In this document: positions 1 through 64,000 of the stretch, piece after piece
Numbering within the stretch: position 1 is the first letter of the stretch
Layout of the letters: each line of letters starts with the position of its first letter
DNA from: Pseudomonadota bacterium
Lineage (GTDB): Bacteria; Pseudomonadota; Gammaproteobacteria; Burkholderiales; Methylophilaceae
Direction of reading: 5' to 3'
DNA: 64,000 bases
NCBI GenBank assembly: GCA_029556915.1
Contig: JAKQIT010000083.1
Location: 39,587 to 103,586 of the forward strand
Notes under the pieces: model-generated
Told to the model about the DNA's origin: nothing
The model's input: only the letters and a program-made list of their open reading frames with translations
Database searches by the model: none
Made by a program: the position numbers and the translations under genes

Positions 1-3
1 CAC

Positions 4-90
4 CACCTCTGTAGGCCAGTAGGCAAGCGGCTTACAGAGGTGTAAAATTCTCTCGATGTGAGTTACATGGTAAAGTTAAAGTAAATTATT
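4..90 (+). repeat. Intergenic palindromic repeat, copy 1
   Basis: Hairpin arms CCTCTGTAGGCC and GGCTTACAGAGG flank an 11-nt loop, followed by the family tail (ATTCTCTCG). The sequence after the tail (GTTAAAGTAAATTATTAAG) also matches the copies at 49705 and 55359. The element sits just beyond the 3' end of the minus-strand rlmB gene. Confidence 0.8.
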
Positions 91-105
91 AAGTTCAGAC
101 AGCAA

Positions 106-870
106 TTATTTTAACTGTCTTTGGCGTCGTACTTCATATAAACAAATGCCACTCGCCACACTCACATTGAGGCTTTCTACCGAGCCAAACATCGGGATAG
201 TCACTAATGCATCGCAGTTTTCAATAGTTAAGCGGCGTAAACCATCGCCTTCCGCACCCAACACAATGGCAATCGGGCCATCGAGTTTGGTGTTAAGCAA
301 GTTACTCGGGGCATCCCCATTTTTATCAATCATGGCAGTGCCCACCACAAAAACACCCGCCTCTTTAAGCTCACGAATGGCTCTGGCTAAATTGGTCACC
401 GCAATAAAAGGCACGGTTTCAGCCGCACCGCAAGCCACTTTACGCACGGTGGCGTTTAAACCCACTGCCCTATCTTTTGGTGCAATCACCGCATGCACAC
501 CCATCGCATCGGCCACGCGCAAGCATGCGCCGAGATTATGCGGGTCTTCTACGCCATCTAAAATTAAAAAGAATGGTGGTTCAGTTAAATCAGATTCTAA
601 AATATCGTGAATATCTTTATAGGGAATCGGCGTATCTACCACGCGCGCAATCACCCCTTGATGACGGCCATTCATACCCGCCATGCCATCCAAACGGCTA
701 CGTTCCACTTCCATGGTGCGCACTCCAGAAAGCTCCGCCATTTTAAGTAAATCTTTCATTCGCGCGTCCACACGGTCGCGGTCAATTAAAATTTCTTGCA
801 CGCTCGCCGCGTGTTGGCGCAAACGGCTGAGAACGGCATGAAAACCAAATAAAATACGGGCATCACTCAT
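106..870 (-). CDS. rlmB: 23S rRNA (guanosine-2'-O-)-methyltransferase RlmB
   Basis: SpoU-family (SPOUT) methyltransferase expected to 2'-O-methylate G2251 in the peptidyl-transferase P-loop of 23S rRNA. The 254-residue length is normal. Residues 1-80 form the N-terminal substrate-binding domain. The catalytic domain shows the three SpoU motifs: HNLGACLR (111-118) with the key Asn and Arg, LGAEGDGL (204-211), and SLNVSVAS (233-240). It lies downstream of rnr on the same strand, the usual rnr-rlmB order, but here a hypothetical gene and long palindromes separate them. Confidence is high because all three motifs are intact. Confidence 0.96.
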
Positions 871-936
871 TGATTATTTTCCAAGATGTTATTTGCGCAT
901 TTTAGCACGATGTGCCAATGGTTTTGACTTTAAACT

Positions 937-1063
937 CCCCTGCTATCGCGCCTGAGATTAGCATTGTTTTGGGAAGAATTCGGTAAGCGGCTGTCTGAAC
1001 GAAGTGAGTTTCCGCTTGCCGTACCAAAATGATGGTAATCTCAGGAAACAAGCGATAGGGGGT
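937..1063. repeat. Long imperfect palindrome between rlmB and the zinc-ribbon gene
   Basis: Nested complementary segments: CTATCGC with GCGATAG, CCTGAGATTA with TAATCTCAGG, TTTTGG with CCAAAA, and GGTAAGCGG with CCGCTTGCC around a short loop. Together they form a stem of about 55 nt per side. It resembles the compound element at 36714-36895 in nesting and in the apical GTAAGCGG/CCGCTTGCC arms. Almost all of the gene-free stretch 871-1178 is taken up by this palindrome and the hairpin that follows it. Confidence 0.75.
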
Positions 1064-1076
1064 GTCTATTTCTTTG

Positions 1077-1110
1077 GTTACTTTCTTGTGGACAAGCACA
1101 AGAAAGTAAC
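1077..1110. repeat. Perfect 14-bp inverted repeat
   Basis: Arms GTTACTTTCTTGTG (1077-1090) and CACAAGAAAGTAAC (1097-1110) with a 6-nt loop. It lies downstream of the zinc-ribbon gene on the minus strand and could act as an RNA hairpin or terminator, although no clean T-run follows it. Confidence 0.7.
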
Positions 1111-1178
1111 TCGCCTAGAGGCGAAAAGTAACATTTTATATAGCGCAATACGCAAGCTATTACAACCTGCACGAGTTG

Positions 1179-1706
1179 TTACTTTTTAATCATTCCAGCT
1201 ATAACTTTTAATAGTGGCTCAAGTTTACTACCAGAATAACCTCCAACTCTTGTTCCATCGGCATTATAATTTGGACTTGATTTAGTATCTAAATAAGGAT
1301 GATTCATATCAACAATTGATTTATTCGCTTTACTGTCTGGAATAAAAACACCTTCAGGATTCTTAATATCTGTATTCTCGTATATCAATGTCTCAGGCTC
1401 CACATGAAATCCTGTGCCGCATTTATCGCAAACTCTCGTATTCTTTAAGATACCACCCCCACAAAATGGGCAATGTTTCTTTAATAGGTCATTTCTTGAC
1501 TTCTTTCCGGCAGATTTTGACTCGACAGGTCTTTGTTCGATTTGTACATTACTCTTGGAGTCTATCAGGGCATCTAATCGTTTGCTCCTTGGACGCGTAA
1601 ATTGCAGATGTACTTGCTTGTCCTTTGGCTGTTCTGCTTGACCCTTCATGTAGTCGTGAATTATGGCTAGTTCTTTGTCGCTGAACTCTGGACGTGGTTT
1701 TTTCAT
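1179..1706 (-). CDS. Hypothetical zinc-ribbon protein
   Basis: A 175-residue protein that I do not recognise as a named family. It has two CxxC pairs, C79/C82 (CPFCGGG) and C93/C96 (CDKCG), spaced as a single zinc ribbon. The N-terminal third is lysine-rich and charged, and the C-terminal third has an N/Y/G-rich stretch. A GGAG ribosome site lies 7 nt before the ATG, which supports translation. It sits between rnr and rlmB, which are usually adjacent, beside long palindromes and in AT-richer DNA than its neighbours, so it looks inserted. A nucleic-acid-binding role is possible but unproven. Confidence 0.7.
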   Translation of the reverse strand: MKKPRPEFSDKELAIIHDYMKGQAEQPKDKQVHLQFTRPRSKRLDALIDSKSNVQIEQRPVESKSAGKKSRNDLLKKHCPFCGGGILKNTRVCDKCGTGFHVEPETLIYENTDIKNPEGVFIPDSKANKSIVDMNHPYLDTKSSPNYNADGTRVGGYSGSKLEPLLKVIAGMIKK

Positions 1707-1794
1707 TTAGGCTCCGTATAATAATATGCAATAGGGTCGCAAAATAAATAGAAAAAAAATAGGATAAATATTAATTAATTTTCGTGCAAGATAC

Positions 1795-4203
1795 TCATCT
1801 TTTCGGTTTGCCTTTATTCTTGCTCGTCCTCACTCGGTCTTTCTTAACCGCTTTTTTTGCTGGTTTCGTCGCACCTGTTTTAGTCACCTTTACCACTTTC
1901 TCAGGCAACTTTAAAGTGCTTTTTTTAGGAACATTTTCGCCCGAGGACTTTTTAGCACCTCTGTGAGCCGCACTGGTATTGGCTTGCAGGGCATCGCTAT
2001 TAATGTCTGCCGTTTTATTGACTAAAGTAAAGTCAATTTTAGTGGTTTCTAAATCCACCCGCGCCACTTTAATAGTGAGCCTATCGCCCAAGCGATAACG
2101 CACGCCAGTACGCTCACCCGCCATTTCGTGGCGAGCTTTATCATAGTGGAAATAATCATTACCAAGCTCAGTCACATGCAACAAGCCTTCAACATACACG
2201 CCATCCAGCGCGACAAACAAGCCAAAGTTGGTAACGCCTGCTACCGTGCCGTCAAACACTTCGCCAATTTTATCTTGCATGTAAAAACATTTGAGCCAGT
2301 TGGTCACATCACGGGTAGCATCATCGGCGCGGCGCTCGGTCATCGAGCATTGAATGCCAAGCGCGTTCCAATCGCCCGCTTTGTATTTTTCACCTTTTAA
2401 CACCGCTTTTATGGCGCGGTGAATCAGCAAATCTGGGTAGCGGCGAATTGGCGAGGTAAAGTGCGCGTATGCCTCGTAAGCCAAGCCAAAATGGCCGACA
2501 TTATCTGGGCTGTAAACGGCTTGCTGCATGGAGCGTAACAAAACCGTTTGCAATAATTGCGCATCGGGGCGCGTTCTGATTTTATCCAGCAACTTTCCAT
2601 AATCTTTAGCGTGCGGTTTATCACCACCGCCCACACCAAAGCCAAATTCACCCATAAATGTGCGTAACAGCTCTAATTTTTCAGGTGTTGGGCCTTCGTG
2701 AATGCGGTAAAGCGCAGGGTGTTCATGCTTTAATAAAAATTCAGCCGCACATACATTGGCGGCTAACATGCATTCTTCAATCAATTTATGCGCTTCGTTG
2801 CGCTGGCTAGGCACAATGCTTTCAATTTTGCCATTTTCATTAAACATCATGATGGTTTCTGAAGTTTCAAACTCAATGGCGCCGCGTTTTTCGCGTTGCG
2901 CCAACATGAGTTTATAAACGCTTTGTAAGTGCTGTAAATGCGGCATCAACCATGCAAACTCTTGCGCCAACTCGCCTTGCGGGTTTTGCAGCATTTCATG
3001 CACTTTGGTGTAGGTCATGCGCGCTTTTGAGCGCATTACCGAAGGGTAAAACTTAAATTGTTTGACAATGCCCGCGCCATCGACCTGCATGTCACAAATC
3101 ATGCAAAGTCGCTCAACATCGGGGTTTAGTGAGCATAAACCGTTTGATAAAGCCTCTGGCAACATGGGAATCACGCGGCGCGGAAAATACACGGAGTTAC
3201 CACGCTCAAACGCGCCTTTATCTAAGGCATCATTCGGCTTCACGTAAAAACTCACATCGGCAATCGCAACGACTAATCGCCAGCCCTTGCCTTGCGGCTC
3301 GGCAAATACAGCATCGTCAAAGTCACGCGCGGTTTCACCATCAATCGTTATCAACGGCATTTCGCGACAATCAATGCGGTCTTTGTAATCAGCTGGCTGT
3401 ACTGATTTTGGGTAAGATTCAGCAAGTTTAATGGCTTCCGCGCTAAACTCATGGGGTAAATTATGTTTGCGCAAGGCGATTTCAATTTCCATGCCGCTAT
3501 CAGCATAGTTACCCAAAATCTCCACCACTTTACCCATCGGCTGTGCATGGGCTGCCGGCTGCGAGGTAAGTTCCACCATCACCACTTGGCCAGGTTTGGC
3601 ATCCATATCTAAATGATACGGAATGAGAATATCCAAATTGATGCGTTTATCTTCTGCGGCAACAATCGTCACACCGCTGGTTTGCATCACGCGCCCCACC
3701 AGCTTTTGCGTGCGGCGCTCTAAAACTTCAACAATTTTGCCTTCTGGCCGCCCTTTTCTATCCAAACCAGACATGCGCACCATCACATGGTCGCCATGCA
3801 TTACTTGCGACATCTCTTTATTCGATAAAAATAAATCTTCTGGGCATTTGGTTTTATCATCCGGCACCAAAAAACCAAATCCGTCGGGGTGGCCTTGCAC
3901 CACGCCAGCGATTAAATCGAGCTTTTCCGCAATACATAAGGCGTTTTTGCGGTTGCGAATAATCTGCCCTTCACGTTCCATCGCATTCAAGCGTTTGTTG
4001 AATATTTCTCGCTCAGCGTCACTTACGTCTAATAATGTATAAAGCGCCTCAACATGCAAAGGCACGCCCTGCTCTGCCATCGTGCTTAAAATCAGCTCTC
4101 GACTAGGGATAGGTGCTTCATAACGGCTGGCCTCGCGCGCAGCATGCGGATCTTTACTTCTAATATTGTGTTTTTGGCTTTGTTTGCTTTTAGTTTTGGA
4201 CAT
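1795..4203 (-). CDS. rnr: Ribonuclease R
   Basis: Processive 3'-5' exoribonuclease that degrades structured RNA. I place the start at the ATG at 4203, giving 802 residues, because an AAAGG site precedes it and the protein then begins with the usual Lys-rich stretch (MSKTKSKQ). Domain order is a winged helix (about 35-90), two cold-shock domains (about 95-240), and the RNB catalytic domain with the metal-binding DFDDA motif at 294-298 and SFYVKPNDALD after it. An S1 domain (GTVAGVTNFGLFV) and a Lys/Thr-rich basic tail follow. It lies just downstream of a divergently oriented tRNA-Leu. The basic tail is normal for RNase R. Confidence 0.96.
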   Translation of the reverse strand: MSKTKSKQSQKHNIRSKDPHAAREASRYEAPIPSRELILSTMAEQGVPLHVEALYTLLDVSDAEREIFNKRLNAMEREGQIIRNRKNALCIAEKLDLIAGVVQGHPDGFGFLVPDDKTKCPEDLFLSNKEMSQVMHGDHVMVRMSGLDRKGRPEGKIVEVLERRTQKLVGRVMQTSGVTIVAAEDKRINLDILIPYHLDMDAKPGQVVMVELTSQPAAHAQPMGKVVEILGNYADSGMEIEIALRKHNLPHEFSAEAIKLAESYPKSVQPADYKDRIDCREMPLITIDGETARDFDDAVFAEPQGKGWRLVVAIADVSFYVKPNDALDKGAFERGNSVYFPRRVIPMLPEALSNGLCSLNPDVERLCMICDMQVDGAGIVKQFKFYPSVMRSKARMTYTKVHEMLQNPQGELAQEFAWLMPHLQHLQSVYKLMLAQREKRGAIEFETSETIMMFNENGKIESIVPSQRNEAHKLIEECMLAANVCAAEFLLKHEHPALYRIHEGPTPEKLELLRTFMGEFGFGVGGGDKPHAKDYGKLLDKIRTRPDAQLLQTVLLRSMQQAVYSPDNVGHFGLAYEAYAHFTSPIRRYPDLLIHRAIKAVLKGEKYKAGDWNALGIQCSMTERRADDATRDVTNWLKCFYMQDKIGEVFDGTVAGVTNFGLFVALDGVYVEGLLHVTELGNDYFHYDKARHEMAGERTGVRYRLGDRLTIKVARVDLETTKIDFTLVNKTADINSDALQANTSAAHRGAKKSSGENVPKKSTLKLPEKVVKVTKTGATKPAKKAVKKDRVRTSKNKGKPKR

Positions 4204-4257
4204 TACCCAACCTTTAATATAAAATTCGCTCGCTTTGATTGCTAGATTCAAGCAACA

Positions 4258-4342
4258 GCCCAGATGGCGAAATTGGTAGACGCGCAGGTTTCAGATACCT
4301 GTGTTGAAAGACATGGAGGTTCGAGTCCTCTTCTGGGCACCA
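4258..4342 (+). tRNA. tRNA-Leu (CAG anticodon)
   Basis: An 85-nt class II tRNA with acceptor arms GCCCAGA and TCTGGGC and an encoded CCA end. The D arm contains TTGGTAGACGCG. The anticodon stem is CAGGT/ACCTG around the loop TTCAGAT, giving anticodon CAG, which reads CUG. It has a long variable arm (TGTTGAAAGACA) and a T loop TTCGAGT. These are tRNA-Leu features. Confidence 0.97.
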
Positions 4343-4427
4343 GTTTTTTAGTTTTGTTTCTTCACCAGAAAAATTCAAGTTTAAATATCTCAACACTTGC
4401 GTGATTGTACTCTTAAAAAAGTGACGA

Positions 4428-4495
4428 AATGATGAAACCGACTGTCAATAAACAGTCAACTTCAATAACAGTAGCGTCATAATTTCATCATTATA
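4428..4495. promoter_or_regulatory. Dyad-symmetric candidate enhancer upstream of epsA
   Basis: AATGATGAAA (4428-4437) and TTTCATCATT (4485-4494) form an inverted repeat. Inside it lies a smaller one, GACTGT/ACAGTC (4440-4457). The region is about 70-135 bp upstream of the sigma-54-like promoter, a typical position for an activator-binding enhancer. The functional role is inferred. Confidence 0.45.
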
Positions 4496-4562
4496 CAATT
4501 GTAAAACGCTGTAAATTTTAATAACCATTTGTTTTATAACGTTTTATTTTAACCCCAATGTT

Positions 4563-4578
4563 TGGCATTCAATTTGCA
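4563..4578 (+). promoter_or_regulatory. Sigma-54-type -24/-12 promoter for epsA
   Basis: TGGCATTCAATTTGCA matches the consensus TGGCAC(G)-N4-TTGC(A/T) with correct GG-to-GC spacing. It lies about 49 bp before the epsA start codon, leaving a short leader. Sigma-54 control of PEP-CTERM/EPS loci is known in related bacteria. Confidence 0.65.
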
Positions 4579-4626
4579 ATAGCTATAGCAAGTTGTAATC
4601 TCAAGATGAATTTGGAGTGAAATAAA

Positions 4627-5391
4627 ATGGCTAAAGCGTTAGAAAATCAACAGTGGAATACTTTAATAGAAGTTATCCAACGTTCATATCAAATTAAAAA
4701 GCATGTGGATTTTTTTAGGTGGCAACAAGATGATGTCACACGTGTGTTTCCACATGATGTATTAATTGCCGTTTGGGGTGATTTTAACAAAGGGCTTTTG
4801 AACTACGATGTGAGTTCAAATATCCCTGGGGTACGCACGCACTCACTGCGTGAATCATCTACCCAAGCAGATCAACTGATGGGGGATTTGTATCAACGCT
4901 GGCTAGCAAATAATGAGCGTTGGTATCGTATCAATAACTTTTCAATGGCAAACGATGGCGATGATTTACCTGATTTTTTCAATCATCAATTATCGGAAAT
5001 TCATTCACTGTTAGTTTTTGGTGTGCGTGATATTCGCGGCAATAATGATTGCTTATATGTGTTTATGCATAAAGATGCTGAGTTTCCTATCACATCATCA
5101 GTGCTTGGCATGCTCATGCCGCACTTAGATGCTGCTTTACGTCGCATTGAGAGTCTTGAGGTTGAAGGCGATGAAGATGATTTATCTGATTACCCTGTAC
5201 AAGGTTTGAGTGACCGCGAACATGAAATTATTCATTGGGTGCGTATGGGTAAAACTAATTTTGAAATCAGTATGATTTTAAGTATTAGCCCGAATACTGT
5301 TAAAAACCATTTAAAACGTATTTTCAGTAAATTGGATGTGACTTGCAGAGCGCAAGCTGTTGCAACTTATGTTCCACCAAAACTGAATTAA
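4627..5391 (+). CDS. epsA: EpsA-type LuxR-family transcriptional regulator
   Basis: A 254-residue regulator. The C-terminal LuxR helix-turn-helix spans about 193-250 (LSDREHEIIHW, then ISPNTVKNHLKRIFSKL). Residues 1-180 form a sensor-like domain without a recognisable phospho-acceptor or autoinducer motif. Length and position at the head of an EPS locus fit EpsA of the methanolan system, which is thought to regulate polysaccharide genes. A GGAG site precedes the ATG. The promoter region carries a sigma-54-like site and a dyad element, so an enhancer-binding activator such as PrsR probably controls it. The EpsA name rests on architecture and context. Confidence 0.85.
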   Translation: MAKALENQQWNTLIEVIQRSYQIKKHVDFFRWQQDDVTRVFPHDVLIAVWGDFNKGLLNYDVSSNIPGVRTHSLRESSTQADQLMGDLYQRWLANNERWYRINNFSMANDGDDLPDFFNHQLSEIHSLLVFGVRDIRGNNDCLYVFMHKDAEFPITSSVLGMLMPHLDAALRRIESLEVEGDEDDLSDYPVQGLSDREHEIIHWVRMGKTNFEISMILSISPNTVKNHLKRIFSKLDVTCRAQAVATYVPPKLN

Positions 5392-5397
5392 GTCGCG

Positions 5398-5406
5398 TGG
5401 TATAAT
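5398..5406 (+). promoter_or_regulatory. Extended -10 promoter for epsB
   Basis: TGGTATAAT is a perfect extended -10 (TGnTATAAT) located 38 bp before the epsB ATG, just after the epsA stop. No good -35 is visible, as is common for extended -10 promoters. It could give epsB a sigma-70 promoter separate from epsA. Confidence 0.55.
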
Positions 5407-5444
5407 AACTGATTGAATTGAAAGTAAGTAGTTAGGTAATAAAA

Positions 5445-6872
5445 ATGGCATACAGAAATAATTACTCACGAACGTTACTACAAAGACGTAGTAATCTGAG
5501 TAACATTGTGCAGCAAATACTGGATGGCGCGGCTGTGATAAGCGCATCTTACGCGCTGATTGCGCATCACTTAGGTGGCGTTTACTCTGCCTACATCAAT
5601 TTTATTTTGGTGCAGTTAGTCGTGATGGCTTTGGTGTATGACCGCTTTGCGATTTATCGCAGCAATGGGCATTTGGTTGATAAAGGCCTGAACTTACTCA
5701 AAGCTTGGGCAATAACTTTCTTAATATTGATTGTTATTGGATTTTTAACCAAGCAAAGTGCCAATTACTCGCGCTATTTAATGATGCAGTTATTTGTGCT
5801 GGGCTTTGCAACGCAATTGTTGATGCACCTGTTGTTTAGGTTGGTGTACCAAAGATTGATTCGCAACCAGCAAACAGAAAAGGTATTGATTGTTGGTCAA
5901 AGTCGTCTTGCCTATTATTTGCAGCATAAAATTTCAGACAATCCTTGGGTGGGCGAGCAAGTGGCTGGTTTTGTCACTATTCCAGGCGAAGAATCTAAAG
6001 GCTCAGGTCGCAAAGCTGCAGGTCGCAAAAATGATCCAACAATTTTAGGTAGCATCGATGCGTTGCCAACGCTGATTGACGAACATGAAATCAGCACGGT
6101 TTACATTGTCACACAACTTAAATCGGCTGTTGATCTGGAAACCATCTATGCGGAAATTCTGGACAAACACGTAGCAATTCATTGGATTCCAGATATTTTC
6201 TCCTTACGCTTAGTGAACCACAGCGTGAAAGAGATTTCTGGCATCCCAGTGCTCACGCTTGCTGAAACACCATTGATTGGCATGCGTTTGCTATTAAAAT
6301 CGATTGTTGACAAAGTGTTATCAGTTCTTATTTTGCTGATGATTTTCCCGATTTTGATTTTGGTAGCGATTGCCGTCAAACTAGACAGCCCTGGTCCCAT
6401 ATTTTTTAGGCAAAGCCGCGCGGGCTGGAGTGGAAAAACCTTTAAAATTTGGAAATTCCGCAGCATGTACGTGCATCAAGAAGAAGCGGGCAAGCTTAAG
6501 CAAGCTTCAAAAGGTGATAGCCGCATTACCCGTGTAGGCGCATTTATCCGCAAAACCAGCTTAGACGAGCTACCACAAGTGTTCAATGTGCTGACAGGTG
6601 ATATGTCATTAGTTGGCCCGCGTCCGCATGCTATTCAACACGATAAAGAATATTCAGAGCGAATTTCAGAATACTTTACCCGTCACCAAATTAAACCTGG
6701 CATTACTGGCTTAGCGCAAGTGCGCGGTTTGCGTGGTGAAACGACAGATATTGAACAAATGGTATTGCGTATTGAATCTGACATTGAGTACATCAACAAC
6801 TGGTCAATTTGGTTAGACATTTCAATCTTATTCCGTACCGTATTTGCATTTACTGGCAAGGGTGCGTATTAA
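5445..6872 (+). CDS. epsB: EpsB-type undecaprenyl-phosphate sugar-1-phosphate transferase
   Basis: Polyprenyl phosphoglycosyltransferase (WcaJ/EpsB family, 475 residues) that loads the first sugar, probably glucose-1-P, onto undecaprenyl phosphate at the inner membrane. Four N-terminal membrane segments (about 25-135) are followed by a cytoplasmic nucleotide-fold domain (about 145-250) and a membrane hairpin near 285-312. The catalytic bacterial sugar-transferase domain carries [13 protein letters not shown], the DE pair in [15 protein letters not shown] and PGITGLAQV. It follows epsA by 53 bp and has its own extended -10 promoter. Sugar specificity cannot be read from sequence. Confidence 0.92.
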
Positions 6873-6925
6873 AAATTGATTGCTTGATTTTGGGTGAAAA
6901 TTTCAATGTTTTTAGTTGTAAAATT

Positions 6926-6998
6926 CGCCCGAGAGAAAATAGCTGCCCTGTAAGCCGCATGGATACTGGCTTACAGGGCAGCTAAAATGAAGATGCCG
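6926..6998 (-). repeat. Intergenic palindromic repeat, copy 2 (reverse orientation)
   Basis: Perfect 16-bp arms AGCTGCCCTGTAAGCC (6941-6956) and its complement (6968-6983) surround the loop GCATGGATACT. The tail CGCCCGAGAGA lies on the left and the AAGATG flank on the right. It sits between the convergent genes epsB and galE. Confidence 0.9.
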
Positions 6999-7054
6999 AA
7001 TTTTAGATGGTTTTAACATCAAGTTTTAAACTATTTTTAATTGGGTCGTCACAA

Positions 7055-7084
7055 ACAAAAAAGGTGCATATAGCACCTTTTTTT
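7055..7084. terminator. Bidirectional rho-independent terminator
   Basis: AAAAAAGGTGC and GCACCTTTTTTT form a compact GC stem with A- and T-tracts on both sides, placed between convergent epsB and galE. It can serve both strands. Confidence 0.85.
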
Positions 7085-7103
7085 ATCGCGCTAAAAAGTA
7101 AAT

Positions 7104-8120
7104 TTAGCTGTTAGGATAACCCTGCGGATTTTGGGATTGCCACCGCCAAGCATCTCTGCACATGGCATGAATATCTAATTCAGCCTGCCAACCTAGCAAC
7201 TGCTTAGCCAAGCCTGGGTCAGCATAACAAGTGGCTACATCGCCTGCTCTACGCGCAACTAAGCGGTACTTCACAGTTTTTCCACTGGCTTGCTCAAATG
7301 CTTTTACCAACTCTAGTACACTACAACCATTACCAGTGCCTAAGTTCACCGTTACAAGGCCTTGCTGCTTTTCAAGTGCACGCAACGCTGCTAAATGCCC
7401 CAAAGCCAGATCAACCACGTGAATGTAATCACGCACACCAGTTCCATCCACGGTTGGATAATCCGAGCCAAATACACTAAGTTCGGCTAATCTACCCACG
7501 GCGACTTGCGAAATATACGGCATTAAATTATTAGGAATCCCGTTAGGATCTTCGCCTATCATGCCGCTTTCATGTGCCCCTACTGGGTTAAAATAGCGCA
7601 AAACGGCGATTTTCCAAGCAGGGTCAGAATGCGCAATGTCGCAAAGCACCTGCTCGACCATCAGTTTAGAATGCCCGTAAGGATTAATCGGTTTGAGAGG
7701 AAAGTTCTCTTGAATTTGCCTGTCACCTGGCGCATCATATACGGTAGCTGATGAGCTAAAAACAATTCGTTTTACGTCAAACTCAGCCATTACTTCAGTC
7801 AGTATCACACTGCCGGCGACGTTATTGTCATAATACATAAGCGGTTTTTGTACGGATTCACCTACTGCTTTAAAGCCTGCAAAGTGAATCACCGCGCTAA
7901 TTTCGTGATGGCTAAAAATTTCACGCAATATTGACCTGTCACGCACATCACCTTGGATAAAAGTAATTTTACGTGCAGTTATTTTTTCAACGCGTCTAAT
8001 CGACTCAATTTTACTGTTGCTAAAGTTATCAAGTACGACAACATCATAACCCGCATTCAACAACTCTAAGCAAGTGTGCGAGCCAATATAACCCGCCCCA
8101 CCTGTTACTAATATACTCAT
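7104..8120 (-). CDS. galE: UDP-glucose 4-epimerase
   Basis: Extended short-chain dehydrogenase/reductase that interconverts UDP-glucose and UDP-galactose, possibly also the N-acetyl forms, supplying EPS precursors. The 338-residue length is typical. The NAD-binding glycine motif is GGAGYIGSH (7-15), the catalytic Ser lies in SSSAT (122-126), and the YxxxK pair is Y148/K152. It is the last gene of the minus-strand series that begins at 13538, 20 bp after the ATPase gene. Hexosamine specificity is not resolved. Confidence 0.95.
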   Translation of the reverse strand: MSILVTGGAGYIGSHTCLELLNAGYDVVVLDNFSNSKIESIRRVEKITARKITFIQGDVRDRSILREIFSHHEISAVIHFAGFKAVGESVQKPLMYYDNNVAGSVILTEVMAEFDVKRIVFSSSATVYDAPGDRQIQENFPLKPINPYGHSKLMVEQVLCDIAHSDPAWKIAVLRYFNPVGAHESGMIGEDPNGIPNNLMPYISQVAVGRLAELSVFGSDYPTVDGTGVRDYIHVVDLALGHLAALRALEKQQGLVTVNLGTGNGCSVLELVKAFEQASGKTVKYRLVARRAGDVATCYADPGLAKQLLGWQAELDIHAMCRDAWRWQSQNPQGYPNS

Positions 8121-8140
8121 AATAGTTATTGCTTTTTAAA

Positions 8141-8962
8141 TTAATTACCGGCTAGTACGCCAAACTCTGAACGGTCGCGTAACACTTCTTCTACTAAATC
8201 CACACCAATTTTATCTGTACCGCTAGAAAAACCGTACACCAACACCATGTCACACAAAATATTGATACTTCTGGGTACGCCTTTGCTGGCCTCTGCGATA
8301 AGTTCTATGGCACGAGGTGTAAACAAACGCTTTTCACACCCAGCGACTTTTAAACGATGCTCAATGTATTTTGCAACTTCTGCTACTTGTAAAGGGGGAA
8401 TAAAAAAATCAACGGCAACTCGCTGAAAAAACTGCTGCAAGTCTGGTCTGCGCAATAACTCTCGCAGCTGTGGTTGACCTACCAACACCACTTGCAATAA
8501 TTGATCCTTATCTGCATTGATATTGGATAACATGCGGAGTGACTCTAATGCTGGCGGGCTTAAATTTTGCGCCTCATCCACAATTAGCACCACGCGACGA
8601 CCAGCCGTGTAAGAATCAATTAAAAATTTTTGAAAAGCGGCGTACAACGCAATTTCGGACATACCTTCATAGGGTTGGTCAAATGCGAGCATAATCCAGC
8701 CCAACAAATCATCTACCTTTTGGTGTGTATTGTAAACTACACCAACATGTATATCCGCGTCTATGTTGTTAAGTAAATGACGCACAAGTGTGGTTTTACC
8801 ACAACCAATATCGCCGCAAACTACAGTAAAACCTGAACGATTGGTAATACCGTACTCCAGCATTGAATACGCGAGACTATGGCGCTGCCCAAAATATAAA
8901 AAATCTGGGTCAGGCTGAATGGTAAATGGTTTTTCTGTTAAACCATAAAATGCTTCATACAT
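8141..8962 (-). CDS. ExeA-like AAA ATPase of a PEP-CTERM/EPS locus
   Basis: A 273-residue AAA ATPase of the ExeA/GspA type. Walker A is GDIGCGKTT (50-58) and Walker B is VVLIVDEAQ (124-132, D129/E130). The opening MYEAFYGLTEKPF is characteristic of this family, and the C-terminal half holds the lid (KGVPRSINILCD). Homologues recur in exosortase/EPS loci as putative secretion ATPases. It lacks the peptidoglycan-binding tail of full ExeA. It lies between the WecG-like transferase and galE. Its exact role in export or assembly is unknown. Confidence 0.88.
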   Translation of the reverse strand: MYEAFYGLTEKPFTIQPDPDFLYFGQRHSLAYSMLEYGITNRSGFTVVCGDIGCGKTTLVRHLLNNIDADIHVGVVYNTHQKVDDLLGWIMLAFDQPYEGMSEIALYAAFQKFLIDSYTAGRRVVLIVDEAQNLSPPALESLRMLSNINADKDQLLQVVLVGQPQLRELLRRPDLQQFFQRVAVDFFIPPLQVAEVAKYIEHRLKVAGCEKRLFTPRAIELIAEASKGVPRSINILCDMVLVYGFSSGTDKIGVDLVEEVLRDRSEFGVLAGN

Positions 8963-9028
8963 ATGTGTTACTACCTTTTTTCTATCACAACTAGCTATTC
9001 TACCAGTAAATCCTGATTGTTATTAGGC

Positions 9029-9805
9029 TTAGCTTTTATTACTAACAGGCATCTTTGAACTTATCACCTCAGCGCGATGCATGCGCATCAAACGGTAAAT
9101 AAAAATAGGATTGCCTAATACATAACGCTTGTACAGCCTTTTTGGCTCCAGCATTAAACGATAAACCCATTCAAAACCAATTTTCCGCACCCATTTAGGC
9201 GCACGTTTCACTTTATTACCCATAAAATCAATAATTGCACCGCCACAAACAATGAGTACTGGTAAATTGGTGGCTCGTACCATCTCAGCAATTTTCTCTT
9301 GTTTAGGCATACCCATTCCTAAAACGATTAGCTCTGGTTGATGCTGTAGCGCCAATTCTACATAGGTTTGCTCGGGGTCAAAACCATGATGCACTGACAC
9401 CATGTTTACACCATACTCAGCTTTAGCTTTAGCTGCCGCTTGACTCAAATAAGGCTCTTCTGTCCCCCAAAATGCAACTCGCCTACCACGATACGCGTCT
9501 AACAGTTTGGGAATAAAATCCGTGCCATTCATATTCAGGCCCTTGTTAACCATTAAGCGCGTCATTAACATAGACATCCCTGAACCATCTCTTAGTATGA
9601 CATCAGCGCCATACAAAGCATGGTAAAACGCTTGATTTTTAACCATTGAATTCATGGCAAACGAATTAACAAAACCTAATACGCGTGGCGTAGTGAGTGA
9701 ACTAAGTTCTTTCACCAACAAATCTTGCTCAGCATCGTTCGCAACAATACGAATTTTCTCGACTACGTTGTACCAGCGTTGCTTCCACTCTAATAATTCA
9801 CTCAT
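9029..9805 (-). CDS. WecG/TagA/CpsF-family glycosyltransferase
   Basis: A GT26 enzyme of 258 residues, expected to transfer an (amino)sugar to a lipid-linked acceptor at the cytoplasmic face of the inner membrane. Family landmarks include the acidic donor-site loop DGSGM near 92-96, NGTDFI, and the conserved LGMGMPKQEKI segment near 161-171 with an invariant Gln-Glu pair. The basic, aromatic C-terminal stretch (RLMLEPKRLYKRYVLG) probably contacts the membrane. It is downstream of the GT2 gene at 9822 with a 16-bp gap. Donor sugar is unknown. Confidence 0.9.
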   Translation of the reverse strand: MSELLEWKQRWYNVVEKIRIVANDAEQDLLVKELSSLTTPRVLGFVNSFAMNSMVKNQAFYHALYGADVILRDGSGMSMLMTRLMVNKGLNMNGTDFIPKLLDAYRGRRVAFWGTEEPYLSQAAAKAKAEYGVNMVSVHHGFDPEQTYVELALQHQPELIVLGMGMPKQEKIAEMVRATNLPVLIVCGGAIIDFMGNKVKRAPKWVRKIGFEWVYRLMLEPKRLYKRYVLGNPIFIYRLMRMHRAEVISSKMPVSNKS

Positions 9806-9821
9806 ACTCTACTTCCAGTGT

Positions 9822-11003
9822 TCAATCATCTCTTTTAGCACGTACCCAACTTACTTGGCGTTTGATTAAAAAATTCAAGTACACTGGAATTTTCATTAGT
9901 GCATAAATGGGGGCATAGCATAGACTTGCAAGAGAAATCACTTTTCGACCAAAAACTGCCCATGCAAGCAAAACGGCCGAACCTAATAACACTAATCCAG
10001 CCAGCGCAAGGCATAAAGGCATGACTAAATCAGTGACGGCATAAAACAAACCAGCAACAACAAATACTGTTACCATTAGCAACATAAGCAAAGCTAACGG
10101 CGGTACGATTAAATCAAAAGCCAGTGCCAGTAAACCCGTGTTTCCTTTGCTGATTGCCTGGACAAATAAACTAGGCGCCTCACTAAATATAACCCCTAAG
10201 TGGCCATGCTCCCAACGCGTACGCTGCCCACTTAAACCTTCAGTACTAGTGGGAAATTCACTTGTCACCAATGCCTCAGGCAAAAATAATGGTGGTTTTT
10301 CTGCAAGGCAATAGTCAATCCCTAATTTTAAATCTTCAACGATATGTCCGCTTGCAAGATTAGCTTGACTAATACTTTGCCAAGTAAACGCCATGCCAGT
10401 ACCCATTAGCTGGCATGGCAACCCTAATACAGCATATCCAGAGGGTCGCACTAGGTTTTTAACTAGCCAAGCAAATTCAGCAATCTTGGTTTTTAATCCA
10501 GCCCCTGCTGGGGATTTCATCAAATAGAGTGCCTGTATCGGTCTGTCATATTGCACACACGCGATGGCAAGTTTATTCAATGCTCCCTCACCTACTTGGC
10601 AATCTGCGTCAATAATAATGATCACTTCTGGTGGTTGATTTGTGCAATGCCTGACACCAAAATCAAGGGCATAACCTTTACCGCGTGCATCCTGATTAAA
10701 CCGCTCTATCGCTTCTGCACCGGCTTCTCTTGCGATTTTAGCGGTATCATCAGTGCAATTATCCGCCACCACAATAATACGGTCTTGTGCGGTTAACTGT
10801 GGTAAAACTGAAGCAATGGTAGATTGAATCAACAAGTGCTCATTATGCGCAGGCACAATTACCGCAATAGAAGGTCTTTTTGCTGTTAGTTGAGTAGATT
10901 TAACTTTAACCAAAGCAGCTAACAAAACCTGTTTAAATAACACTAAAACGGGAATCAATAAGACTAAAATTAATATACTCAATAAAATTTCTACTACGGT
11001 CAT
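9822..11003 (-). CDS. Membrane-bound processive-type GT2 glycosyltransferase
   Basis: A 393-residue GT2 enzyme with an N-terminal membrane segment (3-25), a GT-A domain and three or more C-terminal membrane spans (about 300-380). GT-A signatures are VPAHNE, the DxD-like IIIDADC, the EDLKLG acidic motif and QRTRW, which matches the QxxRW acceptor motif of cellulose/hyaluronan-synthase-like enzymes. QxxRW together with C-terminal spans suggests coupled polymer handling or lipid-linked acceptors, but a single-sugar transferase is also possible. It is within the minus-strand glycosyltransferase run. Confidence 0.88.
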   Translation of the reverse strand: MTVVEILLSILILVLLIPVLVLFKQVLLAALVKVKSTQLTAKRPSIAVIVPAHNEHLLIQSTIASVLPQLTAQDRIIVVADNCTDDTAKIAREAGAEAIERFNQDARGKGYALDFGVRHCTNQPPEVIIIIDADCQVGEGALNKLAIACVQYDRPIQALYLMKSPAGAGLKTKIAEFAWLVKNLVRPSGYAVLGLPCQLMGTGMAFTWQSISQANLASGHIVEDLKLGIDYCLAEKPPLFLPEALVTSEFPTSTEGLSGQRTRWEHGHLGVIFSEAPSLFVQAISKGNTGLLALAFDLIVPPLALLMLLMVTVFVVAGLFYAVTDLVMPLCLALAGLVLLGSAVLLAWAVFGRKVISLASLCYAPIYALMKIPVYLNFLIKRQVSWVRAKRDD

Positions 11004-11048
11004 ACCAAATGACTTTCAAATAAAATAAAACGTAAACAATGCTAGAAG

Positions 11049-12032
11049 TTACTTATACTCAATCAGCCGACCTTGCTTACCACTGCGTAAACGTTGATAA
11101 AATTTAAATTGCCCAAGCATTTCTGGAAACTTTCCCAGCACTAAAAAGAATGCGGAAACCCAAGAAATCTTTCCTTTATTGGGGTTGCTTAGTGCAATAC
11201 GTGTAATTTGAAACGGATATATCAGTAAAAAAAGCAAACCCCATTGAATACAAATAAACATCAAAATAAGCGCAAACATCGGAATAATAAAGCCCCAAAC
11301 CCAAGCGCGCCTGGTCTCACTCACCCAATGCTTTTCAGGTGGTGCACCATGTAAATAAGCACCTTCTGCAAACGCATGACCAGCACGCATGGTACGTTTC
11401 CACCATTGACTAAAACGGGTCATCGCTGCATCGTGTAGCGTCATTTCTTCATCTAATCGCCAAATTTTCCAGCCTGCTGCACGATAACGTACGCATAACT
11501 CTGGCTCCTCACCTGCAATTAGGTCAGCACGGTAACCACCAGCGTTTTCAAAAGCAATCACGCGCATCAAAACATCGCCGCCGCAAGCTTTAGTCTCGCC
11601 AATCGGCGTATTCCACTCTATGTCGCATAGTTTGTTATAAATCGTTTTGTCAGGAAATCGCTCACGTCGGCGACCACAAGTTGCAGCTACTTCAATGTGC
11701 ATATCTAAAAAAACAATAGCGCGTTCAATCCAAGTGCTAACTACTTCACAATCGCCATCCACAAACTGTACAAATTCCACATGCGGATACAGTTTTTTTA
11801 ACAAGGCAAAGCCTTCATTTCGAGCACGAGCAGCGGTAAAAGGAATGCTCATATCTAACGCCACCACCTCAGCCCCCAACTGACGAGCAACGCTTACTGA
11901 ATTGTCTGTAGAGCCTGAATCCACGTACACCAATTGGGATGCTTGGTTCACTAATGATTTTATACAGTTCTGGAGACGTTCACCCTCATTACGGCCAATG
12001 ATAACAACGCCTACTCTAGTTAGCATATTCAT
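11049..12032 (-). CDS. GT2-family glycosyltransferase
   Basis: A 327-residue inverting glycosyltransferase. The GT-A domain starts at residue 7 (GVVIIGRNEGERL), the donor/metal site is FVDGDCEV (DGD), and CGGDVLMR and GEEPELCVRYR follow. One or two membrane segments lie near 245-280. The start codon overlaps the stop of the upstream acetyltransferase gene by 4 bp (ATGA), indicating translational coupling. A second ATG (Met3) is possible as the start. Substrate unknown. Confidence 0.88.
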   Translation of the reverse strand: MNMLTRVGVVIIGRNEGERLQNCIKSLVNQASQLVYVDSGSTDNSVSVARQLGAEVVALDMSIPFTAARARNEGFALLKKLYPHVEFVQFVDGDCEVVSTWIERAIVFLDMHIEVAATCGRRRERFPDKTIYNKLCDIEWNTPIGETKACGGDVLMRVIAFENAGGYRADLIAGEEPELCVRYRAAGWKIWRLDEEMTLHDAAMTRFSQWWKRTMRAGHAFAEGAYLHGAPPEKHWVSETRRAWVWGFIIPMFALILMFICIQWGLLFLLIYPFQITRIALSNPNKGKISWVSAFFLVLGKFPEMLGQFKFYQRLRSGKQGRLIEYK

Positions 12033-12565
12033 TTTGCATCACTCGCTAGCGTTTCTATTTGCATGGGTTTTCTTAGTTTAATTTTGGCGGGCACCCCTAC
12101 AGCAATAGCGTTATCAGGCACATCACATAGCACCACAGCGTTTGCACCTATCATGACATTGTTGCCAATCTGAATTTTACCTAGCACTTTGGCTCCAGCA
12201 CCGATATCTACGTTATTACCAATATTGGGTGCACCTGGGTCTTCTACATTTTTCAAGCCAATAACAACTCCATTACGTATGCGGCAGTTATCACCAAATT
12301 TGGCATAACCACTCACTACGACTCCTCCAAAATGGTCTATGATAAAGTTCTTGCCAACTTCAGCCTCGCAAGGTAACTCAATGCCAGTCATAATTTGTAC
12401 GAATTTGTATAGGACTTTGTAAATTAAAGATAGCACTTTACGCAATATGGATGGACGTACGCCATAACGCCATCGACCAAAACGGTACACCAGCATTACC
12501 CAAAATCCCTGAGCACCAAAATCACCTTGGTAAGACTTTAAGTCTTGTTTAATATTTTCAAACAT
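12029..12565 (-). CDS. Serine-acetyltransferase-like hexapeptide acyltransferase
   Basis: A 178-residue left-handed beta-helix acyltransferase. A helical N-terminal part (1-65) resembles CysE-type enzymes. Hexapeptide repeats run from about 75 to 165, with the catalytic-type His in IIDHFGGVVV and turns such as IGNNVDIGAGAKVLGKI. In EPS loci such proteins usually O-acetylate sugars; a role in cysteine synthesis is unlikely here. It is coupled by ATGA overlap to the downstream glycosyltransferase gene. Confidence 0.85.
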   Translation of the reverse strand: MFENIKQDLKSYQGDFGAQGFWVMLVYRFGRWRYGVRPSILRKVLSLIYKVLYKFVQIMTGIELPCEAEVGKNFIIDHFGGVVVSGYAKFGDNCRIRNGVVIGLKNVEDPGAPNIGNNVDIGAGAKVLGKIQIGNNVMIGANAVVLCDVPDNAIAVGVPAKIKLRKPMQIETLASDAK

Positions 12566-12590
12566 GATTAAACGTTGCTATATATTTGAA

Positions 12591-13538
12591 CTAACGAGTT
12601 GGTACTTGAGCAAACTGTGTGCGAAAAAACATAACAAATACAAACCATGCACGCTTAAGGTTAAACAAGATATCTTCAGGTGACTTGAGCTTTATTAACG
12701 CTTTAAGAAACAAAATAAAGTCACCGAGACTATTCAATAACAAGTGCTTAAGTACGCCTGTCAAGCCATGGTTTTTACGAAAATACAATAATTCACTTTC
12801 AATTTGTAAGGCTTCAATTTGGCGGCTCTTTGAAGAAATTGCTGCTTCTTGTTTTGCACTTTCGCCCCCGATATGCACAACAGTAGTATCAGGGTAGTAA
12901 ACAACTTCCCAACCCGCTCTTTTCGCAGCTAGGCAGTGATCAACCTCTTCATAGTACAAAAAGTAGCGCGGATCAAATAGGCCAACTTGGTCAATGACGG
13001 TTTTACGAATTAATGCATAGCAACCTGGAACCCAATCACAATCTTTCACTGAGTTGTGATCCCAAGCCAAATCATCTATCAATTTGGTGTTCTTGAAAAA
13101 TTTCTTAAGATTGGTTCGCTCAAGAAAAATATTCCACGAGGTCGGAAAATATCGACATGAAGGTTGCAAAGTACCATCACGCCCAAGCAATTTAACGCCT
13201 AGCATGCCATATTTTGGATGCTCATCCATGAACAGCATGGTTTTTAAGAGTGTGTCTGGTTGTACAAAAGCATCTGTGTTAAGTAATAACACATATTTAC
13301 CGCTTATATGGGGCAAAGCTTGATTATTAGCTCGTCCAAAACCAACATTTTGCGTGTTTTCAATCAACGTAATATTCGGATACTCACGACGCAATACCTC
13401 TGCTGAATTATCCCTAGAAGCATTGTCAATCATAAAAACTTCTATTTTTAAATTTCCTACTGAAGCAAAAAGGTCATTAAGCGCCTTTTTAGTCATCTCG
13501 ATGGTGTTGTAACTCACTAAAATTACTGAAATATCCAA
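12591..13538 (-). CDS. GT2-family glycosyltransferase (rhamnosyltransferase-like)
   Basis: A 315-residue WbbL-type GT2. Seen motifs: VSYNTIEMTKKAL at the N terminus, FMIDNASRDNS, NVGFGRANNQAL, LLLNTDAF (the DxD position, here NTD), and FDPRYFLYYEEVDHC with the catalytic-type acidic residues. A hydrophobic C-terminal stretch may dock to the membrane. It is the first gene of the minus-strand run reading toward galE. Homologues often transfer rhamnose, but the sugar is not determined. Confidence 0.88.
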   Translation of the reverse strand: MDISVILVSYNTIEMTKKALNDLFASVGNLKIEVFMIDNASRDNSAEVLRREYPNITLIENTQNVGFGRANNQALPHISGKYVLLLNTDAFVQPDTLLKTMLFMDEHPKYGMLGVKLLGRDGTLQPSCRYFPTSWNIFLERTNLKKFFKNTKLIDDLAWDHNSVKDCDWVPGCYALIRKTVIDQVGLFDPRYFLYYEEVDHCLAAKRAGWEVVYYPDTTVVHIGGESAKQEAAISSKSRQIEALQIESELLYFRKNHGLTGVLKHLLLNSLGDFILFLKALIKLKSPEDILFNLKRAWFVFVMFFRTQFAQVPTR

Positions 13539-13622
13539 CTTAACTTCCTATGTAAAAACCTAATAATTTGTATCAATTTGATAATTCAACATTTAATATC
13601 AATCAGCATGAATTATCAAGGT

Positions 13623-13670
13623 AAACCAAGCTGAACAGCCCAAACGGGCTATTCAGCTTGGTTTTATGTT
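13623..13670 (+). terminator. Strong terminator-like hairpin in a divergent intergenic region
   Basis: AAACCAAGCTGAA plus AGCCC pairs with GGGCT plus TTCAGCTTGGTTT, an 18-bp stem with one mismatch and a 4-nt loop. It is followed on the + strand by TTTATGTTTGTT. It lies between divergently transcribed genes at 13538 (minus) and 13811 (plus), so it does not close either one. Confidence 0.7.
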
Positions 13671-13763
13671 TGTTCTAGATGCTAAATATATGAAGCTACG
13701 GTACAATATACTATCAATAGGTAGAGCTGAGTCTAGCGATTTTAGACTACTACTTTTGGCTTT

Positions 13764-13779
13764 TGGCAAAATTAAAGCA
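13764..13779 (+). promoter_or_regulatory. Possible sigma-54 promoter before the aminotransferase gene
   Basis: TGGCAAAATTAAAGCA keeps the -24 GG and -12 GC with correct spacing and a full TGGCA, but has AAGC instead of TTGC. It ends 32 bp before the ATG at 13811. It is weaker than the epsA site. Confidence 0.35.
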
Positions 13780-13810
13780 TAACCCTTAATCCAGAATATA
13801 TTTAACTTAC

Positions 13811-14923
13811 ATGATTCCTTTTAATAAACCTTATATGGTTGGTCAAGAACATAAATACATTGACCAAGCGCATGCAAATAAAAAGCTTGCCGGTGATGGT
13901 GTTTTTACAAAATATTGTCATGAATGGATAGAACAAAATACAGGTACTAAAAAAGCCCTACTAACCCATTCTTGCACTGCCGCTCTAGAAATGGCAGCTA
14001 TTCTAGCTGATGTTCAGCCTGGTGACGAAGTGATTATGCCTTCGTACACTTTTGTTTCAACTGCAAATGCTTTTGTGTTGCGCGGTGCTATTCCAGTATT
14101 TGTTGATATTCGTGCTGACACCCTGAATATTGATGAAACCTTAATCGAAGCAGCCATCACCTCAAAAACAAAGGCAATTGTAGCCGTACATTACGCAGGA
14201 GTAGCTTGTGAAATGGACACCATTATGGCTATTGCAAACAAATATAGTTTATTGGTGATAGAAGACGCTGCGCAGGGTGTCATGTCTAGCTACAAAGGAA
14301 AAGCCTTGGGCGCAATTGGCCACTTAGGTACTTACTCATTTCATGAAACCAAGAATGTGATTTCTGGTGAGGGTGGCGCTTTATTGATTAATGATGAGCG
14401 TTTTATTCAACGCGCGGAAATTATTCGCGAAAAAGGCACGAACCGTAGCAGATTTTTAAGGGGTGAGGTAGATAAATATACATGGGTTGATATTGGATCT
14501 TCATATTTACCTAGTGAAATTATAGCGGCGTTTCTTTGGGCGCAATTGCAAGAAGCGAATCATATTACTGATAAGCGCTTGGACATTTGGAATCAATATA
14601 ATAGTGCGCTTACTAAATATGAAGAAAAGGGCTTGCTACGCCGCCCAATAGTACCTGTTGAATGTCAACAAAATGCGCACATGTACTACATTTTGTTAAA
14701 CTCTTTTGAGGACAGAACTGCAGTCATGCAAAGGTTGAAAGAAAAGGAAATTCAATCTGTCACCCATTATGTTCCGTTGCATAACGCACCTGCTGGTCTT
14801 AAATACAGTCGCAAACATAATGAACTCCCTATTACAGAAAGTATTGGCGATCGATTATTAAGATTGCCGCTTTGGGTAGGCTTGGAAGAGGTGCAAGCGA
14901 TTTGTGATGCTTTGTTTGAATAA
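13811..14923 (+). CDS. WecE-like sugar aminotransferase (DegT/DnrJ/EryC1/StrS)
   Basis: A 370-residue PLP-dependent aminotransferase that aminates a nucleotide 4-keto-6-deoxy sugar. Sequence layout is close to WecE/RffA (dTDP-4-amino-4,6-dideoxygalactose transaminase): the N-terminal IPFNKP, SCTAALEMAA, the PLP-site D152 in EDAAQG, and the internal aldimine Lys181 in FHETKN followed by GEGGA. An acyltransferase gene begins 8 bp downstream, so the pair probably produces an N-acylated amino sugar for the EPS repeat unit. A sigma-54-like site lies upstream. Confidence 0.9.
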   Translation: MIPFNKPYMVGQEHKYIDQAHANKKLAGDGVFTKYCHEWIEQNTGTKKALLTHSCTAALEMAAILADVQPGDEVIMPSYTFVSTANAFVLRGAIPVFVDIRADTLNIDETLIEAAITSKTKAIVAVHYAGVACEMDTIMAIANKYSLLVIEDAAQGVMSSYKGKALGAIGHLGTYSFHETKNVISGEGGALLINDERFIQRAEIIREKGTNRSRFLRGEVDKYTWVDIGSSYLPSEIIAAFLWAQLQEANHITDKRLDIWNQYNSALTKYEEKGLLRRPIVPVECQQNAHMYYILLNSFEDRTAVMQRLKEKEIQSVTHYVPLHNAPAGLKYSRKHNELPITESIGDRLLRLPLWVGLEEVQAICDALFE

Positions 14924-14931
14924 TCAAAAAT

Positions 14932-15543
14932 ATGATTAGAGGTGTGTTGCAACAATTTTTACGCTACATGGCGCTTAGAAAAGGACGGCTAAAAAGTCTA
15001 TACTTGAAAGTGTGCCAGCCTGGAAATGAAGAGTATGCAATCTTTATGAAGGCACATGGTCAATTACACGCGCTCGGAGAGAATTGCAGGATTAACGTGC
15101 ATGCCAATATCACCGACCCAGCTTATGTATCAATCGGCAACAATGTTACCCTGTCTGACTGCCATTTAATTGGGCACGATGGTGTGGTTGGTATGTTAAA
15201 TGCCGCATACGGCATGAAACTAGACTCTGTAGGTAAAATTGTCATTAAAAATAATGTATTTGTAGGCCACGGTGCAATCGTTTTGCCTGACGTCACCATT
15301 GGTAATAATGTAGTGGTTGCAGCTGGTGCAGTAGTCAACAAAGATGTACCTGACGGAGTGATTGTTGGCGGCATCCCTGCGAAAGTCATCGGGAAAACCG
15401 AAGAGTTAGCTAAAAAGCTTGAGGCGCAAACAGCACTTTTACCATGGGCAGACATAATTAATAGCCGCAGTAGCGCATTTGACCCTGCAGTTGAAGCGCA
15501 ACTCGTTTCTTTACGTGTTAAGCACTTTTACCCTAACAACTAG
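14932..15543 (+). CDS. Hexapeptide-repeat sugar acyltransferase
   Basis: A 203-residue WbbJ-like left-handed beta-helix protein. Hexapeptide turns occupy about 45-145 (VSIGNNVTLSDC, IKNNVFVGHGAIVLPDVTIGNNVVVAAGAVV), ending in the typical GGIPAKVIGK. A candidate catalytic His is in LIGHDG. It follows the WecE-like gene with an 8-bp gap and probably acylates the amino group installed by that enzyme. O-acylation of the polymer is the alternative. Confidence 0.85.
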   Translation: MIRGVLQQFLRYMALRKGRLKSLYLKVCQPGNEEYAIFMKAHGQLHALGENCRINVHANITDPAYVSIGNNVTLSDCHLIGHDGVVGMLNAAYGMKLDSVGKIVIKNNVFVGHGAIVLPDVTIGNNVVVAAGAVVNKDVPDGVIVGGIPAKVIGKTEELAKKLEAQTALLPWADIINSRSSAFDPAVEAQLVSLRVKHFYPNN

Positions 15544-15607
15544 ACAACGCCTATACCAAACACGGGCTTTGGTTTTTACTATATGAATATTCAATCGACT
15601 AAATAAT

Positions 15608-16795
15608 ATGTTGCAGAGAAAAATCAATAAAATTAAAAAAATGTTAGCTAAGGACGGCTTGCGTTCCACATTGGCTTACTTACTTGAGCGCAGCAAAGGC
15701 AGGCGTATTGATATTTTTCAAGCGTATGACTATATCCCTTACCAGCCTTTTGGTGAGCCTTATACCCAATCAAGCCATGATCGCACGATCAATTGGGTAA
15801 TCCCAGATATTCATATTGGTTCAGGGGGGCATTTAAACGTATTTCGTTTGATGTATTTGTTAGAAAAACTCGGTTTTACCAACCGTATTTTAGTTATCCA
15901 GTCGAGATTTGAATCAAGTGAAGTAGTGCGCAATATGATCCGAGAGCACTTTTACCCCATTCAAGCTACGGTAACGTTGGATAAAAGCGCGCTTGAACCA
16001 GCGGCCATAACGGTTGCGACCAGTTGGATTTCAGCTTATTTTGTGCGTAATTTTCAATGCACAAAGCATCGTTGTTATTTTGTGCAAGATTACGAACCTT
16101 ACTTTTATCCTCACGGTAGTGAATACATGTTTGCTGAAGCTAGCTATAATTTCGGCTTTTATGGTATCACCGCTGGTGATTGGCTTGCGCACAAACTAAA
16201 AGCTGAGCACGGCATGCAAACATTAGGCATGGGATTTTCTTACGATAGAGATTTATACCGGCCATTTCCCAGAAATAACAAACAAGATAAGAAGGTATTT
16301 TTCTACGCCCGCCCAGCGACTGAGCGACGCGGCTTTGAGCTTGGTTTGCTCACGTTAGCTTTAGTTGCTAAGCAAATGCCAGACGTCACATTTGTGTTGG
16401 CAGGTGGAAATTTATCTGAATATACAATCCCATTTAAACATTACAGTCCTGGCAACGTAGCGGTTAAGAACTTGCCAGAACTTTATAGCCAATGTGATGT
16501 TGCACTGGTATTGTCACTCACTGATCTTTCATTATTACCCGTTGAGTTAATGGCTTGTGGTTGCTCAGTGGTAAGCAATCGAGGGGAAAATGTAGAGTGG
16601 CTACTCAATCAAGACAATGCTATTTTAACGGATGCTACACCTGAAGCTCTGAGCGAAGGCATTTTGCATTTATTGAGGAATAAAGATAAGCGTCAACAGT
16701 TAATTGCGTCCGCGATGGCATTTTCTGCAAACACGCGCTGGGATACCGAAGCGGAGAAAGTAGCTACTTTCTTTGAAAGCTTGCTCAATAAATAA
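15608..16795 (+). CDS. WsaF-like GT4 glycosyltransferase
   Basis: A 395-residue GT-B enzyme. The N-terminal domain contains WVIPDIHIGSGGHLNVF and YFVQDYEPYFYPHGSEY, typical of WsaF-type rhamnosyltransferases. The C-terminal Rossmann half has FFYARPATERRGFELG, a donor-binding segment (ADVALVLSLTDLSLLPVELMACG-type, here beginning CDVALVLSLTDLSLLPVE) and the acidic E in PVELMACG. A rhamnose donor is plausible given the family but is not shown. It is the last of three co-directional genes. Confidence 0.87.
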   Translation: MLQRKINKIKKMLAKDGLRSTLAYLLERSKGRRIDIFQAYDYIPYQPFGEPYTQSSHDRTINWVIPDIHIGSGGHLNVFRLMYLLEKLGFTNRILVIQSRFESSEVVRNMIREHFYPIQATVTLDKSALEPAAITVATSWISAYFVRNFQCTKHRCYFVQDYEPYFYPHGSEYMFAEASYNFGFYGITAGDWLAHKLKAEHGMQTLGMGFSYDRDLYRPFPRNNKQDKKVFFYARPATERRGFELGLLTLALVAKQMPDVTFVLAGGNLSEYTIPFKHYSPGNVAVKNLPELYSQCDVALVLSLTDLSLLPVELMACGCSVVSNRGENVEWLLNQDNAILTDATPEALSEGILHLLRNKDKRQQLIASAMAFSANTRWDTEAEKVATFFESLLNK

Positions 16796-16810
16796 GCAAT
16801 TGCGCCAATC

Positions 16811-16980
16811 TTTTTGACACTTTAATCATAGTGTCAAACAATCAAAGTTTAACGCTTTTAAGTTGCCAAAAATTCCCCGTGAAAAAATTAATGCTCTGCA
16901 AGCCTTATTCTATGCGGCTTCCAGAGCATCAAAAAGAAGGTGAGCTGTTTTACGCCTTTTTAGGCGCTGTTGTTAACAGC
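16811..16980. repeat. Convergent intergenic region with palindromic repeat copy 3 (loop inverted)
   Basis: The repeat occupies about 16875-16941: tail side CCCCGTGAAAAAATT on the left, arms ATGCTCTGCAAGCC and GGCTTCCAGAGCAT, loop TTATTCTATGC. The loop orientation is opposite to most copies. A separate hairpin TTTGACACT/AGTGTCAAA lies at 16811-16836, and two small hairpins (CGCC/GGCG, GCTGTT/AACAGC) lie at about 16952-16980. It separates the convergent GT4 and flippase genes. Confidence 0.8.
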
Positions 16981-16994
16981 CAATTTTTCACTTA

Positions 16995-18350
16995 CTATAA
17001 GTAATTTAAACTACGAAACACAAAGAATGTAACGACAGTTGAAATAGCCAAAAATGGCAAATCAATCGCGGGTTGCCATAAGCCTGCTCTTTTGTGCATC
17101 ACGTAGGCTTGCACTGGATATATAAGCCAATAAATTCCTGCCAATGCCAGAATAACGCCCTTTTCCCCATAATACTGATAGCCAATATAAATGGCCACGA
17201 TTTGCAAAACAATTTGTATCGCTTGAATGGCCGTGGCCGCACGTACCTCATCTTTGGCAAAAAGCACCCCTGTATAAGAGCCAACCACCACAGCAGCCAA
17301 AGAACCCATGCCTAAAATACGCAACAACACACCGGTTTCTTTATAACGCTCATCGTAAATAAGCCACATAAATTGATCGCCAAAAAAAGTGAAAAAGAAA
17401 GCAGCCAAACCTCCGAGACCTACCATACCAAGCCGCGCTTTGGTGAGTAATTTAGGCATTTTCTCTGGGTGATTACGCATTACTTCAGCATATGCTGGGA
17501 ACAAGGTTTTAACAGCAAGCACCAACATTGCTTGCCAAAAAATTAGGCTCATTGTGCTTGCTAAAGTATAAAACGCCAGCATTTTGACCGTTAAAAACTT
17601 GGCTACAAATAGCTTAACGCCCTCACCCGCTAAAAAAGTCATCGACGAGCTGATAAATATCCAACTGCCAAACCCAAATAAAGCCTTTAGCGAGGCCTTT
17701 TCCCAAGCAAATCGGTTGTGATCTCCTGGTAAATAATAATGACTCGCCACCATTTTAAGAAAACTTCCAATCAGCATGCCCCATACTAGCGCCCATATTG
17801 CTTCATGCTCAGGGCTATGCCATACATGCTTGTGCATATAAGCCAGCCAAATGGTGACAATTAAACTCACAATATAAGTAATTAACTCTATGAGCGTGGC
17901 TTTGCCCATTTGTAAATCGCGGTTTGCCGTGGCTAGTTTTGTGGAATTAAAACCTGCAATAATTGCACTCGTTCCCACAACAGGTAGCAGAGTACTTAAC
18001 ATGGGATGTTGATAAAATGCGGCAAAATAAGGCGCAGAAATAAGAATGGCTAAAAAAATTAAGAAGCCTTGAATAACTTGTAATGTCCATGCTGTATTCA
18101 GAAAAGTGGCTTCATGCCCTCTTTCATTTTGCACGATGCTTGGTTGAATACCAAGATCAGACATCATAATCAAACCCGTCATTACCGTTTGGACAATCGC
18201 CATTAGACCAAAGGCTTCCGGAAACAATAATCTAGTCAAAATTAAGTTAGAAGCAAGACGTAGTATTTGTTGTAAGCCATAGCCTGCCGTTACCCAAATA
18301 CCCGAATTAATGGCTCTTTTTTTTAAATTATTTTTTTTGACTTTAGTCAT
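16995..18350 (-). CDS. Wzx-like polysaccharide flippase
   Basis: A 451-residue polytopic membrane protein of the MOP superfamily, with about 12-14 hydrophobic segments. The opening NSGIWVTAGYGLQQILRLASNLILTRLLFPEAFGL-type start (first residues KKRAINSGIWVTAGYGLQQI) and the downstream LGIQPSIVQ are typical of oligosaccharide flippases. It probably flips the undecaprenyl-linked repeat unit to the periplasm before polymerisation by the neighbouring ligase/polymerase proteins. A Lys-rich N terminus precedes the first membrane segment. It is transcribed away from the divergent polymerase gene at 18476. Confidence 0.9.
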   Translation of the reverse strand: MTKVKKNNLKKRAINSGIWVTAGYGLQQILRLASNLILTRLLFPEAFGLMAIVQTVMTGLIMMSDLGIQPSIVQNERGHEATFLNTAWTLQVIQGFLIFLAILISAPYFAAFYQHPMLSTLLPVVGTSAIIAGFNSTKLATANRDLQMGKATLIELITYIVSLIVTIWLAYMHKHVWHSPEHEAIWALVWGMLIGSFLKMVASHYYLPGDHNRFAWEKASLKALFGFGSWIFISSSMTFLAGEGVKLFVAKFLTVKMLAFYTLASTMSLIFWQAMLVLAVKTLFPAYAEVMRNHPEKMPKLLTKARLGMVGLGGLAAFFFTFFGDQFMWLIYDERYKETGVLLRILGMGSLAAVVVGSYTGVLFAKDEVRAATAIQAIQIVLQIVAIYIGYQYYGEKGVILALAGIYWLIYPVQAYVMHKRAGLWQPAIDLPFLAISTVVTFFVFRSLNYL

Positions 18351-18475
18351 CTATTTCTGGATTTTTAAAAGATTCTGGCGGTGCGCCTAACAAGGAAAAG
18401 TAGCGACCTAAATGGGTGATTTCCAACAAAAGTAATTGACTCTATGATGACGCAACTATTTATCTTGCGGTCATT

Positions 18476-20578
18476 ATGCCAGAACAATTCCGATCCCTCA
18501 CCTATATTGTGCTACTTGCGCTGATTGCGTTCTTTTTTGCGAAAAAAATTACAGCATCTGTGGTAAGTGAGCAACAATTTAATCGGTGGCGCAACACATG
18601 GATAGCCTTGACCTTAATTGTATTTTTGGCAGGGAACTTTTGGATATACGCCGTTTTGGGAGGATTGCTACTATATTATGTAGCCAAGCAAGAGCAAAAC
18701 CCCTTCGCGTTGTTTTTTGTATTATTGCTCGCCATCCCAAGAATCAGTGACAAAATTCCTGGACTAGGCATTGTAAATTTTCTTATCGAAGTAGATTACA
18801 TCACCATTCTATCGCTGACGGTGCTACTGCCTGCCTATTTGTCATTACGCACAAAGCGCGAGACTGCCCCCTTTCTAAGTTTTTGGCCTGACAGACTAAT
18901 TTTTGCCTATATGATCATAGTCGTGTTACTACTTATGCGCGACACTACCACCACGGACGCCTTGCGTATGGTAATACGAAATTTTACCGACATTTTCTTA
19001 CCGTATTATGTCGCCAGCAGAAGTCTTAAGCATGTACAGCAATTCAAAGAGGTGTTGGCAGCTTTTGTTATCGCAGCAATGGTGGCTGGTGTAATGGCAA
19101 TGTTTGAATTTAGTCGTTTTTGGTTGTTATACGCCAACCTTAAAGGCTTTTTAGGTGTGCCATGGGAAATGGGCTCTTACCTTGGCCGTGGTGACAATCT
19201 CCGAGCTCTAGTCACGCTAGGCCAGCCTATTATTTTAGGTTATGTCATGCTTCTCGCGCTCGGATTTTACATATTTACGTCTAAAGCAGCTACATCACGT
19301 CCTTTACGTTGGTTAGGGTGGAGTCTTATCTTAGGTGGTCTTTATGTACCGCTATCCCGTGGCCCGTGGGTAGGTGCAGTAGTGTTGACTGTCATTTTTA
19401 TTATTGTCAGTCCAAATAAAATTAAAAATATTGCTAAGCTTGCGGCGGCTTCAGTTCTATCAGCAATCGTATTAAACATCATTCCTGCTGGGCAGAAAAT
19501 AATCAATTTAATACCTTTTATAGGTGAAACAGAAGTTGAAAATGTGGACTATCGCGTCCGTCTGATTAACGCCGCATTTATCGTATTTCAACGTTATCCA
19601 TTATTTGGTTCAACTAAATTCAAAGAAGAACTGGCTGCACTTGGTATGACGCAGGGCGAAGGCATTGTCGATATTGTGAATCAATATCTTTGGATAGTTT
19701 TAGAACGTGGCTTAATAGGCTTGATGCTTTTCGTTGGTTTTTTTAGCATCATTATTTTCCAACTCTTCGTGCATATAAATAATTCCATAAACGAAAACAA
19801 TGACACTCTTTTACTCGGGCGTACTTTATTTGCTTGCTTAATAGCAACAATGGTGACTATAACGACAGTTAGTGGCATATTAGTATTACCAGTCATCTAT
19901 TGGGCGCTTGGTGGATTGAGCCTTGCATATTGCCGAATGCTTGAGTTGCAAGAAGTCAGCGTACAGGCCAATGAATTTAAATCCTATAGACTGGCATTCG
20001 ACGCAATGCCTGCACTGCCCGCTACTAAACTTGTATTTAGCACGCTCACAACGCATCGCGTTATCGTAGATAACAAACCAATTCCCCGCGTTAAATTGAA
20101 ATCAAAAACTAACAGTAACCAAGACGATATTAGTACAAAATTTACGCCCTCACCAAGAGAAATCAAACCTAGCAAATCACCAAAACCAGAATTAGGAAGC
20201 ATCTATCAACAAGCCAGAAAAATCAGCCCAAACCCTCAACAGGCTTATTTTGCCAAAACTTTGCAGTTACCTCCAAAAACCAAAGTGCAAACTAATGAGT
20301 CTTTGATTAAAGTAGGTAAAGTGCGTGTTTTAAGTGGCTCCAATTCAGGTAAAGAATTTGTTCTAAGTAAAGTATTGAGTAAATTAGGTAAAACAGGCGT
20401 GCAAGTAGCCATTGTATCCAGAAGAAATAGCGGTTATTACCTCACCCATTTAGAGGGTAAGGTCTATCCAATTGTTAACAATATTAGCATTGGTGAACGT
20501 GCTCATCTTTTAAATGACCAAGATATGATTGAAATTTTAGGGATAAAAATGCAGTTTCATAGCGATGAATCAGCGTAG
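18476..20578 (+). CDS. O-antigen-ligase/polymerase-like membrane protein with C-terminal FHA-like domain
   Basis: A 700-residue two-part protein. Residues 1-490 are a polytopic Wzy/WaaL-type protein with about 12 hydrophobic segments, a large periplasmic loop, and the SRGPW motif near 295. It is closely similar throughout to the next gene. Residues 500-608 form a polar, Lys/Pro/Ser-rich linker. Residues 610-700 look like an FHA domain: a beta-rich stretch, LGKTGVQ (the GR-like turn), VSRRNSG (S648/R649), VNN (about 667-669), NDQDMIEIL. The usual His of SRxH is replaced by Asn. An FHA tail could bind a phosphothreonine partner or act as an assembly module; its side of the membrane depends on the topology. 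Confidence 0.82.
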   Translation: MPEQFRSLTYIVLLALIAFFFAKKITASVVSEQQFNRWRNTWIALTLIVFLAGNFWIYAVLGGLLLYYVAKQEQNPFALFFVLLLAIPRISDKIPGLGIVNFLIEVDYITILSLTVLLPAYLSLRTKRETAPFLSFWPDRLIFAYMIIVVLLLMRDTTTTDALRMVIRNFTDIFLPYYVASRSLKHVQQFKEVLAAFVIAAMVAGVMAMFEFSRFWLLYANLKGFLGVPWEMGSYLGRGDNLRALVTLGQPIILGYVMLLALGFYIFTSKAATSRPLRWLGWSLILGGLYVPLSRGPWVGAVVLTVIFIIVSPNKIKNIAKLAAASVLSAIVLNIIPAGQKIINLIPFIGETEVENVDYRVRLINAAFIVFQRYPLFGSTKFKEELAALGMTQGEGIVDIVNQYLWIVLERGLIGLMLFVGFFSIIIFQLFVHINNSINENNDTLLLGRTLFACLIATMVTITTVSGILVLPVIYWALGGLSLAYCRMLELQEVSVQANEFKSYRLAFDAMPALPATKLVFSTLTTHRVIVDNKPIPRVKLKSKTNSNQDDISTKFTPSPREIKPSKSPKPELGSIYQQARKISPNPQQAYFAKTLQLPPKTKVQTNESLIKVGKVRVLSGSNSGKEFVLSKVLSKLGKTGVQVAIVSRRNSGYYLTHLEGKVYPIVNNISIGERAHLLNDQDMIEILGIKMQFHSDESA

Positions 20579-20742
20579 CATAGAATAATTTACCGCGTAA
20601 AACTTCATGATATTTAATAAGATTGGTAGAATATAAGCGCTGTCATTTGGTTGAGATAAATCTGATTTATGATTTTTTAATCTTAATAACTAGCAACCAT
20701 TATTAAACCCCACTATTGCGTAACAACACATATATAACCACT

Positions 20743-22281
20743 ATGCCAGAACAATTAAGATCCCTAATCTATATCGTGTTGCTAGCACTCATTGCTTTCT
20801 TTTTTGCCAAAAAAATTACGGCATCAATAGTGAGTGAGCAGCAGTTTAATCGCTGGCGCAATACTTGGATTGCGCTAACATTTATTGCATTTTTGGCTGG
20901 CAATTTTTGGGTATATGCGATTTTATGTGCGCTGTTACTGTGGTATGTGGGCAAAAGAGAACAAAATGCGATTGCAATGTTTTTTGTATTACTGTTTGCT
21001 TTGCCACGTATTAGCAATCAAATTCCAGGTATGGGAATTGTGAACTTTCTATTTAATATTGACTATGTCAGTATTTTATCTTTCACTGTGCTACTCCCAG
21101 CATACTTGTCATTACGAAGTGAGCGTGAAACAGCACCATTTTTAACATACTGGGCAGATAAGCTGTTATTGGCTTATATGTTGTTAGACGTAGCTCTACT
21201 TATGCGTGACACAACAGTGACAGATGCGATGCGAGCGGGGGTTTCTAACTTTACCGATATTTTCTTACCCTACTATGTTGCAAGCCGCGGGATTAAAACT
21301 CTACAACAATTTAAAGAAGTCATGGCTGCATTCGTCATTGCTGCCATGGTGGCGGCGATGCACGCCATGTTTGAATATAGCCGCTTTTGGTTGCTGTACG
21401 TTAATCTTAAAAATTATTTAGGTGTAGCATGGGAAATGGGCGGATACCTTGGTCGTGGTGATAGTTTGCGCGCATTGGCTTCTTTAGGCCAGCCAATTGC
21501 ACTAGGCTACATTATGGTCATAGCGCTAGGCAGCTATTTATTTATATCCCACTTCGTTAAAGAAAAATGGCTGAAAATTTTAGGCCTACTCTTGATATTA
21601 GGCGGTCTGTATGCACCACTCTCTCGTGGCCCGTGGATAGGAGCATTATTATTAGTGATTTTGTATATTGTTATTAGCCCGAAAGCAATAAAACGCTTAA
21701 CGATTATGGCCGTATCGGCAGCCATGATAATTCCTATTATTGCCAGTATGCCCATCGGTAAAAAAGTGATGGATATGCTTCCTTTTGTAGGAAAAGTGGA
21801 TGCTGAGAACGTTGATTATCGGGTGCGACTGCTGGATGCCGCTTATACGGTATTTAACAGGTATCCTTTTTTTGGCTCCGTTAAGTATCGTGAAGAGTTG
21901 GCCGAATTGGGGATGGTGCAAGGAGAAGGCATTGTGGATGTAGTGAATACCTACCTTGATGTGGTTTTGGAATATGGTCTTGTTGGATTTGTTTTATACA
22001 TGGGCTTTTTTACAATCATTATTGCAACAATCATCACGGGAATAAAAAAGATAAAAAACAAACAAAGTGATATTCATTTATTAGGTCGCGTACTTTTTGC
22101 TAACCAAATTGCCATTCTAGTCACCATTACATCGGTGAGTAGTATTTTAGTTATTCCTGTAGTCTATTGGGCAGTGGCTGGGCTTGCATTTTCATTCTTA
22201 CGCATCGCCCAAGGGTTTGTTGTGATTAAAGAAGACATAAACGCACTGCCAACAATCAGGTTGGCTAACAATTCGTCATAA
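20743..22281 (+). CDS. O-antigen-ligase/polymerase-like membrane protein (paralogue without FHA tail)
   Basis: A 512-residue polytopic protein, clearly a tandem paralogue of the upstream gene: matching starts (MPEQ(F/L)RSL), matching FFFAKKITAS and QQFNRWRNTWIALT, shared GREGDxxRAL-like ligase region (YLGRGDSLRAL) and SRGPW. I choose the ATG at 20743 by alignment to the paralogue; a TTG 27 bp upstream is in frame. It stops after the last membrane segment with a short tail and has no FHA-like domain. It probably polymerises or ligates the EPS. The GH5-like gene follows 30 bp later. Confidence 0.85.
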   Translation: MPEQLRSLIYIVLLALIAFFFAKKITASIVSEQQFNRWRNTWIALTFIAFLAGNFWVYAILCALLLWYVGKREQNAIAMFFVLLFALPRISNQIPGMGIVNFLFNIDYVSILSFTVLLPAYLSLRSERETAPFLTYWADKLLLAYMLLDVALLMRDTTVTDAMRAGVSNFTDIFLPYYVASRGIKTLQQFKEVMAAFVIAAMVAAMHAMFEYSRFWLLYVNLKNYLGVAWEMGGYLGRGDSLRALASLGQPIALGYIMVIALGSYLFISHFVKEKWLKILGLLLILGGLYAPLSRGPWIGALLLVILYIVISPKAIKRLTIMAVSAAMIIPIIASMPIGKKVMDMLPFVGKVDAENVDYRVRLLDAAYTVFNRYPFFGSVKYREELAELGMVQGEGIVDVVNTYLDVVLEYGLVGFVLYMGFFTIIIATIITGIKKIKNKQSDIHLLGRVLFANQIAILVTITSVSSILVIPVVYWAVAGLAFSFLRIAQGFVVIKEDINALPTIRLANNSS

Positions 22282-22311
22282 CGTTTAGCAAAACTTATAA
22301 AGGGCAACATC

Positions 22312-24903
22312 ATGGGCTACTTTAGGTCTTTTTTTAAAACTACACTTTTAATTTTCTTACTATCCTCAGTTTGCGTTCAGGCTAGCACAACTTGGCAAGT
22401 GAGTTTGGATGATGACGTTGGTCTTCCTATACTGAGTAAGGGGGGCGGCAATGCCATGACCTCCTCGTTTATATTTTTTGATAAAAATTATGGTTGGGCA
22501 CATCAAGAAAGTAATTTTAAGGTAATCAATAATGGGCAATACCAACTTAAAGGTGAAAATGCAACTTTAGGCCTTATGCTCAATGCTGCCATTGCTAAAA
22601 GCAATAATCAAAAAATGGTCTGGAATTTTGATCTAGACGCCAAGGCAGGTAGAAAAGATGTCGTTGGTGGCGGGATTGCATTCAAGTTTGATTTGGATAA
22701 CTTTGGTAAATCATTAGGTTCGCCTGAAATTTTTGCGGACAAATCTGGTTGGAGTTGGGGAAAAGGTCAGCAGCGCATTGAAATGCACTTTAACCCTGCC
22801 CCAGCGCATGTTTTTTTCGAACGAGATCAAAAAAATGAAATTCGCGTATATTTTTATCAAGGGCATATTCCAAAAGGTAAGCGCCAATTTCAAGCCACGC
22901 TAACACTTGCCGATGGTGTCTCTATTGCGCCAACTGTGAGTGAGCGCTTTGGAAAAGCTGATCTGTCAGAGTGGACGCCAAACATAATTGACTGGAAATC
23001 ATCCCCAGTAGATTTATCTTTTTTAAATGCGACAGAACTACCTGCTGGAAAACGTGGTTTCATAAAAGCCAAGGGTGAGCAGTTAGTCTTTGAAGATGGC
23101 ACGATTGCAAGGTTTTGGGGTACCAACATTAGTGCCTACACTATTTTTGGCACCCCTAAAGACAATGTTAAGTTGCAAGCAAAGCGTTTATCTGAGTTAG
23201 GTTTTAACTTGGTTCGTATCCACCACTTTGATTCTTTGTGGGTCAACCCCAATATTTTTGGGCAACAATCTAGTAGCACTCAACAAATTAATGAAGATGC
23301 GATGGATAAAATAGATTGGTGGATTAAATGTCTAAAGGACGAAGGTATTTATGTATGGTTAGATTTACATGTTGAGCGACATTTAAAATCAGATGATGGC
23401 ATTCTCAACTTTGATGAAATCACTAAGGGTAATGATAGCGTTGATTTAAAAGGTTATAACTATGTCAACCCGAGCATTTTAAAGGCCATGGCGGCCTTTA
23501 ATGAAGCTTACGTGACTCATATCAATCCATATACTAAAACACGTTTAGCGGATGAACCTGCGATAGTTGCCATGCTGATTACTAATGAAAATGATGTCAC
23601 TAATCATTTTGGTAATAGTTTGTTAGCTGACAAAAATGTGCCGGAGCATAGTAAACGTTATATGACTGCCGCTGAGCAGTTTGCTAAAACCCATCAATTA
23701 CCTGTTGAAACCACATGGCACTCTTGGGAGCATGGTCCATCTAAATTATTCTTGAATGATTTAGAGTATCGTTTTAACACGAGCATGATTCAACACCTAC
23801 GAGGGTTGGGCGTAAAAGTGCCACTTGTTACTACTAGCACTTGGGGTGATAATCCGCTAAGCGCTTTGCCAGCCTTAACTGCGGGCGATATGATTGATGC
23901 ACATGCATATCAACCTTATGGTGCACTCGAAAACAATCCTTTATATAGCGCAAATCTGATCCATTGGCTTGCTGCAGCGCAAGTCGCTGGCAAACCCATG
24001 AGTGTAACTGAGTGGAACGCTGAACCCTTTCCACTACCTGACAGACATAGTTTGCCCATGCTGATAGCTGGACAAGCCAGTATGCAAGGTTGGGATGCAA
24101 TGATGCAATATGCCTACGGGCAAGAGCCAATATCTACGCCTACGCAATGGCAAGGCGGGCCATCCAATTGGAATCTTTACAACGACCCTGCACTGTTGGC
24201 TACCATGCCTGCCGCCGCACTCATGTATCGTCGCCAAGACATCCCTGAGGCTAAAACCACTTATATCCTTAAACCAGACAACCTCTTATTTAATCAACAC
24301 ATTTCACCAAACAACTCTGCTTTTATACGCACAGCGGCAGAGCTTGGAAAACTTCAAATTGCACTGCCAAGTAACAAAGCTTTGCCATGGTTGGTTAAAA
24401 GTCCAATCTCAGAAAAAGCTAAAGTATTTGACGACCCGAATAAATCACTTATCGCAGCTGATAGCCAATCAGTAACCGTTGACAATACTGGCGTAACACG
24501 CAACTGGGATAAGGGCTATCAAACCATTGACACAGTGCGCACACAAGCAGCGATGGGATGGATAGGTGGAGAAAACTTTAAACTATCCGATGTGGAAATT
24601 GCAGCTACCACGCGAAATGCGAGCATCGTAGTTCAAAGCCTAGATGCGCAGCCTATTGCACAATCTAAAAAAATCATGATTAGCTTAGGCGCGCGTTCAA
24701 TACCTAAAACAGCCAATAAATTACCTTTTGTTTCTGAGGCTGTCGAAGGTGTGATAAAAATAAAAGCGTTGCCTGGATTAACCCTTACCAAACAGGGTAT
24801 TTTACAAAAAGGCAAAATAGTAAAAGCGACTTATCAAGATGGCTATTATGTCATCCCTCTGAGCCAAGACTTACAAACTTATTGGTTGACCTTAAGCCAG
24901 TAA
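22312..24903 (+). CDS. Secreted GH5-like glycoside hydrolase
   Basis: An 863-residue exported protein. Signal peptide 1-24 (LLIFLLSSVCVQA). Residues about 25-240 form a beta-rich, carbohydrate-binding-like region. Residues about 245-600 form a (beta/alpha)8 clan-A domain, with GFNLVRIHHFDSLW, the acid/base Glu426 in TNEND and the nucleophile Glu567 in VTEWNAE. A further beta-rich C-terminal region follows. Likely a periplasmic or extracellular endo-glycanase that trims, releases or recycles the EPS made by this locus. Exact GH family is not certain; GH5 is the best fit by active-site pattern. Confidence 0.8.
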   Translation: MGYFRSFFKTTLLIFLLSSVCVQASTTWQVSLDDDVGLPILSKGGGNAMTSSFIFFDKNYGWAHQESNFKVINNGQYQLKGENATLGLMLNAAIAKSNNQKMVWNFDLDAKAGRKDVVGGGIAFKFDLDNFGKSLGSPEIFADKSGWSWGKGQQRIEMHFNPAPAHVFFERDQKNEIRVYFYQGHIPKGKRQFQATLTLADGVSIAPTVSERFGKADLSEWTPNIIDWKSSPVDLSFLNATELPAGKRGFIKAKGEQLVFEDGTIARFWGTNISAYTIFGTPKDNVKLQAKRLSELGFNLVRIHHFDSLWVNPNIFGQQSSSTQQINEDAMDKIDWWIKCLKDEGIYVWLDLHVERHLKSDDGILNFDEITKGNDSVDLKGYNYVNPSILKAMAAFNEAYVTHINPYTKTRLADEPAIVAMLITNENDVTNHFGNSLLADKNVPEHSKRYMTAAEQFAKTHQLPVETTWHSWEHGPSKLFLNDLEYRFNTSMIQHLRGLGVKVPLVTTSTWGDNPLSALPALTAGDMIDAHAYQPYGALENNPLYSANLIHWLAAAQVAGKPMSVTEWNAEPFPLPDRHSLPMLIAGQASMQGWDAMMQYAYGQEPISTPTQWQGGPSNWNLYNDPALLATMPAAALMYRRQDIPEAKTTYILKPDNLLFNQHISPNNSAFIRTAAELGKLQIALPSNKALPWLVKSPISEKAKVFDDPNKSLIAADSQSVTVDNTGVTRNWDKGYQTIDTVRTQAAMGWIGGENFKLSDVEIAATTRNASIVVQSLDAQPIAQSKKIMISLGARSIPKTANKLPFVSEAVEGVIKIKALPGLTLTKQGILQKGKIVKATYQDGYYVIPLSQDLQTYWLTLSQ

Positions 24904-24950
24904 ATGCAAAATTTAATACGCTACAAACATCCAAATTTATTAACGAAAAT

Positions 24951-25016
24951 CGCCCGAGAAAAAATAAATGCTCGGCAAGCCAGTGTCCATGCGGCTTCCA
25001 GAGCATCAAAAAGATA
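24951..25016 (-). repeat. Intergenic palindromic repeat, copy 4 (loop inverted)
   Basis: Tail CGCCCGAGAAAAAAT on the left, then arms ATGCTCGGCAAGCC and GGCTTCCAGAGCAT around AGTGTCCATGC. Relative to the tail, the loop is reversed compared with copy 2. It lies between the convergent GH5-like and GMC genes. Confidence 0.88.
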
Positions 25017-25043
25017 TATGCTAACTTTTAGCAAATAAGGCTA

Positions 25044-26516
25044 TTATAATTTAGCCAAATACTCACCTAAACCAAGCGTCATCATCAGTAAAGTTAACGT
25101 AGGGTTACAACCACCACCTGTAGGATAAACACTTGCACCAGCGATGTATAAATTATCGATGCCATGCACCTTTTGGTTTGCATCGACAACACCATTTTTT
25201 GGGTCAATCGACATCCGCGTAGTTCCCATTTGGTGGCAGTGATGACCATAATCATCGATAGGAATGTTGTCATCTAAAATAAAGTCTTTAAGCTTGATGC
25301 GTGCTACTTTTGTGCGCGCTAATTCTTTAGCAATTTCGCGTCCTAAATGACGAATTGTCATATCATCCGCCGGACTCGCTTGCCAATTCAGGGTCACGCG
25401 TCTTAAGCCAAAATGGTCTTTTTCAGCATTTAAAGTGATGCGACTATTCATATTGGGCACTTGCTCAATTAAGCTAGAAATTACGCCATCGCCTTCGCAA
25501 TCAAACTCAGCAAAATTACGCGCAATATTTGTCATTGTTTCAGATTGGCAAACAAATTCTCGTGCCGATTTTTTAAGCTCTTTTAAGCGACCAAAGTCGC
25601 GCGCACGTACATTTGCATCAAAATCAAGTACCGCATTACCAATATTAAATTTACGCATAAAGGTTTCAGAGGGGGTGAACTGTAAGTCTGGTTCTTTGAA
25701 AAGCAAATGATCTTCAACAACAAAATTACCAAAGTTAACGTTAAAATGCTCCATGAAGCAGCGCCCAACCATGTCATGCTGATTACCAATACCCTGCGGC
25801 AATTGCTTGTTAAAGTTTAATAATAATTTGGCTGTTTCTGATGCGCCGGCAGCAATAACGTAATGTTTGGCTGAAAATTTATGCGCCTTACCATGAAAGT
25901 TTTTTACTTCAAAATAACTCACGGCACTGAGCGCATCATGCAGACGGATGTCTGTTAGGTTAGCATTAATGTATAAATCGATTTTTTCTGAGCGTTTCAG
26001 CTCTTCAATATATTTTGTACGGAAACGCGTAGGTGGGCTAAACGCGCGCTCAGACAACCGAAAAAAATCACCCTTCCAATGGCTTTTAGGTAAGGCTTTA
26101 AAACTGTCTCTGGGAATATCTACAATTTCACACGCATCTTGTAAATGCTTAAACATTTTTTGGTGGCTACCAGCAGGCCAACCGGACATACCAGCAAAAA
26201 GTTCACGTTGCTCAAAGTCGATTTTATCAAAAAAAGAACAACGCCCTCCCCAATGATTGGAAGTGCCACCAAAATAACGTAAGCGACAATTAGTAATTGC
26301 CTCCCAATTGTTTAGACCGAGACTTTGTCCTCGGTAAATCTCTTGAGATTCTTCAGTATATTCAAGCGCACCCCCCTCGAGTAAAGCAACCGTTTTACCC
26401 AAAGTTGCCAATTTTCTAGCCAGTGTAATACCGGAAGGACCGGCACCACAAATGCAAAAATCGTAACTTTTAGCTTCAATTGAATTATTGCTAACAGAAT
26501 TTAAGTCGATAAACAT
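25044..26516 (-). CDS. GMC-family FAD oxidoreductase
   Basis: A 490-residue flavoprotein of the glucose-methanol-choline family. The FAD-binding dinucleotide fold is at the N terminus (CICGAGPSGITLARKL, about 21-36, then LLEGG). The C-terminal domain contains HQMGTTRMS and the FAD/active-site segment YIAGASVYPTGGGCNPTLT. GMC enzymes oxidise alcohol groups of sugars or aldehydes; in an EPS locus it may oxidise a sugar of the polymer or a precursor. It starts 3 bp after the stop of the small Tat-leader ORF and is coupled to it. No signal peptide is seen on this protein itself. Confidence 0.87.
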   Translation of the reverse strand: MFIDLNSVSNNSIEAKSYDFCICGAGPSGITLARKLATLGKTVALLEGGALEYTEESQEIYRGQSLGLNNWEAITNCRLRYFGGTSNHWGGRCSFFDKIDFEQRELFAGMSGWPAGSHQKMFKHLQDACEIVDIPRDSFKALPKSHWKGDFFRLSERAFSPPTRFRTKYIEELKRSEKIDLYINANLTDIRLHDALSAVSYFEVKNFHGKAHKFSAKHYVIAAGASETAKLLLNFNKQLPQGIGNQHDMVGRCFMEHFNVNFGNFVVEDHLLFKEPDLQFTPSETFMRKFNIGNAVLDFDANVRARDFGRLKELKKSAREFVCQSETMTNIARNFAEFDCEGDGVISSLIEQVPNMNSRITLNAEKDHFGLRRVTLNWQASPADDMTIRHLGREIAKELARTKVARIKLKDFILDDNIPIDDYGHHCHQMGTTRMSIDPKNGVVDANQKVHGIDNLYIAGASVYPTGGGCNPTLTLLMMTLGLGEYLAKL

Positions 26517-26519
26517 TTA

Positions 26520-26702
26520 TTAACTTTCGTCCGTCAGCAAGTCACTTTTGAGTAATGTCCACCCACCCACAACAATATAGTCAGCCTGCTGCTGAGGTAA
26601 TGAGATTGCTGGAGATTGTGATGATTGGTCCGGGGTTATCAATCCATTTAACACAAGCGGCTGTGCCGCAAGTGCCATTAAAAAGCCTCTTCTATTGATC
26701 AT
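26520..26702 (-). CDS. 60-residue twin-arginine leader mini-protein
   Basis: A 60-residue ORF beginning MINRRGFLMALAAQ, a good Tat signal (RRGFL, then a hydrophobic stretch, about 1-22). The rest, about 38 residues, ends ADYIVVGGWTLLKSDL and a short acidic tail. It ends 3 bp before the GMC oxidoreductase start. A Tat-exported short partner could escort or anchor the cytosolically folded flavoprotein, as gluconate-dehydrogenase-type small subunits do. Alternatively it is a relic of a longer subunit. I do not recognise a named family. Confidence 0.6.
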   Translation of the reverse strand: MINRRGFLMALAAQPLVLNGLITPDQSSQSPAISLPQQQADYIVVGGWTLLKSDLLTDES

Positions 26703-26745
26703 GTATCTTGATTATGTGCGTTGAGGTAGTGGTGAGCAGCCGAAA

Positions 26746-27561
26746 TCAATCGTAATAATAAGGCTGTGCTTTTGCTTCGGATTTATTGACAACAACCCCT
26801 AAAATATTTGATTTGGTAAGTAAGCGCATCGTATCTGTAATTTCAGCCTCAGTATGCTGACCATCACCTATTACTAACAGTACACAATCAACTTGCGGCA
26901 ACAATACCATTGCATCATCAGCACTTAGAATTGGCGGCAAGTCAAAAATAACCACTCTTGAGTCATAACGCTCTTTAAGCTCAACGACCAAATGCTGTAT
27001 GCTATTAGATGACAATGTTTCAGATGATTGCTTTACTGGTGAGTTGGTAGGTACAACTGTTAAGCGCGGAATTCCTGGGTTAACCATCACTTCAGCTAAA
27101 TCAGCATTTCCTGAAAGAAGATCATTGATTGATTTTGGTTGTTTTAAGCCTAAATATTGCGCAATTCGTGGTTTACGTAAATCAAAATCAACCAACATTG
27201 CAGTTTTTTGAGGCTGCTGGGCAATGCTAATTGCTAAATTGATAGCGACGACAGTTTTACCTGCAGCTGGCGTAGGGGAAATAATTGCTAACGTGCGCCA
27301 TTTATTTTCTTCCATTGTTTGCAGAACTTGTGTGCGCAAAGAATCAAAAATCCAGCTTGAAGGATCATGCTTATTTTGAGCAACAATACGATTTTTTTCC
27401 AAATGCCCTGCGTCAAGTTTAACCACTGCTGTTTCACTATAGACAATGGATTTTAGCTCATCATCTAACTGAATAAATTTAACAGCTTTTTTCGGCTGAT
27501 TGATTTTTTGACCGATTTGCGAGCCTCTAGCTTTACTCAAGGCATCTTTAATTTTTTCCAT
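26746..27561 (-). CDS. epsG: EpsG-type bacterial tyrosine kinase (cytoplasmic ATPase module)
   Basis: A 271-residue BY-kinase that works with the Wzz-type protein EpsF to control chain length and export. Walker A is SPTPAAGKTVVA (95-106, K102), Walker A' is LVDFDLRKP (123-131) and Walker B is VVIFDLPPIL. The C terminus ends in a tyrosine cluster (QPYYYD), the autophosphorylation site typical of these kinases. It is 18 bp downstream of epsF, and the stand-alone cytoplasmic kinase plus separate membrane activator resembles the methanolan and Gram-positive arrangement. Confidence 0.92.
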   Translation of the reverse strand: MEKIKDALSKARGSQIGQKINQPKKAVKFIQLDDELKSIVYSETAVVKLDAGHLEKNRIVAQNKHDPSSWIFDSLRTQVLQTMEENKWRTLAIISPTPAAGKTVVAINLAISIAQQPQKTAMLVDFDLRKPRIAQYLGLKQPKSINDLLSGNADLAEVMVNPGIPRLTVVPTNSPVKQSSETLSSNSIQHLVVELKERYDSRVVIFDLPPILSADDAMVLLPQVDCVLLVIGDGQHTEAEITDTMRLLTKSNILGVVVNKSEAKAQPYYYD

Positions 27562-27579
27562 ATTTCACTTTCACCCAAA

Positions 27580-29175
27580 CTAAAATTTAGCAGTAATTTT
27601 AGTTAACAACTCGCCTAGTGGCATAACAAAAATATTTACCAGTACCAATGCCGCTAATAGTATCAATCCAAGCATAGTTAACTTAGAAGCTAATTGGCGC
27701 TTTTTCTGCACCTCTTCAGCGGGGTTTCTAATATAAGGTATTGTGGCGATAGGCTGCATTTTCATAACAGCTGCAAGCGCATCCACTCCTCTGATTCGGC
27801 TATCTAGCATTTCTAACAACACAGCGGAGCCAAGCGCCGCGGCAATTGAGCCAAACAACCCAGCTAGAAGGAGCAACAAGCGATTGGGTTTAATCGGTTT
27901 TTCAGGCAAAATCGGCGCTTCACTCACAACAAAACGCTCGCCTTTGTTTTCCATTTCAATATTTTTGGCTATTTTGGCATTATCTTGTTTCGTTTTTAGC
28001 TCAGCGTATGCCGCTTTTGCATTATCATAATCACGTAGCAAAGTGCCAAGTTCACCTTCAGTTTGTGCCGATTGAATGACTCTACCTTCGATTTGCGCCA
28101 TTTTTTTACGAATGGTACTTTCTTGCCGCTCTAAGAGATTTAACTTTGCGTTGCCACTCTCAATTTGCGCTTGTATCTTGGCAATCATGACAGATTGAGC
28201 GGTTACCGTTTTTTCTGGTTTTCCAGATGACGACTTACTGCCGTCGGCATTTTCTAGCGTTTCAATTCTGCGTTTTAGTGAGCGAACAGTTGGGTGATTC
28301 TCACTATATACGCCATCAAGCTTTTCCAACTCTTGCTTAAGCTTTGCAAGCTCTGAAACACCATTATCGTTAGCTGCTGCAACTCCGCCAGCCTCTAGAC
28401 CAACATTGATTCCTATTCCAGCCTTAGCAGACTCCAGACTTACATCTAGCGCTCGCAACTCGGCTTGAGTAGCGCTGTATTGCCTTTGCGTGTCTCGTAA
28501 GTCTAATTCAAGTCTGTCCAAACTTTCCAAATGCATTTCTTTATGTTCAGGTAAAGAATTTGCATGACCTTGTTTGTATTTAGTAATATCTTTTTCTATT
28601 TTTAGTAATATAACTTTTTGTTTTTCAGCTTCGTTTGCATAAAACTCTGCAGTTTCGTTTGCACGTAACTTACCAGCCTTATCATTTTCTTCTAAAAACA
28701 GCTTTACAATATCATTGGTGACGTTATATACCTCTTCAGGCTTAAAGTATGTGTAAGAGATTTGTACTGCCACCGTCGGCTTGCCCTGCCATGCTTCAGC
28801 TTCAGCTTTTAACAAGTCTGCTTTTATGTTTGCCCTTAATGCAGAAGCCACCTCTATAGCAGGTCTTGGCGCTTTGTCTAGGCCATATAATTTGTATTTT
28901 TCTGCTATTTTAAATAGCTTTTCGTTACTCATCGCCACCTGTTTTAGTGCTTCAAAGCGCTCGGATGCAAATTTTTCTTTTGCATTAGGATCCCCAGATT
29001 GTACTTGCTCTGACTCAATCAGAATTGTCGCACCAGCCTGGTAAACGGCAGGAATTTTAAGGGTCACGGCAATGGCCGCTAAAAACATCAGTATGAAAAC
29101 ACTAATCACCAGGGGAATTCTACGCTTAATGACACTGATATAGTCACCTAACGACATTTCACGTTTTATAGCCAT
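27580..29175 (-). CDS. epsF: EpsF-type chain-length determinant (Wzz/GumC family)
   Basis: A 531-residue polysaccharide co-polymerase of the inner membrane. N-terminal membrane segment at about 17-37 and Wzz domain to about 190, then a long helical/coiled-coil periplasmic region (about 190-410). The proline-rich segment APILPEKPIKPNRLL precedes a membrane span near 433-455, and another hydrophobic span lies near the C terminus. It partners with EpsG. The second C-terminal span is more than the usual two transmembrane segments of classic Wzz, as in GumC/EpsF forms. Confidence 0.9.
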   Translation of the reverse strand: MAIKREMSLGDYISVIKRRIPLVISVFILMFLAAIAVTLKIPAVYQAGATILIESEQVQSGDPNAKEKFASERFEALKQVAMSNEKLFKIAEKYKLYGLDKAPRPAIEVASALRANIKADLLKAEAEAWQGKPTVAVQISYTYFKPEEVYNVTNDIVKLFLEENDKAGKLRANETAEFYANEAEKQKVILLKIEKDITKYKQGHANSLPEHKEMHLESLDRLELDLRDTQRQYSATQAELRALDVSLESAKAGIGINVGLEAGGVAAANDNGVSELAKLKQELEKLDGVYSENHPTVRSLKRRIETLENADGSKSSSGKPEKTVTAQSVMIAKIQAQIESGNAKLNLLERQESTIRKKMAQIEGRVIQSAQTEGELGTLLRDYDNAKAAYAELKTKQDNAKIAKNIEMENKGERFVVSEAPILPEKPIKPNRLLLLLAGLFGSIAAALGSAVLLEMLDSRIRGVDALAAVMKMQPIATIPYIRNPAEEVQKKRQLASKLTMLGLILLAALVLVNIFVMPLGELLTKITAKF

Positions 29176-29208
29176 TAACTTTTACTACCTTTATTATTTT
29201 GAAATATA

Positions 29209-30366
29209 CTAAAAACTGAGCGTATCGAAGACAAAAGTAACGCCAATTACATTACCTTTAGGGTTGCTACCTGTGAAGTCCAGTTCTTTATGGCTTGCAT
29301 AAAGGCGCGCTAACCAATGCTCATTGATACTTCGTGCATAAAATACGCCAAATGATTGCCCATCCAGCTTGCTAACATTCAAATCTGAATCTTTTTTAAA
29401 CTGGTCAAAACTATAATCTGCCCCTACTCTGTCTCGTTCTGTAACGCTATATTGCGCACCTAATCTTACTGAGTCCACAAGGCGAAAACCCAAGCCAGAA
29501 TCTTCAACATTTCGAGCAATAGCAGCAGTAAACAATGATTTAGCTGACGTATATTCAGCCTTTAGCCCTGCCTCCCAATCTGAGTCTGATTGTCGACCTG
29601 ACATGTTATACAAGCCTGCTTGAGATGAAATTACTAACTCCTCATTAACTAAGTAACTTGCCCCTAACCCTGCTCGACTCAAATGTGTTTTACTAAAATT
29701 GTCTGGATCATATAGAGAGTAGCCGATAAAACCGAATGTATTTAACTTTTCAGAGTTTTCATAAGTAAGTTTTGATTTGATGCCAGATAGCTGGTAGTCA
29801 TCAAGTGCCCCAACCTCGCTGTACGTCACATCGCTATAGCCTAACTCTGTTAACACTAACCACCTTGATGCTATACGATGTTGCCAATTTGCACCTAGTA
29901 GCTTAGTAGTCTGTTTGTTTTCAGCGTTGTTAAAAGCGCCCGTGTTATTTAATTCCGCAGTTCTTGCAGTTGTTTCATTATAGCCAACTTTAAATCCATA
30001 AAATCCTGACTCATAGGTTCTATCCCAGCCAGCTGTTAATTTTGGATTTTCTTGGTTAGCTAAAGATTTTTCGTTTGAATGCCTTAAAAAAAGCACTGCA
30101 GCATCCACGTACCACCGGTTAAGGTCATCTTTAATATCTAACTGCAACTGCGGTTGCAACGAATAAATCCAAACAGGATTCTTATCAGACTCAGACATAT
30201 CAGGATTTGAATCATGCTCGACACCTGCAGTTACAATGACTTTCTTTTCAACATCAACTGCTAAAGCACTAGAGGCAAATAAAATGCTTGCAAATAGGAA
30301 TGAACTCTTCAGAACATTTACATTTAAAGCATTTCTTTTATCTAGCATAAGACTTTTAGTTTTCAT
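29209..30366 (-). CDS. epsL: EpsL-like outer-membrane beta-barrel protein
   Basis: A 385-residue exported protein. A signal peptide ends near residue 36 (SSALA). The remainder alternates short polar/aromatic strands (for example GFYGFKVGYNET, WLARLYASHKELDF), as in an outer-membrane barrel, and ends in phenylalanine. It fits EpsL of EPS operons, whose role is thought to be outer-membrane passage of the polymer. A GGGGG ribosome site precedes the ATG. It sits between epsE and epsF. The name is by context and architecture. Confidence 0.82.
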   Translation of the reverse strand: MKTKSLMLDKRNALNVNVLKSSFLFASILFASSALAVDVEKKVIVTAGVEHDSNPDMSESDKNPVWIYSLQPQLQLDIKDDLNRWYVDAAVLFLRHSNEKSLANQENPKLTAGWDRTYESGFYGFKVGYNETTARTAELNNTGAFNNAENKQTTKLLGANWQHRIASRWLVLTELGYSDVTYSEVGALDDYQLSGIKSKLTYENSEKLNTFGFIGYSLYDPDNFSKTHLSRAGLGASYLVNEELVISSQAGLYNMSGRQSDSDWEAGLKAEYTSAKSLFTAAIARNVEDSGLGFRLVDSVRLGAQYSVTERDRVGADYSFDQFKKDSDLNVSKLDGQSFGVFYARSINEHWLARLYASHKELDFTGSNPKGNVIGVTFVFDTLSF

Positions 30367-30449
30367 TATAACCCCCTGAATACAGTCAAAAATAATAATG
30401 GCATTATACCCAGAATTAAGTTGAATTAGTAATGAAAACTTATTAAGAG

Positions 30450-31016
30450 TTATGGTACAAGTATCGTATCACCAGGCATAAGTGTGATGTTGCTATCCAA
30501 ATGATCACCTTTAATTAGTTGATCGTAATGAATAGGGATTGCTTTCTGCCCTTGTGGAGTAACTCTGAGTACTTTTATAGCACCTTTATCAGCAAATTTG
30601 TCTAATCCACCAGCCATACTGATTGCCGTTAATACTGTCGTAGGCCCAGTCATCAGCACTTGCCCAGGCTTCAATACTTTCCCAAGCACATGTGCAACAT
30701 TACCTTCAATTTTTGCTATTACTACAGACACTTGTGGGTCAGGCAAGTAAGTTTTCAGTCTTTCGGCAATCTTTTTTTCAGCTTCAGTTGAAGTCAAACC
30801 AATCACTTCCACACGTCCAGCAAGTGGGTAAGTGATGCTCCCATCTGGTAAAACAAGACTTTCCTTTTGCATTTTATCTTCACCCCAAACAGAAACTTGA
30901 ATCAAATCTCCGTGGCGTAACTTATAACTTTGCGGTACATCTGCAGCTTGAGCAACTGAAGCAGTCATCATAAAAATTTGTACTATCATTAACCACAATA
31001 TTGACTTTAGATTCAC
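30450..31016 (-). CDS. epsE: EpsE-type polysaccharide export protein (Wza family)
   Basis: A 188-residue periplasmic/outer-membrane export protein. A signal peptide ends at about AQA (22-24). The Poly_export domain occupies about 30-105 (LRHGDLIQVSVWGED, YPLAGRVEV) and an SLBB-like domain about 108-185 (VLGKVLKPGQV, PGDTILVP). It is short and lacks the lipobox of Wza and the C-terminal amphipathic helix. EpsL may therefore supply the outer-membrane channel. It lies downstream of the PEP-CTERM-like gene with a terminator in between. Confidence 0.9.
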   Translation of the reverse strand: MNLKSILWLMIVQIFMMTASVAQAADVPQSYKLRHGDLIQVSVWGEDKMQKESLVLPDGSITYPLAGRVEVIGLTSTEAEKKIAERLKTYLPDPQVSVVIAKIEGNVAHVLGKVLKPGQVLMTGPTTVLTAISMAGGLDKFADKGAIKVLRVTPQGQKAIPIHYDQLIKGDHLDSNITLMPGDTILVP

Positions 31017-31046
31017 TTTTACTTCCTTTCAAAAAAAAACCTTTAA

Positions 31047-31073
31047 TAAAAAAATCGCAATTAGACATTGCGA
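31047..31073 (-). terminator. Terminator overlapping the stop codon of the PEP-CTERM-like gene
   Basis: Read on the minus strand: stem TCGCAAT/ATTGCGA with a 5-nt loop, followed by seven Ts. The stop codon of the small secreted protein gene lies in the hairpin. It precedes epsE by about 30 bp, so it can attenuate read-through into epsE. Confidence 0.7.
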
Positions 31074-31360
31074 CGATTAGATAACGCAATAAACCCTATT
31101 AAAGATAACAGCAACATAAAAAAAGATGTTGGGGCGGTAATATCATCAGCCCTTTTAAAACTGTGCAGATCATTGGACTTTTTGGCTTTTGTTATACCAT
31201 CTGTTACAGCAATTTTGCTTATTGAAGTAACATTTAACGAATCATTTTTTGCGAGCACTTGACCACGTGGTTCAGCGGCTTGATTTTCTGACGCATAGCT
31301 AATCGTTGATAAAAAAAATGGGCCTGCGAGCATAGCAAGCACTAAAATATTTTTTAACAT
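31061..31360 (-). CDS. Small secreted protein with PEP-CTERM-like tail
   Basis: A 99-residue protein with a signal peptide (MLKNILVLAMLAGPFF, cleavage near ISYA-SE), a 50-residue polar middle and a C-terminal tripartite tail. The tail has a short Pro motif (APTSFF, about 76-81), one hydrophobic span and a terminal Arg pair (SNRRNV). This is the layout of exosortase substrates, although the PEP triad is degenerate. Its position at the head of the epsE-L-F-G operon fits the small PEP-CTERM proteins seen in EPS/exosortase loci. No exosortase gene is visible in the window. Function unknown. Confidence 0.7.
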   Translation of the reverse strand: MLKNILVLAMLAGPFFLSTISYASENQAAEPRGQVLAKNDSLNVTSISKIAVTDGITKAKKSNDLHSFKRADDITAPTSFFMLLLSLIGFIALSNRRNV

Positions 31361-31435
31361 TTGAGATGCCTTTCATAGAACTATCAAGAAATATTCAACT
31401 GATATCATTCTATGAATTGCCTCTATGTCTAACAA

Positions 31436-31451
31436 TAGCCCATAAGGGCTA
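31436..31451 (-). terminator. Weak stem-loop downstream of argG
   Basis: TAGCCC/GGGCTA stem with a 4-nt loop, about 90 bp after the argG stop on the minus strand. There is no strong T-run, so a terminator role is tentative. Confidence 0.3.
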
Positions 31452-31538
31452 ACAACACTAACAGCCAAAATTAAAGAAAATAATTTTGTTATATATCATA
31501 TAGTTGTGAAAATATTTAGCTTGTCACAAACTGCAACC

Positions 31539-32765
31539 TTATCCTTTATTTTTTATTTTCAAATTTGCTGCTATTCGCATTCTCAGCGCATTTAATTTAA
31601 TAAAACCACCAGCATCACGCTGATCATAAGCACCCTTATCATCTTCAAAAGTGGCGATTGACCCGTCAAATAAAGAGTCCGTTTTACTATCACGGCCTGT
31701 GACTATTACATTACCCTTATAAAGTTTGACTCGCACCCAACCATTTACCGATTTTTGAGTATGGTCAATCAATGTTTGTAAGGCAAGACGTTCTGGGCTC
31801 CACCAATAGCCGTTATAAATCAAGCTTGCATATCTTGGCATCAAGTCATCTTTTAAATGCGCCACCTCTCGATCAAGCGTGATACTTTCTATTGCCCGGT
31901 GAGCCTTCAACATGATGGTCCCTCCTGGGGTTTCGTAACAACCACGCGATTTCATGCCCACATAGCGATTCTCGACTAAATCCAAGCGGCCAATGCCGTG
32001 CTTACCACCTATTTTATTTAAATGCGCCAAAAGCTCATGTGGCTTCATCATTTCGCCATTCAAACTGACAGGATCGCCATTTACATACTCAATATCTAAG
32101 TATTCAGCTGCATCTGGTGCCTTCTCTGGGCTCACACTCCAACGCCACATGGATTCTTCTGCTTCCGCTGCAGGATCCTCTAAATGACGCCCTTCGTAAG
32201 AAATATGCAGCAAGTTGGCATCCATTGAATATGGACTACCGCCTTGCTTGTGCTTCATATCCACTGGAATGCCATGCTGTTCAGCATAAGCCATCAACTT
32301 TTCCCGACTGAGTAAATCCCACTCTCGCCAAGGTGCAATAATATGAATGTTCGGATTTAGCGCGTAAGCACCTAACTCAAAGCGCACTTGGTCATTACCC
32401 TTACCTGTTGCTCCATGTGAAATGGCATCAGCATTGGTTTCACGGGCAATTTCAATTAAACGTTTAGCAATAAGCGGCCGCGCTATTGATGTGCCAAGTA
32501 AGTATTCCCCCTCGTAAACAGTATTCGCCCTAAACATCGGAAACACAAAATCTCGCACAAACTCTTCACGCACATCATCAATATAAATTTCCTTTACGCC
32601 TGCTGCTTGCGCTTTTGCGCGAGCTGGTTCAAGCTCTTCACCTTGCCCTAAATCAGCAGTAAAGGTCACAATTTCGCATTGGTATTCATCTTGCAACCAT
32701 TTCAAAATCACTGAGGTATCTAAACCACCAGAATAGGCCAGAACAACTTTTTTAATTTTACTCAT
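31539..32765 (-). CDS. argG: Argininosuccinate synthase
   Basis: A 408-residue ATP-dependent ligase joining citrulline and aspartate, penultimate step of arginine synthesis. The N-terminal PP-loop is [15 protein letters not shown] (9-23). [15 protein letters not shown] and the [10 protein letters not shown] segment are typical of the family. Length is normal. It follows argF by 3 bp and is the last gene of argD-argF-argG. Confidence 0.97.
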
Positions 32766-32768
32766 TGC

Positions 32769-33683
32769 TTATATTTTTCCTAATAATAAATATTCCATCA
32801 ATGCCTTTTGCACGTGCAAGCGGTTTTCTGCCTCGTCCCACACGACAGACTGAGAACCGTCTATGACCTCTGCAGACACTTCTTCACCACGGTGCGCGGG
32901 TAAACAATGCATGAATAGCGCATCCTTTGCAGCTATTTTCATCATTTCGCCGTCCACTTGCCAATCAGCAAAATCTCGTAAACGCTTTTCATTTTCAGCT
33001 TCAAAACCCATGCTAGTCCACACATCAGTGGTCACCAAATCTGCTCCACGCGCGGCAAGCATTGGGTCTGCAAAAATTTTATAATGTTTATTGCCGTATA
33101 AATTAGCGCGTTCAGGTTCAACTTCATAACCAGGTGGAGTGGAAATATGCACATTAAAATCCAGCAATTCTGCGGCTTGTAACCATGTATGGCACATATT
33201 GTTGCTGTCGCCAATCCAAGCCACCGTTTTGCCTTGAATAGAGCCACGGTGTTCAATATAGGTAAAAATATCGGCTAAAATTTGACACGGGTGGTATTCG
33301 TTGGTTAAGCCGTTGATGACGGGCACGCGCGAGTTTGCCGCAAAACGTTCGACAATATCTTGCTCAAAGGTGCGAATCATCACAATGTCGCTCATTCGAG
33401 AAATGACTTGTGCTGCATCTTCTACAGGCTCACCACGACCAAGCTGCGAATCACGCGTATTTAAATAGATGGCTGAGCCGCCTAATTGATGCATCCCAGC
33501 TTCAAAAGATAAACGCGTTCGCGTGCTGGCTTTTTCAAAAATCATCACCAAAGTGCGATCTTGCAAAGGCCAATATTGCTGATAAGACTTGAATTGCTCT
33601 TTAATGATTTTTGTACGTGCGAAAACGTACTCTAATTCATCTAGGGTTAAGTCATTAAATTGTAAAAAGTGTTTAATTGCCAT
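32769..33683 (-). CDS. argF: Ornithine carbamoyltransferase
   Basis: A 304-residue enzyme making citrulline from ornithine and carbamoyl phosphate. Carbamoyl-phosphate site: KASTRTRLSFE (51-61). Further motifs: DTRDSQLGRGE, HPCQILADI, the ornithine site near DVWTSMGFE (SMG loop), and HCLPAHRGEEV. All catalytic elements seem intact. It sits between argD and argG on the minus strand. Confidence 0.97.
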   Translation of the reverse strand: MAIKHFLQFNDLTLDELEYVFARTKIIKEQFKSYQQYWPLQDRTLVMIFEKASTRTRLSFEAGMHQLGGSAIYLNTRDSQLGRGEPVEDAAQVISRMSDIVMIRTFEQDIVERFAANSRVPVINGLTNEYHPCQILADIFTYIEHRGSIQGKTVAWIGDSNNMCHTWLQAAELLDFNVHISTPPGYEVEPERANLYGNKHYKIFADPMLAARGADLVTTDVWTSMGFEAENEKRLRDFADWQVDGEMMKIAAKDALFMHCLPAHRGEEVSAEVIDGSQSVVWDEAENRLHVQKALMEYLLLGKI

Positions 33684-33720
33684 TTTGTTATTTTAAGTAC
33701 ATTTTTATTGAACAAGCGAC

Positions 33721-34908
33721 TTAGTTTGACTGCGATAAGAAAGTTTTGATTAATGATGATAAGCGCAGAACTAATTCTTGCGCTTCTAGTTCATTCATCA
33801 CTAGAGGCGGTAATAAGCGCACCACTTTTTCAGCTGTTACGTTAATGAGTAGCTTTTCAGCTAGCGCCATTTTAACCAACTCGGCGCAAGGTCTATTGAG
33901 TTCAACCCCAATCATCAAGCCAGCATTACGCACTGCAACAACTTCTTTACAATCTTTTAAAGCTAGCGCTAAGCTTGCTCGAATTAAATCCCCAATTTTT
34001 TCAGCATTTTCTCGCAGTTTTTCCTGCTCAATAATATTTAACGTTGCAAGCCCCGCCGCTGTAGCTAATGGGTTACCACCAAATGTTGAGCCATGTTTAC
34101 CATAAGTAAACACATCTGCCGCCAGACCATGCGCCACACAAGCACCAATCGGCACACCTGAACCTAAACCTTTGGCTAGGCTCATCACATCTGGTTTGAT
34201 TTTAGTATGTTGAAAAGCAAACCACGTACCTGTGCGACCAATGCCTGTTTGCACTTCATCGAGCATCAATAACCAGCCATTAGCATCGCAAATTTCACGC
34301 AAAGCCTCTAAATAGCCGCTGGCATCTTTTGGAATATTGATTCCGCCCTCGCCCTGTACGGGCTCTACCAATATAGCTACCACGTTATTTTTACGTGAAG
34401 CCACTTGCTTAACCGCCTCAACATCATCATAAGGAACGCGGACAAAACCACTGACTAATGGCTCAAACCCTGCTTGCACTTTGCGATTTCCTGTCGCTGA
34501 TAGCGTTGCCATGGTGCGCCCATGAAAAGACTTATCCATCACTATGATTTCAGGCGATTCAATACCTTTATTGTGGCCATAAAGTCGTGCAAGCTTAATA
34601 GCAGCCTCATTCGATTCACAACCTGAATTACAGAAAAATACTTTATCCATGCCGGAAATTTCACAAAGCTTATCAGCCAAAGCAGACTGTTCTGCAATAT
34701 TGTAAATATTAGAAACATGAATTAACTTGGCCGCCTGCTCACTGATGGCTTTTACCAAAGCTGGGTGGGCGTGTCCTAAACCATTTACCGCAACACCAGC
34801 AAGTGCATCTAAATATTTTTCGCCTTGAGTATCCCACAGCCAAACGCCTTCTCCTTTTGAAAAAGTGACGGGTTGGCGTGCGTATGTGTTCATTAAGTGG
34901 TTAGACAT
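33721..34908 (-). CDS. argD: Acetylornithine aminotransferase
   Basis: A class III PLP aminotransferase converting N-acetylglutamate semialdehyde to N-acetylornithine; it may also act in lysine synthesis. I take the ATG at 34908 (MSNHLMNTYARQP), giving 395 residues; a TTG 18 bp upstream is also in frame. Features: FCNSGCESNEAAIKLAR, FHGRTMATLSATGN, LDEVQTGIGRTG, and the PLP lysine in SLAKGLGSG. It is the first gene of the arginine operon, and its leader contains mutually exclusive hairpins. Confidence 0.95.
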   Translation of the reverse strand: MSNHLMNTYARQPVTFSKGEGVWLWDTQGEKYLDALAGVAVNGLGHAHPALVKAISEQAAKLIHVSNIYNIAEQSALADKLCEISGMDKVFFCNSGCESNEAAIKLARLYGHNKGIESPEIIVMDKSFHGRTMATLSATGNRKVQAGFEPLVSGFVRVPYDDVEAVKQVASRKNNVVAILVEPVQGEGGINIPKDASGYLEALREICDANGWLLMLDEVQTGIGRTGTWFAFQHTKIKPDVMSLAKGLGSGVPIGACVAHGLAADVFTYGKHGSTFGGNPLATAAGLATLNIIEQEKLRENAEKIGDLIRASLALALKDCKEVVAVRNAGLMIGVELNRPCAELVKMALAEKLLINVTAEKVVRLLPPLVMNELEAQELVLRLSSLIKTFLSQSN

Positions 34909-34935
34909 GTGTAGCGCAATCTGCAAAAATAGTGT

Positions 34936-34985
34936 GACTAAAAACCTTGCAGATTAGCTTAAAACCTTGATTTTGGCAAGGTTTT
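34936..34985 (-). promoter_or_regulatory. Alternative hairpins in the argD leader
   Basis: On the minus strand, AAAACCTTGC (34985-34976) can pair either with CAAGGTTTT at 34969-34961 (9 bp) or with GCAAGGTTTT at 34950-34941 (10 bp). The second pairing is followed by T and TAGTC, resembling a short intrinsic terminator. The two structures exclude each other. Confidence 0.4.
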
Positions 34986-35092
34986 GTCAGTTGAGAGCAG
35001 AATTATTTTAAGTTAAAACCATATCAAAATAGGCCTTATTTCAGTAAAATCTATCTTCTTTTGATTTCTCAACGCGTCCATTTTATCATTTC

Positions 35093-35965
35093 GTGAATAA
35101 ACCAGCTTTTTCATTACCGCAGCTTGGCAGTCTTTGGATGTTGGTTGCTGCTTTAGGCTTTGCGGTGATGGGCGCATTGGTAAAAGTTGGCGCACAAAAA
35201 TTTAGTAGCGCTGAGTTGGTGTTTTATCGTTCTATTTTTGGCCTAGCAGTCATTTGGGCCTACATCATGATAAACAAACTGCCTCTGGCAACACCCGTGC
35301 TGAATAAGCAAATGTCTCGTGCTTTGGTAGGATTTGCTTCATTGGTGCTCTTTTTTTATGCCATTGCACATCTACCCCTAGCCACAGCCATCACTTTAAA
35401 TTACACCTCGCCATTATTTTTAGCGGTACTCACGCCATTACTTTTACACGAAAAACTAAAAAAAAACTTGGCTGCCACTTTGATGCTTGGTTTTATCGGC
35501 GTGGTGATTTTATTAAAACCAGTATTCACTCAGCAAGATTGGCTGGCAGGTTGTATCGGATTACTTTCGGGCATGGGCGCGGCGTGGGCATATGTGCACG
35601 TAAAACAATTAGGTAAACTGAACGAGCCAGATTGGCGAACGGTGTTTTATTTCACTTTGGTTTCAACTATTGGCGGCGGGTGCTGGATGCTATTTCATAC
35701 ATTTACCGCAATCAGCATGCAAGATTTACCGGTTTTATTAGGGTTGGGATTTTTTGCCACCATTGCGCAACTTGCGATGACGCGTGCCTACCGTACCGGC
35801 AATACACTGGTTGTCGCCAGCTTAGCCTATACCACGATTGTCATAGCCAGTTTGTTAGGTGCATTATATTGGCGCGAATATTTGGATGTTGAATCACTAT
35901 GTGCCATTGGTTTAATTGTGCTAAGTGGCATTATTAGTGTACGCACCAGCACGCCAAAAGTGTAA
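35093..35965 (+). CDS. EamA/DMT-superfamily transporter
   Basis: A 290-residue inner-membrane protein with ten hydrophobic segments in two EamA repeats (about 12-140 and 150-285). It begins with GTG at 35093. Typical family features are the start LWMLVAALGFAVMGALVK and the Y-N-Y-T/S-P region (LNYTSPLFLAVLTPLLLHEK). DMT proteins export amino acids, metabolites or drugs. Divergent position to argD hints at amino-acid export, but this is only context. Confidence 0.88.
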   Translation: MNKPAFSLPQLGSLWMLVAALGFAVMGALVKVGAQKFSSAELVFYRSIFGLAVIWAYIMINKLPLATPVLNKQMSRALVGFASLVLFFYAIAHLPLATAITLNYTSPLFLAVLTPLLLHEKLKKNLAATLMLGFIGVVILLKPVFTQQDWLAGCIGLLSGMGAAWAYVHVKQLGKLNEPDWRTVFYFTLVSTIGGGCWMLFHTFTAISMQDLPVLLGLGFFATIAQLAMTRAYRTGNTLVVASLAYTTIVIASLLGALYWREYLDVESLCAIGLIVLSGIISVRTSTPKV

Positions 35966-36070
35966 AAAATTGTGCTGTAAATTCTTTTTATTACAGATAG
36001 TTACATACACAGCTTAATTTGTTTTATAATCAGAGCATTCAAACATTTGTGGTGTTAAATTTTCACCTGT

Positions 36071-36667
36071 ATGCTTTTGTCTAAACTGATTAATCCACGT
36101 ATTTACCAAAGGCTTACACTGCTATTGTTAAGTTCGATACTGTGTGGCTGCTTGGGCGGCTCCATTGGTCAGCAAGTCTTACAATCCATTTTGCTCAAAG
36201 GCGCAGACAAAGCCACCGAAGCTGCCATTGAATCGCATGAGCGCAAAACCACCCTAGAAGCACAAAAAAATACCGAGATTGACCCATACACGCTTGCATT
36301 TGCAAATGCAGGCTTTCAACCTATGACCCCGCAAGTTGAGCCTTTGCCTGAAACAACAACTGAAATTGAAACACCGCTGCCTTTAATTCAAGAAACTAAA
36401 TTAGTTGAAGTGGAAATTTGGAACTTATTAGCGGGCGTTGAAAAAGAAAAATTACTTGAGAAAGCCAGATTACAAGGCAGTTTGCAATTGCCACCTAAAG
36501 CCGAGTGGATAAAATGGCAACTTGCCACAGGCGCAATTGGTCAGCAACAAACTGAAATTACTTTTTTAATTCCACCAGAAATGGGCAGAATGCGTAGTGG
36601 TCAAAAAGCCATGGTTGAAGTATTGCCTTTGGGGGAGTTAAGCATGGCGCGCTATAGCCTAAATTAA
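36071..36667 (+). CDS. Putative lipoprotein
   Basis: A 198-residue protein with a hydrophobic N terminus (LTLLLLSSILCGC) and a lipobox-like LCGC, cleavage expected before Cys at about 27. The mature part is Glu/Pro-rich with TEIE and PLPLIQE segments, then a more globular C-terminal third (LLEKARLQGSLQLPPKAEW). I do not recognise the family. It is followed by a compound palindromic element and a convergent response-regulator gene. Confidence 0.65.
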   Translation: MLLSKLINPRIYQRLTLLLLSSILCGCLGGSIGQQVLQSILLKGADKATEAAIESHERKTTLEAQKNTEIDPYTLAFANAGFQPMTPQVEPLPETTTEIETPLPLIQETKLVEVEIWNLLAGVEKEKLLEKARLQGSLQLPPKAEWIKWQLATGAIGQQQTEITFLIPPEMGRMRSGQKAMVEVLPLGELSMARYSLN

Positions 36668-36713
36668 TGTTTTTTATCTCTTCTTTTAAGTCATTTTGGC
36701 TCAATAAATTTCG

Positions 36714-36895
36714 CCGAGAAAAAATTAAGCCTTTGGTACCAGTGCTTGGCATCCCCATTCTCGCTAAGTGCGTACGCACTAAGTCGAATGTGAAAGCCGC
36801 ATGGATACTGGCTTTCGCGTGTGAATAATCCGCTTCAGCGGATATATTCCACGGTGATGCCAAGCACTGGTACAGAGGCGTTAAAAAGAAGATGC
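36714..36895. repeat. Compound nested palindromic element (copy 5)
   Basis: Outer arms TACCAGTGCTTGGCATC (36736-36752) and GATGCCAAGCACTGGTA (36856-36872) enclose an inner family hairpin (GAAAGCC-GCATGGATACT-GGCTTTC), AGTGCGTACGCACT and ATCCGCTTCAGCGGAT. The family tail CGCCGAGAAAAAATT is on the left and AAGAAGATGCAC on the right. It fills the 280-bp gap between convergent genes. Confidence 0.85.
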
Positions 36896-36948
36896 ACTAA
36901 AACGTGTTGTAAAAAGGGCGTTTTAAAAAGCTAAAAAAATCTCAAAAC

Positions 36949-37587
36949 TTAAGCATCTAACAAACCGCTACGCATGGCAATCAGGGCAATTTCTGCTGAG
37001 TTATTAGCGTTTAATTTTTGCTTAATATTGTACAAATGCGTGCCTACAGTGCGCGGGCTTAAAAATAAAGTTTCGGCGATTTCATTGGTTGTTTTGCCTT
37101 TGGCTAACGCCATAAACACCTCAAATTCACGCGGCGACAGCACATCTACTGGGTTTTGCTCACCTGATAAATTTTGAATCGCCATTTGCTGTGCCACACT
37201 CGCTTCTAAATATTTTTTACCCGCAGCGATGGTGCGAATGGCTTTTATCATTTCTTCCGCAGCGCTGCGCTTTGTTAAATAGCCCATTGCGCCTGCATTG
37301 AGCACGCGTTTTGGATGCACGGAATCTTCATGGGCGGACAGCACCAATATTCTGGCCGCACTGTCTTTAGCTAAAATACGCTCAATCGCTTCTAAGCCAC
37401 CCATGCCCGGCATGGTGATGTCCATCACCACAACTTGCGGCTTAAATTCTACAAAACGTTGAATAGCCTGCTCGCCACTATCAGCCTCAGCCACTACTTT
37501 AATTTCTGCATCGGACTCTAGCAACATTTTAAAACCCATGCGCACCACTGCATGGTCATCGACTAACATTACGTTTATTACACTCAT
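36949..37587 (-). CDS. NarL/FixJ-family response regulator
   Basis: A 212-residue regulator. The receiver domain (1-120) has the acidic pair D10/D11, phospho-acceptor D56 in VVMDITMPG, and a conserved Ser/Lys (LSAHEDS, LTKRSA). The LuxR-type helix-turn-helix occupies about 146-205 (SPREFEVFMALAKGKTTNEIAE). It is encoded 13 bp after the histidine kinase gene on the same strand, a two-component pair. Target genes unknown. Confidence 0.93.
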   Translation of the reverse strand: MSVINVMLVDDHAVVRMGFKMLLESDAEIKVVAEADSGEQAIQRFVEFKPQVVVMDITMPGMGGLEAIERILAKDSAARILVLSAHEDSVHPKRVLNAGAMGYLTKRSAAEEMIKAIRTIAAGKKYLEASVAQQMAIQNLSGEQNPVDVLSPREFEVFMALAKGKTTNEIAETLFLSPRTVGTHLYNIKQKLNANNSAEIALIAMRSGLLDA

Positions 37588-37600
37588 TTTTAGCTATCCA

Positions 37601-38932
37601 TTAAACAGTAGGAATAGTGATTTCTATCACCGTGCCCACTTTGGTTTCTGATACCACATTAAAGCTTCCATGAAAGCCTTGCACGCGCTCACGGATGCCG
37701 AGCAAACCAAAGTGTTGGCTTTGGTCAACATGGTCAATATTCATGCCCACGCCATTGTCCATAATGCTTAGATAAAGCGAATGGTTGACCTGATGATGAT
37801 TTAAAGTCACTTCAATTTTACTCGCCTTCGCATGTTTAAGCGCGTTGTTAATCGCCTCTTGCACAATGCGGTAAATATTGATGTTCATGGTTTCACCCAA
37901 TAAATCAAGCTCGCCTTGCAAATTTAATGTGAACATAATGGCTGGATGCTGCTTTTGTAGATGGTTAATCGCATCACGCAACGTTTCAGACAAACCCAAA
38001 TTATCCAGAGCACCTGGCCGTAGTTTGCGAATAATATCGTGCATACCATCATAAATCTGGTTGGCCGCACCTACAATCGTTTGCGCATTGCTGGCAATAT
38101 CGGGGGATTTTTCTTTAGTTTTGTTCACAATCGCCACAGCAAAGGTTTTAATCGCGGTGACATATTGGCCTAATTCATCGTGCAACTCACGCGCTAAGCT
38201 ACGGCGTTCGTCTTCGATATGGCTTTGAATAATCTGCGTAAGTTGTCTATTTTCTTCTAGCTGTCGCTCAGCAGAAAGTGATTCTGCCATGCGGTTTAAA
38301 CTATGCCCGATGCGGTCAAACTCTGGCAACTTAAAAGCGGGTAAACGCGTATTTAAATCGCCTTTTTCTATTTTGTTAATTGATTTTAAAATATGTCCAA
38401 TTGGGCGCAATGAGTGGCGCAGCAAGGCATAAACCAACACATTTAACAACACAAAAAATCCCAGCCCTACCCACATAAGCTGCCGAAAACCTGACCAAGC
38501 CTCACGAATGGAACCCGCTGCGCTAGATGTCACAATCAATGTGCCGTAACGAATTTTGCGCTCCACCGTTTCTGCTTTTGGTTCAACCAGATTAACAAAC
38601 CAATCGGGAGGCTCAATATTGTTTTTATAAGTCGATTCCGGAGACTCATAAATGACGTCATTACGCATATCTTTAAGCACAATATGGCTACTGCGTACAT
38701 ACCCCAAAGATTGCAAAAAATTCTCTAACACTTTGTGGGTTGGGCCATACTCAGGATTAAGTGCCGAGCTGACAATCACGGTATCAAGCAGTTGCACGGT
38801 GACGCGGCTCGCCGCCTCTACCCGCTCGCGAATAGAGTCGCGCGTGTCTCTCACCAATATTGAGCCCACCACTAAAATAAAAGCGATAGAAAGTAGCGTA
38901 ATTAGTAAATTAAGGCGAAACTTTAAGCTCAT
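37601..38932 (-). CDS. NarX/UhpB-type sensor histidine kinase
   Basis: A 443-residue membrane sensor. Transmembrane 1 (7-27), a periplasmic domain (about 30-150), transmembrane 2 (152-172), HAMP (about 172-225), and HisKA_3 with H251 in ARELHDELGQY. The HATPase domain has NNALKHA, DNGVGMN and GLLGIRERV. The HisKA_3 family pairs with NarL-type regulators such as the next gene. The signal is not apparent. Confidence 0.93.
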   Translation of the reverse strand: MSLKFRLNLLITLLSIAFILVVGSILVRDTRDSIRERVEAASRVTVQLLDTVIVSSALNPEYGPTHKVLENFLQSLGYVRSSHIVLKDMRNDVIYESPESTYKNNIEPPDWFVNLVEPKAETVERKIRYGTLIVTSSAAGSIREAWSGFRQLMWVGLGFFVLLNVLVYALLRHSLRPIGHILKSINKIEKGDLNTRLPAFKLPEFDRIGHSLNRMAESLSAERQLEENRQLTQIIQSHIEDERRSLARELHDELGQYVTAIKTFAVAIVNKTKEKSPDIASNAQTIVGAANQIYDGMHDIIRKLRPGALDNLGLSETLRDAINHLQKQHPAIMFTLNLQGELDLLGETMNINIYRIVQEAINNALKHAKASKIEVTLNHHQVNHSLYLSIMDNGVGMNIDHVDQSQHFGLLGIRERVQGFHGSFNVVSETKVGTVIEITIPTV

Positions 38933-39029
38933 TGCAGGGATTAAAGCTAAATATTGTCAATAATAGGTAACATGTGTAGAGTTTAACAAGTTTAAGCATA
39001 ACCCCCTATAGTGATAGTCATGATTTTAT

Positions 39030-39069
39030 TTGGCGACTTTAATTTAAGATTGGCGACTTTAATTTAAGA
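39030..39069. repeat. Tandem duplication of 20 bp upstream of dhaL
   Basis: TTGGCGACTTTAATTTAAGA occurs twice back to back, ending 12 bp before the dhaL ATG. It may duplicate promoter or leader sequence. Confidence 0.85.
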
Positions 39070-39080
39070 CCGAGAGCTTT

Positions 39081-39719
39081 ATGAAGACCGCATTTATCAT
39101 TACTGCAGCGCAGGCCATTCAGCAAACCATTTTAGCCAATGAAAATACGCTCGAAGCACTAGACCGCGAAATTGGCGATGGCGATCATTTTATCAATATG
39201 AAGCGTGGCGCAAGCAACATTGTGGACATGCAAGCGGAATTAGCAGGGCTTTCGCCAGACGCAGCGCTGAATAAAATTGGCATGAAGTTACTCAGCACTA
39301 TTGGTGGTGCATCCGGCCCACTGCTGGCAAGCTTTTTTATGAGCATGGCTAAAGTGTTAAAAGAAAATGGCGATGAATCAACCCTAAAAATAGCTGCTGC
39401 ATTTGCGGCAGGCGTGCAAGCGATTATCCAGCGCGGCAAAGCAAGCGTAGGCGAAAAAACCATGCTCGACGTGCTTGTTCCGGTTTCCAACCAGTTTGTA
39501 CTGCTAGCCACACAAAACTGCGACACAAAACTGATTTGCGCTACGCTGATTAAAGTAGCAGAAGAAGGTATGCAATCCACCAAAAATCTCATCGCCACCA
39601 AAGGCCGCGCTGCGGGTTTGGGTGAACGTGCCATTGGGCATATCGACCCCGGTGCAAAGAGCTGCCAATTGATGATAGAAGCTGTTTGTAAACAGGTTTT
39701 AGAAAATGAATCGAGGTAA
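39081..39719 (+). CDS. dhaL: Dihydroxyacetone kinase subunit DhaL (ADP/ATP-binding)
   Basis: A 212-residue nucleotide-binding subunit. Metal-binding Asp cluster: LDREIGDGDHFINM (27-40). GGASGPLLASFF and GERAIGHIDPGA are conserved. It precedes dhaK by 3 bp. In PTS-type systems DhaL carries ADP that is rephosphorylated by DhaM, but no dhaM is in the window, so ATP exchange or a remote DhaM are both open. It probably phosphorylates dihydroxyacetone to DHAP with DhaK. A 20-bp tandem repeat abuts the start. Confidence 0.92.
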   Translation: MKTAFIITAAQAIQQTILANENTLEALDREIGDGDHFINMKRGASNIVDMQAELAGLSPDAALNKIGMKLLSTIGGASGPLLASFFMSMAKVLKENGDESTLKIAAAFAAGVQAIIQRGKASVGEKTMLDVLVPVSNQFVLLATQNCDTKLICATLIKVAEEGMQSTKNLIATKGRAAGLGERAIGHIDPGAKSCQLMIEAVCKQVLENESR

Positions 39720-39722
39720 ATC

Positions 39723-40724
39723 ATGAAAAAATTTATTAACAAAACAGACGATATTTTAAAAGAAAGCCTGACTGGTTTTGCAACTGCGCACCAAGATTTA
39801 GTACAACTCAAGCTTGAACCACATTTTTTAACGCGCAAAAATAAGGCGCAAAATAAAGTGGCGATTATCTCTGGCGGCGGCTCTGGGCATGAGCCGTTGC
39901 ATGCTGGCTACATTGGCTACGGCATGTTAGATGCAGCTTGCCCCGGCCATGTGTTTACCTCACCCACTCCCGACCAAATGCTTGCGGCGGCAGAAAGCGT
40001 ACATGCGGATAAAGGTATTTTATTTATTGTTAAAAATTATGCCGGCGATGTGATGAACTTTGAAATGGCGGCAGAAATGTTGCCGTTTGAGCACACCACT
40101 GTACTCACCAGTGACGATTGCGCGGTGATTAACAGTACTTACACCACGGGTCGCCGAGGTGTGGCTGGCACAGTGATTGTTGAAAAATGCGTAGGCAGCT
40201 TGGCTGAAACTGGCGCAAGTTTGCAGGCATGCAAAGCGTTGGGAGATAAAGTCAACACGCGCACCGCCAGCATAGGCGTAGCGCTCACCAGTTGCACTGT
40301 ACCCGCTGCTGGCCGCCCTACTTTTGATATTTCAGATTCTGAGCTTGAAATGGGCGTCGGCATTCATGGTGAACCAGGCCGCAGGCGCGAACAAATGCGC
40401 GAAGCCGATGCGATTGTGCATGATATGGTTGAAGCGATTTTGGCGGATTTTAAAGCAAGAAATCTCAGCACACAAAACCAAGAGTGTTTATTATTAGTCA
40501 ACGGTTTTGGCGCCACACCCTTGATGGAACTATATCTACTTTACAACACAGCAAATCAACTATTTAGCCAACATGGCGTGCTAATTACGCGTTCATTAGT
40601 TGGCAACTATACTACCGCGTTAGACATGGCGGGCGCGTCTATCACGCTTTGCTTGCTAGATGACGAAATTACCGCACATTGGGACAGCCCAGTGCATACT
40701 GCCGCGTTACGTTGGGGCAAGTAA
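39723..40724 (+). CDS. dhaK: Dihydroxyacetone kinase subunit DhaK (substrate-binding)
   Basis: A 333-residue subunit that covalently binds dihydroxyacetone as a hemiaminal with a histidine, here H215 in VGIHGEPGR (212-220). The conserved GGGSGHEPLHAGYIG (51-65) and CPGHVFTSPTPDQM follow family pattern. Gene order dhaL-dhaK is reversed from E. coli dhaKLM. Possible role in C1/C3 metabolism in a methylotroph; this is inference. Confidence 0.93.
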   Translation: MKKFINKTDDILKESLTGFATAHQDLVQLKLEPHFLTRKNKAQNKVAIISGGGSGHEPLHAGYIGYGMLDAACPGHVFTSPTPDQMLAAAESVHADKGILFIVKNYAGDVMNFEMAAEMLPFEHTTVLTSDDCAVINSTYTTGRRGVAGTVIVEKCVGSLAETGASLQACKALGDKVNTRTASIGVALTSCTVPAAGRPTFDISDSELEMGVGIHGEPGRRREQMREADAIVHDMVEAILADFKARNLSTQNQECLLLVNGFGATPLMELYLLYNTANQLFSQHGVLITRSLVGNYTTALDMAGASITLCLLDDEITAHWDSPVHTAALRWGK

Positions 40725-40725
40725 C

Positions 40726-40980
40726 TTGCGCATATTAAAGTATATTAGCTGGGTTGCAGCATTATTATCTATTCTTCTTATTATCGTTACACAGTTTGGT
40801 GAAGTTGAATGGACATGCAATTGTAAAGGCTTAGATCATTGGCAATGTAAGGGTGCAGACTGTATGAAGAAGGGAGATATACATTTTGAAGAAACGAGAC
40901 ACTCCATAGATTGCAAAAGGACAGATAGATCAGCGCGAATTCTTAGTGGTGTTATTAAATTTATTTTTCCAGAAAGATAA
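40726..40980 (+). CDS. Small membrane-anchored Cys-containing hypothetical protein
   Basis: An 84-residue ORF using a TTG start at 40726, directly after the dhaK stop, with GGGGC upstream. Residues 3-24 form one hydrophobic segment (YISWVAALLSILLIIV). The C-terminal part has four Cys (CNCKG, WQCKG, CMKKG region) and one more. No family is recognised. The ORF extends back into dhaK, so the start is uncertain. It may be a single-pass periplasm-facing protein with disulfides. Confidence 0.45.
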   Translation: MRILKYISWVAALLSILLIIVTQFGEVEWTCNCKGLDHWQCKGADCMKKGDIHFEETRHSIDCKRTDRSARILSGVIKFIFPER

Positions 40981-41021
40981 TTATCATTCACCAAATTTCT
41001 ATGTTTTATTGACACCTTCCT

Positions 41022-41086
41022 TTTATATCCTCTGCAAGCCAGTATCCATACGGCTTCTAGGGGCACAAAAAATCCTCGGGGGGGGG
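41022..41086 (+). repeat. Intergenic palindromic repeat, copy 6, ending in a G9 tract
   Basis: CTCTGCAAGCC-AGTATCCATAC-GGCTTCTAGGGG hairpin with degraded arms, then the tail CAAAAAATCCTCGGG expanded to nine G (41078-41086). It lies between two co-directional genes. Confidence 0.8.
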
Positions 41087-41226
41087 TTGACACTTGTTTT
41101 TTAATGAGCACTATGCCACAAATAACCGAATCTTTATTCTCGTTAATTGACCGTGCGTGTGGAACTTAAGCTCGCCGTTCTCACTCCATAAATAAGCGTT
41201 TTAAATAGATTAATTAAGGAGTTTTT

Positions 41227-41757
41227 ATGCGGTTTTTAATGGGAGTAACGTTCATCATGACGACTTTTGGTGCATCTGCGCAAACCTGCTCGCCCTTATT
41301 GAATCACCAATTTAAAACATTGCAAGGTCAAAACCTCAACCTGTGCGATTATCAAGGCAAACCGATTTTGGTGGTCAATACTGCCAGCAAATGTGGCTTT
41401 ACGCCACAATTTGATAAGCTAGAAAAACTCTACAGCCAATACAAAAGCAAGGGTTTGTTGGTGATTGGCTTTCCTTCTAACGACTTTAAGCAAGAGCTGA
41501 CGACTAATTCTGAAATTGGCAGTTTTTGCAAACTCACTTACGGCGTGAACTTTCCCATGGTTTCCAAAGGTTCGGTCAAAGGCGAAAATGCGACACCATT
41601 TTACAAAGCGCTGATAAAAGCCAGCGGCACAGAGCCAAAATGGAATTTTCATAAATACGTCATTGCGGCGGATGGCAAATCAGTACAAAGTTTTTATAGT
41701 GCAACTGAACCCGATGATGCAGCAATTTTAAAGTTAATTGTTCCTCACTTAAAATAG
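41227..41757 (+). CDS. Exported glutathione-peroxidase family protein
   Basis: A 176-residue thiol peroxidase. A signal peptide is likely (LMGVTFIMTTFGASA, about 1-18). Peroxidatic Cys56 lies in TASKCGFTPQF, and the Trp is in PKWNFHKY. The usual FPCNQF stretch is FPSNDF here, so the tetrad Gln position is Asp and the nearby Cys is Ser. That variant is known in periplasmic bacterial homologues, which probably use thioredoxin-like reductants rather than glutathione. A hydroperoxide-detoxifying role is expected. Confidence 0.88.
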   Translation: MRFLMGVTFIMTTFGASAQTCSPLLNHQFKTLQGQNLNLCDYQGKPILVVNTASKCGFTPQFDKLEKLYSQYKSKGLLVIGFPSNDFKQELTTNSEIGSFCKLTYGVNFPMVSKGSVKGENATPFYKALIKASGTEPKWNFHKYVIAADGKSVQSFYSATEPDDAAILKLIVPHLK

Positions 41758-41781
41758 TGTTTGCAAAAACGAATGTGTTAG

Positions 41782-43035
41782 TTAGCGCATCATCAAGGTT
41801 GCAGCAGCAATGTTACTTAAGCCATCTTCTGCTAATAATTCGAGCAGTTCTGGCATAAATTTAAGATTGTGTTCAATGTTGCGGCTAAACGTGTAAATCA
41901 CTGTAACGTAGTCTTGTTCACTAAAATTTTCTTTTTTGAATGCGGCAATGCCCACCAAAATCATCTTAATTAAGCTGTATCGAACGGCTAAATCTATAAA
42001 CTCCGTTTCTAAACCACGCATTTTGCCAATAGGAAAGTTGTTTTTACCTAAATCGTTTAGCAAGTAATTTTTTAATAAGTGCGGGTGCGCTTCATCAAAT
42101 GGCTTAAACCACTTGCTATCAGCCTCGAAATAGCGTTTTTCTGTGGCTTCTATATCACTATCATCAAATTGAATGCCTGCCACCATATCCAACATCACTT
42201 GTTTAAAGCTTGAATGTGGTTGATGTTTAGAAAAATAAATGCGCAAAACGCCTCTTAATAGAATGATTTGCTTGCTTCGGTCAATCGTTATGCCCTGTGC
42301 AAACTCGCCAGCTTGTGTTAAAAAATGCGGGTCGGTAAACTGAATGAGTCTTTCAATGATCGCGTTTTTAGCAGATTCAGCGTCTGGCGCATTAAGAAAC
42401 TGGCTCAATTTTTGCACCATCAAGCCCAACACAATCATCGCCTCGGCTGAACGATACGCTGGAAAGCGTAGAACGAAAGAACTCGTATCCACAATATAGC
42501 TGGACAACGCAACCAACAAATCGGGATAGTTTTCGCTGTAACGCATTGAAGTGGACAGTGGTACAGCGTTTTCATTCGGATATGGCAGCGTAATATGCGT
42601 CATGCGCATCGCCTCAACGTCTAATAACGCTTTGCGCGCTACTTCTGGGCAACTTAAACTGGCGTAGAGTGAGATTTCATCGTTTTTGCGTGTCAGCGTT
42701 CTTGGGTAAATGTGACAGGTTTTTGAAAGATAGCTCGCCCCTAATTTGCCTTGAATACTGCAAAGCTTTTTATCATCCAAAAACGAACAACTGCCATCCT
42801 CTTCGAGCTTAATTTTTGCATAGTTGTCGGCATTGCTAGCGTCTTCCGTGAGCACCACAGAGGTTTTAATTTTGTCACGTAACTCGCGTATTTCAATGGT
42901 GCGATATTTTTTATACGTTTGCTTATCTATGGTAATTGTCCAGCCTTTACAGCAAGTTTCCTCACAGTTGGAACCAATACACTGAAATGATTCCATATAC
43001 GCTGGCGCAATAACGACTGGACTATGCTTACCCAT
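41782..43035 (-). CDS. fliB: FliB-like flagellin lysine-N-methylase
   Basis: A 417-residue protein with the FliB Cys signature near the N terminus: C19, C24, C28 and C29 (CIGSNCEETCCKGWTI), then CSFLDDKKLCSIQ and TCHIYPR. These cysteines probably bind an Fe-S cluster. FliB methylates surface lysines of flagellin. No flagellar genes lie nearby, so this is an orphan copy. Divergent to a GGDEF gene, which may be coincidental. Motif match is good; the activity is inferred. Confidence 0.85.
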   Translation of the reverse strand: MGKHSPVVIAPAYMESFQCIGSNCEETCCKGWTITIDKQTYKKYRTIEIRELRDKIKTSVVLTEDASNADNYAKIKLEEDGSCSFLDDKKLCSIQGKLGASYLSKTCHIYPRTLTRKNDEISLYASLSCPEVARKALLDVEAMRMTHITLPYPNENAVPLSTSMRYSENYPDLLVALSSYIVDTSSFVLRFPAYRSAEAMIVLGLMVQKLSQFLNAPDAESAKNAIIERLIQFTDPHFLTQAGEFAQGITIDRSKQIILLRGVLRIYFSKHQPHSSFKQVMLDMVAGIQFDDSDIEATEKRYFEADSKWFKPFDEAHPHLLKNYLLNDLGKNNFPIGKMRGLETEFIDLAVRYSLIKMILVGIAAFKKENFSEQDYVTVIYTFSRNIEHNLKFMPELLELLAEDGLSNIAAATLMMR

Positions 43036-43298
43036 TCAACTCCCGCTTTCTTAACAAGCTAACTGCATGATTTAAAGCCCCATTATAGAGACGCAAAACC
43101 GCAATTTAGCGGCAGATTAACCCCAAAAAAGTCATACAATTCGTTGAATTAGGCATAAAAATTGGACAAATGCACGTTAAATGGGCATTTTCATTGCAAA
43201 AAATACATTTTTGCTTAACCTTTTAAGCATTTGAGTTACAATCACAGGCAATTGTTACAATTCACTATCAACAGCTAAGCCTAGTAGTTAGTAAACGA

Positions 43299-44345
43299 TT
43301 GAAAAATTACGATATTAACGCCTTATTAAGCCATCTTGTTGCGCTCACGCAAGGGCGCGATGATGTTTCTATTGCGAGCAAACTCATCGAAATTCTCACT
43401 GGGCTAACACTCGCTTCAGTTGACGAACTATCTCAGCCTATCTGCATTTACCAGCTTAAAAACGGGCATGCTAAGACCTTAGCAAAACTGACCATTGATG
43501 GTGTAGAAATTGATGTACAAGTGCAAGATGCACTAAAAGACGCCATATTGTACTGTTTTAAAACAGCTGAAATGCACGTGCACGAAATACAGAAAAATAA
43601 TACGACTCCGCATACACGCGTACAACTCTATCCTATTAAAAATTATGCAGATAAAGTAGTCAGTGTGGTTGAAATTCAAACAACTTCTGATAAAAATAGT
43701 CAAGTTATTGATTTTGAATTAGAAAAAAGCATTCGTAAAATGCTCAATGTCTATCAAAATTTTAGCCGTTTGGTCAATGATAACGAATGCGACACGCTGA
43801 CGGGCTTGCTTAATCGCAAGACTTTTGATTATAAAATCAATAAAATTATTGCCCAAATGCAAGCTGGCGCTAAACGTAAAGACGACCGCGCAGCAAGTTT
43901 TTATTCTCTCGCCATTTTTGATATTGATCACTTTAAACGCGTCAATGATAATTTTGGCCACCTCATTGGCGATGAAGTACTGCTGCTATTTTCACAACAC
44001 TTAAAACAATCATTTCGCGACTCTGACCCATTGTTCAGGTTTGGTGGTGAAGAGTTTGTTGGTGTGTTTGGTTGCAACGCGCGCGATGATATTCAGGCTA
44101 TTTTAGAGCGTTTTAGAAAAAAAATTGAGCAATACAACTTTCCGCAAGTGGGAAACATCACTGTAAGCACAGGGTTTACTGAAATTATGGAGTTTGACAC
44201 CTCCAGCCAAGTGATAGACCGCGCTGACTCTGCGCTATATTTTGCCAAAAACAATGGCCGAAATCGTGTGGAAAGTTATGACCAACTATTAGCCAGCGGC
44301 AAAATTCAAGTCAATAAAAAAGAAGGCGACATCGAGCTTTTTTAG
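43299..44345 (+). CDS. GGDEF-domain diguanylate cyclase
   Basis: A 348-residue protein. The GGDEF domain occupies about 165-330: DTLTGLLNRKTF, FDIDHFKRVND (metal/base binding) and the active site RFGGEEF. Residues 1-150 form an N-terminal sensory-like domain without a recognisable motif or membrane segments. The reading frame begins at TTG (43299); start uncertain. It would make c-di-GMP, which often controls EPS and motility. No EAL domain is present. Confidence 0.88.
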   Translation: MKNYDINALLSHLVALTQGRDDVSIASKLIEILTGLTLASVDELSQPICIYQLKNGHAKTLAKLTIDGVEIDVQVQDALKDAILYCFKTAEMHVHEIQKNNTTPHTRVQLYPIKNYADKVVSVVEIQTTSDKNSQVIDFELEKSIRKMLNVYQNFSRLVNDNECDTLTGLLNRKTFDYKINKIIAQMQAGAKRKDDRAASFYSLAIFDIDHFKRVNDNFGHLIGDEVLLLFSQHLKQSFRDSDPLFRFGGEEFVGVFGCNARDDIQAILERFRKKIEQYNFPQVGNITVSTGFTEIMEFDTSSQVIDRADSALYFAKNNGRNRVESYDQLLASGKIQVNKKEGDIELF

Positions 44346-44394
44346 GTATTTTTCACCCATTAAAAAATCGCTATTTTTAGCTTAAATAAGCACA

Positions 44395-44463
44395 TCTTCT
44401 TTTCACCTCCTCTGCAAGCCAGTCTGGATGGGGTTTCCAGAGGCATAAAAAATCCTCGGGCAA
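44395..44463 (+). repeat. Intergenic palindromic repeat, copy 7
   Basis: CACATCTTCTTTTCACC flank, CCTCTGCAAGCC-AGTCTGGATGG-GGTTTCCAGAGG hairpin, then ATAAAAAATCCTCGGGC tail. It lies between convergent GGDEF and glnE genes. Confidence 0.9.
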
Positions 44464-44521
44464 TTTACAAGCCTTAAAAAAGATGAAATTTTAAAGCGAA
44501 TTTCAACGGTTTTTGACGTAC

Positions 44522-47257
44522 TTATTTTTGCGTAAAAACCGCCTGCCATAACGCGTTTACTGCTTGCACATGCTCAGCCACAATAGATGCATCCACCTGC
44601 ATTTGCGCTGCACCTTGCAGCTTAAGTAGATGTTGCTGCTGGCGAAACGCGCGGTAGGCATTTATGACTTTTTGCGCCAACGCTGCATCAATCAAGCCCA
44701 ACTCAGATAGCATTTTTAGCAATGCAATATTTCCTATATTTTCAGTAAGTTGTGTATGTTTATTCGCGTAGTACATTACAAAATATTGCACGAGAAATTC
44801 TACGTCTATAATACCGCCAGTGCTGTGTTTAATATCAAATTTATCTACTGGAATATGCTGGGCTGCGCGCATTTTTTCACGCATTTGGCTCACTTCTGCT
44901 TTTACACTGGTTGCATCACGCACTTGCGCAATGACCTCTCGACGAATTTGCTCAAAAGCCACTCCAATATCGGTGTCGCCCGCCACATAACGTGCGCGTG
45001 TAAGTGCCTGATGCTCCCAAACCCACGCCTTACTACGTTGATATTCGCGAAAAGCTGTTACAGAGCTGACTAATAAGCCACTGTTGCCATCAGGGCGCAA
45101 CTGCAAATCAGTTTCATACAACAACCCTGCCGATGTAAGGCTGTTAAACCAATTATTGATGCGCTGCGCAAAGCGAGCGTAAATCTCACTCGCCTCTGAA
45201 GCATCATCGTCATACAAGAAAATAATATCTAAATCAGAGGCATAGCCTAGCTCTTTGCCACCTAACTTGCCATAACCGATGACAGCAAATTTTGGTTCAT
45301 CGCAATGCTTGCCACGCACATTAGGCCAAATGGTTACAAGGCTCACGCTTAAAATCAAATCTGCCAGAGCACTTAAATAATCCGAAAGTGTTTCTAAGCT
45401 TAGCTCGCCATTGATATCTTGCGCAGCAAAGCGGAATATATGCGCATGCTTAAAATGGCGCATCACGTCCATTTGCCGTTCTATGTCGCCATCAAACTCT
45501 GCTAAGCGATTAACTAACTCGGCACGCATCGCTATAAAATCTGGTGGCGCGTATAGCGTGCGCGTATCTAGCAACTCATCCAATAAAATCGGGTGCTGCG
45601 TTAAATATTGGCTTAACCACGGGCTACTACTGCATAATTTCACCAACAAATGTAGCGCATCTTTATGCTCGGCCAATAAAGCTAAATAACTGGCACGGCG
45701 GCAGATACTTTCAAGCAAATCAATCATGCGATTAAGCGTCACTTCTGCGTTGTCTTGCGTTGCCGCCAGCGATAGCACATGCGGCATCAGCGCATCAAAA
45801 CGCAAGCGGCTGGCCTCAGGCAGTTGCAAATAGCGGCTACTTTGGTGCAGTGTTTGCACGCGACGCAAGGTTTCAGTCGCGTTGGCAAAGCCTAAGTTTT
45901 CTAATGCTGCTAGACTTTCTTGCGTATTAAGCACGCCATTCCACAAGTTTTTTTCTGTTTCTAGCGCATTGGGTTCGGCTTTTTCTTCACTAAAAGTGGC
46001 ATCAAAATGCTGCTGCACCACATTACGATGGTTATTTAATTGCGTGGTAAAGTCTGACCAGTTGGCAAAGTTCATGGCACGTGCAATGCGCGCTTTGGCC
46101 TCATCTGATTTTGGCAGTTCTTGTGTTTGCGCATCTTCAACATACATCAAACGGTGCTCTAAATTGCGTAAAAACACATACGCCTCCGTAAGTTCTGTTA
46201 CGGTTTTTTCTGGCAATAAGCCTTTGTTTTTAAGCAACTTTAACACTTCAAGCGTAGGCTTAATTTGCAAACTAACATCTTGCCCACCGCGAATCAGTTG
46301 AAATACTTGTGCAATAAACTCAATCTCACGTATGCCACCACGACCCAGCTTGATATTGTCAAACATTCCTTTGTTGTTCACATCGCGCTGAATTTGAATT
46401 TTTAAATCGCGCATACTGGCAAATGCGCCAAAGTCTAAATATTTGCGAAAAACAAAGGGCTTAAGCAACTTGCTTACTTGATTGCCGCCCGTGACTTCGC
46501 GCCCTTTAATCCAAGCGTAGCGCTCCCACTCGCGACCATTATTTTGGTAATACTCTTCTAGCGCATCTAAATTACTCACCAGCGCGCCCTCACTACCAAA
46601 CGGCCGTAAACGCATATCCACGCGAAAAACGAACCCATCTTCAGTAATTTCATCAATAACGGCAATCAACTTTTTAGCCAATTTAGTAAAAAAATCTTGA
46701 TTGCTAATGGGCCGTTCTGATTGCGTTTCACCTTCACTTTCATAGGCAAAAATTAAATCAATGTCGGATGACACATTGAGTTCGCCACCTCCTAATTTAC
46801 CCATGCCAATCACGATGAAATTTTGCGGGTAACCTTGTACATCTACTGGCTGGCCATGAGCGTCCACCAGCCAAGTATTAAGATAATCAATCGCAGTATT
46901 GATTGTGCATTCGGCCAGTTGGCTCGTGGTTTGCATCACTTCAAGCAGCCCTGCTAATCCATCGCCAGCCAAGCCATTTAAATCGCGCGCGATAATGCGC
47001 AACATCACACGCTGACGGAGCTTTCTTAAGGCAATTTTGAGTGTTGCTTCATCATTAATTTGCAAATTTTTTAAAAAATTTTGCATTTCAGCCAAACTAT
47101 AAGATTTCGACAGGTTTTCTAGCAAATCTGTCAGCAAATCGTTATCTCGCAAAAGCATTCGTGCTGCAAACGGGCTGCAGTCTTCAATTTTTTGTAAAAA
47201 GATCCTTTGCTCTGCGCTAAAAGCTGGATTGTTTAAGATTTCAGAGTGTGTTTTCAT
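44522..47257 (-). CDS. glnE: Glutamine synthetase adenylyltransferase/deadenylase
   Basis: A 911-residue bifunctional regulator that adenylylates and deadenylylates glutamine synthetase under PII control. Two nucleotidyltransferase domains are visible: GMGKLGGGELNVSSDIDLIF (about residues 151-170) and GYGKLGGKELGYASDLDIIF (about 668-687), each with the catalytic G-(S/K)...DxD pattern. A central linker joins them. Length is near the usual 930-950. Divergent to acs. Confidence 0.96.
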   Translation of the reverse strand: MKTHSEILNNPAFSAEQRIFLQKIEDCSPFAARMLLRDNDLLTDLLENLSKSYSLAEMQNFLKNLQINDEATLKIALRKLRQRVMLRIIARDLNGLAGDGLAGLLEVMQTTSQLAECTINTAIDYLNTWLVDAHGQPVDVQGYPQNFIVIGMGKLGGGELNVSSDIDLIFAYESEGETQSERPISNQDFFTKLAKKLIAVIDEITEDGFVFRVDMRLRPFGSEGALVSNLDALEEYYQNNGREWERYAWIKGREVTGGNQVSKLLKPFVFRKYLDFGAFASMRDLKIQIQRDVNNKGMFDNIKLGRGGIREIEFIAQVFQLIRGGQDVSLQIKPTLEVLKLLKNKGLLPEKTVTELTEAYVFLRNLEHRLMYVEDAQTQELPKSDEAKARIARAMNFANWSDFTTQLNNHRNVVQQHFDATFSEEKAEPNALETEKNLWNGVLNTQESLAALENLGFANATETLRRVQTLHQSSRYLQLPEASRLRFDALMPHVLSLAATQDNAEVTLNRMIDLLESICRRASYLALLAEHKDALHLLVKLCSSSPWLSQYLTQHPILLDELLDTRTLYAPPDFIAMRAELVNRLAEFDGDIERQMDVMRHFKHAHIFRFAAQDINGELSLETLSDYLSALADLILSVSLVTIWPNVRGKHCDEPKFAVIGYGKLGGKELGYASDLDIIFLYDDDASEASEIYARFAQRINNWFNSLTSAGLLYETDLQLRPDGNSGLLVSSVTAFREYQRSKAWVWEHQALTRARYVAGDTDIGVAFEQIRREVIAQVRDATSVKAEVSQMREKMRAAQHIPVDKFDIKHSTGGIIDVEFLVQYFVMYYANKHTQLTENIGNIALLKMLSELGLIDAALAQKVINAYRAFRQQQHLLKLQGAAQMQVDASIVAEHVQAVNALWQAVFTQK

Positions 47258-47337
47258 AAAAATTTTAAGGTAAGATACGGATTTACCATTGAGTTGTATT
47301 CTAACTAAAAGAGTTGTTTACTAGGGAGATTTTTAGC

Positions 47338-49314
47338 ATGTCTATCGAGTCCGTACTTCACGAAAACCGCGTTTTTGCACCCAGTGCAGACTTTGTCAAG
47401 CAAGCCAATGTGGCTGGCATGGCCGCTTATAATGCACTTTGCGAGCAAGCTAATGCTGACTATGAAGGATTTTGGGCGAAACTCGCGCGTGAGTTATTGA
47501 TTTGGCACAAACCCTTTACTAAAACGCTTAATGAATCTAAAGCGCCCTTTTATAAATGGTTTGAAGATGGAGAGTTGAATGTCTCTGCTAACTGTTTAGA
47601 TCGCCATTTGAACACTATCCCTAATAAAGCTGCCATTATTTTTGAAGCAGACGACGGCTCAAGTAAACATGTCACTTACAAAGAACTATACATCCTAGTT
47701 TGCCAATTTGCCAATGGCTTAAAAAAATTGGGCTTAAGTGTTGGCGACCGCGTGATTATTTACTTACCCATGGGGGTTGAAGCGGTTGTTGCCATGCAAG
47801 CCTGCGCGCGCATTGGCTTAATTCACTCAGTGGTATTTGGTGGATTTTCGGCTAAAAGTTTAAATGAGCGCATTATTGATGCAGGCGCTAAAGCGGTGAT
47901 TACCTGCGACGGACAATTTCGTGGCGGCAAAACCATGCCACTCAAAACGGCGGTGGACGAAGGCATTGCCATGGGCGGTTGCGACTCCATAGAAAAGGTC
48001 GTGGTACTGAAAAAAACTGGCCAAGAAGTGGCTTGGAATAATAAAGATATGTGGTGGAGCGATTTAATCGCGGGCTGTGCCGACACCTGCGAACCGGTGA
48101 TGGTGAATGCCGAACACCCACTCTTTTTGCTCTATACCTCAGGCTCTACTGGCAAACCAAAAGGTGTGCAACACAGCAGCGCGGGCTATTTGTTGCACGC
48201 CATGAACACGATGCGCTGGACGTTTGACATCAAAGACAATGACGTATTTTGGTGCACCGCTGACGTGGGCTGGATTACTGGCCATAGTTATGTGGCTTAC
48301 GGCCCATTAGCAATGGGCGTCACACAAGTTGTGTTTGAAGGTATCCCCACCTACCCTAGTGCTGCGCGTTTTTGGCAAATGATAGAAAAACACAAAGCAA
48401 CCATTTTCTACACTGCGCCAACGGCGATTCGCTCTCTGATTAAAGCGTCAGAAACCACACCTGAAACGCACCCGAAAAACTTTAATTTATCTAGCTTGCG
48501 TATTTTAGGGTCAGTTGGCGAACCCATTAACCCAGAAGCGTGGATGTGGTACTTTGAAAACGTGGGTGGTGGCCGTTGCCCGATTGTGGATACATTCTGG
48601 CAGACCGAAACTGGCGGTCATGTCATTACCCCGCTTCCCGGTGCTACCGCGCTGGTGCCTGGCTCTTGCACGCTGCCATTCCCCGGCATTGCCATTGATG
48701 TGGTGGATGAAACAGGCCACGATGTGCCTTGGGGCACGGGCGGCTTATTGGTGATTAAAAAACCATGGCCTTCGATGATACGCACTATTTATAACGACCC
48801 TGAGCGCTATGTAGCAAGCTATTACCCGGCTGATTTAGGCGGCAAAACCTATTTAGCGGGAGATGGCGCAGTGCGCGATGCTACAACAGGCAACTTCACC
48901 ATTATGGGCCGTATTGACGACGTGTTAAACGTATCAGGCCACCGCCTAGGCACCATGGAAATTGAATCTGCCCTAGTGGCCAACCCCTTAGTGGCTGAAG
49001 CCGCTGTGGTGGGTAAACCGCACGATGTAAAAGGCGAAGCCGTAGTAGCTTATGTGGTGTTAAAAGGTGCTCGCCCAGCTGGTGATGAAGCGAAAAAAAT
49101 CGTCGCTGAGTTACGCGATTGGGTAGGCAAAGAAATTGGCCCGATTGCCAAACCAGACGAAATTCGCTTTGGTGACAATTTACCTAAAACTCGCTCAGGT
49201 AAAATCATGCGTAGGCTTTTGCGTACATTAGCCAAAGGCGAAGAAATTACGGCGGATATTTCGACGTTGGATAACCCTGCGATATTAGACCAGTTAAAAG
49301 AAGTGGTAAAATAA
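47338..49314 (+). CDS. acs: Acetyl-CoA synthetase
   Basis: A 658-residue AMP-forming ligase converting acetate, ATP and CoA to acetyl-CoA. I use the ATG at 47338 ([10 protein letters not shown]), with GGGAG upstream; an in-frame TTG 24 bp earlier is less likely. Motifs: [26 protein letters not shown] (with the acetate-selective Trp), [16 protein letters not shown] and the acetylation-site Lys in [11 protein letters not shown]. Divergent to glnE. Propionate use cannot be excluded. Confidence 0.95.
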
Positions 49315-49333
49315 CCCAAAGCAAGGTTGAATA

Positions 49334-49627
49334 ATGCAAAACAAGCTATTTTTTTACACCTTTGGTAGCGCCTTGGTATTGGCCGGGTTATACACTTGGT
49401 CAACCGGCGGGTTTGATTTACCGACCCGCCACCCGACCAAAACCATCCCGATTTACGGGCTGGCGCATGTTCTGTTTGGCCTATCGCCTTTTGCGGCAGG
49501 TATCAGCCAATTTTTGCTGGGTCGCGATGATGCTGATGATTTAAGAAAATGGATTCACGGGCTGATTTGGCTGGCGATTTTATCGATGTGCGCGGCCTTG
49601 CTGGTAGCAAACAAAGCCAACGGTTAA
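49334..49627 (+). CDS. Small membrane protein
   Basis: A 97-residue protein with three hydrophobic segments (about 5-22, 40-62, 74-92), joined by a Pro/Thr-rich loop and an Asp-rich loop (GRDDADDLRKWIHG). ATG start 20 bp after the acs stop, so it may be cotranscribed with acs. No family recognised. Confidence 0.6.
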   Translation: MQNKLFFYTFGSALVLAGLYTWSTGGFDLPTRHPTKTIPIYGLAHVLFGLSPFAAGISQFLLGRDDADDLRKWIHGLIWLAILSMCAALLVANKANG

Positions 49628-49704
49628 TTCAGTTTTATGCCATAAACCGCGCTAAGAAAGTGGCATTTAAAACGATTATAAAAATAAAAAAGCTAAATCA
49701 AATC

Positions 49705-49800
49705 ATTTCACCTGCCCGCTAAGCCAGTCAGCAAGCAGCTTACAGAGGCGCAAAAATCTCTCGGGTGATATTAGCGCTGTTTGTTAAAGTATTTTATTAA
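49705..49800 (+). repeat. Intergenic palindromic repeat, copy 8
   Basis: CCGCTAAGCC-AGTCAGCAAGC-AGCTTACAGAGG hairpin, CAAAAATCTCTCGGG tail, then GTTAAAGTATTTTATTAA running up to the stop codon of the minus-strand TPR gene. Convergent intergenic site. Confidence 0.85.
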
Positions 49801-51153
49801 CTATAAACTTCCATTAACTAGCGGTAAATTGCGTAATGCTTTGCTGTGGTTTGGGTCTATCATCAAAGCGTTTTCATAACAATCTTTAGCTTTTTTAGCC
49901 TCACCCGCCAGCTGATACGCGTAGCCTAGGTTGTTCCAAGCACGCGCGTTAAAATGGTTTTGTATCAGACTTGCTTGCCATAGGCTGATTTCACTTTGAT
50001 AATCGGCACTGCGCTCTACCGTGCCCATGCCAAAATAGATAATCGGCACGCAAAGCAACAACATACCTAACATTTTAGGTAAAAAATGTTGTAAGTGCAC
50101 CAACCCTACGCTCAACAGCAGCAATACGCTGATACTCGCCATGTAAATTTGCCTGTCGTTGATTAAATCTGGTCGATTGATAATCGAGTTTGTCGGCAAT
50201 AAGCAGATTAGCCACCAGCCCACGGCAAAGCTGAACAAGGGCCAATTTTTTCTTTTTGCCCAGCATAAATACACCGCTACAACCCACGCCAAGCCGCTCA
50301 CCACCTTGAGCCATTGCGCTGGCTGAAGAGCGCCATAATCAATATTAAGGCCAACACCCCATAGGGTGTTCAATAGGTAATGAACATGCGCAAAAGGTTG
50401 ATTTGCAAGCTGGCTTAATTGCGGATTTATCAGTTTTGTGAATAATCGGGCGTATTGTGGAATTGAGATTACCAAAAGCAAAGGGATGAGCAAACAAGCC
50501 AACAGCAGCAATTTTTGTTTTAGACTTAATTGCTTGAGATGACTCAGCTTTTGCGGTGCGACAAAATAAGTCAGCCAAGCCGCTAACATCGGGACAACGA
50601 GTGCGACTTCTTTAACCAGCACGGCTGCAAACCATAACAAGCCAGATAAATATAATCGGCTCATCTGTTGTGGCGTTTGGGTTAGCCAATTGAGATAAAC
50701 CAGCATACTAGCCAAACTCAACAGTGCCATTAAACCGCTAGAACGGCTGGAAATATAGACAACCACCTCACTATGCGCAGGATGCAAAGCAAACATAATG
50801 GCTGTAAGCACAGCAATTAAGGCGTGATTTTCCTGCACATTGAAAAACGGCAACAAGGCTTTAGCCAGCAAATAAACCAAAAAACTGCTGCCAAGATGAC
50901 AGCATAAATTAAATAATCTGAAATAGTTTGGCTGTGTATCGAATTGCCAATTAAGCGCGTAACTCAGCTTGAGCAATGGCCGCATGCCGGGCATAGACTG
51001 CCACCAAGCGTGTAGCCCATGTACATCGGTGCGGTTAACGATGACATTAAAATCATCAAACTGGAAGGGATAGGCTAAGGTGCGCCAATAAATGAGCGCT
51101 AGTATGATGCTTAACAAAAAAAATACAGGCGTGTTTTTGACGTGCTTAATCAT
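49801..51153 (-). CDS. Multi-pass membrane glycosyltransferase-like protein with C-terminal TPR
   Basis: A 450-residue polytopic protein (about 11 hydrophobic segments) with the PMT-like opening FQFDDFNVIVNR, whose Asp pair is typical of GT-C enzymes. One to two TPR motifs close it (about 395-445: ARAWNNLGYAYQLAGEAKKA). I use the ATG at 51153, overlapping the upstream dac stop by 8 bp and so translationally coupled. TMTC-type O-mannosyl/O-glycosyl transferases have this architecture. Acceptor unknown. Confidence 0.8.
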   Translation of the reverse strand: MIKHVKNTPVFFLLSIILALIYWRTLAYPFQFDDFNVIVNRTDVHGLHAWWQSMPGMRPLLKLSYALNWQFDTQPNYFRLFNLCCHLGSSFLVYLLAKALLPFFNVQENHALIAVLTAIMFALHPAHSEVVVYISSRSSGLMALLSLASMLVYLNWLTQTPQQMSRLYLSGLLWFAAVLVKEVALVVPMLAAWLTYFVAPQKLSHLKQLSLKQKLLLLACLLIPLLLVISIPQYARLFTKLINPQLSQLANQPFAHVHYLLNTLWGVGLNIDYGALQPAQWLKVVSGLAWVVAVYLCWAKRKNWPLFSFAVGWWLICLLPTNSIINRPDLINDRQIYMASISVLLLLSVGLVHLQHFLPKMLGMLLLCVPIIYFGMGTVERSADYQSEISLWQASLIQNHFNARAWNNLGYAYQLAGEAKKAKDCYENALMIDPNHSKALRNLPLVNGSL

Positions 51154-51952
51154 TGGCTTGCAAGGCACGATTCATCAATTCATCGGCACTCCACCAACGG
51201 TCTGGGGCATTCAGCAACACCAGAAACACTTCTTTATTATTATTTTTTCCATGCGCAATCAAGCACTTGCCAGCTTTCTGCGTAAAGCCTGTTTTTAAAC
51301 CATCTACACCCGCTACTCGCCCTAACAGCATATTGCTATTCGTCAGCATGTACGCTTTTTTTGTTTTGGAAAGCAGCGTGTATGTTGGCATTTCTGCCCA
51401 CACTTTGATTTTCGGTTGCGCATTGGCCATCTGGGCGATTTTTAGCAGGTCTTGCGCAGAACTGTAATGCTGCGCATCATCAAATCCGCACGGGTTGGTA
51501 AAGTTTGTGTTTTTAAGGCCAAACTGCTTGACTTTGGCATGCATTTTTTCTAAAAAAGCCGCTTCACTACCAGCATCCCATTCCACCAAAGCCATGCAGG
51601 CATCGTTGGCTGATTTCATCAACATGGCTCCCAACAAATAAGCCGCTGGAAAAGCCTCTCCCGCCGGCGCGTTAATTTTGGTGCCATCTTGTTGGCTCGC
51701 CTTTTTACTCACTTTTACCCAAGCATCTAGTTTAGGGTTTTCAATAATAATCAGCGCAGCAAGCAACTTGGTAAGGCTGGCAGGTGGCAGACGTTGCGTA
51801 GCTGCTTTTTGCCAGCGCGTTTGGCCGTTTACTGACAATAAAAAAGCCGATGCAATATCGGCTTTTGGTTGCCAATCCGTCTGCGCTTTAAGTGGCAAGC
51901 TTACACATAAGCCCGCCACCAGCATCCAGCGACATAAAGCAAGCAACTTCAT
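51146..51952 (-). CDS. D-alanyl-D-alanine carboxypeptidase/endopeptidase (S11)
   Basis: A 268-residue penicillin-binding-protein-type peptidase. Signal peptide about 1-23. Catalytic SxxK is S59-K62 (PASLTKLL), SxN is S114-N116 (KSAND), and KTG lies in VDGLKTGFT. The C-terminal beta-sandwich of DacA is absent, so it resembles PBP7-type enzymes that trim peptidoglycan in the periplasm. It is coupled to the downstream membrane glycosyltransferase gene. Confidence 0.92.
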   Translation of the reverse strand: MKLLALCRWMLVAGLCVSLPLKAQTDWQPKADIASAFLLSVNGQTRWQKAATQRLPPASLTKLLAALIIIENPKLDAWVKVSKKASQQDGTKINAPAGEAFPAAYLLGAMLMKSANDACMALVEWDAGSEAAFLEKMHAKVKQFGLKNTNFTNPCGFDDAQHYSSAQDLLKIAQMANAQPKIKVWAEMPTYTLLSKTKKAYMLTNSNMLLGRVAGVDGLKTGFTQKAGKCLIAHGKNNNKEVFLVLLNAPDRWWSADELMNRALQAND

Positions 51953-51961
51953 TGAGCGAAC

Positions 51962-52978
51962 TTAGAAACCAAATACATCCTTTAGTTTTTTAACGCCTTT
52001 AACCGCGCCTTCAATTGGGTTAGTGCCTTTACTTGCATCGCCGCTACTTGATGAAGTATTTGCGCTATCTTGCCCAGAAGCGCTGCTTGGTTTGCCGTAG
52101 CTACTACAAATGCCACCATAACCGCTATCCATTTGCGCGGTGTAATCTCGCCCAGCGCAGTGTTGGGCATACAGGGCTTTGGCATCAGACTCGCAAAATT
52201 TGACAATATCGCCTTGATAATTTTTGGCGTCTTTCATTTTATCTGAGCAAAATTGTTTAGTAGGTGGCGCCGTGTCAATATTACATTGTTTGGTCAATTC
52301 GACCCCCGCATTATCCTCCATCACTTTTTTAAAGCCGTTATTGTTGCCTGAGGTTTCTTTTAAAAATCCTGTGATTTTTGTGCACATTTTTGGGCGTTGT
52401 TCACTGCAACCTGTATCGATATTTCCACCGCATTTTTTACCTGCCAAATCGGCAGATGCGCCAGTGGTGGTTCCACCAATAAATCTTGAAAAATCATTAT
52501 TTTTTAACGCAGTTTCACACTCTTTTTTAATATCTGCTTTATTGGTTGCCACGGCTTTATTCATGCCTGCACAGGCTTTGGCTTCGCTGCTATCAGTTTC
52601 CCAATTGCAACTCCCCACCTTTTTACCTTTGCTGGTCATGGTCATGGTTTCGCCTTTAGCCGACTTTGAAGTCATTTTAAAGCTAGACTCACTGCCTGTA
52701 GAAGAACCTTCCATACGGCCTGTGGTACCATCTTTACAAGAAAAGTTTGCAGAAAACTTATTGCCGCTATGTTTGACATTGCTTTGCGTACAGTCATCAC
52801 CCCCACCGCCTGAGGGCACAATATTATCTTTGCGATAACAATCTTTTTGCGCGGGCATACTGATACCGCCCATGCCCTCCATTTCCATCGAGTATTCCCA
52901 CCACTCATCGTTGTTGGCGGCTTGCGCGTTAATTGCCAAAAATGAAGCTGCTAATAGTGCAAAAACTGACTTTTTCAT
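51962..52978 (-). CDS. DUF3617-type secreted Cys-rich protein
   Basis: A 338-residue exported protein. Signal peptide 1-20 (LLAASFLAINAQA). The DUF3617-like region (about 22-130) begins WWEYSMEMEGMGG and contains DCYR, DDCTQSNVKHSG and SKGKKVGSC. The following ~170 residues hold many Cys (ACAGMN, KKECETAL, KKCGGNIDTGC, KMCTKI, QHCAGRD). A Ser/Gly-rich tail ends in KKLKDVFGF. Probably periplasmic with disulfides; function unknown. Confidence 0.8.
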   Translation of the reverse strand: MKKSVFALLAASFLAINAQAANNDEWWEYSMEMEGMGGISMPAQKDCYRKDNIVPSGGGGDDCTQSNVKHSGNKFSANFSCKDGTTGRMEGSSTGSESSFKMTSKSAKGETMTMTSKGKKVGSCNWETDSSEAKACAGMNKAVATNKADIKKECETALKNNDFSRFIGGTTTGASADLAGKKCGGNIDTGCSEQRPKMCTKITGFLKETSGNNNGFKKVMEDNAGVELTKQCNIDTAPPTKQFCSDKMKDAKNYQGDIVKFCESDAKALYAQHCAGRDYTAQMDSGYGGICSSYGKPSSASGQDSANTSSSSGDASKGTNPIEGAVKGVKKLKDVFGF

Positions 52979-53162
52979 GATGATGCGCTCCTAAAAATAA
53001 CCTGCAAAAAATTACTGTAAAAAGACCGCCATTGGCTTCATTCTATGCTCATTAACATGAGTTTACAATATGCTTTTTTTAACGTTTCAGCACGCATTTT
53101 TAGGACGAATTTTGCATGAAAAACAGCCGATTTTTAACGTGTTTTACTGCCGTATTTTGCAG

Positions 53163-53231
53163 CACATCTTTTCAACCCCTCGCTAGGCCAGTCTGCATGC
53201 GGCTTGCAGAGGCATAAAAATCTCTCGGGCA
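53163..53231 (+). repeat. Intergenic palindromic repeat, copy 9
   Basis: CACATCTTTTCAACCC flank, CTCGCTAGGCC-AGTCTGCATGC-GGCTTGCAGAGG hairpin, ATAAAAATCTCTCGGGC tail. It lies in the divergent region upstream of prfC, where no other feature stands out in 52979-53356. Confidence 0.9.
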
Positions 53232-53356
53232 AAAAACAGCCAATTTTTGCGAGTTTTATCCGCTTAATTTTAAGCCAAGTGCTAGCCGTTAGTTTTTAGG
53301 ATTTTGTGCGTTTTCGGGTAGAATGCTGCTTTCAAATTTATAGCCTATTTCAGTTC

Positions 53357-54928
53357 ATGTCCCTTCAAGAAGAAATTTCCCGCCGCCGCACCTTTGCCAT
53401 TATTTCGCACCCCGATGCGGGTAAAACCACGCTCACCGAAAAACTATTGTGGTTTGGCGGTGCTATTCAAGTGGCAGGTGAAGTGCGAGGTCGCAAAGCT
53501 TCGCGTCATGCCACATCAGATTGGATGGAACTGGAAAAACAGCGCGGTATTTCGGTGACTTCATCCGTCATGCAGTTCCCTTACCGTGAGCACATGGTGA
53601 ACTTACTCGACACGCCAGGCCATGATGACTTTTCGGAAGATACTTATCGCACATTAACGGCGGTGGATTCTGCCGTGATGGTGATTGACTCTGTGAATGG
53701 CGTGGAAGCGCAAACCATTAAGCTACTCAATGTGTGCCGTATGCGCGACACGCCGATTATTACCTTTATTAACAAGCTCGACCGCGAAAGCCGCGCACCC
53801 ATTGAATTGCTCGATGAGATTGAAACCACGCTCGGCATGGAATGCGCACCGATGACTTGGCCAATTGGCATGGGTAAATCGTTCCGCGGTGTGTATAACC
53901 TTTATACCGATACCGTTTCATTCTTTGACCCACGCGCTGAAAAAGGCACGTCTGAGGTAATTCAAGGGCTGGATAACCCACGTTTAGATGAACTGCTTGG
54001 CCCTGTTGCCGATGAACTACGGATTGATATTGAGCTTGTGCGCGGTGCATCGCATAGTTTTGACCAAGCGCGCTATTTAAGCGGCAAGCAAACGCCAGTG
54101 TATTTTGGTTCGGCAATCAATAACTTTGGCGTGCAAAGTTTGCTAGATGCCGTGGTGGATTTATCCCCTGCCCCATTAGCGCGCAAAACCGCCACGCGTG
54201 AAATTGCGCCTGATGAGCCTAAATTTTCAGGCTTTGTGTTTAAAATTCAAGCCAATATGGACCCAAAACACCGTGACCGTATTGCCTTTTTGCGCGTGTG
54301 TTCTGGGCGTTTTGAGCGCGGCATGAAAATTAAACAGGTTGCCACTGGCAAGCAAATAGCTGTGAATAACGCTATCACCTTTATGGCACAAGACCGCACC
54401 ACCATGGATGAAGCGTATTCGGGCGACATTATTGGTATTCCCAACCACGGCACCATTAAAGTGGGTGATACCTTTACCGAAAATGAAAATCTTAAATTCA
54501 CGGGTATCCCCAGTTTTGCGCCAGAATTTTTCCGTCGTGCTAGAATTAAAAATCCAATGAAAATGAAGCAGTTACAAATTGGACTTAAACAACTTTCTGA
54601 AGAAGGTGCTGCGCAACTCTTCCGCCCATTGTTGAGCAATGATTTAATTTTAGGCGCAGTTGGGATGTTGCAATTTGAAGTGGTGGCACATCGCTTAGAG
54701 CATGAATACAGCGTAGAAATGGTGTTTGAACCTTATGACTGCTATACCGCGCGTTGGCTGCGTGGCAAAGATGCAGATTTAAAAGCGATTGCCGATAAAT
54801 ACGGCTTTAATGTGGCTTTAGATGTGGCAGATGATTATGTTTACCTTGCGCCAAACCGTGTGAACTTGCAAATGGCGCAAGAGCGTTACCCAGATATTGA
54901 GTTTGCCGAAACGCGTGAGCTTGTCTAA
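53357..54928 (+). CDS. prfC: Peptide chain release factor 3
   Basis: A 523-residue translational GTPase that releases RF1/RF2 from the ribosome. The start is the ATG at 53357 ([16 protein letters not shown]); the longer frame from 53306 is not expected. G motifs: SHPDAGKTT (G1), DTPGHDDF (G3), NKLDRES (G4). Domain II and the C-terminal domain follow. Position before a ychJ-like gene. Confidence 0.96.
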
Positions 54929-55307
54929 GCCAAACACGCTCTGCCCTTGCGAAAGCGGCAAGTCTTATCAAGCTTGCTGCCAGCCATATCATTTAGGTGA
55001 AGTTGCCCCCGATGCTGAAAAGCTGATGCGTTCGCGCTACACCGCTTATGTGTTTAAGCTTGATGACTATTTGCTGGCTACTTGGCACACCAGCACGCGC
55101 CCCGCTACACTAAACCTTAATGATGAGCCGCCCTTAAAATGGCTAGGTTTACAAATCAAGCGATTTAACACCATCAGTGTTAGCAGCGCAACAGTAGAGT
55201 TTATTGCACGTTATAAACCTGCTGGCAAAGCAGAACGCTTGCATGAAATCAGTGAATTTGTGCTTGAAAATGAACGCTGGTTTTATGTTAGCGGAACGCA
55301 TAACTAA
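54915..55307 (+). CDS. YchJ-like SEC-C metal-binding protein
   Basis: A roughly 130-residue UPF0225-type protein. SEC-C zinc motif at the N terminus ([17 protein letters not shown]), then the NTF2-like body ([31 protein letters not shown]). Length is near E. coli YchJ. The frame has no ATG; candidate starts are TTG 54897, GTG 54915 and TTG 54921. I use the GTG, which overlaps the prfC stop by 14 bp, so translation is probably coupled. Function of the family is unknown. Confidence 0.75.
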
Positions 55308-55358
55308 CAGCAAAAAAACTTTGAAATAAAATTAAAATATTACGCAACATCATTTTAA

Positions 55359-55450
55359 CTAGCCTGTAAGCCAGTCTGTATGCGCCTTACAGGGGAATAA
55401 AAATCTCTCGATGTTAGTTACAGGTGTTTTTTAAAGTAATTTATTAAGTT
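55359..55450 (+). repeat. Intergenic palindromic repeat, copy 10
   Basis: CCTGTAAGCC-AGTCTGTATGC-GCCTTACAGG hairpin and tail GAATAAAAATCTCTCG, then TTAAAGTAATTTATTAAGTTT as in copy 1. Convergent site between the ychJ-like and DUF302 genes. Confidence 0.88.
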
Positions 55451-55486
55451 TATGCGCTCGATAGCTATGCTTTTACACAAGTCGCG

Positions 55487-55990
55487 CTATATTTCGCCTT
55501 TGCTGGCGCGTGTAATAAGCTCAATAAACTTTTGTTCCATTTCGGTGGCAGATTTTCTGGCGCGCTCGGTGGGGTTTTTAATGCTTTTCAAATCGTTAGT
55601 CGGGCGTGCCATCGCCAAAAAAAGTTGGCCATTTTTCTCATAAAGCGCAATGCGGCACGGCGCAAACACGCTAAATTCTGGGTGGTCGAGTATGATTTCC
55701 GAGCCATAGCTTAAGTTGCACACGGCAAACACTTCTTTTACGCCTTGCGGGTCTATATCGCGTTTTTTCATTTGCTCGGCAATGTCAAACTTGGCGGCGG
55801 TGACAAAGTTCATTCCAGCCGAGACACTTTTGATACTATCACGCACATCTTGCGCACTCAGCCCTTCTTTTACCTGCACTTCAAAAATCGTGCTCTCTAC
55901 ATTCGCTGAGGTTTGTGCGTCTGGGTTTGCAGTTGCGCAACCTGCATTAAAGAGCATCAGCAGGCACAGTGCATTTAAGGTTTTTCGCAT
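55487..55990 (-). CDS. DUF302-family exported protein
   Basis: A 167-residue protein starting at the ATG at 55990, with GGAG 7 nt upstream; a longer frame from 56014 lacks such a site. Signal or lipoprotein-like N terminus (LCLLMLFNAGC). The DUF302 region spans about 40-130 (VRDSIKSVSAGMNFVTAAKFD, VCNLSYGSEIILDHPEFSVFAPCRIALYE). Function of DUF302 proteins is unknown. C-terminal charged helix. Confidence 0.85.
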   Translation of the reverse strand: MRKTLNALCLLMLFNAGCATANPDAQTSANVESTIFEVQVKEGLSAQDVRDSIKSVSAGMNFVTAAKFDIAEQMKKRDIDPQGVKEVFAVCNLSYGSEIILDHPEFSVFAPCRIALYEKNGQLFLAMARPTNDLKSIKNPTERARKSATEMEQKFIELITRASKGEI

Positions 55991-56064
55991 AGCGTTCTCC
56001 AATTCTTCATGCAATGATGGCGTAATTTATCCATGCGCTCAGTAACTGAGGTTACATAGGAGCA

Positions 56065-56985
56065 TTAAAGTTTTAAAGCGCGCTGAATATCTTTTTTGCT
56101 ATGTGCGGGGGCGAGTAACTGCATAAAATCCATCATATAGCTGCGCAAAAATGCATCTTTACGCACCCCTAAATAGGTGGTGCTGGGTGGAAAAAGATGG
56201 CTCACATCTAGCATGGCTAAATTACTATCTCGGTTAGTGTCATACGCCATTTGCGCCACCAAGCCAATACCCATGCCCAAACTCACGTAGGTTTTAATCA
56301 CGTCCGCGTCAATTGCGGTGAGCACTACGTTAGGTTCGATGCCAGCATCATGAAACACGCGGCTTACCAAAGTAGCACCGGTAAACGCGTAGTCATAAGT
56401 CACAATCGGATATTTTGCGATTTTTGCTAAGGTTAAGTCCGCCTCTTTTAACAAAGGGTGACCGTGTGGTGCTACCACGCAACGGTTCCATTGGTAGCAT
56501 GGCAAGCATAAAATCTCTTCAAAACTGCTAATACTTTCTGTTGCGATGCCCACATCGGCCTCGCCACTTACAATTTGCTCCGCCACTTGCGCTGGGCTGC
56601 CTTGATGGATATTCAATTTCACTTCAGGATGCATTTCTATAAATGCTTTTACCGCCGCGGGTAATTTATAACGTGCCTGCGTATGGGTAGTGGCAATCGT
56701 GAGCGTGCCAGTTTCAACATTGGCAAACTCATCCCCTACCCGTTTGATACTTTCCATCTCGCGCATAATCCGTTGCGCCAAGCTAATCACGATTTCACCT
56801 GGCTCAGTCACACCAACAAGGCGCTTGCCGTTGCGTTGAAAAATCTGCAAGCCCAGTTCATCTTCTAACAATTGAATTTGTTTGCTCACCCCAGGCTGAG
56901 AGGTATGCAAGGCTTCCGCCGCTGCAGAAATATTGAGTTTGCTTTTAGCGACTTCATGCACGTAACGTAATTGATGAATTTTCAT
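56065..56985 (-). CDS. cysB: CysB-type LysR transcriptional regulator
   Basis: A 306-residue LysR regulator from the ATG at 56985 (MKIHQLRYVHEV). Helix-turn-helix at about 17-45 (LNISAAAEALHTSQPGVSKQI). The effector domain has SEADVGIATE-like residues (SGEADVGIATES) and VTYDYAFTGATL, as in CysB/Cbl, which bind N-acetylserine or sulfur anions. It is divergent from the sulfur-assimilation genes at 57108 and probably activates them. Confidence 0.93.
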   Translation of the reverse strand: MKIHQLRYVHEVAKSKLNISAAAEALHTSQPGVSKQIQLLEDELGLQIFQRNGKRLVGVTEPGEIVISLAQRIMREMESIKRVGDEFANVETGTLTIATTHTQARYKLPAAVKAFIEMHPEVKLNIHQGSPAQVAEQIVSGEADVGIATESISSFEEILCLPCYQWNRCVVAPHGHPLLKEADLTLAKIAKYPIVTYDYAFTGATLVSRVFHDAGIEPNVVLTAIDADVIKTYVSLGMGIGLVAQMAYDTNRDSNLAMLDVSHLFPPSTTYLGVRKDAFLRSYMMDFMQLLAPAHSKKDIQRALKL

Positions 56986-57107
56986 ATTTCTCACATATTG
57001 ATATAACTAATAGCTATATCATAGAACAATTCAGTATAAAAGCAACATTTAGCCTGTGATATATTGCGTGCACTTTAAAGATGTTATTGTTAACGGACAC
57101 CTAATAC

Positions 57108-57902
57108 ATGGACTTTGGTTATATCGTCGCTGGCTTCAGCGTGGGCCTGCTAGTAGGAATTACTGGCGTAGGCGGCGGCTCACTGATGACGCCACTACTA
57201 GTATTTTTGTTTGGCTTTAAAGCGACAGTTGCTGTTGGTACAGATTTACTCTATGCCGCTTTAACTAAAACAGGTGGTGTGTTTGTACATCACAAAACAC
57301 ACAAATCAGTTGATTGGCGCGTAGTTGGCTGGATGTCGCTTGGAAGCTTACCTTCGGCTATTGCCACCATTTTTGTGATAAAGCACCTCATTAAAATTGA
57401 AAAAAACATCACTGGGCTCATTACTTTTAGCTTAGGCATAGCGCTAATACTCACTGCAATCGCCTTGCTCATTCGCAGTTATATTACCCGTAAGCAAATT
57501 CGCGAAGTTGAAAACAGCATTATCAGCAGTGGCAGATTTAAACAAATGCAAATCCCCTTTACTATATTTGTTGGGGTTGTATTAGGTGCCTTAGTGACCA
57601 TTTCTTCGGTTGGGGCAGGTGTTTTAGGCACATTGGCACTATTGTTTTTGTATCCCAAAATGAGCACATTAAAAGTGGTAGGCACTGACTTAGCACACGC
57701 CATTCCGCTTACTGCAGTTGCTGGATTTGGCCATTGGACTCTAGGTCATGTAGATTTCAGCTTATTAGGTACATTGCTCATTGGCTCTTTACCCGGAATT
57801 TGGATAGGTAGTCATTTAAGTGCAAAAATTCCAGAAAAAATATTACGGCCAGTGCTGGCAGCCTTGTTGCTAATTATCGGGTTTAAATTTGTATTATCTT
57901 AA
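57108..57902 (+). CDS. TauE/SafE (DUF81) anion permease
   Basis: A 264-residue inner-membrane protein with about 8 hydrophobic segments, starting GFSVGLLVGITGVGGGSLMTPLL, the family signature. The internal repeat appears again (VVLGALVTISSVGAGVLGTLA). Such transporters carry sulfite, sulfonates or similar anions. Being the first gene of the cys block, it may import sulfate or export excess sulfite. No canonical CysTWA is in the window. Confidence 0.88.
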   Translation: MDFGYIVAGFSVGLLVGITGVGGGSLMTPLLVFLFGFKATVAVGTDLLYAALTKTGGVFVHHKTHKSVDWRVVGWMSLGSLPSAIATIFVIKHLIKIEKNITGLITFSLGIALILTAIALLIRSYITRKQIREVENSIISSGRFKQMQIPFTIFVGVVLGALVTISSVGAGVLGTLALLFLYPKMSTLKVVGTDLAHAIPLTAVAGFGHWTLGHVDFSLLGTLLIGSLPGIWIGSHLSAKIPEKILRPVLAALLLIIGFKFVLS

Positions 57903-57934
57903 TTATTATTTGTTTTAGATTAGAATAGAAAAAT

Positions 57935-59602
57935 ATGTATCAATACGACGAAATTGACCAAAAAATTGTGGATGAGCGTGTCGCGCAATATCGCGACCAA
58001 ACCCGTCGCTATCTAGCGGGCGAGCTTACCGAAGATGAATATCGACCCTTACGTTTGCAAAATGGCTTATACATTCAACGCCAAGCGCCCATGCTACGCA
58101 TTGCCGTTCCTTACGGTATGTTATCAAGTCGCCAATTGCGCAAATTGGGCGATATTGCAAAAAAATACGACAAAGGCTATGGCCATTTTTCTACCCGCCA
58201 AAACTTGCAACTCAATTGGCCTAAATTAGAAGACACGCCAGATATTTTGGCAGAGCTAGCAACCGTGGAAATGCACGCCATTCAAACCTCAGGCAACTGC
58301 ATTCGCAACATTACTACCGATCAATTCGTGGGCATTGCGCCTGATGAAGTAATTGACCCGCGCGCCATGGCTGAAATTATGCGTCAATGGAGCACTTTTC
58401 ACCCAGAATTTGCCTTGTTGCCGCGCAAATTTAAAATTGCCGTGAGCGGAACAAAACAAGATCGGGCTGTTGTGCAAGCCCATGATATTGGTTTTGAGTT
58501 TTATTTGGATCAACACAATCAAGTTGCGGCAAAAGTTTGGGTGGGCGGCGGTTTAGGCCGCACACCAATTTTAGGCACGGTGATTCGGGAACACTTAGAG
58601 TGGCAGCATGCCCTCACCTATTGCGAAGCCATTATTCGTGTTTATAACTTACATGGTCGCCGCGATAACGCTTACAAAGCACGCATTAAAATTTTGGTTA
58701 AAGCTTTGGGCATTGATGAATTCCGAAGCCAAGTTGAAGCGGAATGGGCGCACCTTAAAGATAACGAGAATACGATTACTGAGGCCGAGTTAGCGCGTGT
58801 GGCAAAACATTTTGAAGCGATGCCTTATGAAACCCTGCCTGCCCATGATGCAAGCTTTGATGCAGCAATAGCCACTAACCCAGCATTTGCCGCGTGGGTA
58901 AAACGTTGCGTGCATCCGCACAAACAAGCGGGCTATCGCGCAGTCACACTTTCACTCAAGCCACATGGTCAAGCCCCTGGCGACATTACTTCTGAACAGA
59001 TGTGGGCTGTTGCTGATTTAGCCGACCAATTTAGCTTTGGTGAGTTACGTTCATCACACGAACAAAATTTAATTTTAGCCGATGTGAAACTAAGTGACTT
59101 ATATACGTTATGGGATAAGGCGCGTGCAAACGGCTTGGCCACCCCCAATATTGGTTTACTTACTGACATTATCTGCTGCCCTGGAGGTGACTTTTGCAGT
59201 TTAGCAAATGCTAAAAGCATCCCTATTGCACAGGCGATTCAAATGCAATTTGACAACTTAGATTATCTGCATGATATCGGCGTTATTGAACTCAACATTT
59301 CAGGCTGTATGAACGCATGCGGCCATCATCACGTCGGCCATATCGGCATTCTAGGGGTCGATAAGGATGGCTCAGAATGGTATCAAGTCACCATCGGTGG
59401 CAAGCAAGGTAACGACGCCAGTATTGGCACCGTGATTGGCCCTTCATTTTCAGCAGAAGAAATGCCAAGCGTAGTACAAAAACTCATTGAAGTTTACATA
59501 AAAGAACGTACGCCTGAAGAACATTTTATAGATACCGTACGACGCTTAGGTGTTGCTCCCTTCAAAACCCATGTGTACGCAAAAGATGAGGTGGCAGCAT
59601 GA
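57935..59602 (+). CDS. cysI: Sulfite reductase hemoprotein (nitrite/sulfite reductase family)
   Basis: A 555-residue siroheme/[4Fe-4S] reductase that converts sulfite to sulfide. Two nitrite/sulfite reductase half domains. Cluster ligands: C-x5-C in CCPGGDFC and C-x3-C in GCMNACGHHH. Substrate-binding Arg/Lys lie in GHFSTRQNLQLNW and SSHEQNLIL. Stop overlaps the next gene by 4 bp. It lacks a CysJ flavoprotein partner here; ferredoxin FdxA downstream could be a donor, which is inference. Confidence 0.92.
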   Translation: MYQYDEIDQKIVDERVAQYRDQTRRYLAGELTEDEYRPLRLQNGLYIQRQAPMLRIAVPYGMLSSRQLRKLGDIAKKYDKGYGHFSTRQNLQLNWPKLEDTPDILAELATVEMHAIQTSGNCIRNITTDQFVGIAPDEVIDPRAMAEIMRQWSTFHPEFALLPRKFKIAVSGTKQDRAVVQAHDIGFEFYLDQHNQVAAKVWVGGGLGRTPILGTVIREHLEWQHALTYCEAIIRVYNLHGRRDNAYKARIKILVKALGIDEFRSQVEAEWAHLKDNENTITEAELARVAKHFEAMPYETLPAHDASFDAAIATNPAFAAWVKRCVHPHKQAGYRAVTLSLKPHGQAPGDITSEQMWAVADLADQFSFGELRSSHEQNLILADVKLSDLYTLWDKARANGLATPNIGLLTDIICCPGGDFCSLANAKSIPIAQAIQMQFDNLDYLHDIGVIELNISGCMNACGHHHVGHIGILGVDKDGSEWYQVTIGGKQGNDASIGTVIGPSFSAEEMPSVVQKLIEVYIKERTPEEHFIDTVRRLGVAPFKTHVYAKDEVAA

Positions 59603-60216
59603 GCCATTTGATTAAATTGAACAGTGGTCAAGCTAACTTAGAGAATGACGAGTGGACACTGGTACAATTACCCGCCTCGCAAACTGAAGAACGCAAACAA
59701 GCTGGTAAGGTTGTGCTGTTTAAGTTGACTGGTGAGGATACGGTTTCTAACGAACAAATCGCCAACACTGTTATTCCTGCGAGTGGAAAAATAATCGTAC
59801 CCTTAAGTGTATTTATTGCCCGAAATAGTGAGCTTACTGACCGTGTTGAGCAAGGGCAAATCGGAGTTTGGTTAGCCACACATGAACCGTTAGAGACTCT
59901 GACTCAATTTCAAACTGATTTGAACAAGTTGCCAGTGATTGCCGTATTTGTCGAACGTTTTGCTGATGGCCGTATATTCTCACTTGGTAACTTATTGCGC
60001 ACACGCTTCGGTTTTAAAAATGAGCTAAGAGCATTTGGGGATGTGTTGCGCGACCAATTGTTTTTCTTAAAACGGTGTGGATTTACTAGCTACGTGATTC
60101 GAGCTGACCGTTCAGCACAAGATGCGATTTCAAGTTTAAATGACTTTAGTCAGCCTTACCAAGGCGCAGTAGATGAATCACGCCCAGCATTTAAGCGTTA
60201 TCACAGAGGTGTATGA
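59599..60216 (+). CDS. DUF934 sulfite-reductase-associated protein
   Basis: A 205-residue protein of the DUF934 family, found next to cysI in many proteobacteria. Conserved segment FADGRIFSLGNLLRTRFGFKNELRAFGDVLRDQL (about 116-150) has a Arg/Asp-rich core. Start overlaps cysI by 4 bp and its stop overlaps cysH by 4 bp, so the three are coupled. Function unknown; possibly an oxidoreductase accessory factor. Confidence 0.87.
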   Translation: MSHLIKLNSGQANLENDEWTLVQLPASQTEERKQAGKVVLFKLTGEDTVSNEQIANTVIPASGKIIVPLSVFIARNSELTDRVEQGQIGVWLATHEPLETLTQFQTDLNKLPVIAVFVERFADGRIFSLGNLLRTRFGFKNELRAFGDVLRDQLFFLKRCGFTSYVIRADRSAQDAISSLNDFSQPYQGAVDESRPAFKRYHRGV

Positions 60217-60989
60217 TGGTCGACTTTAATTCTGGGGTTACCATGCTAAAACCAGCTGCAAACAATCCAGCTACGCGCCCTACTCTCAGTGACAGTTTAG
60301 TTGCTAGCACTCATCAAAAAACAACTTCCGTCTTAGCTTTGTTGTCTGATGCAAGCAGTGAATTTGGTGATAATAAAATAACCTTTGCTAATAGCTTTGG
60401 TGCGGAAGACATGGTGCTAACAGACATTATTATAAGAAATGCATTAAAAATTGAAATTTTTTCTTTAGACACTGGACGATTGCCCGCTGAGACATATGAT
60501 TTAATGAGTGAGACTGAAAAGCATTATAATACCAAGTTGAACGTGTACTTTCCTATCGCTGAAAATGTAGAGCTTTATGTAAAGACCAATGGTATTAATG
60601 CATTTTATGACTCTATTGAGTTAAGAAAATCATGTTGTCATATGCGTAAAGTAGAACCATTGCAGCGTGCGCTCAGTGGCAAAGGGGCATGGATTACAGG
60701 CATGAGAGCCGCGCAAGCAACCACTAGAGCCAGTCTACCAGTTAGAGAGTTTGATACAGGCAACCAACTCGAAAAGTTTAATCCATTAAGTGACTGGTCT
60801 GAACAAGAAGTATGGGCATACATTCGTTTGCATGAAGTGCCCTATAACAAACTGCATGACCAGTTTTACCCCAGTATTGGTTGCGCACCATGCACGCGCG
60901 CTGTAGCCATGGGTGAAGACATTCGCGCTGGCCGTTGGTGGTGGGAAGACCCCACCAGCAAAGAATGCGGCTTACACGTTAAAATATAA
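60213..60989 (+). CDS. cysH: Fe-S type adenylyl-sulfate (APS) reductase CysH
   Basis: A 258-residue reductase. It has two Cys pairs, C141/C142 (SCCHMRKVEPL) and C224/C227 (GCAPCTRA), the [4Fe-4S] ligands that mark APS reductases rather than PAPS reductases, and the C-terminal catalytic Cys252 in ECGLH. Nucleotide site: SFGAEDMVL and SLDTGRL. It makes sulfite from APS using thioredoxin. The GTG/ATG choice near the N terminus is uncertain (MMV or Met11). It is coupled to DUF934. Confidence 0.93.
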   Translation: MMVDFNSGVTMLKPAANNPATRPTLSDSLVASTHQKTTSVLALLSDASSEFGDNKITFANSFGAEDMVLTDIIIRNALKIEIFSLDTGRLPAETYDLMSETEKHYNTKLNVYFPIAENVELYVKTNGINAFYDSIELRKSCCHMRKVEPLQRALSGKGAWITGMRAAQATTRASLPVREFDTGNQLEKFNPLSDWSEQEVWAYIRLHEVPYNKLHDQFYPSIGCAPCTRAVAMGEDIRAGRWWWEDPTSKECGLHVKI

Positions 60990-61032
60990 TTAATGTACTA
61001 CTTTTAAATAATTAAATAATTTATTGAATATA

Positions 61033-61974
61033 ATGAATAAAAAACATTTTAATCACCAACCTTTATCACATCTGGATTGGCTTGAAGCAGAAGCTATACA
61101 CATTCTGCGTGAAGTGGCTGGCCAGTGTAGCAACCCCGTATTACTATTTTCTGGCGGCAAAGATTCACTCTGTATCTTACGCTTAGCTGAAAAAGCCTTC
61201 CGTCCAGGTCGTTTCCCCTTCCCGTTGATGCACATTGATACAGGCCACAACTACCAAGAAGTAATTAATTTCCGTGACCAACGCGCGGCTGAGCTTGGCG
61301 AGCGCTTGATTGTGCGCTCAGTTGAGGACTCCATGAAACGTGGTACAGTGGTGTTGAAAACGCCTGACGAACCTCGCAATAAACATCAATCAGTCACGTT
61401 GCTAGAAGCGATTGAAGAATTTGGCTTTGATTGCTGTATCGGCGGTGCACGTCGTGACGAAGAAAAAGCGCGCGCCAAAGAGCGTATCATGAGCTTCCGT
61501 GATGAGTTTGGTCAATGGGATCCAAAAAACCAACGCCCAGAATTGTGGAACTTATATAACGCACGTTCGCACAAGGGCGAAAACATCCGCGCATTCCCCA
61601 TCTCCAACTGGACAGAAATGGACGTTTGGCAATATATCGAACGCGAAAAACTAGAGCTACCAAGCATTTACTTTGCACACCAACGTGATGTGGTAATGCG
61701 TAATGGCGCGATTTTTCCTGTGAATGTGCCTTTGGCCTCAGGTGAAATCATTAACCAACCAAAAGCGGGCGAAGAAGTGATTAACATGCAAGTGCGCTTT
61801 AGAACGGTGGGCGATATTACGTGTACTGCGCCAGTGACTTCGGATGCAGATAACACGAGTAAAATTGTCCTAGAAACCGCCACCACGACCATTACCGAGC
61901 GCGGTGCAACCCGCTTGGACGACCAAACTTCAGACGCAAGTATGGAACAACGCAAAAAAGAAGGTTATTTTTAG
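61033..61974 (+). CDS. cysD: Sulfate adenylyltransferase subunit 2
   Basis: A 313-residue ATP-sulfurylase subunit forming APS from sulfate with CysN. ATG at 61033; an upstream TTG is in frame. PP-loop: LLFSGGKDSLCILRLA. Conserved IDTGHNYQEVI, GGARRDEEKARAKERI and EMDVWQYI. It follows cysH by 43 bp and precedes cysN by 1 bp. Confidence 0.95.
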   Translation: MNKKHFNHQPLSHLDWLEAEAIHILREVAGQCSNPVLLFSGGKDSLCILRLAEKAFRPGRFPFPLMHIDTGHNYQEVINFRDQRAAELGERLIVRSVEDSMKRGTVVLKTPDEPRNKHQSVTLLEAIEEFGFDCCIGGARRDEEKARAKERIMSFRDEFGQWDPKNQRPELWNLYNARSHKGENIRAFPISNWTEMDVWQYIEREKLELPSIYFAHQRDVVMRNGAIFPVNVPLASGEIINQPKAGEEVINMQVRFRTVGDITCTAPVTSDADNTSKIVLETATTTITERGATRLDDQTSDASMEQRKKEGYF

Positions 61975-61975
61975 C

Positions 61976-63250
61976 ATGACAAATCAACACAACGACTCTT
62001 TATTACGCTTTATGACTTGCGGTTCTGTTGATGACGGCAAAAGCACGCTCATTGGCCGTTTACTGTTTGATACCAAAACGATTTTGGCAGACACTTTAAC
62101 GCAAATATCTAACACATCAAAAAAACGCGGCATGGAAGCGGTTGACCTTTCACTTTTAACCGATGGCTTGCAGGCTGAACGTGAACAAGGCATTACCATT
62201 GATGTAGCCTATCGCTACTTTAGTACTGGCACGCGCAAATACATTATTGCCGATGCCCCCGGCCATGAGCAATACACACGTAATATGGTGACCGCAGCCT
62301 CAACCGCTAATTTGGCAATTATTTTAATTGACGCTCGCCGTGGCGTGCTCACGCAAACTCGTCGCCACAGTTATTTGGCGCATTTAGTGGGTATTCAGCA
62401 CATTGTCGTTGCAGTCAATAAAATGGACCTAGTCAATTATGATCAAGCTACCTATGACAAAATTTGTGCTGACTATTTAGCATTTGCCAAAGAAATTGGC
62501 CTCGCACAAGCACGTGACATTCGTTTTATCCCCATGTCTGCTTTAAATGGTGACATGCTGGTTGACCGTTTAGACAATATGCCTTGGTATAAAGGTGAAA
62601 CCATGCTTGAAATGCTTGAAAAAGCGCCTGCAGCGCATACAGAACAATCTGAAGAGTTCCGTTTCCCCGTTCAGTTCGTTTGTCGCCCACACGCTAGTGC
62701 CGATGCTGATTTGCATGATTTTAGAGGATTTATGGGGCGTGTTGAAAGTGGCGATATTGCAGTGGGTGATGCCGTCACAGTGCTGCCAAACGGCTACCAG
62801 TCTAAAGTCAAAGCCATTCAAATTGGTGATGCACAACTCAAAAATGCACAAACCGAGCAAAGTATTACGTTGTTACTAGAAGATGAAATAGACACTTCAC
62901 GTGGCGATATGATTGTTAAAACGGGTAGCAATATTACCCCTGTAAAACAGATTGAGGCGCACGTTTGTTGGCTTTCAGAGACTCCGCTGTCACCAGCACG
63001 CACCTATATTATTCGCCATACCACGCGTGAATCTAAAGCCAAAGTGGGCGCCATTGCTTATAAAGTGGATGTCAATACGCTGGAACAGCAAGCTACATCA
63101 GACCTAAAAATGAACGACATTGCACGCATTAATTTTAAGTTGGCACAACCTTTAATGGTTGATAGCTACAGCACTAATCGCGCAACTGGTGCATTTATTG
63201 TCATTGATGAAAGTACAAACAACACCGTGGGTGCGGGAATGATTGTTTAA
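61976..63250 (+). CDS. cysN: Sulfate adenylyltransferase subunit 1 (GTPase)
   Basis: A 424-residue GTPase that drives CysD. ATG at 61976 (MTNQHND), 1 bp after the cysD stop; the longer frame from 61904 overlaps cysD and is not expected. G motifs: GSVDDGKSTL, DAPGHEQYTRNM, NKMD. EF-Tu-like domains II-III follow (PVQFVCRPHASAD). It ends without the APS kinase (CysC) domain found in NodQ-type fusions. Confidence 0.95.
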   Translation: MTNQHNDSLLRFMTCGSVDDGKSTLIGRLLFDTKTILADTLTQISNTSKKRGMEAVDLSLLTDGLQAEREQGITIDVAYRYFSTGTRKYIIADAPGHEQYTRNMVTAASTANLAIILIDARRGVLTQTRRHSYLAHLVGIQHIVVAVNKMDLVNYDQATYDKICADYLAFAKEIGLAQARDIRFIPMSALNGDMLVDRLDNMPWYKGETMLEMLEKAPAAHTEQSEEFRFPVQFVCRPHASADADLHDFRGFMGRVESGDIAVGDAVTVLPNGYQSKVKAIQIGDAQLKNAQTEQSITLLLEDEIDTSRGDMIVKTGSNITPVKQIEAHVCWLSETPLSPARTYIIRHTTRESKAKVGAIAYKVDVNTLEQQATSDLKMNDIARINFKLAQPLMVDSYSTNRATGAFIVIDESTNNTVGAGMIV

Positions 63251-63345
63251 CTGAGGTTTGATGTGGCGCAACAATTAAGCCATGCAAATAAACTAAATTT
63301 CAAATAAAATAACGTTTTAGCTTTTTAAGCTGTTAAGGACTGAAA

Positions 63346-63669
63346 ATGACCTATGTAGTGACCGAAAACTGTATTCAATGTAAATATACTGATTGCGTTG
63401 ATGTTTGCCCTGTAGATTGCTTTGTTGAAGGCCCAAACTTTTTGGCCATTGACCCTGATGAGTGCATAGACTGCACATTATGCGTTGCAGAATGCCCTGC
63501 CGAAGCTATTTTTGCTGAGGATGACGTGCCGGCAGACCAGCAAGAATATATCGCTCTCAACGCCCGTTTGGCTAAAATTTGGCCTGTTATTTCAGCACGC
63601 AAAGAACCGCTAGAAGATGCAGATGCGATGAATGGCGCACCTGGAAAACGAGATTTTCTGGTAGAGTAA
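63346..63669 (+). CDS. fdxA: Seven-iron ferredoxin
   Basis: A 107-residue FdxA-type ferredoxin. Cys ligands: C9, C17 and C50 for the [3Fe-4S] cluster, and C21, C40, C43, C46 for the [4Fe-4S] ([13 protein letters not shown]). The C-terminal acidic and helical region ([16 protein letters not shown]) is typical of Azotobacter-type FdxA. RBS TTAAGGACTG upstream. Electron carrier; possible donor to CysI by proximity. Confidence 0.94.
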
Positions 63670-63769
63670 AAAAACTATAATAAGTAAATACAAAAAGGAG
63701 GCTTCTGGTCTCGTCACTTATTTTACAGATAAAGTTTATTTTAATTTCTGATGCAAAGTGTTAAAAATA

Positions 63770-63797
63770 ATGGGGGCTACATGCCCCCCATCTTTTT
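63770..63797 (+). terminator. Rho-independent terminator after fdxA
   Basis: TGGGGGC-TACAT-GCCCCCA stem then a T-run (TCTTTTTC). It is 100 bp after the fdxA stop. The stretch between has an AAGGAGG motif but no supported gene. Confidence 0.75.
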
Positions 63798-63861
63798 CTA
63801 AAAACTATTAATTAAGTAATCCAGTGAAAAGAGCTACCTAGAATTAAATCAAAGGAGCCAG

Positions 63862-63966
63862 TGTTAAATTGCATCGAATATTGACCCACCTAGCATAGAA
63901 ATATGCATCTAAATTTGACCCACGTAGCGATACTAGACTGCTCACAACCTGAGCAGGAGAATAGGA
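63862..63966 (+). mobile_element. Left end of an IS21-type element
   Basis: Probable terminus beginning TGTTAAATTGCATCG near 63862, with two 25-bp related copies (TGCATC(G/T)AA..TTGACCCAC(C/G)TAGC at 63870-63894 and 63904-63928), as IS21 ends carry multiple terminal repeats. The istA start follows directly. The remainder lies outside the window. Confidence 0.8.
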
Positions 63967-64000
63967 GTGATCGACGTGGCGATATTAAGTGTAATCAGGC
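63967..64000 (+). CDS. istA: IstA transposase of IS21 family, N-terminal fragment
   Basis: GTG start at 63967, preceded by AGCAGGAG. The 11 visible codons give VIDVAILSVIR, the typical N terminus of IS21-family IstA (then RRW...). The frame is open to the window edge. Only the start is visible, so integrity of the transposase cannot be judged. Confidence 0.8.
   Translation, partial: MIDVAILSVIR

Follow-up and report, generated by a model that had tools for sequence, protein, structure and literature searches.

Control of Wzy polymerases is known through Wzz/Wzc and tyrosine kinases. The Wzy_C/O-antigen ligase-polymerase superfamily (PF04932) has a membrane core marked by the motifs SRGPW and YR and is found in Wzx/Wzy clusters. 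FHA domains occur in other membrane systems. Those of YscD, PrgH and MxiG (PF16697) have a poorly conserved phosphothreonine (pThr) site and lie at the inner face of a membrane machine; PrgH and YscD are examples of membrane-machine FHA domains without a working pThr site, and phosphopeptide binding by MxiG is reported by one study (PMC3635987). In mycobacteria, FhaA and MviN link an FHA module to a membrane step in cell-envelope polysaccharide synthesis; they are separate proteins, and FhaA reads a phosphorylated pseudokinase (PMC11898655). Finally, the tandem-FHA proteins of Beta- and Gammaproteobacteria (~250 aa) have the arrangement FHA1–linker–FHA2. The gene described here, copy 1, resembles all of these. 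Its core is that of a PF04932 protein, from which it differs in carrying an FHA2 tail. The tandem-FHA proteins also have FHA2, but where copy 1 has the Wzy core they have a canonical FHA1, followed by a linker in which a FEKT-type motif is conserved. YscD, PrgH and MxiG differ in belonging to type III secretion, with low sequence similarity, whereas the comparison with FhaA–MviN differs in that the FHA domain of copy 1 is fused and is without the SxxH segment.

Copy 1 is encoded in a window of 64,000 nucleotides from a Methylotenera-type genome of the Methylophilaceae (the window genome, assembly GCA_029556915.1). The window houses an exopolysaccharide (EPS) cluster of the Wzx/Wzy type with two tandem Wzy_C genes, in which an initiating transferase, a flippase, Wzy, a PCP and an export protein are all recognised by Pfam or TIGRFAM matches (Table 1). 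The host type is a methanol consumer. By eye, a gene similar to the GH5-like gene is also located 3' of Wzy in two other genomes (G167 and G131). As the assembly is rated 5.65% contaminated, a single-organism origin of its two contigs (GC 42.4% and 43.9%) is likely, not certain.

Table 1. Features of the EPS cluster and of the polymerase pair, in window coordinates
Feature	Coordinates	Strand	Evidence
Undecaprenyl-phosphate glucose phosphotransferase, repeat-unit starter	5445..6872	+	TIGR03023 471 bits, above cut-off
Wzx-type flippase (Polysacc_synt_3)	16995..18350	-	PF13440 E 1e-44
Copy 1, Wzy_C-type polymerase/ligase core, residues 1-495	18476..19960	+	PF04932 E 4.1e-13
Copy 1, juxtamembrane segment and K/P/S/T-rich linker, residues ~496-610	19961..20305	+	pLDDT < 50 at 510-607
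Copy 1, FHA2 pseudo-FHA domain, residues ~612-700	20309..20575	+	own-genome FHA2 identity, AF2, Foldseek
Copy 2, Wzy_C polymerase/ligase paralogue without tail	20743..22281	+	PF04932 E 9.7e-14
Glycoside hydrolase family 5-like protein, 3' of polymerase pair	22312..24903	+	PF00150 E 8.1e-8
EPS tyrosine autokinase-like protein (BY-kinase)	26746..27561	-	TIGR03018 165.7 bits, below curated cut-off 230.65
Wzz/PCP chain-length determinant	27580..29175	-	PF02706 30.2 bits, above cut-off 25.5; TIGR03007 203 bits, below cut-off
Wza-like polysaccharide export protein	30450..31016	-	PF02563 E 2.5e-24

The initial annotation described two tandem Wzy/WaaL-type genes with common starts, the first extended by ~200 residues and the second a paralogue without the extra domain, and this description holds. 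Copy 1 is an open frame of 700 aa with an ATG start (18476–20578), which scores 49.8 bits against PF04932 (cut-off 31.7). Copy 2 is also open and has 512 aa if its start is taken at the ATG aligned with that of copy 1; the ORF list gives an alternative upstream TTG start at 20716. The two are 62.8% identical across their common ~500 residues, have the same N-terminus (MPEQ.RSL.YIVLLALIAFFFAKKITAS) and cluster together in the tree (support 100/99), and the tail is confined to copy 1. A frameshift joining two genes, raised at the outset as a possible artefact, is ruled out by the open frames, neither of which is frameshifted, and by the same fusion in a second genome. Copy 1 retains all 51 polymerase columns that are invariant in 13 other rows (14 of the 17 rows, L008, L010 and L019 being left out), and all 38 that are invariant in the 16 others when every row is used. 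Judged from its sequence, it is predicted to be a working Wzy-type EPS polymerase (or ligase).

The ORF translation shows the tail as it had been described, a polar, K/P/S/T-rich linker (residues ~500–608) followed by a C-terminal module with VSRRN, VNN and NDQDMIEIL. The linker is predicted to be disordered. In the full-length AF2 model the polymerase part is poor (pLDDT 58.7, two polymerase rows), so that membrane topology is not taken from it. The 200 residues of the tail include 31 K/R, 15 D/E and no Cys, and from this charge and by analogy it is predicted to lie in the cytoplasm. At residue 592 the linker has a FEKT-like sequence, FAKT, which has a shuffle chance of ~0.012, was noticed post hoc, is absent from the second genome and is not relied on.

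The proposal that the module is FHA-like stands as regards its fold, whereas the Pfam search does not recover it. Residues ~612–697 are modelled by AlphaFold as an FHA beta-sandwich (pLDDT 87.9, pTM 0.77), whose best structural matches in the PDB by Foldseek are GarA, OdhI and YscD. Among the 50 matches listed out of 428, 31 carry FHA in the title, and the other 19 (GarA/OdhI complexes, YscD/PscD-type, EmbR and DgcB) we take to be entries with FHA domains. Profile-profile comparison of FHA2 with the canonical FHA1 gives a probability of 95.4 (E 1.8e-8), with a 12-residue gap at the SxxH segment. PF00498 has no match in the tail, although it matches 26 of the 59 FHA2 rows weakly (best E 3.4e-4), and PDB sequence searches with the tail as query found no FHA. 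The FHA fold is accepted because structure prediction and the profile-profile match overrule the Pfam miss, although such a miss had been named at the outset as counting against it.

The VSRRN stretch had been interpreted as an SRxH site whose His is replaced by Asn in this protein. The profile-profile alignment does not bear this out, since it places VSRR in the next strand, beyond the His column. The Ser-Gly of the canonical SGEH fall within the gap, the His column is occupied by Val, and FHA2 is without both the SxxH Ser segment and the strand that precedes it; GK replaces GR, and the NG position retains its Asn. The tail thus does not have the set of GR, SxxH and NG residues that surround the peptide site in pThr-binding FHA domains. 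The layout is identical in all 59 aligned FHA2 rows, an ungapped LGK..xQVA with Val at the His column, so that the absence of the SxxH segment is a trait of the family.

The origin of the tail is a new finding; neither it nor the second genome figured in the initial annotation. The same genome encodes a tandem-FHA protein of 248 aa, and its FHA2 domain shares 52% identity with the module (E 8.3e-29). The FHA1 of this protein scores 84 bits against PF00498, and its gene adjoins a PP2C phosphatase gene. The identity to FHA2, together with the same fusion in a second genome, makes the module more than chance, and the tail is read as a domain captured from this protein. Of the 21 residues that do not vary among the other 58 FHA2 domains of the alignment it retains 19, with I and L in place of V at the remaining two positions, and its invariant residues and tree position both place it in the FHA2 family of PP2C-neighbour tandem-FHA proteins. 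Both known tails fall inside a 30-row clade whose rows are nearly all from the genus (support 97/99), adjoining their own FHA2 at a support (84/78) that is not strong and carries a long-branch warning. A profile scan of genome contigs with the single tail as query found no relatives; with the alignment it found at least 556, of which 80 were kept and 58 used in the FHA2 alignment. FHA1 is located upstream in the FHA2 frame in 41 of 42 whole-genome loci (in L042 the FHA2 pattern was not found) and in 80/80 named loci, some of whose genomes overlap the whole-genome set. The PP2C neighbour is identified by Pfam in the window genome and by eye at four further loci (L149, L151, L152 and L154). The window genome exceeds the PF00069 kinase cut-off at three places, the third partial, one of which adjoins a gene that is PP2C-like by eye. 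PADLOC gave one weak match, on the PP2C protein only.

A survey of 187 family genomes found the pair with its tail again only in G167, a fragmented MAG. No further Wzy fusion was seen among them as judged by frame length, which is the sole criterion for rows without a fetched locus and may miss a broken fusion (the G167 tail frame has only 277 aa), nor among the matches listed for genomes of the order (399) and of the class (369). The linker is matched at E < 0.02 only in the window genome and G167 of the 187, and among the polymerase matches of other genomes only G167 copy 1 reaches the FHA2 part. Besides our own, six frames >400 aa are listed for the order, and the five that were read (G532, G400, G362, G214 and G265, not G462) prove to be ordinary tandem-FHA proteins, whose frames have long linkers or GC-rich read-through on the upstream side. 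Those listed for the class (G807, G718, G693 and G828), and the shorter frames G923 and G879, are all tandem FHA and not Wzy fusions; three of these six have an extra C-terminal domain, which is PilZ in one that was scanned. No description of a Wzy–FHA fusion was found in the parts of the literature searched, which is not proof of its absence from print.

The explanation to which we give an even chance is that copy 1 is a Wzy polymerase/ligase joined to the FHA2 of its own genome, the tail functioning as a phospho-independent docking module at the cytoplasmic side. This reading draws on the FHA2 identity within one genome, the FHA fold, the gap at the SxxH segment and the invariant residues kept in the tail; on a dN below dS in the tail, the intact polymerase columns and the presence of kinase and PP2C genes; and on the precedent of PrgH and YscD. 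Docking, one of the roles suggested initially, is likelier than phosphothreonine binding; the particular target proposed then, the Wzz/export machinery, is conjectural. The tail would bring the polymerase to the normal partner of FHA2 in a Ser/Thr kinase–phosphatase–FHA circuit or, alternatively, would position the circuit itself on the inner side of the Wzy/Wzz complex; as an outcome, one of the two paralogous polymerases would be recruited or tuned by phosphorylation state. This last part is more tentative: that the captured pseudo-FHA wires the polymerase to the Ser/Thr circuit, so that phosphorylation switches or localises one paralogue, is a possibility that we hold with considerable doubt.

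It could be argued instead that the tail is a passenger, acquired in a chance fusion (for example, by rearrangement after duplication), with a folded but idle FHA2 on a redundant, slowly decaying copy 1. Several observations favour this and count against docking: G167 copy 1 may be decaying, as its polymerase part is interrupted by an in-frame TAA; in the tree, copy 1 shows faster evolution (0.42) than copy 2 (0.24); both tails sit on long branches (1.0 and 0.87, where the median end branch is 0.078); and of the 41 FHA2 columns that are nearly invariant, 9 differ in the tail. In addition, the fusion is present in only 2 of the 52 genomes of the genus. Nevertheless, the frame of copy 1 in the window is open, with its invariant polymerase residues complete, and nearly all fully invariant FHA2 residues are retained. 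Between the two genomes, amino-acid-changing differences in FHA2 are fewer than silent ones (pN 0.31 vs pS 0.67; dN 0.39/dS 1.71 over 87 codons, with 0.55/1.06 over 96 codons for the linker, dS being rough for two such diverged sequences and saturated for the polymerase segments). The two tails also have a juxtamembrane motif in common, with 87 of 188 aligned residues identical. A passenger tail is judged rather unlikely.

A further alternative, quite unlikely in our estimation, keeps the docking and dispenses with Ser/Thr phospho-signalling, the tail being a scaffold through which the polymerase is attached to another part of the EPS machine, whether the Wzz ring, the BY-kinase or some other cytoplasmic protein. 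The FHA domains of YscD and PrgH in type III secretion are a model for such a role, YscD is among the structural matches, and PF16697 matches 51 of the 59 FHA2 rows weakly (best E 7.2e-5). The FHA domain of PrgH is considered an unlikely pThr binder (PMC3635987), and the source that describes the control of Wzy through Wzz/Wzc and tyrosine kinases locates the C-terminus of WzyE on the cytoplasmic side of Wzz (PMC10030265). Against it, the native FHA2 protein adjoins PP2C and not an EPS cluster in the few neighbourhoods read, and the Wzy relatives of other genomes, G167 copy 1 excepted, have no tail. A polymerase that reads phosphothreonine, its tail directly binding a phosphorylated partner, is highly improbable despite the FHA fold and the NG-position Asn, as all 59 aligned FHA2 rows are without the strand and Ser of the SxxH segment and have Val at the His column.

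On the docking reading, the fusion could tie slime production to the cell's own signalling, and a polymerase with a domain that matches part of a Ser/Thr-signalling protein would be well suited to testing for a second route of control. The wider question that it raises is what the widespread, conserved and phospho-blind FHA2 binds. The fusion points to EPS polymerisation as a candidate process for FHA2, and makes its target testable.

The polymerase pair lies in a Wzx/Wzy exopolysaccharide cluster of a Methylophilaceae genome, in which the tandem Wzy_C genes are flanked by a Wzx-type flippase gene on the opposite strand and by a GH5-like gene; around them are genes for the glucose-phosphate transferase that initiates the repeat unit and for glycosyltransferases, together with those for a Wzz/PCP protein, a tyrosine autokinase-like protein of EPS type and a Wza-like exporter. 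The polymerase of copy 1 keeps 51/51 columns that are invariant in 13 other rows, and 38/38 when invariance is counted over all 16 other rows. The initial annotation had also claimed an extra ~200 residues for copy 1; these are present, and neither Pfam nor NCBIfam gives an accepted domain for them. A search of the window's own genome (G000) has revealed that this tail, from about residue 612, shares 52% identity (E 8.3e-29) with FHA2, the C-terminal half of a protein of 248 aa encoded on contig C16; the N-terminal half of that protein, FHA1, is a canonical FHA domain (PF00498, 84 bits). A PP2C gene adjoins this donor gene, and beyond it stands what we take to be a nusB-like gene. GC content is 42.4% in the window, 43.9% in the C16 stretch, 35.6% in the FHA2 tail and 45.3% in the donor FHA2; the contamination rating of the assembly is 5.65%.

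Coordinates of the polymerase genes and of the donor gene
Feature	Location	Description
Copy 1	18476-20578	Wzy_C gene, first of tandem pair
Copy 2	20743-22281	Wzy_C gene, second of tandem pair
FHA1-FHA2 protein	L155 4446-5192 (G000:C16)	conserved, beside PP2C

The FHA-like nature proposed for the tail is confirmed by its predicted structure. The tail was aligned with FHA2 domains from 58 of 80 named loci, and the AlphaFold model based on this alignment is all beta (mean pLDDT 87.9, pTM 0.77). Foldseek gave 428 PDB matches for it at E ≤10, 19 of them at E ≤0.001, and the FHA domains of GarA, OdhI, YscD and Ki67 are among the best; for several entries with cut or partner-naming titles, chain lengths lead us to infer GarA or OdhI as the chain matched. 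Pfam matches of the 59 FHA2 rows are all weak (PF16697 in 51, PF00498 in 26).

The same annotation read VSRRN as an SRxH motif with its His changed to Asn, which does not hold. Profile–profile comparison of the FHA2 alignment with one of FHA1 (15 proteins) gave a probability of 95.4 and an E of 1.8e-8, skipping 12 residues at the FHA1 strand and the Ser-Gly of S-G-E-H, so that the His column of FHA1 faces Val in FHA2. The SRxH reading is a mis-register, because VSRR pairs with the FHA1 strand that follows the S-G-E-H region, and because the LGK-QVA stretch is equal in length, with Val in the His column, in 59/59 aligned FHA2 rows; at the VSR position these mostly have ITK, ITR or similar. Judged from the aligned sequences, loss of the SxxH segment is a trait of the FHA2 family and is not particular to copy 1. 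FHA2 is a widespread, phospho-blind FHA type, barely detected by Pfam, and is found in 73/187 genomes of the family and 224/399 of the order (E ≤0.001), and in 148/369 of the class (E ≤1e-5).

Its junction to a polymerase is far rarer. The 700-aa protein is matched in 61/150 family genomes (E ≤1e-10), where polymerase-type matches end by query residue 521, before the FHA2 part, copy 1 itself being the sole exception. Only three of 52 genus genomes have a polymerase match at E ≤1e-20: G000 and G167, each with the pair, and G131, with a single tail-less gene. Among the matches listed, Wzy-joined FHA2 occurs only in G000 and G167, family rows without a fetched locus being judged by frame length. 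The linker is well matched in these two genomes alone, with E 2.9e-14 for G167 against 0.028 at best among 25 others. Its FAKTLQLPP segment (window 20249-20275) resembles the FEKTxxxxP of the donor, a post hoc likeness (shuffle frequency ~0.012) absent in G167.

The G167 contig (C145) starts within copy 1; after the tail come copy 2, which is intact, and a GH5-like gene. A single in-frame TAA in the polymerase part of its copy 1 (L039 212-214) is either a real nonsense mutation or an assembly error. Over the first ~125 bases (L039 / L036) both copies are identical, diverging sharply thereafter, which could reflect gene conversion or an assembly effect. No separate FHA1-FHA2 gene was found in this 430-contig, 91% complete MAG.

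In the FHA2 tree (86 rows, 85 different, the G167 tail being entered twice), the two tails pair (96/90) within a 30-row, nearly all-genus clade (97/99). Nearest to them, not strongly (84/78), is the FHA2 of the window's genome; both tail branches are very long, and the program warns of false long-branch joining. The full-length polymerase tree unites window copies 1 and 2 (100/99) with G167 copy 2 outside, whereas in that of the last ~120 residues copy 2 of the window and copy 2 of G167 unite (84/69) and both copies 1 fall outside, a conflict that inter-copy conversion would explain. One duplication, then FHA2 capture by copy 1 and then the split of the two species is the likely order of events.

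The tail might be a mere passenger on copy 1: the G167 stop and the fast copy 1 and tail branches count against its being kept. Between the two tails, the FHA2 part has pN 0.31, pS 0.67 and dN/dS ~0.23, and the linker ~0.5; the window tail retains 19/21 fully invariant FHA2 residues, with 9/41 near-invariant ones changed.

Elsewhere, FHA1 precedes FHA2 in the same frame (41/42 and 80/80 loci checked). Three other class genomes (L196, L197, L200) add a C-terminal domain to the tandem protein, which is PilZ in L196, the one scanned (Pfam, E 2e-15). Because 15/15 aligned proteins retain the G-R, S-G-x-H and N-G-T residues of FHA1 and a FEKT-type linker threonine (FEKT, FEQT or LEKT), a GarA-like switch is suggested by analogy. 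The window's genome has three PF00069 kinase places above cut-off, one partial, and, by eye, a second PP2C-like gene. It also encodes leucine-rich repeats (by eye) joined to a Ser/Thr kinase domain (L188 1312-2634, G000:C49; PF00069, 66 bits), and a 539-aa protein (L002 1414-3033, G000:C86) of unusual architecture, with an N-terminal FHA (PF00498, 37.7 bits) and, by eye, numerous CxxCH haem-type motifs.

With 31 K/R, 15 D/E and no Cys in 200 residues, the tail is hydrophilic and basic; linker residues 510-607 have pLDDT <50 and the FHA2 domain is well modelled alone. In WzyE, a C-terminal tag lies on the cytoplasmic side of the Wzz cavity (PMC10030265). By this analogy and the model, the simplest picture would be a flexible inner tether. 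The best reading of its FHA2 is docking, not phosphopeptide reading; the tail could alternatively act as an EPS-machine scaffold. The anatomy of the fusion, carried by only two genomes, is solid and unusual; as to the function we infer, a polymerase-borne FHA2 would let its partner act on, or position, one of the two polymerases.
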